53,105 nucleotides of DNA from Oscillospiraceae bacterium. Its GTDB lineage: Bacteria; Bacillota; Clostridia; Oscillospirales; Ruminococcaceae. The position numbers and the translations under genes are program-made. Under the pieces are notes generated by a model that saw only the letters and a program-made list of their open reading frames with translations, was not told where the DNA came from and made no database searches. This document shows, in pieces, positions 1 through 53,105 of the stretch (position 1 is its first letter; the number at the start of each line of letters is the position of its first letter). The stretch lies in contig JAFXZM010000058.1 of assembly GCA_017541275.1 (NCBI GenBank), positions 1-53,105 of the forward strand. Direction: 5' to 3'.

Positions 1-6
1 AAAGCC

Positions 7-35
7 TTGACAAATTCTGGATTCTATGATATAAT
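7..35 (+). promoter_or_regulatory. Consensus sigma-A promoter of the tRNA/5S cluster
   Basis: The -35 TTGACA (7-12) and -10 TATAAT (30-35) are both perfect and lie exactly 17 bp apart. Transcription should start near position 42, just ahead of tRNA-Lys. This shows the cluster is an independent unit and not simply the tail of a 16S-23S operon. Confidence 0.9.
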
Positions 36-49
36 AGTTCCAGTTCCAT

Positions 50-122
50 GCACCATTAGCTCAGATGGTAGAGCAACTGACTCTTAATCAGTGGGTCCCG
101 GGTTCGAGTCCCTGATGGTGCA
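50..122 (+). tRNA. tRNA-Lys (anticodon CTT)
   Basis: The cloverleaf is complete. The acceptor strands GCACCAT and ATGGTGC pair over 7 bp. The anticodon stem ACTGA/TCAGT encloses the loop CTCTTAA, giving anticodon CTT, and the T loop is GGTTCGAGTCC. The discriminator is A at 122 and CCA is not encoded. It is the first gene of the cluster. Confidence 0.96.
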
Positions 123-128
123 TCACAT

Positions 129-200
129 GGCCCGTTGGTCAAGCGGCTAAGACGACGCCCTCTCACGGCGTAATCATGGGTTCGATTCCCGTACGGGTCA
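129..200 (+). tRNA. tRNA-Glu (anticodon CTC)
   Basis: The acceptor strand GGCCCGT pairs with ACGGGTC, with one G-U pair. The anticodon loop CTCTCAC sits on the stem ACGCC/GGCGT and gives anticodon CTC. CCA is not encoded. It lies six bases after tRNA-Lys and is surely processed from the same transcript. Confidence 0.95.
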
Positions 201-244
201 TATTCGGTATCAAGAGACCACGGTCTCAGATATATATACGCAGA

Positions 245-361
<117 letters not shown>

Positions 362-370
362 CTGCGATAT

Positions 371-446
371 TCCTCCATAGCTCAGTCGGTAGAGCACCTG
401 ACTGTTAATCAGGGTGTCACTGGTTCAAGTCCAGTTGGGGGAGCCA
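371..446 (+). tRNA. tRNA-Asn (anticodon GTT)
   Basis: The acceptor strand TCCTCCA pairs with TGGGGGA. The anticodon stem CCTGA/TCAGG carries the loop CTGTTAA, giving anticodon GTT. The 3' CCA is encoded at 444-446, unlike in the two tRNAs upstream. It is the last RNA before the terminator. Confidence 0.96.
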
Positions 447-449
447 ACA

Positions 450-485
450 AGACCTGATGCGTTTGCATCAGGTCTTTTGTTTTTA
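450..485 (+). terminator. Rho-independent terminator of the tRNA/5S cluster
   Basis: An 11-bp perfect stem (AGACCTGATGC / GCATCAGGTCT) with the loop GTTT is followed by TTTGTTTTT. It closes the stable-RNA unit before the nadB promoter. Confidence 0.92.
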
Positions 486-544
486 CACATCGTACAAAAG
501 CGCTTTCCGAAATCGACCGGGAAGTGCTTTTTTTGCTGTTCCCA

Positions 545-573
545 TTGAAATTTCCATTATGATGTGCTATAAT
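545..573 (+). promoter_or_regulatory. nadBC promoter
   Basis: TTGAAA (545-550), a 17-bp spacer and TATAAT (568-573) predict a start near 580, about 27 nt before the nadB ATG. No NAD-type riboswitch or clear operator fits in such a short leader. Confidence 0.82.
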
Positions 574-606
574 AGAATCATCAATTCATACAAAGGAGCC
601 ATTCTT

Positions 607-2067
607 ATGGTGAATCTTGAACAAAATTATGATGTTGTAATCGCCGGTGCGGGTGCTGCCGGATGCTATGCTGCGCTGCATCTGCCGGAAAATCTGCGTG
701 TGCTGGTGCTCTCCAAGCGTGAGGCGACCCTCTGTAACTCCGCACTTGCTCAGGGCGGCATCGCGGGCGTATGGAATTCGCCGAACGATAATATTGAGCT
801 GCATGCTAATGATACGCGCATCGCAGGCGCCTTCACCAATAACCCCAAAACCCTGCATATTCTCGTTTCCGAGGCCGCGCAGGATATCGAGCAGCTTGTC
901 AGATACGGCGTCGATTTCGATAAAAATGCCGACGGTGACTATGACCGTACCCTTGAGGGCGGCCACTGCCGCAGACGCATTTTTCATTACCGCGATTCAA
1001 CCGGTGCAGAGATTCTCCGCGGCCTGCTTGCGCAGACCGGAAAACTCCCGAATGTCACAATCTCGGAATTCACCGTCATGAGCCGCGCCGTCAAGACGGA
1101 AACCGGCTTCTCCGTTGAACTGCTCCGCGAAGGCGAACTCAGTGTCGTCAACTGCCATTTTCTCATTATGGCGACCGGCGGCATCGGCCGCGTCTACGAA
1201 TATACCACAAACTCCGCTATCGCGACCGGCGACGGCATCCGCATCGCATATGAGCTCGGTGCGCGCATCAAGAATCTCAGCCTGATTCAGTTCCACCCGA
1301 CCGCATTCAACAATAAGCATACCAGAGAATGCTTCCTCATTTCAGAGGCCGTCCGCGGCGAGGGCGCGTACCTGCGAAACTGCAATATGGAGCGCTTTAT
1401 GCAGCGCTATGACGACCGCCTTGAGCTCGCACCGCGTGACGTTGTGTCGCACGCAATCATCCTCGAAAGCCAGCGCACAGGCTCTAAGGACTTCTGTATT
1501 GACATTTCGCATAAGGATCCGGAGGAGGTCAGGACGCGGTTCCCGAAAATCTATAATAAACTGCTGGAGCAGGGCTATGACCTCACAAAAGAGCCTGTGC
1601 CGATCTATCCCTGCCAGCATTACCTCATGGGCGGCATTGACGTCAATTCCAATGCGCAGACCCGCGTGGACCGGCTCTATGCCTGCGGCGAGTGCGCACA
1701 TACCGGCGTCCACGGAAACAACCGCCTTGCATCGAATTCGCTGCTCGAAGCGCTCGTCTTTTCCCGCAGAGCTGCGCAGGAAATCGCCAGAGAGGCAGAG
1801 GATATCTCCCCGCGCTTTGTGCAGGGCGAGTTCAAGCCGGTCACGGCGACCGAGCCCATTCCGCACGGTATCCGCACCGAACTGCGAAAAATCCTACAGG
1901 AAAATTACTTCGTGATTCCGAACACCGAAAACATGAAGGCTGCCTATGACCGCATCACCGAGCTGATTCAGCTCATTGCGTGCGAGGACTGGAAAATGGA
2001 CCTCGACTACCTCGAAGCGAAATCGCAGGCAACCTGTGCATACCTGATTCTGGAGGAACAGCTATGA
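607..2067 (+). CDS. nadB: L-aspartate oxidase
   Basis: This FAD enzyme oxidises L-aspartate to iminoaspartate, the first step of de novo NAD synthesis. The 486-aa product has the Rossmann FAD motif GAGAAG at residues 14-19. It also has the family signatures SALAQGGIAG, EGGHCRRR, QFHPTAF, SEAVRGEGAYL and HGNNRLASNSLLEAL near the flavin and dicarboxylate sites. An upstream in-frame extension exists, but ATG 607 is preferred because AAAGGAG lies at 592-598 and the promoter lies only about 35 bp upstream. The last codons overlap the nadC start as ATGATGA, implying translational coupling. nadA (quinolinate synthase) is not present on either side within the window. Confidence 0.95.
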   Translation: MVNLEQNYDVVIAGAGAAGCYAALHLPENLRVLVLSKREATLCNSALAQGGIAGVWNSPNDNIELHANDTRIAGAFTNNPKTLHILVSEAAQDIEQLVRYGVDFDKNADGDYDRTLEGGHCRRRIFHYRDSTGAEILRGLLAQTGKLPNVTISEFTVMSRAVKTETGFSVELLREGELSVVNCHFLIMATGGIGRVYEYTTNSAIATGDGIRIAYELGARIKNLSLIQFHPTAFNNKHTRECFLISEAVRGEGAYLRNCNMERFMQRYDDRLELAPRDVVSHAIILESQRTGSKDFCIDISHKDPEEVRTRFPKIYNKLLEQGYDLTKEPVPIYPCQHYLMGGIDVNSNAQTRVDRLYACGECAHTGVHGNNRLASNSLLEALVFSRRAAQEIAREAEDISPRFVQGEFKPVTATEPIPHGIRTELRKILQENYFVIPNTENMKAAYDRITELIQLIACEDWKMDLDYLEAKSQATCAYLILEEQL

Positions 2068-2915
2068 TGCAGCTTTTACAGAGCTATGTCGATGAGGTCA
2101 TCCTGCGCGCACTGCACGAGGATATCACCGGCATGGACGTCACAACAGATTTTCTGCTCTCGCCGGAGCATGAATCTGACGCATACCTCATGGCGAAGGA
2201 CAGCGGCGTGCTCTGCGGCATTGAGATCGCAAAGCGCGTGTTTGATCTGGTCGGTGAGGGCGTCACGTTCACTACGCTGATGAACGACGGCAGCACAGTG
2301 CAGTACGGCGATATTCTGGCAGTCATGCACGGTCCGACCCGCACGCTCCTGAAGGCCGAGCGGACTGCGCTCAATCTGCTGCAGCATCTTTCCGGCATTG
2401 CGACGGAAACGCGCAGATGCGTCGATATCGTTGCGGGCACAAAGGCTTCGATCGCCGATACCAGAAAGTGCATGGTCGGCATCCGCGCCATGCAGAAATA
2501 TGCCGTGCGCTGCGGCGGCGGAAAAAACCACCGGTTCAATCTCTCCGACGGCGCCATGCTGAAGGATAATCACATCGACGCCTGCGGCGGCATTCTCCCG
2601 GCAATCACACAGCTCCGCGAGCACATCGGCCATATGGTGCGCATCGAGGTCGAGGTGCGGACACTTGACGAGCTGCGCGAGGCGCTCGAAGCAAAAGCTG
2701 ATATCATCATGCTCGACAACATGGACAATGACACGATGAAAGAGGCCGTACGCATTACGGACGGCCGTGCAATGCTCGAAGCCTCCGGCGGCATCACGCA
2801 CGAAACTCTGCGCGGCGCTGCGGAAACAGGCGTCGATATCATCTCGATCGGTGCGCTGACGCACAGTGTCAAGGCGTTCGATATCTCTATGAAATGGGGC
2901 AAAGCGCCCCGCTGA
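2064..2915 (+). CDS. nadC: Nicotinate-nucleotide pyrophosphorylase (quinolinate phosphoribosyltransferase)
   Basis: This cytosolic enzyme converts quinolinate and PRPP into nicotinate mononucleotide. The 283-aa product has the hallmarks of the family: HEDITGMDVTTD at the N terminus, LKAERTALNLLQHLSGIAT, TRKCMVGIRAMQKYA, then CGGGKNHRFNLSDGAMLKDNH with the phosphate- and quinolinate-binding Arg/Lys/His residues, and LEASGGI near the C terminus. The start overlaps the nadB stop, and GGAGG at 2052-2056 serves as ribosome binding site. ATG 2067 in the same frame is an alternative start, one codon shorter. The signature reads TRKCMVG where most relatives have TRKT-PG, a mild variation. Missing nadA must be supplied from elsewhere. 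Confidence 0.95.
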   Translation: MMQLLQSYVDEVILRALHEDITGMDVTTDFLLSPEHESDAYLMAKDSGVLCGIEIAKRVFDLVGEGVTFTTLMNDGSTVQYGDILAVMHGPTRTLLKAERTALNLLQHLSGIATETRRCVDIVAGTKASIADTRKCMVGIRAMQKYAVRCGGGKNHRFNLSDGAMLKDNHIDACGGILPAITQLREHIGHMVRIEVEVRTLDELREALEAKADIIMLDNMDNDTMKEAVRITDGRAMLEASGGITHETLRGAAETGVDIISIGALTHSVKAFDISMKWGKAPR

Positions 2916-2926
2916 CAAGGGCATTC

Positions 2927-2966
2927 CGGCTCCCTGCTGCGCAATCGTAACCACAGCGGGGAGCCG
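2927..2966 (+). terminator. Stem-loop after nadC
   Basis: CGGCTCCC..GCTG pairs with CAGCGGGGAGCCG, closing a loop of about 12 nt. The tail ATTGTATAT is only partly T-rich, so termination may be incomplete. Confidence 0.6.
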
Positions 2967-2999
2967 ATTGTATATCATGAAATCAAAGGAGGATGAACT

Positions 3000-3938
3000 A
3001 TGAAACGATACCGCTGTACGATCTGCGGCGCGGAATTTGAGGTCGCAGACGGAGAAACGCCGGTCTGTCCGGAATGTCTCATGGAGGGCGATGTGCTGGA
3101 GCTGATCGAAGAAGTGCCCGACAGCACACAGGCCGCAGCGTCCGTGCAGGATGCCGCAGCACCGAAAATTCTGCTGTACCGCTGCACGATCTGCGGTGCG
3201 GAATTTGAAGTGCCGGAGGGCGAAACGCCGGTCTGTCCGGAATGCCTCATGGACGGCGATGTGCTGGAGCTGATCGGCGAAAAGCCCGCAGCCGCTTCGC
3301 CCGCAGCCGCCGGCACGGACCCGAAGGCAATGTACAAGATCAGCTACGGGCTGTTCATCGTGACCGCCAATCAGAACGGAACAGACAACGGCTGCATTAC
3401 CAATACGCTGATGCAGGTCACATCCGAGCCGGTGCAGGTCAGCCTGACGGTCAACAAAAGCAATCTCACGCATGATATGATTATCAAGACCGGAAAATTC
3501 TCAGCCTCCGTGCTGAGTGAGGCCGCTGATTTTGAGCTCATCAAGCGGTTCGGGTTTCAGTCCGGCCGCGATGCGGACAAATTTGCGGGCTTTTCTGCCT
3601 GCGCACGCGGCACAGACGGGCTGCTGTATGTCACGCAGGGGACGAATGCCGTGATCGCCGCCGATGTGGTCAATACGGTCGATCTCGGCACGCACACCAT
3701 GTTTGTCGGGCGCGTGACGGACATGCGTGTGCTGAATGACGCGCCTGCTGCGACCTATGAATATTACCTGAACCACATCAAGGTCACGCCGAAAAAGGTC
3801 GGCACGACGCCGGAGGGTCAGACCGTCTGGCGGTGCGTGATCTGCGGGTATGAGTATGTCGGCGACGAGCTGCCGGAAGATTTCATCTGCCCACTGTGCA
3901 AGCACCCCGCCTCCGACTTTGAAAAGGTTGCCGGATAA
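3000..3938 (+). CDS. Flavin reductase-like protein with two N-terminal and one C-terminal rubredoxin-type metal sites
   Basis: The 312-aa product is a multidomain redox protein. Residues 1-40 and 57-95 are two near-identical rubredoxin-like knuckles (C6/C9/C23/C26 and C62/C65/C79/C82). Residues 111-265 form a flavin reductase FMN-binding domain (SYGLFIVTANQ, DNGCITNTLMQV, LTVNKSN). Residues 275-312 are a true rubredoxin end (C279/C282, DELPEDFICPLC with C297/C300). The family with one rubredoxin plus flavin reductase is known from high-molecular-weight rubredoxins that pass NADH electrons to oxygen- or NO-reducing flavodiiron proteins. That role is inferred here. The tandem N-terminal pair is unusual. 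AAAGGAGG lies just before ATG 3000. Confidence 0.88.
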   Translation: MKRYRCTICGAEFEVADGETPVCPECLMEGDVLELIEEVPDSTQAAASVQDAAAPKILLYRCTICGAEFEVPEGETPVCPECLMDGDVLELIGEKPAAASPAAAGTDPKAMYKISYGLFIVTANQNGTDNGCITNTLMQVTSEPVQVSLTVNKSNLTHDMIIKTGKFSASVLSEAADFELIKRFGFQSGRDADKFAGFSACARGTDGLLYVTQGTNAVIAADVVNTVDLGTHTMFVGRVTDMRVLNDAPAATYEYYLNHIKVTPKKVGTTPEGQTVWRCVICGYEYVGDELPEDFICPLCKHPASDFEKVAG

Positions 3939-3970
3939 CAGCGCAGCATCACATCGCGATCATACAGATT

Positions 3971-4031
3971 GGGCTCCGCCCCAAACCCCGCCAAAAAGAC
4001 ATTGTCCGTCAGGCGGGTTTGGGCGGAGCCC
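3971..4031. terminator. Long inverted repeat between convergent genes
   Basis: GGGCTCCGCCCCAAACCCCGCC and its near-perfect inverse form a stem of about 20 bp with a 19-nt loop, between two convergent genes. ATTTTCC follows on the + side. It probably terminates both transcripts. Its left arm resembles the tail of the dispersed repeat at 17548 and 34795. Confidence 0.75.
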
Positions 4032-4076
4032 ATTTTCCATGCTTGTGAAGCGATACCGCATTTTCATGATGCGCGC

Positions 4077-5504
4077 TCAGTATTCGCCGGAGTGATCCTC
4101 CAGCAGCCGGAAGTCGATCTCAAATGTCTGGAAGCTGCCGTCCTCGTTGATGCGCCCGCAGCGGCAGTGAACCTGATCCTCCGGCGTGAGGCCGGATACT
4201 GCCTTTGACAGGTCGTCATAGCTGAGGACATCCTGCCCGTTCATTGTCATGATCCAGTCGCCGATTCTGAATGCGGTGCGGTTCAGGTCGGAATCCTCGT
4301 CGATCTTCAGCACCAGTACGCCGCGTTTCATCAGCGCATCGGGCAGCTTTATGCCGTCCTTCTCTGCCTGAGTGAGCGCTGCATCGTGATCGAGGAAGGA
4401 AATGCCGATGCGCACCCGGCCGCTGACATAGCCCTGCTCCATCAGCTCCTTGAGGATCGGCAGCGCTTCATTGATCGTAATGGCAAAGCCGAGCCCCTCA
4501 TAGGAGCCGCCCGAAAACAGGCTGGCGCTGTATTTCGAGGAGGTGATGCCGATGACCTGCCCGTACATATTCACCAGCGCACCGCCGGAATTGCCGGGGC
4601 TGATTGCTGCATCCGTCTGGAAGCAGTCCATTTCGTAATTCGTCGAGCTGGCACGGACTTTGCGGTTCATGCCGGAGATGATGCCGGTTGTGATTGAGCC
4701 GCTCAGTCCGGCCGGGTTGCCCAGCGCACAGACCGATTCGCCGAGCTGCACCTGATCGGAGTCACCCAGAACCGCCGGCGTCAGGCCGCTTGCCGGAATC
4801 TTCAGCACAGCGAGATCGGTTTTGGCGTCATGGCCGACCAGCATTGCCTCATAGCTCTCGTCCTCGCGGCCCTCATCGAAAAGCCGGACGCTGTAGCTGC
4901 CGGCGCTGCTGACAACATGCGAATTCGTGGCGATATAGCCGTCCTGCGTCAGGATAATGCCGGAGCCGGTGCCGCCGAGCTTGCCGTCGGTATAGGTGTA
5001 AATCTGCACGATGCTCGGCATGACCTTCTGTGCGATGCCGGCATAGGTATAGCGGCCTGATTCATCCGTCAGTGCATCGTCGGTCTCAGGCTTGTCATGC
5101 TGCACAAGCTCCACCTGTATGACGTCCCCCGCAACATACCGTCCGCCGCCTGATGTGCCCAGCCGGAGATCGCGGACAATGCAGAATGCCGAAAACGCAA
5201 GGAACATCAGCACCGTGAGGCAGGCTGAGATTTTCAGGAACAGATGCCGCGGCTGTCTGACCGGAACCGAATCGTCATAATCCGAAAAGGGGAGCGCCGC
5301 CTCCGGCTCAGATTCCGGCTCGGATTCCGGCTCGGATTCCGGCTCGGATTCCGGCTCAGCGGCCGGAATGACCGGGAGCTCCTGTGTATCCGCAGAAACG
5401 GGAGGCGGCACCGGCGGATGCTCAGGCTGATTCTGCGCCTGTCTGGCTGCGTCCTGTCTGCTCCGCAGCTCTGAAAGTAAAGTCTGAAGCTCATCGTCTG
5501 TCAT
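4077..5504 (-). CDS. htrA: Membrane-anchored HtrA/DegP-type serine protease with PDZ domain
   Basis: This envelope quality-control protease has 475 aa. Residues 1-85 are a charged cytoplasmic segment with a tandem Glu-Ser-Glu-Pro run at 50-68. One membrane segment lies at about 87-110. The trypsin-like domain runs at about 155-345 with the triad H196 (ATNSHVV), D230 (KTDLAVLKI) and S306 (GNSGGAL). A PDZ domain of about 100 residues ends the protein. ATG 5504 is chosen over the upstream in-frame start because AAAGGAGG precedes it at 7-8 nt. It is the last gene of a four-gene operon with a response regulator, a kinase and a PASTA protein. In Bacillus and streptococci, CssRS or CiaRH systems control htrA in a similar way. 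Confidence 0.93.
   Translation of the reverse strand: MTDDELQTLLSELRSRQDAARQAQNQPEHPPVPPPVSADTQELPVIPAAEPESEPESEPESEPESEPEAALPFSDYDDSVPVRQPRHLFLKISACLTVLMFLAFSAFCIVRDLRLGTSGGGRYVAGDVIQVELVQHDKPETDDALTDESGRYTYAGIAQKVMPSIVQIYTYTDGKLGGTGSGIILTQDGYIATNSHVVSSAGSYSVRLFDEGREDESYEAMLVGHDAKTDLAVLKIPASGLTPAVLGDSDQVQLGESVCALGNPAGLSGSITTGIISGMNRKVRASSTNYEMDCFQTDAAISPGNSGGALVNMYGQVIGITSSKYSASLFSGGSYEGLGFAITINEALPILKELMEQGYVSGRVRIGISFLDHDAALTQAEKDGIKLPDALMKRGVLVLKIDEDSDLNRTAFRIGDWIMTMNGQDVLSYDDLSKAVSGLTPEDQVHCRCGRINEDGSFQTFEIDFRLLEDHSGEY
5300..5358. repeat. 12-bp tandem repeat inside htrA
   Basis: About five copies of the unit GATTCCGGCTCG (written on the + strand) encode the Glu-Ser-Glu-Pro run in the cytoplasmic tail of HtrA. 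Because the unit is 12 bp, copy changes keep the frame and alter only linker length. Confidence 0.85.
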
Positions 5505-5566
5505 ATTCCGGCCTCCTTTCCTGCGTATGCGGCATGGAAATACCCAATCGGCTTGCTGCAATCATG

Positions 5567-7309
5567 TCATTGCAGATATTTCTGCATATTATTATCGTTG
5601 AGCGGCCAGCCCGCGACCGGATAATTCCATTCCGTCCGCTCCGGCAGCTCGAAGTTCTTTTTCAGCGCTTCTGTGTATTCTGCGCGGGTAATTGTTCTGG
5701 CATCGGTTCGGTAGCTGTAGCCGTCCGTCTTGCTCCAGCGCTCCTCGAAGCTCTGGAGCGTTTGAGGCTGCCCCTCCCGCAGCTCGCAGATCAGATATTG
5801 CGCATAATAGCTCGTGCGCAGCTCAGTGAAGATGCGGTTTTCGCCCTTGAGATACCAAAAGCCGTTCCGGAAATGCTCGGTTTCCTGTACCGTACCGTTC
5901 ACGATTGAGCAGATCCATGCAACGCGCCGGTTCTGTTCGGTCGCGCCGACAGCCAGCTCCGGGATATCATCGCCGTCGATGTCGATGAAGTCGCAGCGGA
6001 TCGAGCTGAGATTGCAGAGCTTGAACCCGCCGTCCAGACCGGCCTTCAGGTATTCCAGATACAGCGGCTTCCATTCCGCGGAATTGTCAGGCTGTTCCGG
6101 CTCCTGCGGCGGCGCAGTGGTTTCGGGCTCCGGCTCCTGTATGCCGCCGATATGAGCAAAGGCATAGTCCGTGATCGCGCTGTCTGCGGCGATTTCGTCC
6201 GTTTCGACGGTATAAGCGCCGAGCGAAACGGTTTTTCCGTTTGCATCATTTTCGAGCACAGCCTGAAAATTGCGCGCCTGTGTATATTTCATCGCCCAGA
6301 CATGGCAGCGCAGTGCTTCTCCGTCGGCTTCCGGGCTGCCGTCAGCATGCCATTTTGTCCGGGCAAGCTCGGCGCCGGTTTCGTCATAGAGGATCGCGGT
6401 AAAATCGCCCTGTGTATGCGGCGGGGCGGAAAAGCTGAATACAAAGCTCTCCGCTGCGACGGTCAGATAAACCGAGCTTCCTGCGCGGCATTTGCTGCCG
6501 GCGGCGGGTGCCTGAGCAAGCACCTGTCCGCGCGGAATATCCGAATTCACAGGCGGAAGCTCTGTCTCGATCTGCGGATTCAGGCCGCGCTCGGTAATGC
6601 GCTGAACGGCCTCCTCCCAGTCCATATCCGCAACATCCGGCATTTCCGTCTGCGGCCGTTCATTGGGCAGTCTGACTGTATTGCGGAAGCCGGTCATATC
6701 CCGGAACAGATACGAGGAAAGCTCCCATGAGCGGCTTTTCTCCTCCGTCCTGATGACTGCGACCGTCAGGGAGGCGGTGTCCGGAGCATGGAGCGTCAGC
6801 AGCTTTTCCGTTCCGGCATAGATGCCGTCGGGCTCGGCCTTGATGACCAGCGGCTCGCCGGATGCATAGACCGCAGAAAAAACATCGGCCAGTGCGGCGG
6901 TCTCTGCGGCGGTCACATTGCCGCTTTCGTCCTTCTCACAGCGCACCAGCGTCAGATCTCTGCCGTCGATGCGGCAGATCAGCATGTCGTGATCGGCTGC
7001 CGGCAGATAGGCCGCAAACACGCCGGAAGCGTCCGGCACATGCAGCGCAGTCTCCTGCGGGATCACGCCGTAATGCGGCAGATAATCCTCAAGAAATGCA
7101 TAGAAAGCGTCATGGCTGACATCGCCCGTGAGGGAGGATGCCGGCTCATTTTGTTTGTTTGCCGCATAGCGTGCGGCGGCAGCGGTGCCGATTGCCGCAA
7201 GCAGCAGCAGCACCGCAGCGAACAGAACCACCCGTTTGCTGAACAGCAGTGATCTGACCCGCTGAAACACGGAGATCTTTGCTTCTGTTTCAGTTGACTT
7301 TCCGATCAT
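5567..7309 (-). CDS. Membrane protein with one extracellular PASTA domain
   Basis: The product of about 580 aa (ATG 7309) has a short cytoplasmic tail, a membrane segment about 27-46 residues in, and a large outer part. A PASTA domain lies at about residues 210-285 (MPDVADMDWEEAVQRI..., GQVLAQAPAAGSKC, YLTVA). PASTA domains bind muropeptides or lipid II and normally sit on PknB-type kinases or penicillin-binding proteins; here there is neither. The C-terminal part contains DIDGDDIPELAVG, a calcium-type FG-GAP-like motif. A GTG start 39 nt upstream is possible, but AAAAGGAG lies just before ATG 7309. It lies 53 nt after the kinase gene and 62 nt before htrA, in the same operon. It may sense or stabilise damaged wall; this is inference. 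Confidence 0.8.
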   Translation of the reverse strand: MIGKSTETEAKISVFQRVRSLLFSKRVVLFAAVLLLLAAIGTAAAARYAANKQNEPASSLTGDVSHDAFYAFLEDYLPHYGVIPQETALHVPDASGVFAAYLPAADHDMLICRIDGRDLTLVRCEKDESGNVTAAETAALADVFSAVYASGEPLVIKAEPDGIYAGTEKLLTLHAPDTASLTVAVIRTEEKSRSWELSSYLFRDMTGFRNTVRLPNERPQTEMPDVADMDWEEAVQRITERGLNPQIETELPPVNSDIPRGQVLAQAPAAGSKCRAGSSVYLTVAAESFVFSFSAPPHTQGDFTAILYDETGAELARTKWHADGSPEADGEALRCHVWAMKYTQARNFQAVLENDANGKTVSLGAYTVETDEIAADSAITDYAFAHIGGIQEPEPETTAPPQEPEQPDNSAEWKPLYLEYLKAGLDGGFKLCNLSSIRCDFIDIDGDDIPELAVGATEQNRRVAWICSIVNGTVQETEHFRNGFWYLKGENRIFTELRTSYYAQYLICELREGQPQTLQSFEERWSKTDGYSYRTDARTITRAEYTEALKKNFELPERTEWNYPVAGWPLNDNNMQKYLQ

Positions 7310-7362
7310 TTTGCAGTCTACTCCTTTTTCATCATGGTTCCTTCGCACGTTTTGTCTGATTG

Positions 7363-8802
7363 TTACACGGTTTCTTTCTGTTCTTCGGGTTTCTTCTCCT
7401 GTGTCAGCGGCAGGCTGACGATAAATTCTGTGTATTCTCCCTTGACGCTTTTGACGGTCACGGTTCCGCCGTGCAGCACCATGATCCGGCTGACGATCGA
7501 GAGGCCAAGCCCGACGCCTGTCGTATCCCTGCCGCGGGATTCATCCGTCTTATAAAAGCGCTCGAATACATGCGAGATCTCATCCTCGGTCAGACCCTCG
7601 CCGGAATTGCGCAGGTGAACATGCGCCTGCTTGTCATCGGAATCGACCGCAAGAAAGAGCGTGCCGCCCTTGTTGACAAACTTGATCGCATTTTCTGTCA
7701 GGTTATAGAACACCTGCTGCATCAGATCCTTGTCAGCCTCCGCGACCGTGCGCGGGCAGGCTTCAAGGCCCTCGACCGAAACGCCCTTTGCATCGACCTT
7801 CTTCTCAAAGAGCAGCAGCGTCTTGATGAGCAGATGCGTCAGGTCGAAGCGTTCGAGCTTGAGTGCCATCGTTCCCTCCTCAAATCGGGAGATATTCAGC
7901 ATGGAATGCACCATCCGGCTCATGCGCTGCACCTCGGAGGAAACGATTTTGAGGTAATGCCTTTCCTGCTCCGGCGGAATTGTCCCGTCGAGGATATTGT
8001 CCACAAAGCCGCCGATCGTTGTCATCGGTGTTTTCAGCTCGTGTGAGATATCAGAGACAAAGCGCTTGCGGCTGCGCTCGTTTTTGTCGATGAAATCCGC
8101 CATGCGGTTCATCGTGGTTGCGAGATAATCCAGCTCGGAATCGCCGGTTTCTTTCAGGCGGGCGGAGAAATCGCCCTTTGCGTAGGCTTCTGCGGCGCGG
8201 GTGATATTGAGCACGGGCTTCAGAAGCTGCGTGGTATTGAGATAAAACAGCACGGCACCGACAATGCCGGTCACGAGGACGGCAATGATGAGGACAACGA
8301 GCAGCTTTGCGGAAAATTCACTGACATAATACACCGGCACGATCATCATGAGATAATACGGCGCGCTGCCGAGGTCGCAGCGTTCGATATAGGTCGCGGT
8401 CGGCTCGGAGAAGTTGCCGCTGCTGCCGCCCATGCGGTAATACGGCTTCGAGGAGGCTGCATCGCGCATTGCGGCGCTCAGGGTGATCGGCTGTGCGCTG
8501 TAGTCCGAGCGGACTGTGCAGCTTCCGTCCGCATCGAAAAGATAGCAGTCGATATTTTCGTTCAGCGTATATGTTTCCAGCTCTGCGCGGAGTTCATTTT
8601 CGTCCGGCGGATCGTCAGGGTCGGAATAGAGCTCCTTCATCCGCATGACGATGATGCGGGCGGTGCTGTCGATGCTTTGATAGGCTTCATCCTCATGCAG
8701 ATGATTGGCATACAGCACGATGATCAGGCCGGTCAGCGCACAGGCAAAGAGCAGGATGATCGTGCAGAGGAAGAAGATGCGGCTGTAGATACTTTTCAGC
8801 AT
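7363..8802 (-). CDS. Sensor histidine kinase (two-component, HAMP type)
   Basis: The 479-aa membrane kinase has a first membrane segment at residues 8-31, an extracellular sensor region at about 32-165, a second membrane segment at about 166-188 and a HAMP linker at about 190-245. The HisKA motif is SHELKTPMT with H254 as phosphorylation site. The ATP-binding boxes are N (NLTENAIKF), G1 (NSGEGL), F (FERFYK) and G2 (GVGLGLSIV). Its gene starts 6 nt after its response regulator, so the two are co-translated. The extracellular part matches no sensor fold I recognise. The downstream PASTA and HtrA genes suggest a cell-envelope signal. Confidence 0.94.
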   Translation of the reverse strand: MLKSIYSRIFFLCTIILLFACALTGLIIVLYANHLHEDEAYQSIDSTARIIVMRMKELYSDPDDPPDENELRAELETYTLNENIDCYLFDADGSCTVRSDYSAQPITLSAAMRDAASSKPYYRMGGSSGNFSEPTATYIERCDLGSAPYYLMMIVPVYYVSEFSAKLLVVLIIAVLVTGIVGAVLFYLNTTQLLKPVLNITRAAEAYAKGDFSARLKETGDSELDYLATTMNRMADFIDKNERSRKRFVSDISHELKTPMTTIGGFVDNILDGTIPPEQERHYLKIVSSEVQRMSRMVHSMLNISRFEEGTMALKLERFDLTHLLIKTLLLFEKKVDAKGVSVEGLEACPRTVAEADKDLMQQVFYNLTENAIKFVNKGGTLFLAVDSDDKQAHVHLRNSGEGLTEDEISHVFERFYKTDESRGRDTTGVGLGLSIVSRIMVLHGGTVTVKSVKGEYTEFIVSLPLTQEKKPEEQKETV

Positions 8803-8808
8803 CGCGGA

Positions 8809-9516
8809 TTACTCTGCTTCGTCCGGCACGGCGAACTTATAGCCGACGCCCCAGACCGTGCGCAGCTCCCATTTATCGGAAACGCCCTCGAGCTTTTCGC
8901 GCAGGCGCTTGATATGGACGTCGATCGTGCGGGAATCGCCGTAATACTCAAAGCCCCAGACCTCATCGAGGAGCTGGTCGCGGGTATAAACGTGGTTGGG
9001 GTTCGAGGCGAGGCAATAGAGCAGCTCGAGCTCCTTCGGCGGCGTCTCAATGACCTTTCCGTTGACGCGCAGGACATAGCCGTCCATATCGACGGTGAGC
9101 TTGTCGTAATCGACTCTGCCTCTGCGGACGCCCTGATCGGGCGCAGCGGGGCCGTTTTTGCGCAGGCGGGCGCGGATGCGGGCAAGCAGCGAGGTTTTGT
9201 CGATCGGCTTGGTGATGTAATCCTCCGCGCCGAGGTCGAGGCCGAGCGCTTCATCATTCGGCTCGGATTTGGCGGTCACGAGGATGACGGGAACATTTGA
9301 TTTTTTCTGGATCTCGCGCATGACCTGATAGCCGTTCATACCGGGCATCATGACATCGAGCAGCACGAGGTCGGGGTGCATTGCGGTAAACTTGATGAGT
9401 GCATCGTCGCCGTCATTGGCGGTCAGGGCGGAGTAGCCCTCCTTGACGAGAATCGTGCGGAGCACCTCACAGATATTCGGGTCATCGTCAACGATCAGTA
9501 TTTTTTCCATAGCCAT
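8809..9516 (-). CDS. OmpR/PhoB-family response regulator
   Basis: The 235-aa transcription factor has a receiver domain at 1-120 with acidic pocket D10-D12, phospho-acceptor D54 (LLDVMMPG), the conserved T/K of VTAKSEPNDEAL and DYITKPID. A winged-helix domain with the RTIDVHIKRLREKL recognition helix follows, ending in VWGVGYKF. ATG 9516 fits GGAGG 9 nt upstream; ATG two codons later is possible. It is the first gene of the operon and probably regulates its own promoter, which holds repeated GTATA motifs. Confidence 0.95.
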   Translation of the reverse strand: MAMEKILIVDDDPNICEVLRTILVKEGYSALTANDGDDALIKFTAMHPDLVLLDVMMPGMNGYQVMREIQKKSNVPVILVTAKSEPNDEALGLDLGAEDYITKPIDKTSLLARIRARLRKNGPAAPDQGVRRGRVDYDKLTVDMDGYVLRVNGKVIETPPKELELLYCLASNPNHVYTRDQLLDEVWGFEYYGDSRTIDVHIKRLREKLEGVSDKWELRTVWGVGYKFAVPDEAE

Positions 9517-9567
9517 TGCAGCAATCCTCCGTATGTTTTCAGTGATGTTGATTCCTGAAGAATAAGC

Positions 9568-9623
9568 GTATATAGGTATACAGTATATAGTATACTATAT
9601 TTTGCGGGCGTAAATATGAACAA
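9568..9623 (-). promoter_or_regulatory. Promoter and repeated-motif operator of the RR-HK-PASTA-htrA operon
   Basis: On the minus strand, TTGTTC (+ coordinates 9618-9623) and TATAGT (9594-9599) are 18 bp apart. Downstream lie two direct copies of a GTATATAG-type unit at 15-bp spacing (9568-9581 and 9583-9595), each ending GTATAC and thus also palindromic. Direct repeats near one to one-and-a-half helical turns are typical of OmpR/PhoB-family operators. Autoregulation is inference. Confidence 0.5.
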
Positions 9624-9833
9624 ACCGTGAACAAAAGATGAAGATGCGGAGAAACTTCATCTGATGCGATTGGAGCCCGGAAGACGGCGGGATTTCATCA
9701 GCGGTTTGCCGGCGTCATGCCGGCGGTGCGCTGCACAGCAGCACCGGAGATGTAAATGTTATTTGTAATGAGGCGGTACAGCAGCAGATTTTTGTGCATA
9801 TCTCCGAATTCTGTGAAAAGATTGAGAAAACCC
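9624..9833. other. Non-coding stretch between divergent transcripts
   Basis: No credible reading frame with a ribosome binding site is present. Two small hairpins are visible, GCCGGC/GCCGGC around 9706-9722 and GGTGC/GCACC around 9725-9745. I cannot assign them a function. Confidence 0.6.
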
Positions 9834-9861
9834 TTGATTTTTTTCCAAAACATGGTACAAT
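9834..9861 (+). promoter_or_regulatory. groESL promoter
   Basis: TTGATT (9834-9839), 16 bp and TACAAT (9856-9861) place the transcription start at about 9867, inside the CIRCE element. This is the classic arrangement for HrcA repression. Confidence 0.8.
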
Positions 9862-9865
9862 AGAC

Positions 9866-10262
<397 letters not shown>

Positions 10263-10284
10263 TATCTTCGGCATCACTTTCTGA

Positions 10285-11925
<1,641 letters not shown>

Positions 11926-11945
11926 TCCCATACAACAGATGAAAA

Positions 11946-11979
11946 CCCTTGCCGGACATCAGTCCGGCAAGGGCTTTTT
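11946..11979 (+). terminator. groESL terminator
   Basis: A 12-bp perfect stem (CCCTTGCCGGAC / GTCCGGCAAGGG) with loop ATCA is followed by CTTTTT. On the minus strand the stem is followed by TTTTC, so it may also serve the convergent SPFH operon. Confidence 0.93.
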
Positions 11980-12049
11980 GTGTAATAGGACGGAAAATCG
12001 GCAAACGGATACGTGCGAAGCCTCAGACGGGCTCTGCGGGGCACCGGCT

Positions 12050-12307
12050 TTACCGTTTCCATACCCTGCGCAGCAGTGCAACTGCCATAGCCGTCATGAT
12101 TACGATGACCAGCGCCGTGAAGATGCTTCCCGCCGTGTTCCGGTCACGAATCTCGCCGGCCAGCAAGATCAGGAACAAGATCGTCAGCGGCACACAGAGC
12201 AGGCAGATCAGCACGCTCCGGATGACCTTCGGAACGCGCGGGCTCCCGATCGCTTCACCCATGATCTCGCCGAGCAATTCCATGATAAATTCCACCAGAA
12301 AATCCAT
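12050..12307 (-). CDS. Small two-helix membrane protein
   Basis: The 85-aa protein is of unknown function. It has an N-terminal amphipathic acidic segment and two predicted membrane segments at about residues 28-51 and 58-81, ending RRVWKR. It is third in the operon with an SPFH protein and an Arc-type repressor, 15 nt after the latter, and GAGGATG serves as ribosome binding site. The position suggests a partner of the SPFH protein in the membrane, or an effector held in check by the repressor. No family is recognised. Confidence 0.7.
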   Translation of the reverse strand: MDFLVEFIMELLGEIMGEAIGSPRVPKVIRSVLICLLCVPLTILFLILLAGEIRDRNTAGSIFTALVIVIMTAMAVALLRRVWKR

Positions 12308-12322
12308 GCTGCCACATCCTCA

Positions 12323-12532
12323 TCATTTCCCGAATTCTTCGACGTCGATATCCGGCGGCGCGTCGATCTCCTCGCCGACATACTTTCCGTTCTTCCGCCG
12401 CTGCTTCACACATTCCGTCAGCAGATACTCGATCTGCCCGTTTACCGAGCGGAAATCGGCCTCAGCCCATGCGGCAATGGCATTATAAAGCTGTTCCGAC
12501 AAGCGCAGCGGCACCTGCTTCTTTGCTGCCAT
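12323..12532 (-). CDS. Arc-family ribbon-helix-helix DNA-binding protein
   Basis: The 69-aa protein begins with the ribbon-helix-helix pattern KKQVPLRLSEQLYNAIAAWA followed by a second helix to about residue 40. It has an acidic proline-rich tail (EEIDAPPDIDVEEFGK). Such proteins bind palindromic DNA as dimers. Its ATG overlaps the SPFH stop codon as ATGA, so the two are translationally coupled. The palindrome over the operon promoter at 13644-13662 is its likely operator. A tail that neutralises a partner is a feature of antitoxins, but no toxin family is recognised next to it. Confidence 0.82.
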   Translation of the reverse strand: MAAKKQVPLRLSEQLYNAIAAWAEADFRSVNGQIEYLLTECVKQRRKNGKYVGEEIDAPPDIDVEEFGK

Positions 12533-13566
12533 CAGTACAGGCTGCCGGAGTTGACGACCGGCTGTGCGTCATGGTTTCCGCAGAGTACGACCAGCAGATT
12601 CGAGACCATTGCCGCTTTGCGCTCCTCGTCCAGCTCGACCGTTTTGTTCTCGCTGAGCCGTTCAAGCGCCATCTCGACCATGCCGACCGCACCGTCAACA
12701 ATCATTTTTCTCGCGTCTATGATCGCGGAGGCCTGCTGACGCTGAAGCATGACCGCTGCAATCTCCGGCGCATATGCAAGATAGGTAATGCGCGCCTCGA
12801 CAATTTCGATGCCGGCGTTTTCAACCTTCTGCTGAATCTCATCCCGAATTCTGGCTGCAACGATCTCACTGGAGCCTCTCAGCGAGCCCTCGTCCGCGAC
12901 GCCGTCGCCTGTCGTATCGACATTCGGTGCAACGTCATACGGATAAAGCCGGACAATGTTGCGCAGTGCGCTGTCGCACTGGAGCGAGAGGTATTCCTTG
13001 TAGTTATCGACATTGAACACAGCCTTTGCGGTGTCTGTGACGCGCCACATGACCGCGATGCCGATCTCGATCGGGTTGCCGAGGCAGTCATTGATCTTCT
13101 GGCGGTTGTTGTTGAGGGTCATGATCTTGAGGGAGATCTTCTTGCTGGGCATTGTGAGATTGAGGTCTGCCTGTGCCTGACGGGCGGTTGAGGCGGGAGC
13201 AGCCGCGCCGCTGACATCGCCGCTCTGACGCAGCTTTGTGGCGGCTGCGGGGTTGAATGCCGTGCAGAAGGGGTTGACAAAATAGAAGCCGTCGCCCTTC
13301 AGCGTGCCGATGTACCGGCCGAACAGCGTCAGCACAAGCGCCTCCTGCGGCTTCAGCACCTTCAGGCCGAGCGCCGGAATCCAGCCGAGCGAACACCATG
13401 TGATGCCTGCTGCCAGCATCGCAATGCCGGCGGCATCGCTGCTGCCGGACTGATCGACGCGAATCGCGCCGAATACCGTGAGAACAACCGCACCGGCGTA
13501 GAGCAGCAGAATCAGAAGCAGTACAGCCATACCGTTTTTCTTTTTCTTCAAAATCTTTTCATCCAT
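12532..13566 (-). CDS. SPFH/Band 7-domain membrane protein
   Basis: The 344-aa protein has two hydrophobic stretches at about residues 13-35 and 44-66. An SPFH domain follows, with PQEALVLTLFGRYIGTLKGDGFYFVNPF and RDEIQQKVENAGIEIVEARITYLAYAPEIAAVMLQRQQA as its strongest signatures. SPFH proteins assemble into large membrane-bound cages that organise proteases and lipids. The C-terminal part runs to SGSLY without a long coiled coil, so it is shorter than the flotillin at 22569. It is the first gene of an operon with an Arc-type repressor and a small membrane protein. GAAAGGAAGGA lies before the ATG. Confidence 0.88.
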   Translation of the reverse strand: MDEKILKKKKNGMAVLLLILLLYAGAVVLTVFGAIRVDQSGSSDAAGIAMLAAGITWCSLGWIPALGLKVLKPQEALVLTLFGRYIGTLKGDGFYFVNPFCTAFNPAAATKLRQSGDVSGAAAPASTARQAQADLNLTMPSKKISLKIMTLNNNRQKINDCLGNPIEIGIAVMWRVTDTAKAVFNVDNYKEYLSLQCDSALRNIVRLYPYDVAPNVDTTGDGVADEGSLRGSSEIVAARIRDEIQQKVENAGIEIVEARITYLAYAPEIAAVMLQRQQASAIIDARKMIVDGAVGMVEMALERLSENKTVELDEERKAAMVSNLLVVLCGNHDAQPVVNSGSLY

Positions 13567-13643
13567 GAAAATTCCTTCCTTTCTGTACGGACACGGTGTT
13601 TGTATTGTACGGCAGAATCGCCGGATGTAATCCGCTATCCGCT

Positions 13644-13682
13644 TGATATCATAATGATATCACAAAAGTATTATTTTGTCAA
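13644..13682 (-). promoter_or_regulatory. SPFH-operon promoter overlapped by a 19-bp palindrome
   Basis: On the minus strand, TTGACA (+ 13677-13682) and TATCAT (+ 13654-13659) are 17 bp apart. The palindrome TGATATCAT-A-ATGATATCA (13644-13662) is perfect and covers the -10. Binding there would block the promoter. The operon encodes an Arc-type repressor, which makes it the likely ligand. Confidence 0.8.
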
Positions 13683-13901
13683 GCACCTTTTGAAATATTT
13701 ATATATTAACAAACGGGAGGAATCCCCTGACACGCGAAAATTGCGGCTCCGGATGCGCCGGCATGCTGTAAATAATTATTTTGTGATGCAAAACTGTACT
13801 TTTGACATTGCGCGAGCCGGGCTGAGCAGCTATAATAAAAACAGGGCATTTCATGACACGGTGCTGCACCGTCTGACGGTTTTGAGGGCAAATTTGTCTG
13901 C

Positions 13902-14008
13902 ACAGGAACCGCAAATGCTGTTCTGATTTGCGCGGAGTTGTCCCAAACACCTCGCGGAATCTGTGCGTAACCGTGTTCTGATCCTGAGATATAATATGCC
14001 CGGCAAAT
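13902..14008 (-). pseudogene. Possible remnant of an AraC-family regulator
   Basis: In one minus-strand frame the translation contains DQNTVTHRFREVFGTTPRK, which matches the last helix-turn-helix and end signature of AraC/XylS activators (typically DQSYFSRRFKRVFGVTPSEFR). There is no start, no ribosome binding site and no upstream N-terminal domain, so at most a short C-terminal scar remains. Chance similarity cannot be excluded. Confidence 0.35.
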
Positions 14009-14028
14009 GAAGTATAGGGGGTATCTGA

Positions 14029-17000
14029 ATGAAAAAACGGTTTACAGCATTCCTGTGCGCGGCGGCTGTGCTGCTTCTGAGCGCACCCGTCCCGCCGCAG
14101 CGGCAGGTACAGGCGGCAGGCTCCGACGACCCGGACCTTGTGCTGCATTACAGCACGCCCGCCGGCACCAATGACTCCGGCAACGCATGGGATAACGCCG
14201 AGTCCTTTTACAAGGCACTGCCGCTCGGCAACGGCCGCATCGGCGCAATGGTTTACGGCAACTGCCCCACCGAGCGCTTCGAGCTCAATGAGGCGACCTT
14301 CTGGAGCGGCGGCCCGGGCTCCAATAACAAGCAGGTCTCGCAGGATACCATGGAGTACTGCTGGCAGCAGATGCTCTCCGGCGATTACCCCGGCGCGGAT
14401 AAAACAATCTCCGACCGGATGATCGGCGGCGGCATGGCGAAGTATCAGTCCGTCGGTACGCTGAACCTCGACACCGGACATCAAAGCGTCAGCAGCTATG
14501 AACGGCATCTCGATATGAATTCTGCGGTTGCAGGGTGCAGCTACGTCTTTCAGGGCAAGCAGTATACCCGCGAGAGCTTCGTCAGTCATCCGGATCAGGT
14601 GCTTGTCACGCGCATCTCCTGTGCGGAAAAGGGCGGCGTTTCCCTGACAGCCTCCTATTCCTGCACGCTGAAGGATCAGTATACCGTTTCCGCAGACGGC
14701 AATGACACGATCGTGATGAACGGCCACGGCGATTCCGAATACGGCATGAATTACGCAGTGTGGTTCTCAACCCGCACAAAGCTCATTCCGGAGGGCGGAA
14801 CGGTCTCTGCGGACGGAAACAGGATCCGCGTCAGCGGCGCAGATTCCGTCACGGTGCTCACAACGGTGCGCACGAATTTCGTGGACTTCGCAACCTGCAA
14901 TGCCGACGAAAAAGGCATGGCGGCAGACGATCTTGCCGCAGCCGCAGCAAAAACGTATGATGAGCTGTATGCGGCGCATGAGGCCGACTACCGGGAACTG
15001 TTCAGCCGCGTGGACGTCGAGCTCGGCGGCGACGGCAGCAGCAATTCCGTTGATATCCCGACCCGCATCGCGAATTTCGGCAGAAATAATGACCCCAAGC
15101 TCGCTGAGGTGCTGTTCCAGTACGGCAGATATATGATGATCTCCGCCTCAAGAGATTCCGAGCCGATGAATTTGCAGGGCATCTGGAATAAATTTCGCAA
15201 CCCGGCATGGGGCTGCAAATATACCACGAATATCAATTACGAAATGAACTACTGGCCCGCTATGACGACCAATCTGGAGGAATGCTTCCGGCCGTTTGTC
15301 GAGAAGGCAAAATCGCTTCAGGTGCAGGGCAGCAAGACTGCAAAAGAGGTCTACGGCGTCAGCGAGGGCTGGGTCGTTCACCATAACACCGACCTCTGGA
15401 ACCGTACCGGCCCGATCGACGGCGCATGGGGCATGTGGCCGACCGGTGCCGCATGGATTTCCGATATGCTCTACGATGCCTACCGCTTCAATCAGGATGA
15501 GCGCTATCTCGCGGAGGTCTATCCCGTGATCGAGGGCAGTGCGAAATTCCTGAACAGCATCATGCGCGATACTGAGATTGACGGGCAGACCTATTCCGTC
15601 GTATTCCCCAGCACCTCCCCGGAGGTCAACACGCCCGGCGGCAGCGGCGGCAAGGGTGCTGCCTGCGCCTACGGCATTGCAATGGACAATGCCCTTTCCC
15701 GCTCCCTGTTTACAGATACCGTCGAGGCTGCACAGATTCTGAACAAGTCCGGCAGCTTTACCGATACGCTCAGCAGCAGGCTCAATCTCATCAAGCCCGA
15801 CACCGTCGGAAGCTGGGGTCAGATTCAGGAATGGGCATATGACTGGGACGCAAAAAATGAGAAAAACCGCCATATCTCCCATATGTATGACCTGTTCCCC
15901 GGACAGATCATTTCAAAGGGCAATACCGCGCAGCTCGCAGAGGCGGCGGCAGTGAGCCTGAACGCCCGCGGCGATGACGGCACAGGCTGGTCTGAAGGCT
16001 GGAAGCTCAACTGCTGGGCGCGGCTTGAGGACGGCGCACATGCTTATAATATCGTGAAGCTGCTGATTTCTCCGGTCAACAACTACGGCAGACTCTATGA
16101 CAATCTCTGGGATGCGCATCCGCCGTTCCAGATCGACGGAAACTTCGGCTTTACCTCCGGCGTCGCGGAAATGCTCATGCAGAGCCACGACAATGAGATC
16201 AAGCTGCTGCCCGCTCTGCCGCAGCAGTGGAATACCGGCCACGCCTACGGCCTTTGCGCACGCGGCGGCTTTACCGTCGATCAGGACTGGGAAAACGGTT
16301 CGCTGATTTCCGCGAAAATCTATTCCAAAAACGGCAATGTCTGCACAGTTTCCTATCAGGGCGAAACAATCAGCTTCCCGACTGAGGCCGGCAAGACCTA
16401 TACAATCGGCGCAGACCTCTCCGTGGACGGCGCGGAGACCCTCCGCAATGTCGCACGCGGCAGATTCGTTCAGGCATCCAATCACATCAGTTCGGATAAA
16501 TCGGCGCTCTCCGCAGGAAAAGCGGTTGACGGCTCCGACGGCACAGCATGGTATGACCCGAATATCTCGGACAGCACCGCATATATCGACATCGACCTGA
16601 ACAACGGCAGCACCGTACACCGCGATCAGAATGACACCTATACGCTCTGCCGCTGGAATGTCAAGCTTGCCGGCGTCAGCGGCGATCAGAGGGACAATGC
16701 CCGCGCACTGCGGCTCTCCTTCAGTACGGACGGCGGAAAGACCTTCGGCAATGCGGTAACAGTCACCGGAAACGAAAAGAATATCACCGGCGGCCTGCTG
16801 AACAGCATCGAAGCGAACTATGTGCGCGTGGAGGTGCTGGAGCCGGCACAGTACAATAAAGCCAAGCAGGCGCAGATCAATGAAATTGAGCTCTGGGGCA
16901 TCTCCGATGATCCGGAGCCGACCCGCGACCCCTACCAGACAGTCGAGGCCGAGTCCTTCGACCGGCAGTACGGCATCCAGACCGAGCAGCTCGAAGGCGG

Positions 17001-17496
17001 CGGCATGGACGTCGGCTATATCCAGAACGGCGACTATATCGCGTTCAAGCGCATGAACTTCGGTGCAGGTGCCGACAGCTTCAGCGTCCGGGCCGGCAGC
17101 GAGACCGAGGGCGGCGCAATCTCCCTGCGGCTCGATTCCGCGTCCGGCAAGGAAATCGGCCGCTGCACGGTTTCCGAAACGGGCGGCTGGACAGAATGGC
17201 AGGAGTTTGCCTGCGATGTAACCGGCGCGTCCGGCATCCATGACCTCTATCTGGTGTTTGTCGGCGATGACGGCTTCCTCATGAATGTTGACAGCTTCTC
17301 GTTCCGCTCCGACAGACTGCGCGGCGATATCAATGATGACGGTACCGTCGATGCGAAGGATCTTGTCATGATGCACGATCACCTGATGACGGTCAAAAGC
17401 CTGACCGAGGAGCAGGCGCCGCGCGCCGACCTCAACGCTGACGGCAAAATCAATGCGGCTGACCTGACACTGCTCAAGCGAATTCTGCTCAAATAA
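14029..17496 (+). CDS. Secreted GH95 alpha-L-fucosidase with carbohydrate-binding modules and type I dockerin
   Basis: The 1155-aa protein removes fucose from glycans such as H-type ends or xyloglucan. A signal peptide spans residues 1-30 (AXA-like QAA). The GH95 domain runs about 38-795: [47 protein letters not shown]. By analogy with Bifidobacterium AfcA the catalytic residues would be E601 (QEW), N401/N403 and D703 (IDGNFG). A discoidin-like F5/8 module follows at about 805-965 and a CBM6-like module at about 966-1092. A type I dockerin ends the protein ([14 protein letters not shown] and [13 protein letters not shown], the two calcium repeats). The dockerin should plug it into a cellulosome scaffoldin. 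Single gene, own promoter region, own terminator. Confidence 0.93.
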
Positions 17497-17508
17497 CAGC
17501 ATTGAAAA

Positions 17509-17544
17509 AAGCTCCCCGCTGTTTTCGTGAACAGCGGGGGGCTT
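17509..17544 (+). terminator. Terminator after the GH95 gene
   Basis: AAGCTCCCCGCTGTT pairs with AACAGCGGGGGGCTT around a 6-nt loop. The 3' tail CGGCTT is only weakly T-rich, while on the minus strand the stem is followed by TTTTTTC. Confidence 0.75.
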
Positions 17545-17547
17545 CGG

Positions 17548-17578
17548 CTTGTCGAAAAAGGTATCGCTGCGCGATGAT
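17548..17578 (+). repeat. Dispersed intergenic repeat R1, copy 1
   Basis: A 31-bp block, CTTGTCGAAAAAGG followed by TATCGCTGCGCGATGAT, recurs at 34795-34825 with a single mismatch. In both places it directly follows a stem-loop and is followed by a G/C-rich ATGGG..CCC hairpin. It is not coding. Confidence 0.85.
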
Positions 17579-17720
17579 CCGGAATGGGGACTCCGTCCCC
17601 AGACCCAGTATGAAATAAAAACGTATCAGCATGCTTTTTGCATATATTTGGATTCTTTAGGGCTGGCAGCCCATAAGCGGGGTTTGGGTGAGTTTGCGGC
17701 GCAAACTCACAGCGAAGCGG

Positions 17721-17767
17721 GCGAGAGCTCCATTGGGAATCCGTCGGAGACACTTTCTCTGCAAGCA
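17721..17767 (-). repeat. Dispersed intergenic repeat R2, copy 1
   Basis: The block GCGAGAGCTCCATT..AATCCGTCGGAGA..TTCTCTGCAAGCA recurs at 22472-22521 with a few mismatches and a short insertion. Both copies lie just beyond the 3' end of a minus-strand gene. A perfect short palindrome, GTGAGTTTGC/GCAAACTCAC, lies next to it at 17688-17711. Confidence 0.7.
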
Positions 17768-17783
17768 GAAGCGCATGCAGCCT

Positions 17784-19001
17784 TTATGCAAGCCGCACGA
17801 CCAGTGTGATTTCAAAGCAGCCATTCGCAATCTCTGCAAACACCTCGCCGCCCATCCGCGACATAAGCTGCTTGCAGATGAACAGCCCCAGACCGTTTCC
17901 GGACTGCTTTTCTGCATTGCTCCCGCGGTGGAAGCTTGCAAAAATCTGTGTGAGCTCCTTTTCCTCCAGCGTGCAGCCGGTGTTTGATACGGTAATCAGC
18001 TCACAGCCGTCCATTTTATCAAAGCGCAGCTCAATCTTCCGGCCGTCACCGTATTTGATTGCATTTTCAACCAGATTTTGCAGGCATTCCGCAAGCCGGT
18101 CGGGGTCGCAGGAAAGCAGACTGTCCTGATATTCGCCGATCTCGAAGGCCGTTCCGGACATTGAAAGCTGCGGTGCATACCGCGCACGGATCTTTTCTGC
18201 AATCTGACTGAGAAACACCTCACCGACTGTCACATCAAACTGCATGAAGTCCTGGCTTGCCGCCTCCGTAATCTGCCGGACAAAATGCTCGATCTCGTCT
18301 GCGCGGGTGTTGATGCTCTCTGCGGCATTTCGGCGCTTTTCCTCATCCCGGTAGAGCCCCTTTGCGAGTGCCTTTGCATTCAGCTTGATGGCCGAAAGCG
18401 GCGTTTTGATGTCGTGGGAGAGCGAGAGCAGCAGCAGCTTTTTGTCCCGCTGCATCGAGATTTCCTTTTTCCGGCTGTCCTCTATGGTCTCGCGGAGCTG
18501 ATTGACACCCCATGTAAACTGTCCGAAGAACCGGCTTTTTTCCTCCGGAATCGGCACGGCCAGATTGCCCTTGGCAAGCTCCTTGGGCACCTCGTTCAAT
18601 CTGCCGAACGGCTTGACGATATGCTGCCGCAGATAGAGCAGCAGCCCGATCAGCAGCAGAAGCATCAGGCCCAGCACGCAGCTTACCTTCAGAATCAGAT
18701 CATTCCGCGTAAAGGGGTTGTATTCCACGCGGTACAGCTTGCCGTCATTTTCAATGATGAAATAATGCGCAGAGGTCTCATACAGCGGGCCGTCTCCCTC
18801 GGTATAAATACCGGTCAGATGCGGGTACTTCGAGAAATCACAGGTTCCCGTTTCGCGCAGTTCATCTGTCAGCCGCTTCGCCTCAACGCGGTAATACCCG
18901 CTGACGGCGTCCGGCATATACAGCAGGAACAGCTCAATGATTCCCGCCAGCACCAGAAACACCGCAAGCACCGTGATTAACAGAATCCGAACCGTTTTCA
19001 T
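17784..19001 (-). CDS. Sensor histidine kinase (short extracellular loop)
   Basis: The 405-aa kinase has membrane segments at about residues 6-28 and 102-123, flanking a sensor loop of about 73 residues. A HAMP-like region follows, then HisKA with SHDIKTPLS (H196). The ATPase boxes are NLVENAIKYG, NTG, FHRG and GNGLGLFICKQL. Its start overlaps the stop of the response regulator as ATGA, so the pair is co-translated. The target genes are not adjacent, and the signal cannot be read from the loop. Confidence 0.93.
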   Translation of the reverse strand: MKTVRILLITVLAVFLVLAGIIELFLLYMPDAVSGYYRVEAKRLTDELRETGTCDFSKYPHLTGIYTEGDGPLYETSAHYFIIENDGKLYRVEYNPFTRNDLILKVSCVLGLMLLLLIGLLLYLRQHIVKPFGRLNEVPKELAKGNLAVPIPEEKSRFFGQFTWGVNQLRETIEDSRKKEISMQRDKKLLLLSLSHDIKTPLSAIKLNAKALAKGLYRDEEKRRNAAESINTRADEIEHFVRQITEAASQDFMQFDVTVGEVFLSQIAEKIRARYAPQLSMSGTAFEIGEYQDSLLSCDPDRLAECLQNLVENAIKYGDGRKIELRFDKMDGCELITVSNTGCTLEEKELTQIFASFHRGSNAEKQSGNGLGLFICKQLMSRMGGEVFAEIANGCFEITLVVRLA

Positions 19002-19660
19002 ACGAATTTATACCCCACGCCCCAGACGGTCAGCAGCCGCTTGGCATCCTTCGGATCGTCGCCGAGCTTGCGCCGCAGGCGGTTGATATGAACATGCAGC
19101 GTCTGCATTTCCGATTCACTGTCGCTGCCCCATACGGTATTGAACAGATACTCTTTTTTCAGCGCCTTGCCCTGATTTTCAATCAGCAGCGCAAGCAGCT
19201 CAAATTCCTTTGCGGGCAGGTCGGCGGGCTGCCCGTCAATCTCCGCGGTTTTATCCGCGAGATTGAGCGTCACGCCGTTTGCGGAAATGATGCTGCGCTG
19301 ATACCGCCGCCGGAAAATGCCCTTGATTTTCGCGATCAGCAGGTCGATATCATACGGCTTTTCAATATAATCGTCCGCGCCGAGGTCAAAGCCGTTCAGC
19401 TTATCCTCCTTCTCGGTTCTTGCGCTGACAATCAGAATCGGGGTATCGGCACTTTCGCGGAGCTTCGAGCAGACCGCAAAGCCGTTGACATCGGGAAGGT
19501 TGATGTCCAGTACAACGAGCCTTGCGCCGTAACGCGCAAACAGCTCCTCCGCCCGTGCGCCGCTGTCTACGGCAGAAACCGTATAGCCCTCCTCGCGGAG
19601 AAAATCCGTCAGCAGCATGCTGAGCTCTGTGTCATCCTCGACAATCAGAATATCAGTCAT
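18998..19660 (-). CDS. OmpR/PhoB-family response regulator
   Basis: The 220-aa regulator has D9/D10 in the acidic pocket, phospho-acceptor D52 (VVLDINLPD), the SAR/K pair (VSARTEKEDKL, EKPYDIDLL) and a C-terminal winged helix (QTLHVHINRLRRKLGDD ... VWGVGYKFV). ATG 19660 is chosen because AAGGAGG lies 8 nt upstream; an in-frame start 14 codons earlier has no such site. It is the first gene of a two-gene operon. Confidence 0.94.
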   Translation of the reverse strand: MTDILIVEDDTELSMLLTDFLREEGYTVSAVDSGARAEELFARYGARLVVLDINLPDVNGFAVCSKLRESADTPILIVSARTEKEDKLNGFDLGADDYIEKPYDIDLLIAKIKGIFRRRYQRSIISANGVTLNLADKTAEIDGQPADLPAKEFELLALLIENQGKALKKEYLFNTVWGSDSESEMQTLHVHINRLRRKLGDDPKDAKRLLTVWGVGYKFV

Positions 19661-19707
19661 ATCGTATCCTCCTTTTTGCACGGTCCGTCCGTATTCCTTC
19701 ACTGTAT

Positions 19708-19736
19708 ATTATATCATCGCCGTGCGGTGAAGTCAA
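19708..19736 (-). promoter_or_regulatory. Promoter of the second two-component operon
   Basis: On the minus strand, TTGACT (+ 19731-19736), 17 bp and TATAAT (+ 19708-19713). The start would lie about 40 nt before the regulator ATG. Confidence 0.85.
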
Positions 19737-19766
19737 GCGGAATCCCGTGAAAAGCACCGGTGCGGC

Positions 19767-19795
19767 TTGCTTTTCCGGCTGAACTGTGCTATAAT
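19767..19795 (+). promoter_or_regulatory. mnmA promoter
   Basis: TTGCTT (19767-19772), 17 bp and TATAAT (19790-19795). It gives a leader of about 45 nt. Confidence 0.78.
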
Positions 19796-19846
19796 GCAGA
19801 GAGGAGAAAAAGTCCGGAACTATATCCATAAAGCGGAGAACATGAA

Positions 19847-20920
19847 ATGAAAACAGCACTGATCGCAATGAGCGGCGGTGTCGATTCCGGCACGGCTGCA
19901 TTTCTGACACAGCAGGCAGGCTATGTCTGCACGGGCTGCATCATGCGGCTTCACGATACAAAAAAGGCCGATCTGCCCGATGCGGACAGTACCGGAAATG
20001 ATATTGCGGATGCGCGGAAGATTGCCGAACACCTGAACATGCCGTTCCGTGTGCTCGATCTCCGGGACAGGTTCCGCGAGCAGGTTATCGGCCGGTTCTG
20101 CCGCTGCTACCTCGAAGGCCGCACCCCGAATCCCTGCATCGAATGCAACCGCTGCCTGAAATTCGGCGCACTGCTCGATTTCGCTGATGCGCTCGGATGT
20201 GATAAGATCGTCACGGGGCATTATGCGCGCATAGAGGAAACCGAACAGGGCTTTCTGCTGAAGCGTGCCGCCGATCCCGCAAAGGATCAGAGCTATGTCC
20301 TGTACATGCTGACACAGGCACAGCTTGCACGGGTCATGCTGCCGCTCGGCTGCCTCAGCAAGCCGGAGGTGCGTGCAATCGCCGCGGAGCAGGGGCTTGT
20401 CAGTGCGCATAAATCGGAATCGCAGGACATCTGCTTTGTGCCGGACGGTGACTATGCCCGCGTAATCTGTGCGCAGACCGGTATTAGACCGGAGCCGGGC
20501 GAGTTTGTCGATATGCAGGGGCATGTGCTGGGGCAGCATGCCGGCCTCATCCATTATACGGTCGGGCAGCGGCGCGGGCTCGGCATTGCAATCGGCAAGC
20601 CTGCATATGTCGTCGGACTTGACGTACCGCAGAACCGCGTTGTCATCGGCGCAAATGATGACCTTTTTCACCGGAGCTGCTTAGTCAGGAATGTCAACTG
20701 GATCTCCGGAACACCGCCGCAGGCGCCCGTGCGCTGTCAGGCAAAGATTCGCTACCGGCATCCCGCACAGCCTGCCGCTGTACAGTTCACGGATGACAGC
20801 ACGGCCCTGCTGACCTTTGATGCACCGCAGCGGGCGATCACCGCCGGTCAGGCCGCTGTGTTCTATGACGGTGAAACCGTGCTCGGCGGCGGGGAGATCG
20901 AAAAGCTGTGCGATGACTGA
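19847..20920 (+). CDS. mnmA: tRNA-specific 2-thiouridylase MnmA
   Basis: The enzyme adds sulfur to U34 of tRNA-Lys, tRNA-Glu and tRNA-Gln. The 357-aa product has the PP-loop SGGVDS at residues 9-14, the catalytic cysteine in NPCIECNR, KDQSYVLY and the second catalytic cysteine in SQDICFVPDG, plus HYTVGQRRGLGIA. The ATG at 19842 runs into a stop after one codon, so ATG 19847 is the start, with a modest GCGGAG site. No cysteine desulfurase gene is adjacent. The gene stands alone between two minus-strand units. Confidence 0.95.
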   Translation: MKTALIAMSGGVDSGTAAFLTQQAGYVCTGCIMRLHDTKKADLPDADSTGNDIADARKIAEHLNMPFRVLDLRDRFREQVIGRFCRCYLEGRTPNPCIECNRCLKFGALLDFADALGCDKIVTGHYARIEETEQGFLLKRAADPAKDQSYVLYMLTQAQLARVMLPLGCLSKPEVRAIAAEQGLVSAHKSESQDICFVPDGDYARVICAQTGIRPEPGEFVDMQGHVLGQHAGLIHYTVGQRRGLGIAIGKPAYVVGLDVPQNRVVIGANDDLFHRSCLVRNVNWISGTPPQAPVRCQAKIRYRHPAQPAAVQFTDDSTALLTFDAPQRAITAGQAAVFYDGETVLGGGEIEKLCDD

Positions 20921-20973
20921 TATTCTTTCCTCTTGCACAGCAGCCCCAAAACCGCATATACCGGCAAAACAAG

Positions 20974-21017
20974 CCCTGCCCGAATCCTGTTCTCATCAGA
21001 GCAGCATTCGGGCAGGG
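20974..21017. terminator. Bidirectional stem-loop between convergent genes
   Basis: CCCTGCCCGAAT pairs perfectly with ATTCGGGCAGGG across a 20-nt loop, between mnmA and the convergent membrane protein gene. There is no clear T run. Confidence 0.65.
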
Positions 21018-21031
21018 TGCATCTGTTTCGG

Positions 21032-22345
21032 TCATACAAGCGCTTCAAGCGCCTTTCGCAGATCATCTGCCGCATGCGCGGGCAGTCCGGCACACTCATA
21101 TTTGTCGGCGTGGAAATCCGCCGTGACCGCATTCAGCAGCTCCTCCGGCAGATAGTCCTTCGCCCATTTATCGCGGATTTCCTGTACGGTATCCGCTCCG
21201 CGCACAGCGCCCTGTGCCCATGCCGGTGCCGTCAGAAGAAGCTGATATCCGGCATAGAATTTCGCATCGCCCTCCGGGAGCCTTTTCCATGCGCGGTAGG
21301 ACCTGCGCCAGCGGCGCCTCCGAAGGCGGATACCGGGCTCAGGCTGTGCCGCGGTTTCCGTGTCGGTGTATTCTGAATGGCCGAATGTTTTTGCGGGCGC
21401 TTCCCCGCTGCGCAGCTTTTGCAGCAGATTCACGAAAAATTCGCGTATGGCATATACCCAGTCTGTCAGGAAGAAATAGCAGATATATACGGTCACGGCA
21501 ATCAGCGGAATCCAGAGCAGCGCGAACAGCGGGCTGCTGCCGGCATTGGCAGTCTCCGCCTCCGGAATTCCCGGCACACCGCCGCCCTCCGCATCCGTTT
21601 CCGGCGGCGCTCCGCCGAGCCGCGAAATCAGCCTGACAAGCCCGCGGCCGAGCGTCCGCACCAGCAGCACCAGCAAATGCACCGCACCGCGCAGCAGTCT
21701 GAGCAGCGGCGCATGCAGCAGAAGCAGCAGGAATATGACTGCCAGCACGCCGCAGAACATCACCAGATTGCCGCGGCGAATCTCTGCGGGCACAGCCGTT
21801 TCCGTCCGGCTGCGGCGGTTGACCATGCGTGTCAGCATAAACTGATTCCGCAAAAGGAAGAACAGCGCGGAGATCACGGCGGTAAAAACGAGCAGCAGCG
21901 TGCCCGGAACCGGCAGCATCGCAAGCCGCAGAAGCAGCACCGACACCGCCGCACCCGTCACGGAAAATGCAAAGGCCGTGACATGAAACAGCTCCGGCGG
22001 CTTTTTGTCTGTGCCGCTGACCGCCGCACACTGCGTCAGCGTACCGAGCAGCACCGGTACAACCCAGCGCCCCGTGACAAGATGCAGCAGCGTAACCGCC
22101 GCACTGCCGGTCAGCAGGAGCGTGAACCCGCGCAGCCGGAATCCGCTGCTCCGTTTTCGCAGGCGGTAGGAGCAGCGAGCGGTCACGGCAGCAGCGCAGG
22201 AAAGCACCGTGAGTATGCCGCAGCCCGGCAGAAGTCCGCGCCCGCAGAACGATGCGAGCATCAGCACCCACAGCGGCCCCCATGCAAGACAGCGTCCCGT
22301 CAGTGCAGCGCCGGTCAGCAGCGCATCTGTATGCGAACTGCGCAA
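21032..22345 (-). CDS. Multi-pass membrane protein with cytosolic C-terminal domain
   Basis: The product is about 437 aa. The N-terminal half has roughly six hydrophobic segments. A Pro/Gly-rich linker and one more segment (LLWIPLIAVTVYICYFFLTD) follow. The C-terminal region, rich in Arg/Lys and Ala, starts with RLRRRRWRRSYRAWKRL and resembles the DUF4129 ends of transglutaminase-associated membrane proteins. Function is unknown. The GTG at 22354 sits only 1-2 nt from AAAGGGGG, so TTG 22345, at 8 nt spacing, is preferred. It has its own promoter and no partner gene. Confidence 0.7.
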   Translation of the reverse strand: MRSSHTDALLTGAALTGRCLAWGPLWVLMLASFCGRGLLPGCGILTVLSCAAAVTARCSYRLRKRSSGFRLRGFTLLLTGSAAVTLLHLVTGRWVVPVLLGTLTQCAAVSGTDKKPPELFHVTAFAFSVTGAAVSVLLLRLAMLPVPGTLLLVFTAVISALFFLLRNQFMLTRMVNRRSRTETAVPAEIRRGNLVMFCGVLAVIFLLLLLHAPLLRLLRGAVHLLVLLVRTLGRGLVRLISRLGGAPPETDAEGGGVPGIPEAETANAGSSPLFALLWIPLIAVTVYICYFFLTDWVYAIREFFVNLLQKLRSGEAPAKTFGHSEYTDTETAAQPEPGIRLRRRRWRRSYRAWKRLPEGDAKFYAGYQLLLTAPAWAQGAVRGADTVQEIRDKWAKDYLPEELLNAVTADFHADKYECAGLPAHAADDLRKALEALV

Positions 22346-22389
22346 GATGCACACCCCCTTTCCGTGTCATTCCCGGTTTCATTGCCTTT

Positions 22390-22418
22390 ATCTTATCATA
22401 TCCGCCCGAAAAAGTCAA
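22390..22418 (-). promoter_or_regulatory. Promoter of the multi-pass membrane protein gene
   Basis: On the minus strand, TTGACT (+ 22413-22418), 17 bp and TAAGAT (+ 22390-22395). Confidence 0.7.
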
Positions 22419-22471
22419 TGCAAAACCCGCCCCAGCGCACGGCGGCAGCATTTACTTTGTATGCGGTATCT

Positions 22472-22521
22472 GCGAGAGCCCCATTATCAATCCGTCGGAG
22501 ATACCACATTCTCTACAGACA
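22472..22521 (-). repeat. Dispersed intergenic repeat R2, copy 2
   Basis: GCGAGAGCCCCATT..AATCCGTCGGAGAT..ATTCTCTACAGACA corresponds to the block at 17721-17767. It lies just beyond the flotillin terminator, the same relative place as copy 1 beyond the kinase gene. Confidence 0.7.
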
Positions 22522-22551
22522 AACGCTCCGGCAGGAAATTGCCGGAGCGTT
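22522..22551 (-). terminator. Flotillin gene terminator
   Basis: A 12-bp stem, AACGCTCCGGCA paired with TGCCGGAGCGTT, closes a 6-nt loop 17 nt beyond the flotillin stop codon. The tail on the minus strand is TGTCTG, so it is a hairpin with a poor T tract. Confidence 0.75.
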
Positions 22552-22568
22552 CAGCATGTGATAATGGA

Positions 22569-24107
22569 TTATTCTTCGATTTCGTCATCTTCTACGGAAG
22601 CATCGCTTCCGGCAGCGGCAGTCTGAAGCACCTTACCGTCAGCGAGCTTGCCGCCGAGGAATCCGGCGAGCAGTGCCCGGAGATCAATACCGGTCGCTTC
22701 CGTGAGACCGTCGGTGATTTTCGTGGTCGAGCCGATGATATCGCCGACCAGCTTGCTGGAATTGCCGTCGCCGTACATGGTGATCTTATCCACCTTTGTC
22801 AGCGGCATTGCGGCATTCATGACAACATCAGGCAGTGCCTTGAAATACATTTCGAGGATTGCGGCCTCGCCGTATTTTTTCATAGCCTCAGCCTTTGCAT
22901 TGATACCCTCAGCCTCTGCAAGACCCTTTGCACGGATCGCATCCGCTTCTGCCTGACCGACAGCAGCGATACCTTCCGCCTCCTGCATCTTCGCGTATTT
23001 TGCGGCCTCAGCCTCAGCCTTCTGTGCCTCAGCCTCCTGCTCACGCTGGAAGCGGTCAGCTTCGGCCTCCTTCTTCAGCTGATAGAGCTTTGCATCGGCC
23101 TCCTGCTGTGCCTTATAGCGTGCAGCCTCAGCCATTTTCTTGACTTCTGCATCGAGCGCTTTTTCCTTGACCTCAGCTTCCTTCGCTTTCAGCTCAACAT
23201 CCTTTTCCGATGCTGCGATGTTCGCGTTCGCCTTGGAAATCTCGATTGTTTTGCGCTGCTCTTCCTTCTGGATCTCATACGCTGCATCCGCAATCGCGAG
23301 CTGTGTATCGGCATCCTTTTTCAGCTCTGCCTGACGGATTGCGAGCTCATTGTTCTTCTTGGCGATCTCAGTCTGTGCCTGCACTCTTGCGTCATTGGCT
23401 TCCTTTGCTGCTGCGGCCTTTGCAATTTCGATTTCCTTTTCGGATTCCGCTCTTGCGATTGCAGCTTTCTTCTGGATTGTCGTAACATTGTCGATACCGA
23501 GGTTCTCGATCAGGTTCTGGTCATCCGTAAAGTTCTGAACATTGAACGACACGATCTCAAGACCCATGCGGTTGAGGTCAGGTGCTGCATTCTCCTGCAC
23601 CTTTTCTGCAAACGCCTTGCGGTCATTGACCATCGCGACCAGTGTCATCTGACCGACGATCTCACGCATGTTGCCTTCCAGAACCTCTCTTGCCACCTGT
23701 GCGATATAGGCGGTGTCCTTGTTGAGGAAGTTTTCGGCGCCGAGCTTAATGAGCATCGGGTCGCTGGAAACCTTGACGTTGACGTTCGCATCGACATTGA
23801 TATTGATATAGTCGGCGGTCGGAACGGCACTGGAGGTCTTGACATCGACGGCGATGAGCTGGAGCTTCAGCTTATCGACACGCTCAAAGAACGGAATGCG
23901 GATGCTTGCCTTGCCGATAATGATTTTTTTCCGCAGGCCGGAGATGATGTAAGCGGTGTCGGGCGGTGCCTTGAGGTAGCCGGTGACGAGAATGATGATA
24001 AGGAGCAGCACGGCGCCTGCGATCAGGCCGATCGTCAGCGGGTCAAACGGCAGCTCGAAATCGAGAAAAGCAGTGAGTGCGGCGAGTGCGGGTGTAAAGA
24101 GCTTCAT
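22569..24107 (-). CDS. Flotillin-family SPFH protein
   Basis: The 512-aa protein organises functional membrane microdomains in relatives such as Bacillus FloT. A membrane segment lies at about 17-43 (LTIGLIAGAVLLLIIILVTGY). The SPFH domain follows (YININVDANVNVKVSSDP, FLNKDTAYIAQVAREVLEGNMREIVGQM). A long Ala/Glu/Lys coiled coil with many EAE and KAE heptads runs to about 400, then a C-terminal flotillin end (PLTKVDKITMYGDG). ATG 24107 is chosen because GAAAGGA precedes it; the upstream in-frame extension lies in the leader. No NfeD partner is adjacent. Confidence 0.93.
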   Translation of the reverse strand: MKLFTPALAALTAFLDFELPFDPLTIGLIAGAVLLLIIILVTGYLKAPPDTAYIISGLRKKIIIGKASIRIPFFERVDKLKLQLIAVDVKTSSAVPTADYININVDANVNVKVSSDPMLIKLGAENFLNKDTAYIAQVAREVLEGNMREIVGQMTLVAMVNDRKAFAEKVQENAAPDLNRMGLEIVSFNVQNFTDDQNLIENLGIDNVTTIQKKAAIARAESEKEIEIAKAAAAKEANDARVQAQTEIAKKNNELAIRQAELKKDADTQLAIADAAYEIQKEEQRKTIEISKANANIAASEKDVELKAKEAEVKEKALDAEVKKMAEAARYKAQQEADAKLYQLKKEAEADRFQREQEAEAQKAEAEAAKYAKMQEAEGIAAVGQAEADAIRAKGLAEAEGINAKAEAMKKYGEAAILEMYFKALPDVVMNAAMPLTKVDKITMYGDGNSSKLVGDIIGSTTKITDGLTEATGIDLRALLAGFLGGKLADGKVLQTAAAGSDASVEDDEIEE

Positions 24108-24214
24108 GACATCCACATCCTTTCTATGAAGCTGAGAAGTATTGAAAAAATGATGGTATAAAAATCCGGACACCGGGAAATCACTGTGCGACCTCCTGTG
24201 CGCCCGATGTTTCA

Positions 24215-24243
24215 ATTATAGCATACTCCCGGCCGTTTGTCAA
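24215..24243 (-). promoter_or_regulatory. Consensus promoter of the flotillin gene
   Basis: On the minus strand, TTGACA (+ 24238-24243), 17 bp and TATAAT (+ 24215-24220), both perfect. The leader is about 100 nt long. Confidence 0.88.
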
Positions 24244-24381
24244 GGAATGCGCGGCACACGCAGAATCAGCCCGGACGCGGGGGAGATATCTGTTTTTCAA
24301 AATTGACCGCTCCCGCACTTAGATTCTTGTTTTCGGCGGAATTTGCCCGCTGCGCGGCGCGGGGACGGAGTCCCCCGCTAA

Positions 24382-24598
24382 GCACTTTTCCGCGGAATAT
24401 GCTATAACCGGGCAGTGCCCGGCTCCGATTTTGCCCCCATGTTTTCATTCACGGATTCTTTTCTCAAACACCCATTGCACTTTTCCGCGGAATATGCTAT
24501 AACCGGGCAGTGCCCGGCTCCGATTTTGCCCCCATGTTTTCTTTCACGGATTCTTTTCTCAAACACCCATTGCACTTTTCCGCGGAATATGCTATAAT
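24382..24598 (+). repeat. 95-bp tandem repeat that duplicates the asnB promoter
   Basis: Two full 95-bp copies (24382-24476 and 24477-24571) differ at only one base (CATTC against CTTTC). A third partial copy of 27 bp ends in the asnB promoter. Every copy carries GCACTTTTCCGCGGAATATGC followed by TATAA. The last base is C in copies 1 and 2 and T in copy 3. Each full copy also holds the hairpin CCGGGCAGTGCCCGG just downstream of its -10. Confidence 0.93.
24570..24598 (+). promoter_or_regulatory. asnB promoter (third repeat copy)
   Basis: TTGCAC (24570-24575), 17 bp and TATAAT (24593-24598). Copy 2 gives the same box pair with TATAAC. The leader has a small hairpin, GGACGGAATGTCCGTCC, before GGAGG at the start codon. 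Confidence 0.85.
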
Positions 24599-24658
24599 AG
24601 AGGACGGAATGTCCGTCCGGGCATTCCGCAATCGTAACACACACCGGAGGCAATAATT

Positions 24659-26530
24659 ATGTGTGGAATTGTCGGCTTTACCAATCCGAAGGACATCACG
24701 GACGCAGAGGCAGTTCTGGATGCGATGAAGGAGCGTATCCGTCACCGCGGGCCGGATGCGGACGGCAGCTATCTCAATGGGGAGATCGCACTGGGCCACC
24801 GCCGCCTCTCGATCATTGATGTCACCGATCAGGGCAATCAGCCCATTTTCAACGAAGACCGATCAATGGTGCTCGTCTTCAACGGAGAAATCTACAATTA
24901 CCGGGAGATCCGGGAAGATCTGCTGAAGGCGGGGCACAGCTTCCGCACAGAAACAGATTCCGAGGTGCTGATTCACGGCTACGAGGAATACGGCACCGGG
25001 CTTCTCGAAAAGCTGCGCGGCATGTTTTCCTTTGTCATCTGGGATGACAAAAAAAAGCAGCTTTTCGGCGCGCGCGATTTCTTTGGCATCAAGCCGCTTT
25101 ACTATGCGCAGATGAACGGCACGTTCATGTTCGGCAGCGAGATCAAATCCTTTCTCGCGCATCCGAAATTCGAGAAGCAGCTCAATACAGCCGCACTGGA
25201 GCAGTATCTCACGTTTCAGTATTCCCCGACAGAGGATACGTTTTTCCAAAATGTGAAAAAGCTCCCGGCAGCACATTATTTCATCTGGGAGGACGGCAGC
25301 CTCAGCGTGCAGCGCTACTGGCAGATCAAATTTGATGCGGACGAGCAGCCGCTTCTGGGTGACTGGGTGCGCATCATCTCCGAGACCTTTCAGGATTCAG
25401 TCTCCGCACACAAGATCGCAGATGTCGAGGTAGGCAGCTTCCTGTCCTCCGGCGTTGATTCGAGCTATGTTGCGGCTGTCGCGAATGTGGACAAAACCTT
25501 TACGGTCGGCTTCGGCACAGACGAAAAATACAATGAGATCGGATGGGCAAAGCGCTTTTCCAAGGCAATCGGCAAGGAAAATTACAGCCATGTCATTACG
25601 CAGAAGGAATACTGGGATATGCTCCCGGCCATTCAGTATCATATGGATGAACCGCTGGCCGATCCCTCCTGCATCGCGCTGTATTTTGTCTGCAAGCTGG
25701 CCGCAGAGCAGGTCAAGGTCGTGCTCTCCGGCGAGGGCGCCGATGAATTGTTCGGCGGCTACAACGTCTACAGCGAGCCCGATTCCACATGGTACGACAG
25801 GCTTCCGATGGGTCTGCGCAGAGGCATCGGAAAGGCGGCAGGCGTGCTGCCCGCAAAGCGCGGCGTGAATTTCCTTGTGCGCAAGGGCAAAACGCCGGAG
25901 GAGCGCTTCATCGGCAATGCATATATCTTCACACCGGAGGAGCGCAAGGCGCTGCTGAAAATCCAAACCGATGCGCCTGACCCGACGGCTGTCACAAAGC
26001 CGTTTTACGATCAGGTCAAAGATAAGGATACCGTTACAAAAATGCAGTTCCTTGACCTGCATCTCTGGATGACCGGTGATATTCTGCTGAAGGCGGATAA
26101 AATGAGCATGGCGCACTCGCTGGAGCTTCGTGTGCCGTTTCTTGACAAAAAGCTGATGGCAGTTGCACAGCGGATTCCGACCAGATTCCGCGTCACGCGC
26201 AGGGTCGTGACCGATACGCACACGCCCTATGTTACCAAATATGCGATGCGGCTTGCGGCAAAGCGGAATACGCCGCCCGAAACTGCCGATACCGCAGCAA
26301 AAAAGAAGCTCGGCTTCCCTGTTCCGATCCGGGTCTGGCTGAAGGAGCAGGGCTGCTACGATACCGTAAAGCAGGCGTTCAAATCGCCCGCCGCGGAGAC
26401 ATTTTTCCATACAGACAGGCTGGTAAAGCTGCTCGATGACCACAAAAAGGGCAGAGCGGACAACAGCCGCAGAATCTGGACGGTCTATATGTTCCTTGTC
26501 TGGCACAAGGTCTATTTCGAGGATCAGTGA
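24659..26530 (+). CDS. asnB: Asparagine synthase (glutamine-hydrolysing)
   Basis: This cytosolic enzyme makes asparagine from aspartate, glutamine and ATP. The 623-aa product starts MCGIVGF, so the N-terminal nucleophile is Cys2 after Met removal. The glutaminase half shows RHRGPDADG, LGHRRLSIID and FNGEIYNYREIR. The synthetase half shows the PP-loop SSGVDSSYVAA and SGEGADELFGGY. GGAGG precedes the ATG. The gene is transcribed from a tandemly repeated promoter and lies 176 nt before pyrB, possibly with read-through. Confidence 0.95.
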   Translation: MCGIVGFTNPKDITDAEAVLDAMKERIRHRGPDADGSYLNGEIALGHRRLSIIDVTDQGNQPIFNEDRSMVLVFNGEIYNYREIREDLLKAGHSFRTETDSEVLIHGYEEYGTGLLEKLRGMFSFVIWDDKKKQLFGARDFFGIKPLYYAQMNGTFMFGSEIKSFLAHPKFEKQLNTAALEQYLTFQYSPTEDTFFQNVKKLPAAHYFIWEDGSLSVQRYWQIKFDADEQPLLGDWVRIISETFQDSVSAHKIADVEVGSFLSSGVDSSYVAAVANVDKTFTVGFGTDEKYNEIGWAKRFSKAIGKENYSHVITQKEYWDMLPAIQYHMDEPLADPSCIALYFVCKLAAEQVKVVLSGEGADELFGGYNVYSEPDSTWYDRLPMGLRRGIGKAAGVLPAKRGVNFLVRKGKTPEERFIGNAYIFTPEERKALLKIQTDAPDPTAVTKPFYDQVKDKDTVTKMQFLDLHLWMTGDILLKADKMSMAHSLELRVPFLDKKLMAVAQRIPTRFRVTRRVVTDTHTPYVTKYAMRLAAKRNTPPETADTAAKKKLGFPVPIRVWLKEQGCYDTVKQAFKSPAAETFFHTDRLVKLLDDHKKGRADNSRRIWTVYMFLVWHKVYFEDQ

Positions 26531-26706
26531 CAGCCCGGAAACAGCGCCGGTGCTGCGGCACGGAACATCACACTGTTTTTCCCGGCGGTCATGTTACCCG
26601 GAGAGCTGACAGACCGTGCGGGTGATCCGCGGGGCAGTGTGCGGATGGATGCGGAAACGGAAATGCATCATGCAGATGCGGAAAAGCAGAGAAAGGGAGA
26701 AAAAGA

Positions 26707-27789
26707 ATGCGTGAACAGTATTCTCATCTGATTGATCTGAACGATTACCCGGTCGAGTGGTGGAACAAGGTCATTTCCCTCGGCGCCTCGATCTATGCGC
26801 ACCCGCAGCGCTATGTGCAGGCCTGCGCGGGAAAGATCATGGCGACACTGTTCTATGAGCCCTCGACCAGAACGCAGATGAGCTTTCAGTCCGCGATGAT
26901 CCGGCTCGGCGGCAGCATCATCGGCTTTGATAACCCGATGAGCAGCTCTGTCTCGAAGGGCGAGAACATCAAGGATACAACAAAGGTCGTCAGCACCTAT
27001 TCCGATATTCTCATCATCCGGCACCCGATGGCCGGTACTGCAAAGGCCGCTGCCCTGACTGCGGAATGTCCGGTTGTCAACGCCGGCGACGGCGGCCATC
27101 TGCACCCGACACAGACCCTCACCGATCTGCTGACGCTGCATTTGGAGAAGGGAAGGCTCGATCATCTGACGGTCGGTCTCTGTGGCGACCTGCTTTACGG
27201 CAGAACCGTGCATTCGCTCTGCAAGGCGCTCTCCTGCTATCCCGGAAACCGCTTTGTGCTGATTTCAACGCCGGAGCTTCAGATTCCGGATTATATCACG
27301 AAGATTCTGCGCGATTCCGGCTGCGAATTCCGCACCGAATCGTCGCTTGACGCCGCAATCGGCGAGCTTGATGTGCTGTATATGACGCGCATTCAGAGAG
27401 AACGCTTCCGCTCTGAGGCTGAATATCTCGCACAGAAGGACGTTTATCGCCTCACTACCGATAAAATGAAGCGCGCCAAGGCCGATCTGACTGTGCTGCA
27501 TCCGCTGCCGCGTGTCGATGAAATTGAAATCGCAGTTGATGACGACCCGCGCGCACTGTATTTCAAGCAGGCACAGTACGGCATGTATGTCCGCATGGCA
27601 CTGATTCTCCGCCTGCTCGAAAGCGAACAGGCGCTCCCTGTTCTGCACGGCACAGCCGATGACAGCCTGCGCTGCGTCAACCCCAAATGCATCACCGCGC
27701 AGGAGCATTATCTCCCGCACCGCTTTATTGAGGTCGGCGGCAGAACCGTCTGCGAATACTGCGAGGAACGCGCAATGCCATACGTGTAA
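26707..27789 (+). CDS. pyrB: Aspartate carbamoyltransferase with a fused PyrI-like zinc domain
   Basis: The enzyme joins carbamoyl phosphate and aspartate in pyrimidine synthesis. In the 360-aa product residues 1-312 are the catalytic chain: FYEPSTRTQMSFQSAM with S53-T56, the SKGE loop, HPMAG, HPTQTLTDL, HPLPR (265-269). Residues 318-360 are an extra tail with C323-x4-C328 and C349-x2-C352 (RCVNPKCIT..., VCEYCEER). This matches the zinc knuckle of the PyrI regulatory chain, which binds the catalytic chain. The allosteric nucleotide-binding part of PyrI is missing. The ribosome binding site is AAAGGGA. A small gene follows 23 nt later. Confidence 0.93.
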   Translation: MREQYSHLIDLNDYPVEWWNKVISLGASIYAHPQRYVQACAGKIMATLFYEPSTRTQMSFQSAMIRLGGSIIGFDNPMSSSVSKGENIKDTTKVVSTYSDILIIRHPMAGTAKAAALTAECPVVNAGDGGHLHPTQTLTDLLTLHLEKGRLDHLTVGLCGDLLYGRTVHSLCKALSCYPGNRFVLISTPELQIPDYITKILRDSGCEFRTESSLDAAIGELDVLYMTRIQRERFRSEAEYLAQKDVYRLTTDKMKRAKADLTVLHPLPRVDEIEIAVDDDPRALYFKQAQYGMYVRMALILRLLESEQALPVLHGTADDSLRCVNPKCITAQEHYLPHRFIEVGGRTVCEYCEERAMPYV

Positions 27790-27812
27790 AATCACCGGGA
27801 GGTGAACTGCTG

Positions 27813-28184
27813 ATGGAGCCGTATACGACCTATTCCGATGATGAAAAGGCGATCGTCAGAAGCGGAATGCCTGCAATCCGTGCGGTGCTCTGCGGAACCG
27901 ATACAGAGGCAAAAAAACGGCTGCTCTTTTGTCTGGACTGGTTCATGGATCCGTATTTCGGGCAGGATATTTCGGCAATCAGCGATGAGCTGGAGCTGCT
28001 GCTGCAATCGGTGATTGTTTCCGATAACAGCATGGATGTCAGGGAAGATGCGATTCAGCTTCTGACAGACTACACATGGGGGCCGTATCCGGTTCTTGCG
28101 GCGCATCTGGATGAGATTGACGAACGCCTGCTGCCGGATGTGCGGTATCTCATTCATGAATGCACACCGAAACAGCCCGAATAA
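27813..28184 (+). CDS. Conserved-looking small protein of unknown function
   Basis: The 123-aa acidic protein has no membrane segment and no motif I recognise. It appears all-helical, with a HEAT/ARM-like pattern of alternating amphipathic helices (ELELLLQSVIVSDNSMDVREDAIQLLTDY). GGGAGGTG lies just before ATG 27813. It is 23 nt after pyrB and shares its terminator, so it is probably co-expressed. Confidence 0.75.
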   Translation: MEPYTTYSDDEKAIVRSGMPAIRAVLCGTDTEAKKRLLFCLDWFMDPYFGQDISAISDELELLLQSVIVSDNSMDVREDAIQLLTDYTWGPYPVLAAHLDEIDERLLPDVRYLIHECTPKQPE

Positions 28185-28220
28185 AGGCAATCCCGCTCAG
28201 AACCGGCGGTGATATGATAA

Positions 28221-28256
28221 TGAGGCTCCGGAGCGAATCCGGAGCCTCAGCTTTGT
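28221..28256. terminator. Stem-loop between convergent genes
   Basis: An 11-bp perfect stem (GAGGCTCCGGA / TCCGGAGCCTC, loop GCGAA) lies between the pyrB-unit end and the convergent carboxypeptidase gene, where it can serve both. The + side tail is AGCTTTGT. Confidence 0.8.
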
Positions 28257-28263
28257 ATTCTGT

Positions 28264-29466
28264 TTATCCAGCGTATTTCGAGTCGATGCCGAAGTATTCC
28301 TCCAGCGTCAGGCCGCTTTCATAGATTGTCTTTGACCAGTCCTTGCCGAGATAGCGGACATGCCACGACTCGTACTTATAGCCGGTAATGGATTCCTTTC
28401 CCTCGGGGTAGCGGATGATAAAGCCGTATTTCCAGCAATTATCCGCAAGCCATTTTGCCTCCGGCGTATTGTTGAACGAATCGCCCGCATAGTTGATGTC
28501 CATTGCGAGGCCGGTCTGGTGCTCGGAGTGTCCCGGACGGGCGGAGAAGCGGTCTGCGGCTGCCTTGCCGTCGCGGTTGCAGTAGTTGTTGTACAGCGTT
28601 TTCTGCACATCGTAGGAACGGAACCCGGAGCAGATTGTGAGCTTGAGCCCCTCCTTCGATGCGGCTGCGGCCATTTCATTGAAAGCCGCCAGCGCGTTTG
28701 CGTCAAGGCCGGGGTTATAATCGGCCGGGAGCGGATAGCTCTTGTTTGCGATCATCACGCCCTGCACATAGGTGATGCCGTTGATGACCTGAATATCGCT
28801 GCGTCCGGCGGGAACCGTGCTGCCTTCAGTTGTCTGAGGCTGCGTGTCGGCGCCCTTGACCGTCACCTTGACCTCAGCCGAAACGGCGGGGTTGCTGACC
28901 GATGTGACCGTGACCGTGCATTCGCCGGGGGCGACCGGCGTAATGCTGCCGAGGCTGTCAACGGTTGCGACGGCCTTGTTGCTTGACTGCCAGATTTCCT
29001 GTTTGTTTGACGCATTTGCCGGTGACATCGTCACGATCGGCATGACGGGCTTATCGCCGACATGCAGCACAGTGCTGTAGAAGGTCAGTGTAATGCCGGT
29101 CACGGTGCCGGCGGGTGCGGTCGTGGCAGCAGACGCGGGAGCTGCGGACGAGGCGGCTGCGGATGCTGTTGTCAGCGCCTCTGACGAAACAGCGCCCGGT
29201 GCTGTGGATTCCGATGACACGGCTGTCGAGGAATCCGCTGTTGCAGTAAATACGGTTGCCGTAGCGGTCACCTCCGTTGCAGAGCTGACGGCGGTCTGCT
29301 CTGCGACCTGCGGGGTCATGGTGCCGGGTACTGCGGCAGGCTCCTTCCGGCTCAGCCTGACCAGCAGAAAGATTGCTGCACCGAGCGCGGCGAGTGCCAG
29401 TGCGAGCACACCGAACATCACAACCGGAACTGACTGTTTCTTCTTCCGTTTATGGTGAACTGCCAT
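28264..29466 (-). CDS. VanY-type D-alanyl-D-alanine carboxypeptidase with Ig-like domain
   Basis: The zinc peptidase trims the last D-Ala from peptidoglycan stems. The 400-aa product has a signal/anchor segment at about residues 14-36, a Ser/Thr/Ala-rich linker at about 45-120, a bacterial Ig-like (BIG2) domain at about 121-205, and the VanY domain at about 245-385. Zinc and catalytic residues sit in SEHQTGLAMD (H316, D323) and ESWHVR (E366, H369). The Ig-like domain may position the enzyme in the wall. AAAGGATG precedes the ATG, and the gene has its own promoter. No vanA/B-type resistance genes are nearby, so wall maturation is the likelier role. Confidence 0.92.
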   Translation of the reverse strand: MAVHHKRKKKQSVPVVMFGVLALALAALGAAIFLLVRLSRKEPAAVPGTMTPQVAEQTAVSSATEVTATATVFTATADSSTAVSSESTAPGAVSSEALTTASAAASSAAPASAATTAPAGTVTGITLTFYSTVLHVGDKPVMPIVTMSPANASNKQEIWQSSNKAVATVDSLGSITPVAPGECTVTVTSVSNPAVSAEVKVTVKGADTQPQTTEGSTVPAGRSDIQVINGITYVQGVMIANKSYPLPADYNPGLDANALAAFNEMAAAASKEGLKLTICSGFRSYDVQKTLYNNYCNRDGKAAADRFSARPGHSEHQTGLAMDINYAGDSFNNTPEAKWLADNCWKYGFIIRYPEGKESITGYKYESWHVRYLGKDWSKTIYESGLTLEEYFGIDSKYAG

Positions 29467-29553
29467 AAGTTCAAATCATCCTTTCGGTTTTTTATCAGGC
29501 GGTGCGGCCGGTATGTCAGATGCCGCATCAGTTTTTCAGTGTATCTGTTCCTT

Positions 29554-29582
29554 ATTATAGCACATTTTTTCGGTTTTGTCAC
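29554..29582 (-). promoter_or_regulatory. Promoter of the VanY-type gene
   Basis: On the minus strand, GTGACA (+ 29577-29582), 17 bp and TATAAT (+ 29554-29559). It is back to back with the hpf promoter about 80 bp away. Confidence 0.78.
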
Positions 29583-29662
29583 TAGATATAGGAAAATTCT
29601 CATGATTTTGTAACTGTGCCGCAGTCTTCACAAAGGTTTTACACAAGAATCACATTTACCTC

Positions 29663-29692
29663 TTGACATTTTTTATGTAGATATGCTATAAT
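29663..29692 (+). promoter_or_regulatory. hpf promoter
   Basis: TTGACA (29663-29668), 18 bp and TATAAT (29687-29692). The leader of about 60 nt holds GTGCAAAGCC..GGCCTGCACGCC, a weak hairpin, and the ribosome binding site AAAGGAGG. Confidence 0.88.
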
Positions 29693-29760
29693 AGAAGATA
29701 CATAAACCGGCACCGTGCAAAGCCGACGGCCTGCACGCCGGACAAAAGGAGGATACACCT

Positions 29761-30291
29761 ATGAAGCTGAACATTGTAGCAAAAAAAATTCAGATCGGTC
29801 CGAGCTTTTCCGAGTATTCCGAGAAACGGCTCAACCAGAAGCTCGACAAATTCTTTGAGGATGAAGCAGAGGCGAAAATTACGCTGAATGAGCAGAGCGG
29901 CCAGATCATCTGTGAGCTGACCGTCCGTGCAGGAAGCATGATCTACCGCGCTGAGCAGAGTGCTGCCGATAAGAACGATGCACTCGATGCGGCGATTGAT
30001 AAAATCATCCGCAAGATCCGGAGAAACAAGACCAAGCTGGGCAAGCGCATCAAGGCCGGCGCACTTTCGCCCGATGCCTTTACGGATACCGTTGAGGATC
30101 AGACCGAATATAACCTGATCCGCAAAAAGTCCTTCCGGCTCCAGCCCATGACCACTGAGGAGGCAATCCTTCAGATGAACATGCTGGGACATGCCTTCTT
30201 CGTGTTCCAGAACGGCGACAACGGCACGATCAACATTGTCTACCGCCGCGTAGACGGAGATTATGCACTTCTGGAGCCCTCCACTGACTAA
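29761..30291 (+). CDS. hpf: Long-form ribosome hibernation promoting factor
   Basis: The 176-aa protein has the S30AE fold at residues 1-95 (MKLNIVAKKIQIGPS, SEKRLNQKLDKFF, DALDAAIDKIIRKIRRNK). A linker precedes the C-terminal dimerisation domain at 120-176 (IRKKSFRLQPMTTEEAILQMNMLGHAFFVF). The long form lets two ribosomes dimerise as inactive 100S particles in stationary phase. It stands alone with its own promoter and terminator. Its 3' end is overlapped on the other strand by the extended DUF4097 frame (30230-30291). Confidence 0.96.
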   Translation: MKLNIVAKKIQIGPSFSEYSEKRLNQKLDKFFEDEAEAKITLNEQSGQIICELTVRAGSMIYRAEQSAADKNDALDAAIDKIIRKIRRNKTKLGKRIKAGALSPDAFTDTVEDQTEYNLIRKKSFRLQPMTTEEAILQMNMLGHAFFVFQNGDNGTINIVYRRVDGDYALLEPSTD

Positions 30292-31261
30292 GCTTTGCAC
30301 GATATAATCCGGTGATACAGCAGCAGGCAGTCCTTCGGGGCTGTCTGCTGCTTTTTCGGGAGAAACAGAGGCCCCGGCTCGGCGAGTCGGGGCCTGTAGG
30401 GATTATGGGGGGGCACTGGGCAAAGCAAATAGAAATATCGCCGGAGGTTGTCTTGACGGAAACCGAGCGCTCGGCACCGAGCTGAACCTGATGCCGGTTT
30501 CCCTGCTCCTTGCCGCTGACGGTGATGTCACCGCTGGTGCAAGAGAGGTCGCAGTCATAATCGCTTTCCTTTCCTGCAACCGACATTTCGATATCGCCTG
30601 ACGTTGCTTTGATGCTGATGTTCTGCGCATCGAGACCGCTGCCGGAGAAGTCTCCGCTGGTCGTGTGCCCCGAATAGCTGTCTGCCGTGACGTTTTTCAG
30701 TTGGATGTCGCCGGAGGTCTGCTCGCATTCCAGTTTGCCGAATACACAGTTTTCGATGAACAGATCACCGCTCGTGGCGTCGATGCTGAGATTCTCTCCG
30801 CTTTCGGAATCGCTGATCCGGATATCGCCGGAGGTCGAATTGATGCTGCCTGCAAAGTCGATGCCGCTCAGGCTGATATCGCCGGAGGTGACATTGATCT
30901 CTGCATGCTTGAGCGCATCCTCGGTCAGCGTGATCTCTATATAGGTCTTTTTACTGCCGAAACTGATATTGAAGAACGGGAACTTCCGGCTGCTCTTTGA
31001 AATGACGGTCAGCTTGCCGCCGTCCTCCTTGATTTCCGGAACAAGGGTTTCAGGGAGCTGATAGCTGATCTCGTTCCGGCTGCCCTGCTTCACCCTGATG
31101 TCCGCGCTGGTTGCCTTGACCGTCAGCTCTGTGAATTCGCTGACTGCGATTGTATCCGTTTTGATTTCCTCATGGCTGTATGCATACAGCCCGACACCGG
31201 CAGATGCGGCGACGGCCAGAACGCCCGCCAGAATTCCGATGACCTTTTTTTTCATTTTCAT
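30230..31261 (-). CDS. DUF4097-type adhesin-like beta-helix protein, with stop codon lost at a C7 run
   Basis: The frame codes for 343 aa. A signal/anchor segment lies at about 6-28. Residues 40-280 have eight TSGD repeats (NVTSGDISLSG, NSTSGDIRISD, KATSGDIEMSV and so on), each one turn of a right-handed beta-helix typical of DUF4097 proteins. After residue 283 the frame enters a run of seven C (30407-30413 on the + strand as G). With six C, the sequence would read CCA TAA and end at 285 residues near 30403. With seven, it continues 58 residues through the terminator hairpin and into antisense hpf. The tail has no family-like features. It is third in the operon after the ABC exporter. Confidence 0.8.
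   Translation of the reverse strand: MKMKKKVIGILAGVLAVAASAGVGLYAYSHEEIKTDTIAVSEFTELTVKATSADIRVKQGSRNEISYQLPETLVPEIKEDGGKLTVISKSSRKFPFFNISFGSKKTYIEITLTEDALKHAEINVTSGDISLSGIDFAGSINSTSGDIRISDSESGENLSIDATSGDLFIENCVFGKLECEQTSGDIQLKNVTADSYSGHTTSGDFSGSGLDAQNISIKATSGDIEMSVAGKESDYDCDLSCTSGDITVSGKEQGNRHQVQLGAERSVSVKTTSGDISICFAQCPPIIPTGPDSPSRGLCFSRKSSRQPRRTACCCITGLYRAKLSQWRAPEVHNLRLRGGRQC
30320..30356 (+). terminator. hpf terminator
   Basis: An 11-bp stem with one G-U pair (GCAGCAGGCAG / CTGTCTGCTGC) and loop TCCTTCGGGG is followed by TTTTT. Confidence 0.9.
30369..30395 (-). terminator. Hairpin directly after the expected DUF4097 stop
   Basis: AGGCCCCGGCT pairs with AGTCGGGGCCT over 11 bp around a 5-nt loop. 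On the minus strand it is followed by CTGTTTCTC. It lies 8 nt beyond the stop codon that would be in frame if the C run at 30407-30413 had six bases, so it marks the ancestral end of the gene. Confidence 0.7.
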
Positions 31262-31273
31262 GCCCCTTTCACA

Positions 31274-32044
31274 TTACCAGCCCTGTTCCATGAGCCAGTT
31301 ATTCAGATTGCGTTCCCGGTCGCGGAGCTCCTTGTCTCCGCCCTCGAAATGTCCGAGCTCCTTTTCGCCCATGATGCCGCCGTCCACGATATACAGCACT
31401 CTGCTGCATTTTGCGGCGACCTTCGGGTCATGCGTCACGCACAGGATTGTCGTGCCGTCGCGGTTGAGGGAGAGCAGCTCATTCATGACATCGTCGGAGC
31501 TGGAGCGGTTCAGCGCACCGGTCGGCTCATCGGCAAAGATCATTTTGGGATTGTTAATCATGCTGCGGGCGATGCAGGCACGCTGAAGCTGGCCGCCGGA
31601 GACCTCATTGATATCGTTTTTGCAGACATCGTCGATGCCGAGGCGGTGCATCAGTGCTCTGCCGCGCTCCTCTGTTTCACGGCGCTTTTCCGTGTTCTTT
31701 TTGGATTTGACCGCCGGCAGAATGATGTTGTCCAGCACGGAGAGGTTCTTCATCATGTACATCTGCTGGAAGATGAAGCCCATTTCGTCGAGGCGCAGTC
31801 TGGCAAGCTCTTTGTCGCTGAGCGAGGCGGTATTTTTGCCGTTGAAGATGACCTCCCCCGCAGTGACTCTGTCCATGCCGGACACGCAGTAGAGCAGGGT
31901 GCTCTTGCCCGAACCGGAGGGCCCCATAATCGCGATCATTTCGCCCTCGCTGACGGTCAGGTCGATATTCTTCAGCACATTGTTCTGGTGCTTGTTGACG
32001 ATGTAGGTCTTGCAAAGTCCCTTTGTCTGTAATACGGTATTCAT
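31274..32044 (-). CDS. ABC transporter ATP-binding protein (MacB/LolD type)
   Basis: The 256-aa ATPase has Walker A GPSGSGKST, Q-loop FIFQQMYMM, signature VSGGQLQRACIARSM, Walker B MIFADEPTGAL and H-switch THD. ATG 32044 is used because AAGGAGG is 8 nt upstream; the in-frame ATG seven codons earlier lies too near the previous stop. It is flanked by 13 nt and 12 nt gaps to the permease and the DUF4097 gene, so all three form one operon. It powers the FtsX-type permease. Confidence 0.93.
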   Translation of the reverse strand: MNTVLQTKGLCKTYIVNKHQNNVLKNIDLTVSEGEMIAIMGPSGSGKSTLLYCVSGMDRVTAGEVIFNGKNTASLSDKELARLRLDEMGFIFQQMYMMKNLSVLDNIILPAVKSKKNTEKRRETEERGRALMHRLGIDDVCKNDINEVSGGQLQRACIARSMINNPKMIFADEPTGALNRSSSDDVMNELLSLNRDGTTILCVTHDPKVAAKCSRVLYIVDGGIMGEKELGHFEGGDKELRDRERNLNNWLMEQGW

Positions 32045-32057
32045 TCTGATTTCCTCC

Positions 32058-34406
32058 TTATTCAATCGAAGCGGTATCGCTTGCTTTAATCGTACGGGTA
32101 TAGAGCGCGGTCAGGAATGTGCAGATGAGCGTGACACCGATAATGAGCAGCGGGCAGGTCACAAAGATGTCAACCGGGTCAAAGTCGCTGCTGATATGCG
32201 TCACATCGCCGATCATCGAGCAGATCCAGGCGAACAGGCCGTTGCTGATCGGGAAGACCAGCGCAGCAGCAAGGATGCAGGCGAGCACGGCTGTGATGCC
32301 GAAGCGCATGACATGCTGTCCGATGATGCTCATATCGGAGATTCCGACTGCCTTCATCAGGGCGATCTCGCTCTTTTCCTTCGAGATGAACGAGCGCTCC
32401 ATCAGCACAACGATCATGGCCGTGACAACGATCGCCAGGATCACCATCAGATGCTTGATCGACTTCATGGTCTCGCTCATGCCGGTCATAGCCTCAATGA
32501 TGCCGGAGGTCGTATAGACCTTGTCGGTTTTGAACTCATTTATGAGCAGTTCCTTGATCTCAGGAACCCGCTCTCTGTCGGATTTGTTGAGAAGGTGAAT
32601 ATTCAGGCCGGTCGTGCCGTTTACTACTGAATGCCCGAAATCGAAGTCTGTGGTCATTCTTGCGCCGGGTGACATGAACGACTCAAATCTGCCGGTGATG
32701 ATGAATTCATACTCTTTGCCGTCGATGCGCGCCTTGATCCGGTCGCCGATCTGCGCATCGAGCAACTTCAGAACGCTTGCGGTCACGGCAATTTCATCGG
32801 CCTTCTGCGGCTCGCTGCCTTCCTCAATCGGGAACACATAATCCGTTTTTCCTGACGTTTTCGTAAACAGGATGCCGGCCTTTGTGTCGCCCTTCCATGC
32901 TTCTGCCGAAATCATCTGTGCGGTTGTACACTGGGCGGGAATTCCATTTTTTCGGAGTATTTCTTCTGTGTCGGCGATGATGCGGTCAGTCTCCGCTGCA
33001 TCCCGCATCATCGGCGCAAACAGATCGGCATCCAGAATATGCACCTCGGTTTCCGGAATCGCAAACAGCATGTGAATTTTGTCGCTTTTGAGCGTCATGA
33101 CGAAGTTTGACATGCAGGTGACGAGCAGGATACAGACTGCGAAGATCACAGTGATAATGCCGAAGCGCTTGGGTGCGCTCAGAACGTCATTTGCCGAGAG
33201 GAAGCCGGTTGCCGGGAGCTTGGAGCGTCCCAGATGCATCAGGCTCTTTTTGCGGAAGCGCTCGCCGGTCTGACCGCTGCGGACTGCGTCGATCGGAGAG
33301 AGCTTTCTGACCCTGCGTGTGCAGGAGTAGCAGAACAGCAGGATGATGACAACGACTGCTGCTGCACTGATGAGGCCGAGCAGGACACTGTTTCTGCCTT
33401 TGAGAACGATGTTTTTCGATACGGTTTTCATCATTGTGCTGCCGAGCGGAATCGAGCCTGCGAAGCCGATCACCGCACCGATGACGGAAATTGCAAGGTA
33501 TTTTGCGATGTACAGGCTGCGGATGCTGCCGTTTCCGATGCCGACCGCCTTCATGACGCCGATCTCACGGAATTCCTCACTGATCGTGAAGCCGATCGAG
33601 AACCGCAGCACGACGAATGCTGTCAGCATCAGCAGTGTGCTGGTCGCCATGAGGATGTATGCGGCGATCATGTCATACAGGAACAAGCCCTTGTAGCCTT
33701 CCTTATCCATGTAGCTCGCATCTGCGGGATAATCCGCAACGATATCCTGAACGGCCTTGAGGTCGTCGGTTTTCACCATCATCTGAATCCCGAAGCTCTC
33801 GGTCTCCGGTTCACTGTTCAGAACATCGTAATCCGTATGATTGAGCAGCAGGCTTGGTCCGGCAACGGATTCTGTCGAGAAGACCGGGCATTTGATCGCG
33901 CCGGCGTATTTCAGCGTGATGTCGGTTTCTCCGATCTTGATCGTCACATCGTCGCCCGGCTTGATGTCGGTGTCCTGAACAAACTGCGAGGTTGCATAAA
34001 AGCTGCCCTTTTCAACATCCCCGACCGCATTGTTGTCTTCGTCAAAGCAGCGGATGCTGAATTCATCAGCCGGATAAATGGTTGCGGGATTGATAAAGGT
34101 TTCGAGCTGTTTGCCCTGATAATAAAACTGCCTGGAAGACATGATATCCAGAGGCTTTACGGTTCTGGTCTCCTTCACAGAGGGCAGTGCTTCGATCTCC
34201 TCCTTCGCCTTGCAGTCTTCCGACATGTACACGACGATATCCGGCACATTTGCAAGCTCCAGATAGTGTTCAATGCCGCCGGTGACGGCTGAGATGTTAT
34301 TGACGCTTGCAGAAGCAAACATTGAGCAGAGAATGACGAACAGCAAAAGAATGATGTTCATGGTTTTCTTGCGCTTCAGGTCTTTTTTCAGAATTCTCCA
34401 AAACAT
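32058..34406 (-). CDS. FtsX-type ABC transporter permease (MacB family)
   Basis: The 782-aa protein has an N-terminal membrane segment at about 17-37, a large extracellular domain to about 240, three segments at about 245-365, a second membrane anchor near 430, a second extracellular domain and three final segments. This is the two-module layout of FtsX/MacB-like exporters of antimicrobial peptides or lipoproteins. It is the first gene of an operon with its ATPase and the DUF4097 protein. No BceRS-like sensor kinase is next to it, so the regulator is unknown. Confidence 0.9.
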   Translation of the reverse strand: MFWRILKKDLKRKKTMNIILLLFVILCSMFASASVNNISAVTGGIEHYLELANVPDIVVYMSEDCKAKEEIEALPSVKETRTVKPLDIMSSRQFYYQGKQLETFINPATIYPADEFSIRCFDEDNNAVGDVEKGSFYATSQFVQDTDIKPGDDVTIKIGETDITLKYAGAIKCPVFSTESVAGPSLLLNHTDYDVLNSEPETESFGIQMMVKTDDLKAVQDIVADYPADASYMDKEGYKGLFLYDMIAAYILMATSTLLMLTAFVVLRFSIGFTISEEFREIGVMKAVGIGNGSIRSLYIAKYLAISVIGAVIGFAGSIPLGSTMMKTVSKNIVLKGRNSVLLGLISAAAVVVIILLFCYSCTRRVRKLSPIDAVRSGQTGERFRKKSLMHLGRSKLPATGFLSANDVLSAPKRFGIITVIFAVCILLVTCMSNFVMTLKSDKIHMLFAIPETEVHILDADLFAPMMRDAAETDRIIADTEEILRKNGIPAQCTTAQMISAEAWKGDTKAGILFTKTSGKTDYVFPIEEGSEPQKADEIAVTASVLKLLDAQIGDRIKARIDGKEYEFIITGRFESFMSPGARMTTDFDFGHSVVNGTTGLNIHLLNKSDRERVPEIKELLINEFKTDKVYTTSGIIEAMTGMSETMKSIKHLMVILAIVVTAMIVVLMERSFISKEKSEIALMKAVGISDMSIIGQHVMRFGITAVLACILAAALVFPISNGLFAWICSMIGDVTHISSDFDPVDIFVTCPLLIIGVTLICTFLTALYTRTIKASDTASIE

Positions 34407-34450
34407 AGCCTTTACCTCGTTTCATGTGGATTGGTTTTGCCTATGGTTAG

Positions 34451-34484
34451 ATTATAGCACGGAAAATCTTAACAAGTCTTTAAG
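34451..34484 (-). promoter_or_regulatory. Promoter region of the ABC exporter operon with an inverted repeat
   Basis: The -10 TATAAT is read on the minus strand (+ 34451-34456). There is no good -35 at 17 bp; instead CTTAA-N7-TTAAG (34468-34484) spans that region. A weak -35 covered by an inverted repeat suggests activation by a regulator, as in BceR-type promoters. This is inference. Confidence 0.4.
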
Positions 34485-34759
34485 TTTTATCGAAGTGGCT
34501 AATCAGGAATTTTATAAGATAGTTACTGGCGCTGCCAAAAGGAAGTTTTTGGTACGTCAGCTTTTCTGGCGTTTGCTTTCTTTCAAAAAGCTCGCGGAGT
34601 ACAGGGGCAGAGCCTCTGGCCGATGCCCGCAGGCATGCAAAGATGTGCTGTTTTTTCATTATCATACACAGAATGATATAATGATTCGATATACGGAATG
34701 CCTGTGTTCCTCCGCTTAGATTTCAGTCTGAACAAGAGCGGAATATGTTATTGTTTAAT
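34485..34759. other. Intergenic stretch without a recognisable gene
   Basis: A 61-codon minus-strand frame at 34480-34665 has no ribosome binding site and no family resemblance. A possible + strand promoter, TTTTCA (34653-34658), 18 bp, TATAAT (34677-34682), could give a short RNA ending at the hairpin at 34760-34792. Confidence 0.4.
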
Positions 34760-34792
34760 GGGGGAGAGAAAACTCTTGTTTTCTCTCCCCCC
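34760..34792. repeat. 13-bp hairpin, left flank of repeat R1 copy 2
   Basis: GGGGGAGAGAAAA pairs perfectly with TTTTCTCTCCCCC around the loop CTCTTG. A near-identical hairpin lies 100 bp away at 34860-34892. Between them lies the R1 repeat. Confidence 0.85.
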
Positions 34793-34794
34793 AG

Positions 34795-34825
34795 CTTGTA
34801 GAAAAAGGTATCGCTGCGCGATGAT
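34795..34825 (+). repeat. Dispersed intergenic repeat R1, copy 2
   Basis: CTTGTAGAAAAAGG followed by TATCGCTGCGCGATGAT, 30 of 31 bases the same as 17548-17578. It is followed by GATAATGGGCTTGCCCAAACCC, which resembles the left arm of the inverted repeat at 3971. Confidence 0.88.
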
Positions 34826-34859
34826 TGATAATGGGCTTGCCCAAACCCACCAGACAGAG

Positions 34860-34892
34860 CGGGGAGAGAAAACGCTTGGTTTTCTCTCCCCG
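34860..34892. repeat. 12-bp hairpin, right flank of repeat R1 copy 2
   Basis: GGGGAGAGAAAA pairs with TTTTCTCTCCCC around CGCTTGG. It is a second copy of the hairpin at 34760 and may also end transcription of the GH36 operon, whose stop codon is 21 nt away. Confidence 0.8.
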
Positions 34893-34912
34893 GTGTATCA
34901 TGTTTATGTGCA

Positions 34913-36547
34913 TCAGAGCGCATAGTGCATGGTGTATTCCTTTTCGCCGAAGCGGAATGTGATGCGCAGCGTATCGTCTGCGGCCTCTGCGGAGATCACC
35001 TCTGCCTGCTGCATCCGGATCATCCGGCGAAGCATTTTGCGCTGATTTTCGGTATAATCCGCAAAGGAATCGGAGGAAAACAGCACGCCGCCGGTCAGTG
35101 CATTGACCTCAGCGAGGCACTGACGCTGCGGAGTTGTCATGGTCGTGCCGTCCGTGCGGAGAATAAACACATCCGGATCATTCAGGAAGGCGCGGCCGTT
35201 GAGCTGCCGGCGGAACACCGAATTCAGGAGCGAATGCTTTGTGCTGATGCGCTCCCGGTGCAGCATGCGCATGGGCAGCTTGTCATCCCAGTCGAGCGAA
35301 ACATCGCAGCCGATCCGGCAGTAATCGACGCGGCCGAATGCCGATGCCAGCGGAACGCCGCAGCCGAGAATCCAGGCATCACCGGCACATTCGCGCAAAA
35401 ACTGCATAGCCTCTGCCATGATCTGTCCGCGGGTTTTGTCCGCACGCGGGAGGATGCAGGCGGCATAGAGGAAATCGAGCTTCAGCAGTCCGAAGCCCCA
35501 GCGGTTCACGATTGTATCCAGCACGAGCCGCAGATATTCCTGCACATCGGGATTGTAAAAATCGAGCACATAGAAGCCGTCCCAGTTCGAGCCGCCTCTG
35601 ACGTAATTTCCGTCACTGTCCTTCAGGAGCCAGTCTGCGTGGCGGCGGACGATCTCGGACTGCTCCTCACAGGCAAAGGGTGCGAGCCAGAGCCCCGGCA
35701 GGCAGCCGGCGGCCTTGATCTGTGCGCTCAGAGCCTCCATGCCGTCGGGGAATTTTTCTTCGCTGACCGTGAGCCAGTCGCCGACACGGTTTTGCCAGCC
35801 GTCGTCGATCTGGAAGACATCGGCCGGATACGGCTGTGCGGAAAGGCCGGCCAGATCATCGGCGATGATTTCAGCGCTGATATGCTGATAATGCCGGTAC
35901 CAGCTTGTATAGCCGAAGATCGGCTCCGCCTTGACGGGCGGCAGGTGCAGCGCATCAAAATAAGCGTCAAAGACGTCCTGCTCGGCGCCGTCCGCGGTAA
36001 AGAGCTCCATGCGCAGTGTTCCGGCAAGATGCAGGCCGGCGCATTCTTTTTTCGCGGTAACGGTCTCATGTGCGGTGTCGGTCTGCCAGCAGGTGAAGCC
36101 GGTGTCCTCGTTCAGCGAGCCGAACAGTGCAAACTGCGTATAGTCGCGGATATAGCCGTAGCTCCAGCCGTGCATCATGCCGGGCTCGGTGCCGTAATCG
36201 GTGAAGCTGTAGTCGCCGTACTGCTCCAGTGCATATTTGGTGCGGAGCTGCGCAGGAATATGCCGCAGGCCGCGCATTTTATCCCGGATGCAGTGCTCGG
36301 TGCTGTCTGTCCATGACTGGTAGCCGTTGAGGAATATGCGGTCGGATTCATTGAACGCATGGGAATAGACAGCGCTCAGCTCCTCCAGTACGATCTCCTC
36401 CTCTGCGCGCACGCGCACGCTGACGCAGGTGCCTTTCTGCGTGACCTTCAGGGAGACATTTTCGGTCTGAACGGTTCCGCCGGGAATCGTGAAGGAAAAA
36501 GCCTCACCGTTTTCGGTATAGCGCAGACGGACATATCTGAATTCCAT
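34913..36547 (-). CDS. GH36-type alpha-galactosidase (cytosolic)
   Basis: The 544-aa enzyme should cleave alpha-1,6-galactosides such as melibiose or raffinose after import. The family pattern is visible: GYQSWTDS, GYTSWYRHYQHIS, VFQIDDGWQ, then LLKLDFLYAA with the likely nucleophile Asp, and CRIGCDVSLDWDD with the likely acid/base Asp. It has no signal peptide, which fits with the transporter gene 53 nt upstream. GGGAGGGA precedes the ATG. At 544 aa it is shorter than classic GH36 enzymes (about 730), lacking part of the N-terminal beta-domain. Other GH36 activities are possible. Confidence 0.88.
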   Translation of the reverse strand: MEFRYVRLRYTENGEAFSFTIPGGTVQTENVSLKVTQKGTCVSVRVRAEEEIVLEELSAVYSHAFNESDRIFLNGYQSWTDSTEHCIRDKMRGLRHIPAQLRTKYALEQYGDYSFTDYGTEPGMMHGWSYGYIRDYTQFALFGSLNEDTGFTCWQTDTAHETVTAKKECAGLHLAGTLRMELFTADGAEQDVFDAYFDALHLPPVKAEPIFGYTSWYRHYQHISAEIIADDLAGLSAQPYPADVFQIDDGWQNRVGDWLTVSEEKFPDGMEALSAQIKAAGCLPGLWLAPFACEEQSEIVRRHADWLLKDSDGNYVRGGSNWDGFYVLDFYNPDVQEYLRLVLDTIVNRWGFGLLKLDFLYAACILPRADKTRGQIMAEAMQFLRECAGDAWILGCGVPLASAFGRVDYCRIGCDVSLDWDDKLPMRMLHRERISTKHSLLNSVFRRQLNGRAFLNDPDVFILRTDGTTMTTPQRQCLAEVNALTGGVLFSSDSFADYTENQRKMLRRMIRMQQAEVISAEAADDTLRITFRFGEKEYTMHYAL

Positions 36548-36600
36548 AGCATTCCCTCCCTTAATTTTGTCCTGATTGATACGGGCTTCCGATTCCGTGT

Positions 36601-37992
36601 TCAGTCAGCCTTCGGCGCAGAGGCCTTCGGCTTGCTGTTCTGTCTGATTCTTTTGATGACCTTTTTTTCGTTATACCGCAGGAATACGATTCCGCCGAGC
36701 AGGCAGAGCACCGCCGCAATCACAGCGGTCAGGCGGTAGCCGAGCCCCGTGTCCTCGCGCACCGATGCGGCGCTTGTGAAGATCAGCATTGCCGCAGACT
36801 GCCCGAGTTTGAAAGCGAAGGTTCGTGCTGCATAGAACATGCCCTGCCGGTTTTCGCCGGTGTCAAGCTGATCTGCCTCGGAGATATCCGCGACGACTGC
36901 CTGCGGGAGAATGCCGAGAATTGCCATCGGCAGCGCAGCCGTCACGGCAATGATGATGCCGTAGGCCATGCCGGGAATACCGGTTTTACCCGCGAATGCC
37001 GTGATGAGGAACACCGCGGAGAAGCATACAAACGCAAAGAAAACAGGCTTTTTCTTGCCGGTTTTTTTGGAGATGATATTCACCGGCAGATAGAAGCAGA
37101 CCGAGACCGCAGACATCACGATGAACAGCGTGGAGGAGGTACCCTCCGAGAGCCTCAGGAGCTTGGTCACATAGAACATCAGGCCGGTCTGGAATATGGT
37201 CAGTGCGATCCAGTAAAGAATATCAGAGATAACAAACATGCGGAATTCCGGATTCCGGAAGGTCGCGGTCAGCGAGCGGAAGGCAGAGTCATTGCTCGGC
37301 GTTGTGTCGGCGTATTCGTTTTCGTCGATCAGAAACGCGGGAATCAGCATGCAGATGACCGCGATGACGCCCAGCGCGGCGATCGGAATGCGGTAGCTGT
37401 TTGTATAGCCGACAGAATCCTTCAGAGCGCCGGCAGCCATGGGAACGGCAAAGGCGAGGCCGTTGCCGAGGAAGAACGTGACGGAGATGAATGTCGAGAG
37501 ATTGATGCGGGCATTCTGTGTCCGGCCGAGCTCCGGAATGAGCGCGTTATACGGCGTGCAGTAGCAGGTCATGCAGAGGTAAAACAGCAGTGTGCAGACC
37601 GTCAGAGCGGCTGCATTGACCGGGCTGGTGTGATCGGCCGGCGAGAAAAACAGCAGCACCGTCACGATGCCGAACGGGATTGCAGAATACCGCATGAACG
37701 GAATGCGCCGGCCGAGCCTGTGCCGCAGGCGGTCGGATCTGCCGGCAATCAGCGGGTCTGTGACTGCATCAAAGACCCGGCCGGCCGCGGAGATCAGGCC
37801 GATGATAGTGAGGCCGAAAAAGGTCTGCTTTGTGATAAAGAGCGTATGCCCCTCACGCAGCACCTCGTCCGTCGGCTTATAGAAAAAGACCAGCAGGTTT
37901 GTTACAATGCCGGAGAGCATTGACCAGCCGAGCTGCCCGATTGCAAAGATCCAGAGGATTTTGTTTGAGGCAGTTTTTTTCTGCGGGCTCAC
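36601..37992 (-). CDS. GPH-family sugar:cation symporter (MelB-like)
   Basis: The 463-aa protein has about 12 membrane segments of the MFS fold and the GPH signature FDAVTDPLIAGRSDRLRHRLGRRIPFM between helices 2 and 3. These carriers bring in galactosides, glucuronides or pentosides with Na+ or H+. Its start overlaps the TetR stop as ATGA. With the alpha-galactosidase next, import of alpha-galactosides is the likely role. The C terminus is a basic cytoplasmic tail. Confidence 0.92.
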   Translation of the reverse strand: MSPQKKTASNKILWIFAIGQLGWSMLSGIVTNLLVFFYKPTDEVLREGHTLFITKQTFFGLTIIGLISAAGRVFDAVTDPLIAGRSDRLRHRLGRRIPFMRYSAIPFGIVTVLLFFSPADHTSPVNAAALTVCTLLFYLCMTCYCTPYNALIPELGRTQNARINLSTFISVTFFLGNGLAFAVPMAAGALKDSVGYTNSYRIPIAALGVIAVICMLIPAFLIDENEYADTTPSNDSAFRSLTATFRNPEFRMFVISDILYWIALTIFQTGLMFYVTKLLRLSEGTSSTLFIVMSAVSVCFYLPVNIISKKTGKKKPVFFAFVCFSAVFLITAFAGKTGIPGMAYGIIIAVTAALPMAILGILPQAVVADISEADQLDTGENRQGMFYAARTFAFKLGQSAAMLIFTSAASVREDTGLGYRLTAVIAAVLCLLGGIVFLRYNEKKVIKRIRQNSKPKASAPKAD

Positions 37993-38651
37993 TTCGTGCC
38001 CTCCTTCTCCTTTCGCAGATAGGATACAGCGATATCCGCGAGCATTGTGAGCTCGTTCTTTGCCGCAGAGAAATCGTCAGAGGGGAGCAGCTCACCGCGC
38101 AGGAGCTTTTTGCAGAGCTCCAGCATCGAATGGCCGTAGGTCAGGTAGAACAGCTTGAAGTTCACATCACTCCGGACGGTGCCGTCCTGCACGCCTGCAA
38201 AATAAGCAGCTTCACCATACGGGTAAAAATTGATGATGGATTTTTCGTATTCGTAGAGCGCGGCCTTGGGAATATCCTCGCTTTGGAGCATGAGGTCGAA
38301 TTCGCCGACCAGCCGCATGAAATCGCCGTGCTCATCGAACAGCACCAGATACATCCGCATGAGGTCGTTCAGGCGCTTGAGACCGGGCTGCTTGAGGAAA
38401 GCCTCTGTTTCAAAAATCTGATCATAGTTGTGCTTCAGCTTTGACCAGAGATATGTCATGGCAGCGATGGTGATGCTGGTTTTTGTGCCGAAGTAGCGGT
38501 AAAGCGTTGCGACACCGACGCCGCAGGCATCGGCGATATCGGTCATCTTGACGGTGTCAATGCCCTGCTTCAGAAACATGCCCGCGCTGATCTCAACGGC
38601 ATGCTCAATCCTTCTGGACTTCTGACTTTCCGGTATGATCTGGTTCTCCAT
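37989..38651 (-). CDS. TetR-family transcriptional regulator
   Basis: The 220-aa regulator has the TetR helix-turn-helix at about 30-65 (MTDIADACGVGVATLYRYFGTKTSI). The C-terminal ligand domain is all-helical and not further recognisable. ATG 38651 follows AGGAGG at 8 nt; an earlier in-frame start lies in the leader. It is first in the operon with the transporter and the alpha-galactosidase, and is likely to repress it through the palindrome at 38730-38750. Galactoside operons are more often run by LacI or AraC proteins. Confidence 0.92.
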   Translation of the reverse strand: MENQIIPESQKSRRIEHAVEISAGMFLKQGIDTVKMTDIADACGVGVATLYRYFGTKTSITIAAMTYLWSKLKHNYDQIFETEAFLKQPGLKRLNDLMRMYLVLFDEHGDFMRLVGEFDLMLQSEDIPKAALYEYEKSIINFYPYGEAAYFAGVQDGTVRSDVNFKLFYLTYGHSMLELCKKLLRGELLPSDDFSAAKNELTMLADIAVSYLRKEKEGTK

Positions 38652-38729
38652 TTGCTTATCCTCCTGTTGTTGAAATGTGCGCGGATGCTCTATCAATCCT
38701 GTGCAGTTTTCATGATTCTACAGGTATCC

Positions 38730-38768
38730 TATGATAGAAAGTCTATCATATTTTTACGATTTTGTCAA
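38730..38768 (-). promoter_or_regulatory. Promoter of the TetR-GPH-GH36 operon with 21-bp palindromic operator
   Basis: On the minus strand, TTGACA (+ 38763-38768), 17 bp and TAGACT (+ 38740-38745). The perfect inverted repeat TATGATAGA-AAG-TCTATCATA (38730-38750) covers the -10. This is the expected position and size for TetR autorepression. Confidence 0.85.
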
Positions 38769-38837
38769 GCGCTTCAGCAAATTTCCCGTACAGAGAAATG
38801 CCCGCACGGGTTGTTCCCCGCGCGGGCTGAAACAGAT

Positions 38838-39053
38838 ATGTATGGAGCTGCATGTCAGGGTTATCAGCGGCGCTTCCGCTTCGCAGACATCAGAACCGCT
38901 GCGCTGCTGCACACCAGCCAGACGGTTTATTCCCGATATGAGCGCGGTTATCAGACGATACCGGTAGAGCACCTGCTGATTCTGGCGGATTTTTACGGTG
39001 TTTCGGTTGATTATATTCTGGGGAGAACAAACATTCGCCGCATGGCCGAATAA
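38838..39053 (+). pseudogene. Xre-family helix-turn-helix regulator, probably frameshifted
   Basis: The C-terminal 55 residues (AALLHTSQTVYSRYERGYQTIPVEHLLILADFYGVSVDYILGRT) match the end of a small Xre/HTH_3 regulator. The first part in this frame, MYGAACQGYQRRF, does not fit. In the +1 frame, starting at ATG 38842, MELHVRVISGASASQT does fit a normal start. This suggests a one-base frameshift near 38880-38890. There is no good ribosome binding site. The sequence is quoted in parts because the frame is broken. Confidence 0.6.
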
Positions 39054-39054
39054 A

Positions 39055-39084
39055 AAAGCTCCCGTTCGATTGAACAGGAGCTTT
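39055..39084 (-). terminator. Terminator of tRNA-Arg
   Basis: On the minus strand, AAAGCTCCTGTTC pairs with GAACGGGAGCTTT apart from one mismatch around a 4-nt loop, followed by TTTTTTATTC. It starts 5 nt after the tRNA 3' end. Confidence 0.88.
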
Positions 39085-39088
39085 CTGA

Positions 39089-39162
39089 TGCGCCGGAAGG
39101 GATTCGAACCCCCGACCTACTGGTTCGTAGCCAGTTACTCTATCCAGCTGAGCTACCGGCGC
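39089..39162 (-). tRNA. tRNA-Arg (anticodon ACG)
   Basis: The acceptor strand GCGCCGG pairs with CCGGCGC. The anticodon stem ACTGG/CCAGT holds the loop CTACGAA, giving anticodon ACG, whose A34 is normally edited to inosine. The T loop is GGTTCGAATCC. CCA is not encoded. Confidence 0.96.
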
Positions 39163-39194
39163 ATTTGACTGACATTTCATCCGTCAACTCTGCT

Positions 39195-39223
39195 ATTATA
39201 ACACAGAACGCAGAAAAAGTCAA
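39195..39223 (-). promoter_or_regulatory. tRNA-Arg promoter
   Basis: On the minus strand, TTGACT (+ 39218-39223), 17 bp and TATAAT (+ 39195-39200), about 33 nt before the mature 5' end. Confidence 0.85.
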
Positions 39224-39259
39224 GCCTTTTTTCAAATTTTTTTGTATGGCAGGCGGCAG

Positions 39260-40012
39260 TCAGCTCAGTGTGCCGGAGACCGTGAACGCAACCTCGACCT
39301 GCTTCCAGCCCGCAAATGCGCCTGGCTCAACGATCTGTGCATTATACGTGCCGAATTCGCCTGTCAGGGGGCCCTCCGGGCAATGCGCGCCGGCAGGGAA
39401 TTCCCGGTCCCATGTCGAATAGATGTTTGCGCGGAGGTCATTGCCGTCCGGGGAGAAGGTATAGCTCCGCGCGGTCAGCGGAAGTGCCTTGCCGTTGACG
39501 CGAACCGCATCGACGGTAATGCAGAGGTCGGGGCTGGTTTTTGCGGCATCCCGTATCACAACGGCCGCATAGGAGAGGCCGCTGGCGGTCAGCTCGGCAT
39601 TGGGGTCGCCGGTTGCGGCAAAGCGGCTGCCGGGGGTATCGGCGTTCACGCGCACCGTATACTGTCCGTCGCCGGAAACCGGTACGCAGACAGCCTCCGT
39701 GCTCAGAATGGAATCGACCGTGCCGTCATAGCTGAGCAGATACGTGCCGTCGGCGATAAACAGATAGGCTTCTCCGGGCGCAGCGGCGGCCTCCTCGCCC
39801 GTGACGGCGCCGTGCGCACGCAGATCATTCGGCCGCTCATCCGATTCGTCAGCGGGTGCCGGAACAACCGGAACGGCGGCTCCGTCGTCTATTTCTGCCG
39901 CAGAATGATCTGCATCGGTGGCATTGCTGCCGGAGCTGTTTTTGGCACAGCCCGTGCAGGTGCAGAGCAGCAGTGCCGCGCTGAAAATGCGAAGCGATGT
40001 TCGGAGGTTCAT
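39260..40012 (-). CDS. Secreted lipoprotein of unknown function
   Basis: The 250-aa protein begins with a signal of about 20 residues ending in a lipobox (LLLCTCTGC), so it should be anchored to the membrane by a diacylated Cys. An acidic Ser/Ala/Asp-rich linker runs to about 80. The rest looks all-beta (GEAYLFIADGTYLLSYDG, GQYTVRVNAD, SYTFSPDGNDLRANIYSTWDREFP), like a carbohydrate-binding or sandwich domain, but no family is recognised. It is divergent from the LacI gene. Confidence 0.75.
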   Translation of the reverse strand: MNLRTSLRIFSAALLLCTCTGCAKNSSGSNATDADHSAAEIDDGAAVPVVPAPADESDERPNDLRAHGAVTGEEAAAAPGEAYLFIADGTYLLSYDGTVDSILSTEAVCVPVSGDGQYTVRVNADTPGSRFAATGDPNAELTASGLSYAAVVIRDAAKTSPDLCITVDAVRVNGKALPLTARSYTFSPDGNDLRANIYSTWDREFPAGAHCPEGPLTGEFGTYNAQIVEPGAFAGWKQVEVAFTVSGTLS

Positions 40013-40057
40013 GGTCTTGTCCTTTCGTATGGTTTGCAGGTATCAGGCATCATCTAT

Positions 40058-40086
40058 ATCATACATGGTTTGCGGGAAAAGTGCAA
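40058..40086 (-). promoter_or_regulatory. Promoter of the lipoprotein gene
   Basis: On the minus strand, TTGCAC (+ 40081-40086), 17 bp and TATGAT (+ 40058-40063). Confidence 0.75.
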
Positions 40087-40130
40087 GTGGAAAAAAGACA
40101 AAAATTTATTGTTAATTAGGCGGGAGAATC

Positions 40131-40241
40131 GGCACGATTCACAAAGTTTTTCGGCTTGAATTGTGTGAATCGGGATTGTGCCTAAATTGCACTTGAGAAT
40201 TTTGTTACTTTTGTCCTGAATAAACTACAGAGAGGACAAAA
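40131..40241. promoter_or_regulatory. Two inverted repeats in the divergent lipoprotein/LacI intergenic region
   Basis: GGCAC-GATTCACA ... TGTGAATC..GTGCC (40131-40182) forms a long interrupted hairpin. TTTTGTCCT (40209-40217) and AGGACAAAA (40233-40241) form a perfect 9-bp inverted repeat 15 nt apart. Both lie upstream of the LacI promoter, not within any gene. They may be operators or leader structures. Confidence 0.5.
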
Positions 40242-40302
40242 TCGGGATGATAGCCTGATTCCACTGAAATGAGTTATACTGAAAGTTTTTTTTCGTCAGG
40301 TA

Positions 40303-40331
40303 TTTACAAATTTATAAAGATGTGATATAAT
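40303..40331 (+). promoter_or_regulatory. Promoter of the LacI-family gene
   Basis: TTTACA (40303-40308), 17 bp and TATAAT (40326-40331), leaving a leader of about 110 nt before ATG 40449. Confidence 0.82.
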
Positions 40332-40448
40332 AAATCATAAAGTAAACTGATTCGGCGGTAAAGCCGCTGCTGTGTGAAACAATACTATTTATATACTGTT
40401 ATGATGCACATCGGCAGCAGGCCTCCGGATCCCGACAGGGGGTCAGCG

Positions 40449-41477
40449 ATGAAAAACGGAATCCGAATGTCGGATATTGCCAAGGAAATGGGCGTCAGCG
40501 TTGTCACTGTCTCCAATGCGCTGAATGACCGCGGCGGCGTCAGCGACGAGATGCGCCGGAAGATCCGTGCGCGCGCCTCTGAACTGGGCTACCGCCCCTC
40601 CGCACCGCGTGCGCCGCGCAAGGCGGCCTCGGAGATTCAGACGCAGGGCGGCAGCATCGGCATCCTGACCAGCGAGCGCTTTGCAGGCGGAAGGGGAACC
40701 TTTTACTGGTTCCTGACTGCGGGTGTCTCCAAGGAATTGATGCGCTGCAATCTCTATTCGGTCTATGAGAGCGTTTCGGAGGCGGATGAAACCGGCTGTA
40801 TTTTGCCCCGCATCGTCACCGAACGGCAGGTGCGCGGCCTGATTGTCGTCGGGCAGCTTGCGGGCGATTACCTCGAAAAGCTCGCCTCTGTGCATCTTCC
40901 GGTGCTGTTCCTTGATTTCTACGACAAGCACAGCGACATTGACGCCGTTGTGTCAGATAACTACTACGACAGCTACCTGATTACGGAGGAGCTCGTCAAG
41001 CGCGGACATACGCGCATCGGATTTGTCGGCAATGTTCTGGCGACCAGCAGCATCCATGACCGCTTCCTCGGCTATTACAAATGTCTGATGGAGCATCATC
41101 TCCCGTACCGGGAGGACTGGACGCTCGATGACCGGTTCCCGAACGGCAACAGCTTCACAAGCTGGGAGCTCCCGGAGGAGATGCCGACAGCGTTTGTATG
41201 CAACTGCGACGAAACAGCCTTCCGCTTCATCGGAGAGCTGCAAAGACAGGGTCTCCGGGTTCCGGAGGATATCTCCGTGACCGGGTACGACAACTACACG
41301 GTATCTGATATGTGCGTCCCCGCAATCACAACCGTCGAGGTCGATCTCACCGAGATGGCACATACTGCCGTGACGCTCCTTCTGGCGCGGCTCGATAACC
41401 CGCAGAAGCCCGCCGCAAGGCATGTGATTCCCGGCAGGATCGTCATGAAGCAGTCGATCACGGCCGCCCCGAAATGA
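40449..41477 (+). CDS. LacI-family transcriptional regulator
   Basis: The 342-aa regulator has the LacI helix-turn-helix at residues 6-28 (MSDIAKEMGVSVVTVSNAL) and hinge region, then a periplasmic-binding-like effector domain (GSIGILTSERFAGG, RGLIVVGQ, DAVVSDNYYDSYL, GHTRIGFVGN, PEDISVTGYDN). The ligand is probably a sugar, but it cannot be read from the sequence. ATG 40449 follows CAGGGGG at 7 nt; the in-frame ATG 75 nt upstream has no such site. No sugar genes follow it; the pilus operon begins 275 nt later with its own promoter. Confidence 0.9.
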   Translation: MKNGIRMSDIAKEMGVSVVTVSNALNDRGGVSDEMRRKIRARASELGYRPSAPRAPRKAASEIQTQGGSIGILTSERFAGGRGTFYWFLTAGVSKELMRCNLYSVYESVSEADETGCILPRIVTERQVRGLIVVGQLAGDYLEKLASVHLPVLFLDFYDKHSDIDAVVSDNYYDSYLITEELVKRGHTRIGFVGNVLATSSIHDRFLGYYKCLMEHHLPYREDWTLDDRFPNGNSFTSWELPEEMPTAFVCNCDETAFRFIGELQRQGLRVPEDISVTGYDNYTVSDMCVPAITTVEVDLTEMAHTAVTLLLARLDNPQKPAARHVIPGRIVMKQSITAAPK

Positions 41478-41527
41478 ATTTGGGTAAAACAACTAAAAAG
41501 AGACCGAAAATTTTGGCTGAAAAACAG

Positions 41528-41556
41528 TTGCAAACGCAAAATTTATATGGTATAAT
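41528..41556 (+). promoter_or_regulatory. Promoter of the type IV pilus operon
   Basis: TTGCAA (41528-41533), 17 bp and TATAAT (41551-41556) place the start near 41563, about 190 nt before pilC. Confidence 0.85.
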
Positions 41557-41562
41557 ATCCCT

Positions 41563-41753
41563 ATGGATCTATGTGTGGCTATGCTATGCCCATTTGCAGA
41601 AAGCGTAATCGGCTTCGTCCGTAACCCGTAGGACGAAACCGCTGAAGCCCTGTATGGCGTGTACTCTCAGTTGCACACGGATATACAGGAGAGGCCGGGT
41701 CGCTCCCCGGCAGTTCTCGAAAACCGGTAAAATACTTGCAGGAGGTGGTTTTT
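41563..41753 (+). ncRNA. Structured 5' leader of the pilus operon (candidate riboregulator)
   Basis: About 190 nt of untranslated leader can fold into several helices. GGCTTC (41611-41616) pairs with GAAGCC (41644-41649) and encloses TCC/GGA pairs; the same TTCGTCC segment can instead pair as a 7-bp stem with GGACGAA (41631-41637), so two exclusive forms are possible. CCTGTA (41649-41654) pairs with TACAGG (41684-41689) and encloses CGTGT/ACACG. GCCGGG pairs with CCCGGC (41694-41711). The ribosome binding site GGAGG follows at 41741. It does not fit the c-di-GMP, SAM, cobalamin or other riboswitch consensus I know. Confidence 0.5.
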
Positions 41754-42947
41754 ATGCCAATGAGTTTCGCTTATACGGCGAAGGACGCTGCGGGCAATAT
41801 CCGCAAGGGCGTCATGTCCGCAGAGGATGAGCAGGAATTTCTGGCAAGAATCCGTGAAAAGGGAATGTTCGTCACCGAGTACAAGGAACGGCAGACCAAT
41901 GTCAAAACCCTGAAAAAGTTTAAGACAAAGGATCTGGCATTCGCGACCAGACAGCTCGCAGCAATGCTGTCGTCCGGTCTGACTCTGGTCAAGGCGCTTG
42001 ACATTCTCTGCAAGGAGCAGGAGAGCGAGGCTGCTCGAAATGTCTGGCGTGATGTGTACGAGAACGTGCAGAAGGGTGAATCCTTCTCCGATGCGCTCGA
42101 AGTACACGGAAGCGTCTTCCCGACCCTGATGACATCCATGGTCGGCGCCGGTGAATCCTCCGGTCAGATGGACGTCATCATGCAGCGACTCAGCGACTAT
42201 TACGCAAACCAGAACAAAATTGCCAACACAATCAAGAGTGCGATGGTCTACCCGATCATCCTCGTTGTCATCACTATTGCTGTTGTCATCGGCGTTTTCG
42301 TGTTCATCATGCCGACGTTCACGAGTCTGTATGATGATCCGGATCAAATCCCCGGCCTGACAAAGGCAATGATGGGAATCGGTAACTTCCTGACAAAGCA
42401 CTACATCATCATCATCGGCTTCCTTGTCGCGGCGATCTTCGTGACGATTTACGCACTGAAGCTCCCGGACGTCAAGCTGAAATGGGACAGATTCAAAATC
42501 AAAGGCCCGGCTTTCGGAAAACTGGTCGTCAAGATCTATACGGCGCGCTTTGCTCAGACAATGGCTTCGCTGTATTCCTCCGGTCTGCCGATGGTCGAAT
42601 GTCTGAAGCGTTCCTCTGATACGCTGAACAACACCTACATCTCCCTCAAGTTCCGCGATATCATCGACGAGGTCAAGAGTGGTGAAACGCTCAGCTCCTC
42701 GATCCAGAGAGCCGATATCTTCGACTCTATGTTCTGTTCGATCATCTTCGTCGGTGAGGAAGCCGGTGCACTGGACGACATCCTTGCCAAGACCGCTGAA
42801 TACTACGACGAAGAAGCAGACTCCGCCGTCAAGCGTCTGTGCTCGCTGCTCGAGCCGGTCATGCTCATCGTTCTCGGTGTCATCATCGCTCTCGTCTGCG
42901 GCGCGTTCTTCCCGGCACTGTACGGCTCCTTCGAGGGTATCGAATAA
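41754..42947 (+). CDS. pilC: Type IV pilus inner-membrane platform protein PilC (GspF family)
   Basis: The 397-aa protein has the duplicated GspF fold: cytoplasmic domain 1 at about 60-165 (FATRQLAAMLSSGLTLVKALDIL, MVGAGESSGQMDVIM), membrane segments near 165-200 and 220-240, then domain 2 (FAQTMASLYSSGLPMVECL, GEEAGALDDILAKTAEYYDEE) and a final membrane segment (LCSLLEPVMLIVLGVIIALVCGAFF). It links the PilB motor to the growing pilus. ATG 41754 fits GGAGG at 8 nt. First gene of the operon behind the structured leader. Confidence 0.95.
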   Translation: MPMSFAYTAKDAAGNIRKGVMSAEDEQEFLARIREKGMFVTEYKERQTNVKTLKKFKTKDLAFATRQLAAMLSSGLTLVKALDILCKEQESEAARNVWRDVYENVQKGESFSDALEVHGSVFPTLMTSMVGAGESSGQMDVIMQRLSDYYANQNKIANTIKSAMVYPIILVVITIAVVIGVFVFIMPTFTSLYDDPDQIPGLTKAMMGIGNFLTKHYIIIIGFLVAAIFVTIYALKLPDVKLKWDRFKIKGPAFGKLVVKIYTARFAQTMASLYSSGLPMVECLKRSSDTLNNTYISLKFRDIIDEVKSGETLSSSIQRADIFDSMFCSIIFVGEEAGALDDILAKTAEYYDEEADSAVKRLCSLLEPVMLIVLGVIIALVCGAFFPALYGSFEGIE

Positions 42948-42964
42948 TTCTAATTCCGGCAATG

Positions 42965-42990
42965 TGTGCGGCGGTTCACGCCGCCGCACA
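42965..42990 (+). other. Intercistronic stem-loop pilC-pilM
   Basis: A 10-bp perfect stem (TGTGCGGCGG / CCGCCGCACA) with loop TTCACG is followed by GATGAT, not a T run. It is more likely an RNA-processing or stabilising element than a terminator. Confidence 0.65.
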
Positions 42991-43031
42991 GATGATAACG
43001 CATACTAAAAACAGAGAGGTGGATATCGCAA

Positions 43032-44699
43032 ATGCTTTCCTTTGACATTACTGACCGCAATATCAGGATCATCAAGGGCGCCGAGAGCAACGGCAAAGTC
43101 CGTATCAGCTCCGCAGCAACCCTGAATCTTGAGGAAGAGGTCATTGTGAACGGCCACGTCCGTGACGTGCCGCGTCTTGCAACACTGATTAACCAGGTGC
43201 TCCGCACCAACAAAATGCCCGACAAGGAAGCAATCGTCAGCATTTCTTCCAACATGACGATCTTCAAGGAGCTGCACATCCAGAAAGCGGAGAAGCAGCA
43301 GGACTTCATGAAGATGGTGCGTGCGGAAATGGCCGCTGCACTGGGCATTGATGATTCCTATTCCGTATCCTACATCGTGGTCGGAGATTCCGACCAGAAT
43401 CAGGGCAGCGTCAAGGTTCTCGCGACCGCCTGCCCGTATGAAGTCGTTGACTGCTATAAGCGTGTGTTCAACATGCTCCAGATCAACCTGCGCAGCGTTA
43501 TGATCGGCTGCAACTGCATTACCAAGGTTCTGCTTGCGGATACCAAGGTGAAGTCCAAGATGCCGCTGCTCGCTGTCCAGATCGACAACAACTTCATTTC
43601 GCTGAACCTCTACGAGAACGGCCAGCTTTCGTTCTCCCGTTTCGCTTCGATCTCTGCGGAGGATTACGACGATTCCGAGGACTATGTGTTCGAGGCTGTC
43701 AACGAAAACATCTTCCGTATGCTCCAGTTCCAGAAGTCCAAGTCCGGCAGCGACCCGATCGAGAATGTTGTGTTCTACGGCGATACGCATGAATATGTCC
43801 GCCTGACCAACGAGCTCGAAAAAATGGGCATCCGCACGAGCATCATCAATGTGCCGCCGCAAGTTCACGGTTATGAGAACCTTGAGTTCTCCTCCTATGC
43901 CAACGCGATCGGCGCGATGTTCAAGCGCAACAAGGATACCGAGCGCATCAACCTGCTCGAAACCGATACGGTCAACAACAACAAGATCAAGTCGGATTCC
44001 TCCTACTTCATGCTGCTGGGCATCTGTGCCGCAGTTTCCATCGCGATCTGCGCAGGCGTCTGGGCGTTCCTGTTCTTCAAGAACAAGGGCGTCGAGGATG
44101 ACATCAAGCTGCTGCATGAGAAGAGCACCTCTGCTTATGCAAAGTCGCTCGATGAGCAGCTCACCAAGCTGAGCGAAAAGCAGACCGCCATGAACACCTA
44201 TTATGACGGTGTGACCGATGCTTATCAGGCATACGTCAGCCGCCCGAAGCCCGTCAGCGCACAGTTCGATGAACTGCTGAAAACGATCGACGACACAACC
44301 AAGCGTGTGCTGAAGATCGAGGACGATGAAGAGCTGAAGGAAGCCCGCACAATCGAAAAGATGAACTATGAGGACGGTACCTACACCATCGAAATCAAGA
44401 CCAAGGTTGAGGAGGATGTCCCGGTTCCGACGCTTCCGAGCGAGCTGGTTAAGGCAATCCGCGGCCTGAGCGATGTTTCCGAGCTGAAGTATTCCACCTT
44501 CACGATTGAGAAAGAGCAGCAGCAGGTGAAGCAGGATGATGATGACAAGAAGGAAGAGGACGAGGACGAAGAGAAGGGCAGCAAGGACGATTACCGCCTT
44601 TCTATGAAGCTGAGCATTTCCATGAAGGGCGGCTCGGTAGATATGAAGGCAATCGGTGCCGATAAAGAGAAAACAGAAGAGGAGGCAGCTGAATCATGA
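43032..44699 (+). CDS. pilM: Pilus assembly protein: PilM domain fused to a PilN-like membrane domain
   Basis: The 555-aa protein starts as an actin-like PilM (MLSFDITDRNIRIIKG, EELHIQK-type and LLAVQIDNNFISLNLYENGQLSFSRF segments) to about residue 310. It then has the PilN marker RINLLETD, one membrane segment at about 322-348 and an extracellular PilN-like part with a coiled coil and an acidic Lys/Asp/Glu-rich tail region. In most bacteria PilM and PilN are separate and dock through the PilN N-terminal peptide. Here that peptide is the fusion linker. Next gene overlaps as ATGA. Confidence 0.9.
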   Translation: MLSFDITDRNIRIIKGAESNGKVRISSAATLNLEEEVIVNGHVRDVPRLATLINQVLRTNKMPDKEAIVSISSNMTIFKELHIQKAEKQQDFMKMVRAEMAAALGIDDSYSVSYIVVGDSDQNQGSVKVLATACPYEVVDCYKRVFNMLQINLRSVMIGCNCITKVLLADTKVKSKMPLLAVQIDNNFISLNLYENGQLSFSRFASISAEDYDDSEDYVFEAVNENIFRMLQFQKSKSGSDPIENVVFYGDTHEYVRLTNELEKMGIRTSIINVPPQVHGYENLEFSSYANAIGAMFKRNKDTERINLLETDTVNNNKIKSDSSYFMLLGICAAVSIAICAGVWAFLFFKNKGVEDDIKLLHEKSTSAYAKSLDEQLTKLSEKQTAMNTYYDGVTDAYQAYVSRPKPVSAQFDELLKTIDDTTKRVLKIEDDEELKEARTIEKMNYEDGTYTIEIKTKVEEDVPVPTLPSELVKAIRGLSDVSELKYSTFTIEKEQQQVKQDDDDKKEEDEDEEKGSKDDYRLSMKLSISMKGGSVDMKAIGADKEKTEEEAAES

Positions 44700-45613
44700 A
44701 ATTAGGATACAGAGACAGAATCATTCTGTTAATCGTTTGCATTGTGGTAATCTTTGCGGTCGGCATTTTCGTCTTCATCAAACCGAAGTGGGAAAAGCTG
44801 AACCAGAACCAGAAGACATATGATAAGGACAAAGCAGCATGGGACACAAAGCTGAAGGAATTTGCGAGAATCGACCTTTATCAGAGCTCCATTGAGAAGA
44901 AATATAAGGAAGCGGATGATATCGCTGCGAATTTCACCGATGAGATGACTTCTATTGAGCTGGATGACTTCCTGCGCAGCCAGTTCCTCAACATCGACCA
45001 GTACAAGAACGATGAGGTCGAGCTGAGAGAGTCTTACTCGGTTTCTGATGAGCAGACCGCTACCCTGAACTACTATTACTATTCTCCGAGCATCGTGACC
45101 TATCCGCTCTATGAGGCGGCTGACCTCGACGGCTCTCTGGAAAAGGCAGCAAAGGAAAAGCGCAAGGATGCCGATATCCTTTCCGCACGTTCCTCTCAGG
45201 CAGTCGGCAGCGGCGCATCGGAATTCACCCTGCTGATTAACCGCGCCGACACAATGGCACTGCTGGATGCAATCCAGAAGTATGCGGCAGATAAGAAGGA
45301 CGCAATGATGATCCGCTCCATCGAGCTCAAAGAGGCTGACTTCAATGAGAACATCGAGGAAGATGAAGAGGGCGGCATGCATGAGGAAACCTACGTTGAT
45401 GATGACGGCAATGAGCAGACCCGTATGGTTCCGAATGAACCGAAGGAGAAGGACAATGCAGTCGCAGCAGCCAACATCAAGAAGGACTACACGGAAGTGA
45501 CAGTGAAATATGAAGTCTACTACATCCAGGAACCGACACAGCCGGATGTGGGACCGAAATATGACGCGAACATCTGGAACGGCAACGAGTGGAGAACCGC
45601 TCTTGCCCAGTAA
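44696..45613 (+). CDS. pilO: PilO-like pilus alignment protein
   Basis: The 305-aa bitopic protein has a short cytoplasmic end, a membrane segment at about 8-28 (RIILLIVCIVVIFAVGIFVFIKP), a coiled coil at about 35-70 and an extracellular ferredoxin-like PilO part (SEFTLLINRADTMALLDAIQKYA). An acidic insertion of about 30 residues is present near residue 220. Its start overlaps the PilM-PilN stop. In family members it pairs with PilN to form the alignment ring. There is no separate PilP, as expected for a cell without outer membrane. Confidence 0.85.
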   Translation: MKLGYRDRIILLIVCIVVIFAVGIFVFIKPKWEKLNQNQKTYDKDKAAWDTKLKEFARIDLYQSSIEKKYKEADDIAANFTDEMTSIELDDFLRSQFLNIDQYKNDEVELRESYSVSDEQTATLNYYYYSPSIVTYPLYEAADLDGSLEKAAKEKRKDADILSARSSQAVGSGASEFTLLINRADTMALLDAIQKYAADKKDAMMIRSIELKEADFNENIEEDEEGGMHEETYVDDDGNEQTRMVPNEPKEKDNAVAAANIKKDYTEVTVKYEVYYIQEPTQPDVGPKYDANIWNGNEWRTALAQ

Positions 45614-45624
45614 TCAGAAATTGA

Positions 45625-45659
45625 GGATTGCCTTCTTGCGAAAAACAAGAAGGCTATCC
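45625..45659 (+). other. Intercistronic stem-loop pilO-pilX
   Basis: GCCTTCTTG pairs perfectly with CAAGAAGGC (loop of 7 nt), extended by GGAT/ATCC after one mismatch. No T run follows. It sits just before the AAAGGTGG site of the next gene. Confidence 0.65.
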
Positions 45660-45682
45660 GCGATTGAGAAAGGTGGTTTCAT

Positions 45683-48601
45683 ATGAAACAGATTCTGGAA
45701 GAAAGGAAGGGCCTGGCCAAGAAAAAGGGTACTGTCCTGCTGACCGTCGTCGGCGTGATGATGGTCCTGATTGTATTCCTTCTTTCCACGCTGGTACTGA
45801 CAACGTCCGCAAACCGCCGATCGTACTATACTTACTATGAAACGCAGGCGCAGTATGCTGCGCAGGCAGCTCTCGACTCTGTAACAAACTCTGCATACAG
45901 CAACAAGGATTTCTATAACTGGGTTTCGCAGAAGGTGCTTTCCGGCGAGCCGGCAAAGCCGATTACGGTCGAATTCGATACCAACTCCGGCATTCAGTTT
46001 TCAGAAAATAACAATGTAGTAAACTGTATGATCGAGCGCGTCCCGGATAACTACGTCTGGGATGAGGACACAAAGGCAATTCATGCGCAGCGCGCATGGA
46101 AAATCACAGCAACCGCTTCTGTCGGCGACGGCAGAAACCGTGCAGATTACACCGTCTGCAACTACATCTACGAGAACTACCGCGCACCGGAGGAAGGCCT
46201 CAACAGCGGTATTCAGAACATGGGTCAGAGTACTGTCTACAACGGCTCAACCGATGAAGAAAGCAGTAATTTCATCTCAATCGGTACCATGCAGTTCGGC
46301 AGCGCAGCGACCTCCAACAACATGATTTATCTCGGTCCGCAGATTACTGCGACCAACAAGCTCCCGCTCGGCCGCGGCTTCTATGACGGCGATGAGCAGG
46401 TGCTCCAAAACAACAACGGCGCAATCGGAGACATTCTGATGACGCAGGGCTTCAGCTCGAATGTTGAGGTCTCCAACGAATTCCAGAGAGCAGGCGAAAG
46501 CGCGATATACTATGGCAATATCGTCGGCGGAAACTCCGGTTTCACCTCATGGTATGCCAATATTACGGATAATTACAGACCGATTGAGTACAAGGATCTG
46601 AACTTCGTCTACGTGGACGGCAGAATGGAACCCGGCAACACCAACCTGATCGTCGGCAGAAGAAACAGCGGATCGGATGTCGGAGACCCCGGCAATTACC
46701 CCGTGAACCTGTTTGTCGGCTCGATCAAGACCTCAGCCACAGACAAGACCGTTGCAGTCTACGGCGATGCCTATCTGCTCGACCCGGAGCAGGATTCTGT
46801 CTGGGACGGCTGCGACAACAAATCCGCACTGGCACAGTTCGTAGAAAACAATGTCAACGGCGCCAATGTTGACGGCGAATTGGGTGCGGCAGTCGGCGGC
46901 AACATTTACTGCATGAACAACAGCCTGACAATCGGTACCGGCGGCAAAAAGATGATTATTGACGGCAACCTCGTTTTCGCGAACAAGAGCGGAACGCTGA
47001 CTGTCGGCAACAACATCGAGGTCAGAGGTCAGATTATCTGCTCCGGTACATATGTCGGCTCACAGCCGGCAATTACCGGCGACGCTGTGAACGATTATAT
47101 CGACACGGCATATGCATATTACAACTCCAACTACAGCAACGACGTCCCGAGCAGAATCGAAACCGTTGAATGGGATGAACAAATTGATACCGGAGAAGTG
47201 GAATACGCCGGACAGGATTATGCGCCCGACCTTGAATATATTTGGAATGGCCCCGCCGGCGCAGGCTGGTATCGGAAAATATACAATATTATTCATCACT
47301 CCGAGGAAAAGACCATTACCAACGATTATTCGCTCTTCCCGTTTGCATACCGTCCTGATGAGATCTTCGAGCGGTACTACCGCTGGGATCTGAAGCAGGC
47401 TGTCAATGTCGGCCCTGCTGAAACAACCAATATTGCACTGCAGGATCCGCTCGTTCAGGAGAGTATCGCCTGCGGTCACAACTGGTCAGGCACTGAGCTG
47501 ATGACCGATGTTTACGGCAATTCCTATTATGTACCGTATACCTTCCCGTGTGATGCGGGACATAAGCTGATTGATGAGTATAAGGTCGCAAGTCCTTCTA
47601 CTGAAATCGCAAAGATCCACGAGGCAGGCTACGCTGTCTATGACAGTGAGGCAACCTTCAAAGAAGCAATGGGCAGCGCGAAAACAAAGGTCATCAACGC
47701 GACAGGTGCAGCAGGTTCTGTTCCGATCTGCTACCATGACAGCGACGGTGTTGCACGGAAGAAGGACGTTCAGAATGCGATTCTCGTATCCGAAAGCTGC
47801 GTTCTCAGAATGAGCGGCATGTCGAGAGCTGTCATTGATCCTTCTCAGCGCGCCAACAAGAATGTACCGCTGTACATCTACCTGGAGGGCGGTGCTGACT
47901 CCGGCTTCACGATTGTGGTCAATAACACAGCATCTTATGTGCTCGATGAGACTGACCCGACCCCGTATTACAATGATACAACCGGCGAGGCAAGCTACAT
48001 CGCACAGCACGGCGAAGTCGTGATTTTCCTTGACAAAAATGTGAGCCTCAATAAGGCCTGCATCGTCACGAGCGGTCTCTACGGCCATATGACGGATAAT
48101 TCAACAGACAGCAATAAGTCAGGTGATGTCTATATCGTTCAGAACCCGGTTTATCCCGGTGATCCGAACTTCGGCAGGCAGAATGCTGAAACCGATTTCG
48201 GCGATGCCTTCAAATTCGCATATGAGCTTGTTCCGAATACGATCATCCTCGGCGAAGCAAACGGAAGATACGGCGGACAGAACGGCTACTTCTGGAATGC
48301 AGAGGCAATCATGCCGACTGCGACCTTGTACAACGGTACGCCGAACTTTGTCAATATGCATCCGTATTACCGTGAAGAATGGGATTCTCTTACGAAACTC
48401 CCGAGACAATCGACTTATCTGGTCGGCATCGGCGGCTCCATGACGGATCAGGTCGGCGCAAATGACCAGTGGGCAACGATCGCCTATATCGGCGACAAGA
48501 ACCGCAAACAGCAGACAACGATCAGCTATTCTATGAACAGTTCCGACCTCGGCGCAGACAACAAGGACTATCTGCACAACAACTACCAGGGCGCAAGCTA
48601 A
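45683..48601 (+). CDS. Giant GspK/PilX-like minor pilin-like surface protein
   Basis: The 972-aa protein starts with a basic leader and a membrane helix (KKKGTVLLTVVGVMMVLIVFLL) followed by AQYAAQAALDSV. This resembles the PilX/GspK N terminus, which lacks the Glu5 found in normal pilins, as here (T at that place). Residues 100-970 are a large, Asn/Gly/Tyr-rich extracellular part with beta-rich, bactofilin-like turns (GNIYCMNNSLTIGTGG, IDGNLVFANKSGTLTVGNNIEVRGQI). Minor pilins of this type cap the pilus tip. The size, about three times a normal GspK, suggests a tip adhesin. This is inference. Confidence 0.8.
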   Translation: MKQILEERKGLAKKKGTVLLTVVGVMMVLIVFLLSTLVLTTSANRRSYYTYYETQAQYAAQAALDSVTNSAYSNKDFYNWVSQKVLSGEPAKPITVEFDTNSGIQFSENNNVVNCMIERVPDNYVWDEDTKAIHAQRAWKITATASVGDGRNRADYTVCNYIYENYRAPEEGLNSGIQNMGQSTVYNGSTDEESSNFISIGTMQFGSAATSNNMIYLGPQITATNKLPLGRGFYDGDEQVLQNNNGAIGDILMTQGFSSNVEVSNEFQRAGESAIYYGNIVGGNSGFTSWYANITDNYRPIEYKDLNFVYVDGRMEPGNTNLIVGRRNSGSDVGDPGNYPVNLFVGSIKTSATDKTVAVYGDAYLLDPEQDSVWDGCDNKSALAQFVENNVNGANVDGELGAAVGGNIYCMNNSLTIGTGGKKMIIDGNLVFANKSGTLTVGNNIEVRGQIICSGTYVGSQPAITGDAVNDYIDTAYAYYNSNYSNDVPSRIETVEWDEQIDTGEVEYAGQDYAPDLEYIWNGPAGAGWYRKIYNIIHHSEEKTITNDYSLFPFAYRPDEIFERYYRWDLKQAVNVGPAETTNIALQDPLVQESIACGHNWSGTELMTDVYGNSYYVPYTFPCDAGHKLIDEYKVASPSTEIAKIHEAGYAVYDSEATFKEAMGSAKTKVINATGAAGSVPICYHDSDGVARKKDVQNAILVSESCVLRMSGMSRAVIDPSQRANKNVPLYIYLEGGADSGFTIVVNNTASYVLDETDPTPYYNDTTGEASYIAQHGEVVIFLDKNVSLNKACIVTSGLYGHMTDNSTDSNKSGDVYIVQNPVYPGDPNFGRQNAETDFGDAFKFAYELVPNTIILGEANGRYGGQNGYFWNAEAIMPTATLYNGTPNFVNMHPYYREEWDSLTKLPRQSTYLVGIGGSMTDQVGANDQWATIAYIGDKNRKQQTTISYSMNSSDLGADNKDYLHNNYQGAS

Positions 48602-48619
48602 CGGAAAGGAGGATGCAGC

Positions 48620-49540
48620 ATGAAAACCAGAAAAGGTATGACGCTGATTGAAATTGTCATTTCAATGGCGATCTACTCGGTAATCGCAATGGTCATCGTG
48701 AATATCATGTCAACCGTTAATGCACTGATGGATTCCACGACACAGCTCGATGACCGCCTCTCCTACGAAGCAAAATATGCCGACAACCTCCAGACCAGCG
48801 ACGATCAGGGACATGACTACACAGCCTCTGTTCAGCGTGTCAATTACGAGATCATGTACGACATCAATGCTTCCGGCAACGGCAAGCGCATCAATTCGAC
48901 CGGTTCCGACCGTGCCGCGTTTGAGTATACCGCCGACTACGATGCGGATGTCGCAGGTGTGAATTATCATGAAAACGTCAACTACCGCTTCATGACCTTC
49001 AATAAGGTTCCGGTTTCCACGCCGGAGCGCACCAGCGATACCTTTATCGTCATCTTCCGTCCGGTCGCATACTTCAGCGGCAAGTACGCGCTGTCGCCCG
49101 GCGACACCGATTACAATGCCGATATGGAAAAGCAGTTCTCTGAAAATATGACTTCGACCCAGAAAGCGGATGCAGTCGCGAATGCGAACAGCCTGATCGC
49201 TGCAAAGGCATTCACACAGGTCAAGGCAGAGGGCTCGAATTTCAAGACCGGCACTTCCGCAATCATTGTGGATTCCACGCATGAGATGGTTCTGAATGCA
49301 GACTTCCCTGTGGAAGTGAATCATGCACCGGAGGTAATCCCGGAAACCACAACCAAGTTCCCCGGCAGCATTAAGTACACCGTTTTCAAGAACGGCAATG
49401 TTTACTCGGAGAACCCGGCAACATATTATATGTATGTCAAATACGGCTCGGAAGCAACGAGTGTTGTGTATTACAACCGCGTCGTCATTGAGTACAATGT
49501 CAACACCGGCGCAATCAATCCGCTCAAGAGCGAATCTTAA
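48620..49540 (+). CDS. Type IV prepilin-like protein (class III signal)
   Basis: The 306-aa protein has the prepilin cleavage motif KTRKG|MTLIEIVIS with Gly at -1 and Glu5, then the pilin helix to about residue 30. The mature head domain is unusually large for a pilin (about 270 aa) and beta-rich. It should be processed by PilD encoded at 50857. The ribosome binding site AAAGGAGG lies just before ATG 48620. No family is recognised for the head domain. It is probably a minor pilin. Confidence 0.88.
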   Translation: MKTRKGMTLIEIVISMAIYSVIAMVIVNIMSTVNALMDSTTQLDDRLSYEAKYADNLQTSDDQGHDYTASVQRVNYEIMYDINASGNGKRINSTGSDRAAFEYTADYDADVAGVNYHENVNYRFMTFNKVPVSTPERTSDTFIVIFRPVAYFSGKYALSPGDTDYNADMEKQFSENMTSTQKADAVANANSLIAAKAFTQVKAEGSNFKTGTSAIIVDSTHEMVLNADFPVEVNHAPEVIPETTTKFPGSIKYTVFKNGNVYSENPATYYMYVKYGSEATSVVYYNRVVIEYNVNTGAINPLKSES

Positions 49541-49555
49541 CATTTTAAGTCCACA

Positions 49556-49586
49556 CGGACGGACACCCGGAAGGGTGCTCCGTCCG
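49556..49586 (+). other. Intercistronic stem-loop between the two prepilin genes
   Basis: CGGACGGA and CACCC pair with GGGTG and TCCGTCCG with one bulged C, around loop GGAA. No T run follows. Confidence 0.6.
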
Positions 49587-49615
49587 GCGGACGGAAGAAA
49601 GGAGGATCATGCAGC

Positions 49616-50770
49616 ATGAAGAAGCGTGTGCATAAGGGCTTTACCCTGCTGGAGCTGATTATTGTTATGGCATTGTTCTCTCTGGTCATGTACAGTGTGG
49701 CAAAGCTGATCGCGCCGGTTTCAAAGTTCTTCGTCAGAAGCTCGAATTATGAATCGACGACAGCATGCGTTGACAACATGAAGCGCGCGATTGAGGGCAA
49801 CCTCAAATACGCCGACCGTGTGCGCTGCTATTCGGACTTCGCGCCGTGTACGGCAGTATCACATTCCACTGACCCGGCAGAGTATACAGCTTCTCCCGCA
49901 TTGATCGAGCAGGTCAATATGTTCTGGACTGATTATTTCATGAACAGACAGTATATTGACTATAAAGGCAAGATCTATGTCATGGCTTTTGATAATACTG
50001 TTTATCAGCCAACCCTTTCGGGATACGGCACATTCCATGATTTCACGGACGCGCAGCTCAATGCCGGACAGATTCAGCTGTTTGAGTTCAATTTCGCAAA
50101 AACAGATGGTCTTGTAGCAACTGAGCCCCCTGTGCTGAATACGGGCAACAATTATTACCCGTACTTCTCAGCAAGCAACAAGGGCACCGGCGCAGATGAA
50201 ACACACGGACAGTATACGGTTACGCCGTGGTATGTGAACCAGAAGATGTACGGCAATTATGAGTATCAGTTCTCTCTGGGCAATATGGCGGTTGCAGAGG
50301 GCGCGGCATTTGACCCGTCAAACTGCACGATCAACATTGAAGCCTATGAGCTCCAGAAGGCGGATGACGGTTCCGGCCTTGTTCTGAAGGATGTACCGCA
50401 CAGATCGACCGCATCGTTCTCGATGAAGAATGTTCTGGATGCAACAACCAAGTATACGCAACCGCTGTTTGACCACAAAACACTGCTCAATACGCATCCG
50501 GGTGCAGAGGCTTACGAAAAGGTCATCACCGACCCGACTCCGATCAGCCGCTACAGCACGATTGTGAATAATACCGGTGCAGCGTGGCATACCTCTGCAA
50601 CGCAGAGCATCACCGGTTCGACGAATGCGGCAGACCTCAGACCCGGCTTCTACTTTATCTTTACGGTTCCGGAAACGGTCTACAGCGTGACCGCGAGTGA
50701 CGGTACCTACTACACCGAATTCCAGACCTATATCTCAGCAGTTGATGCGAAATACCCGAAGGCAAGCTGA
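49616..50770 (+). CDS. Type IV prepilin-like protein (class III signal)
   Basis: The 384-aa protein has MKKRVHKG|FTLLELIIVM with Gly at -1, Phe1 and Glu5 exactly as in true prepilins, followed by the pilin helix. The mature part of about 375 residues is far longer than a major pilin (about 150). Two Cys (near residues 70-80, VRCYSDFAPC) could form a disulfide. The ATG at 49609 runs into a stop after eight codons, so ATG 49616 is the start, 8 nt after AAAGGAGG and further bases. It is last in the operon. Confidence 0.88.
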   Translation: MKKRVHKGFTLLELIIVMALFSLVMYSVAKLIAPVSKFFVRSSNYESTTACVDNMKRAIEGNLKYADRVRCYSDFAPCTAVSHSTDPAEYTASPALIEQVNMFWTDYFMNRQYIDYKGKIYVMAFDNTVYQPTLSGYGTFHDFTDAQLNAGQIQLFEFNFAKTDGLVATEPPVLNTGNNYYPYFSASNKGTGADETHGQYTVTPWYVNQKMYGNYEYQFSLGNMAVAEGAAFDPSNCTINIEAYELQKADDGSGLVLKDVPHRSTASFSMKNVLDATTKYTQPLFDHKTLLNTHPGAEAYEKVITDPTPISRYSTIVNNTGAAWHTSATQSITGSTNAADLRPGFYFIFTVPETVYSVTASDGTYYTEFQTYISAVDAKYPKAS

Positions 50771-50806
50771 AAAAACAGCAGTTTCAAACTGAACAGGAAA
50801 CAAAAG

Positions 50807-50833
50807 GGGCAGCCGGTGTTGCGCCGGCTGCCC
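50807..50833. terminator. Terminator between convergent pilus genes
   Basis: GGGCAGCCGG pairs with CCGGCTGCCC around TGTTGCG. On the minus strand it is followed by CTTTTGTTT, so it suits pilD; on the + strand the tail GTTACC is weak. Confidence 0.8.
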
Positions 50834-50856
50834 GTTACCTGCAAGGGAGCGCTGCA

Positions 50857-51795
50857 TTACCGCAGCGGGATCAGATGTATGAGCGAAGTGTAGAAGTTCC
50901 TCGGCTGATCCGGCTCCATGGAGCTCAGGAAAAATTCCAGATACGAATTGGTCATCTCCTCACCGAACATCGCACCGATCAGAAGCCCCATGCAGAGGTA
51001 CGGTCCGAAGGCCATTTTCGATTCACCTTTTTTGACCGCCTTGATGATAATGCCGAAAATTGCGGCAAGAAGAATGCCTGTGAAAGCAGCAGGAATCATG
51101 GCCTTCCAGCCGAGATACAAACCTGCGCAGGCCATCAGAATGGAATCACCAAGCTCGATTCCGCGGACTTTTTCACCGGTTTTCTTCTTGATGACAATTC
51201 CGGAAATCTCACCAATAATAAAGAATGGAACACTGATGCAGGCAGCACCGATCAGTCTGTCCCAGACCGTCAGCCCCGAATCCGTCAGGAAATGGGAAGG
51301 AATCGCAAGTGCAGCGATCAGATAGCTCATGATATCGTACATTTCCAGCGTATCCCAGTCGATAAAGCCGATGCAGATCAGCAGCGCAGTGAAAATGCAC
51401 ATCAAAAGCAGATTGAAGCTGAAGATCTCACCGCCGAATACCAGAAAGTTCGCAACAAAAAGCAGTCCGGTCAGCGATTCGACGATCGGATAGCGGGGAG
51501 AAATCTTCTCGCCGCAGCTATGGCATTTGCCGCGCAGAAACAGCCAGCTGAATACCGGAATCAGATCAATAATCCGGATTTTCGTACCGCAGGTCATGCA
51601 GTGCGATGCACGCTTGATGAGGGATTCGCCCCGCGGAATCCGGATGATGACCACATTCAGGAAGCTGCCGACAACAATGCCGTAGATAAAAACGATCGGA
51701 ATGGTAATGAAGAAGTACATCGCATCATAGTACTTCAGGTCTTTCCATCCGGTCTGTGCCGCAAGCAAAGCGGCACGCTGAAACATTTGGTACAT
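50857..51795 (-). CDS. pilD: Prepilin peptidase PilD (A24 family)
   Basis: The 312-aa membrane aspartyl protease removes the prepilin leader and usually methylates the new N terminus. It has an N-terminal methylase region with paired Cys knuckles (CMTCGTKI, CHSCGEKI) and about seven membrane segments. The first catalytic Asp lies in GFIDWDTLEMYD and the second in GIELGDSILMA, in place of the usual GxGDxK. ATG 51795 follows AAAGGAGG; an earlier in-frame start falls within the leader. It lies between the prepilin genes and pilB, on the opposite strand. Confidence 0.93.
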   Translation of the reverse strand: MYQMFQRAALLAAQTGWKDLKYYDAMYFFITIPIVFIYGIVVGSFLNVVIIRIPRGESLIKRASHCMTCGTKIRIIDLIPVFSWLFLRGKCHSCGEKISPRYPIVESLTGLLFVANFLVFGGEIFSFNLLLMCIFTALLICIGFIDWDTLEMYDIMSYLIAALAIPSHFLTDSGLTVWDRLIGAACISVPFFIIGEISGIVIKKKTGEKVRGIELGDSILMACAGLYLGWKAMIPAAFTGILLAAIFGIIIKAVKKGESKMAFGPYLCMGLLIGAMFGEEMTNSYLEFFLSSMEPDQPRNFYTSLIHLIPLR

Positions 51796-51829
51796 AACGG
51801 TACCTCCTTTATGGTTTGTACTGTTATCT

Positions 51830-51858
51830 ATTTTACCACAGATTGGCATATTTTTCAA
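51830..51858 (-). promoter_or_regulatory. pilD promoter
   Basis: On the minus strand, TTGAAA (+ 51853-51858), 17 bp and TAAAAT (+ 51830-51835). It lies within 50 bp of the pilB start codon, so the divergent genes share a tight control region. Confidence 0.75.
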
Positions 51859-51878
51859 GAGTTTTTGGAGGTTGAAGT

Positions 51879-53105
51879 ATGAGAAACATCCGAATCGGTG
51901 ACTATCTCGTTGAGGAGGGTCACATCACACCGGAACAGCTGCAGCAGGTTCTGCAAAAACAGCGTGAGTCCACGGACAACAAGAAGTTCGGTGAAGTCAT
52001 TGTTGAAATGGGCTTCATGTCCGATGTGAAGTTCGCGCAGGCACTCTCCGTGAAGCTTCAGGTTCCGTTCGTTGATCTGAACAGTGTCGAGATCGACGGC
52101 GAAATCGCCCGGAAAGTACCGCAGGATCTTGCTGAGCGAAATTGTGTTATCGCGATCAATATGACCGGACGCAGACTGACCGTCGCGACGGATGACCCTG
52201 TCAACTTCAATATTCTTGAAGACATCAAGGTTAAGACCGGCTATGACACGATCCCTGTCCTTGCAACGCGCTCCGCAATCAAGAGAGCAATCGGTAAAGC
52301 ATACCAGATGTCCGATCTGGGCGACCTCGGCGTCGACACCACACAGGGCGAAATGCTCGATGACGACGATGAGTCCAGAGACCGTGTTGAGAGCGCCCCG
52401 ATCGTTAAGCTCGCAACACAGATCATCGAAAATTCATTCCGTATGGAAGCAACGGATATCCATATCGAACCGTTCGATAAGTATACGCAGATCCGTGTCC
52501 GTGTCAACGGCGACCTTGTCACTCTGATGAATGTGTCCAGTAATGTCCAGAATCAGCTCGCAACCCGTCTGAAGCTGATCTCCGGCATGAATATCGCAGA
52601 AAAGCGTATTCCGCAGGACGGCCGTTTCTCGCAGACCGTTGACGGCATCCCGCTCGACGTCCGTGTGTCCTCGCTGCCGATGGTACACGGCGAAAAGATC
52701 GTTATCCGTATCCTTTCTACCGGCGCAATCAAGACGCGCGGCCTGCATGAGCTTGGTATGTCGGATTATAACTACCGCCTGTTCGAGGCCATGATTAAGT
52801 GCCCGCACGGCGTTATCCTCGTTACCGGCCCGACCGGTTCCGGTAAGTCCACCACACTGTACGCAGCCCTCGGTGCAATCGCAAGACCGGAGGTCAACGT
52901 CGTGACGGTTGAGGACCCGGTCGAAAAGCAGATGGACGGCATCAACCAGTGCCAGATCAATGTCAAGTCCGGTATGACCTTCCCGGCAGCACTTCGTTCT
53001 ATTCTGCGTCAGGACCCTGACGTCATCATGATCGGTGAGATGCGTGACGGCGAGACCGCCGAAATCGGTATCCGCGCCGCTATCACCGGACACCTCGTTC
53101 TTTCC
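51879..53105 (+). CDS. pilB: Type IV pilus extension ATPase PilB, partial at window end
   Basis: The 409 visible residues lack the C terminus because the window ends. Residues 1-150 are the GspE N-terminal domain (IGDYLVEEGHITPEQLQQVLQ). The ATPase shows ATDIHIEPF, RLKLISGMNIAEKRIPQDGRF, Walker A GPTGSGKST at 317-325, the Asp box TVEDPVE and Walker B-like DPDVIMIGEMRD. The GEMRD motif and TGHLVLS are complete to the edge. GGAGG precedes ATG 51879. It powers pilus extension with PilC. Confidence 0.95.
   Translation, partial: MRNIRIGDYLVEEGHITPEQLQQVLQKQRESTDNKKFGEVIVEMGFMSDVKFAQALSVKLQVPFVDLNSVEIDGEIARKVPQDLAERNCVIAINMTGRRLTVATDDPVNFNILEDIKVKTGYDTIPVLATRSAIKRAIGKAYQMSDLGDLGVDTTQGEMLDDDDESRDRVESAPIVKLATQIIENSFRMEATDIHIEPFDKYTQIRVRVNGDLVTLMNVSSNVQNQLATRLKLISGMNIAEKRIPQDGRFSQTVDGIPLDVRVSSLPMVHGEKIVIRILSTGAIKTRGLHELGMSDYNYRLFEAMIKCPHGVILVTGPTGSGKSTTLYAALGAIARPEVNVVTVEDPVEKQMDGINQCQINVKSGMTFPAALRSILRQDPDVIMIGEMRDGETAEIGIRAAITGHLVLS

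Follow-up and report, generated by a model that had tools for sequence, protein, structure and literature searches.

A conserved, partly folded leader before pilC in one genus of the Ruminococcaceae is a candidate cis-regulatory RNA

In LoaP-type processive antitermination, an RNA hairpin leader acts on a long operon. The type IV pilus cluster of Clostridioides difficile is under a c-di-GMP-II riboswitch according to the available part of the source (PMC11477304), and comparative genomics has yielded candidates for structured RNAs and orphan riboswitches, as the accessible portions of two studies describe (PMC11109978, PMC8632094). The words riboswitch and untranslated are absent from the available part of a survey of Gram-positive pil operons (PMC3244431). 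Ruminococcal type IV pili have been linked to cellulose adhesion, and a pilin protein of R. flavefaciens 007C ranked with the supernatant proteins that increased most on Avicel, the mechanism being unnamed in the accessible part of that paper (PMC3672088). No paper among the matches listed dealt with a pilC leader RNA in Ruminococcus.

The window analysed here is the whole of one contig (JAFXZM010000058.1; 53,105 nt) of an Oscillospiraceae bacterium whose genome (GCA_017541275.1) is given as 75.6% complete. A near-consensus promoter, matching at 10 of 12 positions, lies upstream of pilC, and the start predicted from this promoter near 41563 leaves a leader of about 191 nt up to the pilC ATG at 41754 (Table 1), in agreement with the roughly 190-nt leader that the first-pass annotation had placed between a consensus promoter and pilC. 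Promoter-like sites in a scan of positions 40000-43000 numbered 8, against 2.4 expected. Upstream, the gene of a LacI-family regulator (40374-41477) ends 79 nt before the leader; it is itself preceded by a further near-consensus promoter (TTTACA-17-TATAAT, 11/12, at 40303-40331). Genes 3' of pilC encode a PilM-like protein, two proteins without a Pfam match (E 0.001) and two with N-methylation motifs, and a prepilin peptidase gene lies beyond the pil genes on the opposite strand. A 972-aa protein of the pilus operon (45683-48601) has no Pfam match at E 0.001.

Table 1. Coordinates of the features in and around the pilC leader of the window.
Feature	Position	Strand	Basis or remark
Promoter TTGCAA-17-TATAAT, TG before the -10	41528..41556	+	Motif scan; TATAAT before 27/27 extracted leaders
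Conserved 5' core ATGGATCTATGTGTGGCTATGCTATGCCCATTTGCAGA	41563..41600	+	Alignment of relatives
P1, 5' strand AUCUAUGUGUGGC	41567..41579	+	Alignment, tree simulation, pairing probability
P2, 5' side GCCCAUUUGCAG	41588..41599	+	Alignments by eye; imperfect pairing with 41650-41658
Variable domain with the alternative stems of the first-pass annotation	41611..41649	+	Not conserved
P2, 3' side CUGUAUGGC	41650..41658	+	Alignments by eye
P1, 3' strand GUUGCACACGGAU	41670..41682	+	1x1 mismatch A41571 x C41678
P4 inner hairpin GCCGGG-UCGCUC-CCCGGC	41694..41711	+	Outer stem 41689-41693 with 41714-41718
Conserved CTTGCAGGAGGTGGTTTTT, including the Shine-Dalgarno sequence	41735..41753	+	Alignment of relatives
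pilC (T2SS protein F family)	41754..42947	+	PF00482, E 4.1e-61

The gene pilC was found in 27 of the 30 genus genomes searched. When TATAAT was sought within 260 nt of the pilC start, each of these 27 genomes yielded one leader of 130-203 nt (TATAAT to pilC start), which gives the leader the fixed place between promoter and start codon that is general to cis-regulatory leaders; a start much nearer to pilC, which would speak against such a leader, was indicated in none of them. A DNA search gave matches in 23 of the 30 genomes, the one in L024 being a chance match by reading, and short matches elsewhere in the genus genomes were discarded as chance. The named records of the group are metagenome-assembled genomes with Ruminococcus, Oscillospiraceae, Clostridiales or Clostridia titles, and ruminants and horses are frequent sources.

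Conservation was computed over 25 loci with a full pilC, 17 of which are close relatives. In the 5' core, 28 of 38 positions were invariant in the 17 close relatives, compared with 11 of 91 fourfold-degenerate pilC sites, and 8 of 38 were invariant in all 25; most relatives carry one extra base after GGCTAT with respect to the window. The stretch that includes the Shine-Dalgarno sequence had 16 of 19 invariant positions in the close relatives and 11 of 19 in all 25. Invariant positions were also found in the 17 close relatives at 41670-41682 (6/13) and throughout the loop CGCTC (41701-41705; 5/5). Positions 41607-41650 included no invariant position, and their mean majority fraction was 0.52 among the close relatives and 0.42 over all 25 leaders. 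It is in this region that the first-pass annotation had drawn two alternative stems for TTCGTCC. The local stem of TTCGTCC (41614-41620) with GGACGAA (41631-41637) is present in the window. A longer stem with GAAGCC (41644-41649) exists as well, but its partner is GGCTTC (41611-41616), which overlaps the proposed segment only in TTC. Because the segment is among the most variable of the leader (majority fraction 0.42, no invariant position), the stems do not qualify as a conserved switch, and the local TTCGTCC/GGACGAA stem was ruled out in this role.

Conservation ran unbroken from the -10 into the core, as would be expected if the 5' block were mainly a DNA element, either a downstream part of the promoter or an operator, for example of the adjacent LacI-family regulator. 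The closeness of the LacI-family gene fits such an element, as does the distribution of a strict C-terminal LacI-family motif, which turned up upstream of pilC in 17 of 25 genus loci but in none of 51 from other genera; the search used this one motif, and the remaining 8 genus loci need not lack the gene. A DNA element leaves unexplained the conserved 3' strand of P1, about 100 nt downstream, and the P4 hairpin, and we regard it as improbable. From the distribution of the motif, the regulator and the leader may have arrived together. Upstream of the -10 (41487-41556), an ATTTTGG stretch and the GTTGCA of the -35 were well conserved in relatives and form a possible regulator site.

The core opens with an ATG at the predicted start (41563), and a leaderless small ORF, reading MDLCVAIAMPICR in relatives, might act as a leader peptide coupled to pilC. 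MDLCVAIAMPICR was found exactly in 12 of 27 leaders and as a close variant in 7 more, and many relatives share the first 13 codons. The early ATG is, however, missing in 2 of 27 leaders, the ORF lengths in the 25 leaders that have it were about those expected from shuffling (lowest fraction 0.078), the ORF ends were not kept, and the window copy is out of the common frame past codon 6. With a length as in shuffled sequence and neither frame nor end conserved, attenuation by a leader peptide was ruled out as the main reading. Such a peptide is very unlikely, with a small residual probability of an effect given that the core opens with ATG.

Pairing was evaluated on A1, a structure-blind alignment of 23 of the 27 leaders. 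On A1, none of 500 shuffles equalled the three-helix structure in three of the five measures, 1 and 41 of 500 reached it in the other two, and it beat every slid version in paired cells. For P1, 11 pairs were counted and 93.7% of cells were paired; only one of these pairs changed on both sides, so that the covariation on A1 comes mostly from P4, whose outer helix was poorly aligned there (54.1%). CGCTC was contained in 25 of 27 leaders and absent from two. In 20 of the 25, a stem of at least 4 bp closes an apical loop that holds this motif, where shuffled flanks predict 1.0, and the stem sequences differ. P4 is the best-supported element of the leader. Standard pairs filled 269 of 324 P1 cells, or 269 of 299 when the mismatch position was set aside. 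When columns were re-evolved on the pilC tree, the pair count of P1 was reached in 11 of 300 simulations and its covariation score in 17 of 300, and this tree-aware support is borderline. The first-pass annotation was wrong about the helices of importance, the supported helices being P4 and, less firmly, P1. Its expectation that relatives would share conserved pairs held: helices kept despite sequence change, a general mark of cis-regulatory leaders, are clear for P4 and modest for P1. Folding energy was weak evidence of structure. The minimum free energy of the leader, -63.2 kcal/mol (z -1.16), was equalled by 26 of 200 shuffles and is ordinary for its composition, and the mean z over 25 leaders was -1.07.

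P1 and P4 might serve as a passive 5' stabiliser that senses nothing and guards the pil mRNA against 5'-end-dependent decay. P1 begins about 4 nt past the predicted 5' end, and 5' hairpins also open some other Ruminococcus pilC leaders, both of which suit a stabiliser. The primary sequence of the core and of the P4 loop, on the other hand, is conserved beyond what the stems require, and we consider pure stabilisation quite unlikely.

A layout in which a 5'-terminal helix encloses conserved stretches and a variable arm is aptamer-like. The layout of the leader, with its core, terminal helix and variable arm, resembles aptamers in this respect, and an undescribed metabolite or second-messenger riboswitch could be composed of the core and P1 as the aptamer, with P1 and a local GUGC/GCAC hairpin, which uses the same 3' strand, alternating to switch expression. 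The GUG/CAC pairing of P1 had a probability of at least 0.4 in 16 of 24 leaders, while one leader stood at 0.31 and seven were below 0.1; the leader of L129 is without the motif. The segment for the competing hairpin was found in 15 of 25 leaders, including six of the seven in which P1 hardly forms, but it was not found in the other 10, and nine of the 15 leaders that have it still form P1 with a probability of at least 0.4. The scan detected no terminator-like site on the + strand of the leader. No common pairing partner of the ribosome-binding site was found in 25 leaders; the partners differ, and the probability of the site being unpaired ranged from 0.16 to 0.71, which lends little support to sequestration of the ribosome-binding site. 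With neither a terminator-like site nor a common partner of the ribosome-binding site, both usual riboswitch platforms seem less likely. Furthermore, the leader is recognised before one gene and in one genus only. Nine GGDEF stretches in the genome are in keeping with a second-messenger riboswitch, and c-di-GMP is a thinkable signal, but the leader has no known c-di-GMP aptamer. Taken with these points on both sides, a riboswitch seems rather unlikely to us.

Searches with known RNA families bore out the earlier statement that the leader shows no known riboswitch class or core. At gathering score the leader matched nothing in Rfam 15, and 41400-41850 gave three chance-level matches (E 2.3-5.5). 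The c-di-GMP-I and c-di-GMP-II family models matched nowhere in the window at gathering score, nor in 41400-41850 at E up to 10. A search for c-di-GMP-I in the rest of the genome gave no hit, but neither did its control, and it carries no weight. R1 is a model of the leader itself. In 396 family genomes, searched with stricter filters that lose weak matches, 19 genomes had a match at E <=0.05. Seven of these were genus genomes with one site each, before pilC; six are in the training set, and G024, outside it, scored 23.4 bits. The other 12 matches lay outside the genus at 17-22 bits, and by eye 11 of them have a stretch like a ribosome-binding site, L074 being without one; nothing credible was found in the other 389 family genomes. 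R1 recovered all four genus leaders left out of training (L010, 169 bits; L017, 156 bits; L018, 68 bits; L055, 23.5 bits), two of which are near-duplicates of training rows. Across 394 order genomes, a 22-base core pattern with up to 3 mismatches matched in 6, compared with 9 for the reversed control, a chance result from a search that had no positive control, since the window is one base short of the pattern and no other genus member was included. As far as the searches reach, the recognisable leader appears limited to one genus. These results make the leader a real candidate cis-regulatory RNA absent from Rfam 15.

Outside the genus, pilC leaders were mostly short. Among 27 loci of other family genera, one of which has a misassigned start, 22 had leaders of 45-105 nt and three had no TATAAT in reach. 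Among 51 loci of more distant records, TATAAT was found in 50, with leaders of 56-107 nt; the R. flavefaciens leaders measured 59 nt in FD-1 (L149) and 60 nt in 007c (L158). Long leaders are not quite unique to the genus: L079, one of the 27 loci of other family genera, has a pilC leader of 173 nt (1325-1497), without the conserved core or CGCTC. Towards the 5' end of that leader, a long-range pairing of CGCTGCG with CGCAGCG is visible by eye. What R1 gave on other-genus leaders was limited to a 6.6-bit match in L086 and to matches of 20 bases next to the pilC start in L079 (9.2 bits), L132 and L149.

In some of the short Ruminococcus leaders (L131-L183), a URUG-like element follows a 5' hairpin that carries a one-base bulge or mismatch; by eye, the element lies about as far from the promoter as the GUGUG of the window. 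A search for bulged hairpins in 22 chosen other-genus leaders gave a shuffle fraction below 0.08 in 8 and of at most 1/300 in 3; the hairpin was absent in four (L144, L149, L159, L180), and the rest were ordinary. R2, a model of the short hairpins, found six matches up to E 10 in 39 loci. Three of them are at pilC leaders (L086, L099, L081); L086 and L099 are outside the R2 training and correctly placed, and L081 duplicates the training sequence of L136. R2 found none of eight genus loci. In the A3 alignment, which is fitted to the model and is limited in its pair counts by this, 0 of 500 shuffles reached the structure in three of five measures and 48 and 40 of 500 did so in the others; shifting the structure by 2 columns gives nearly as many paired cells. 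A shared origin of these short hairpins with P1 of the window is only a lead. Following it further, positions 41563-41682 might be an aptamer of an unknown class that senses fibre attachment through a sugar or second messenger, grown from the apical part of the short Ruminococcus hairpin, with P1 and the competing hairpin setting pilus expression; we think this unlikely.

Regulation of pilC by the leader, and likewise a riboswitch function, would be inferences from the sequence; the conserved, partly folded leader probably helps to control pilus production. The explanation we favour, and on balance believe, is that a cis-regulatory leader opens the pilC mRNA of the genus and that a trans-acting factor binds it and adjusts translation or decay. 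The folded leader would present, in order, P1 bracketing the variable arm, P4 and the ribosome-binding region; the factor would recognise the conserved 5' core, the CGCUC loop or both, and its binding would alter how the pil operon mRNA is translated or degraded. As the partner, a protein seems slightly more probable than a small ligand: the recognisable motif occurs in a single genus and before a single gene, and its conserved hairpin loop is short. The same restriction mildly favours a dedicated protein or a stability element. The pilus-operon leader of these related gut bacteria offers a small, concrete target for asking how pilus production is set.

Compared with the LoaP-type leaders, the leader of the window is likewise a hairpin leader of a long operon, but no LoaP was found above the cut-off of 125 bits in this 75.6%-complete genome, where one NusG-like match reached 75.7 bits. 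The other pilC leaders of the family (L079-L106, L131-L183) precede the same gene, some with 5' hairpins and L079 with a long leader; unlike that of the window, they are mostly 45-107 nt long, and R1 gave only the short or weak matches listed above. Like the c-di-GMP-II system of Clostridioides difficile, the window has a type IV pilus operon of the Clostridia behind a structured 5' leader, but this leader matches no Rfam family, the c-di-GMP classes included. A further likeness is to the structured-RNA and orphan riboswitch candidates, as far as the accessible parts of those studies describe them (PMC11109978, PMC8632094). The leader of the window differs from these in standing in one genus, before one gene and outside Rfam 15, and resembles them in being a conserved 5' leader with covarying pairs.
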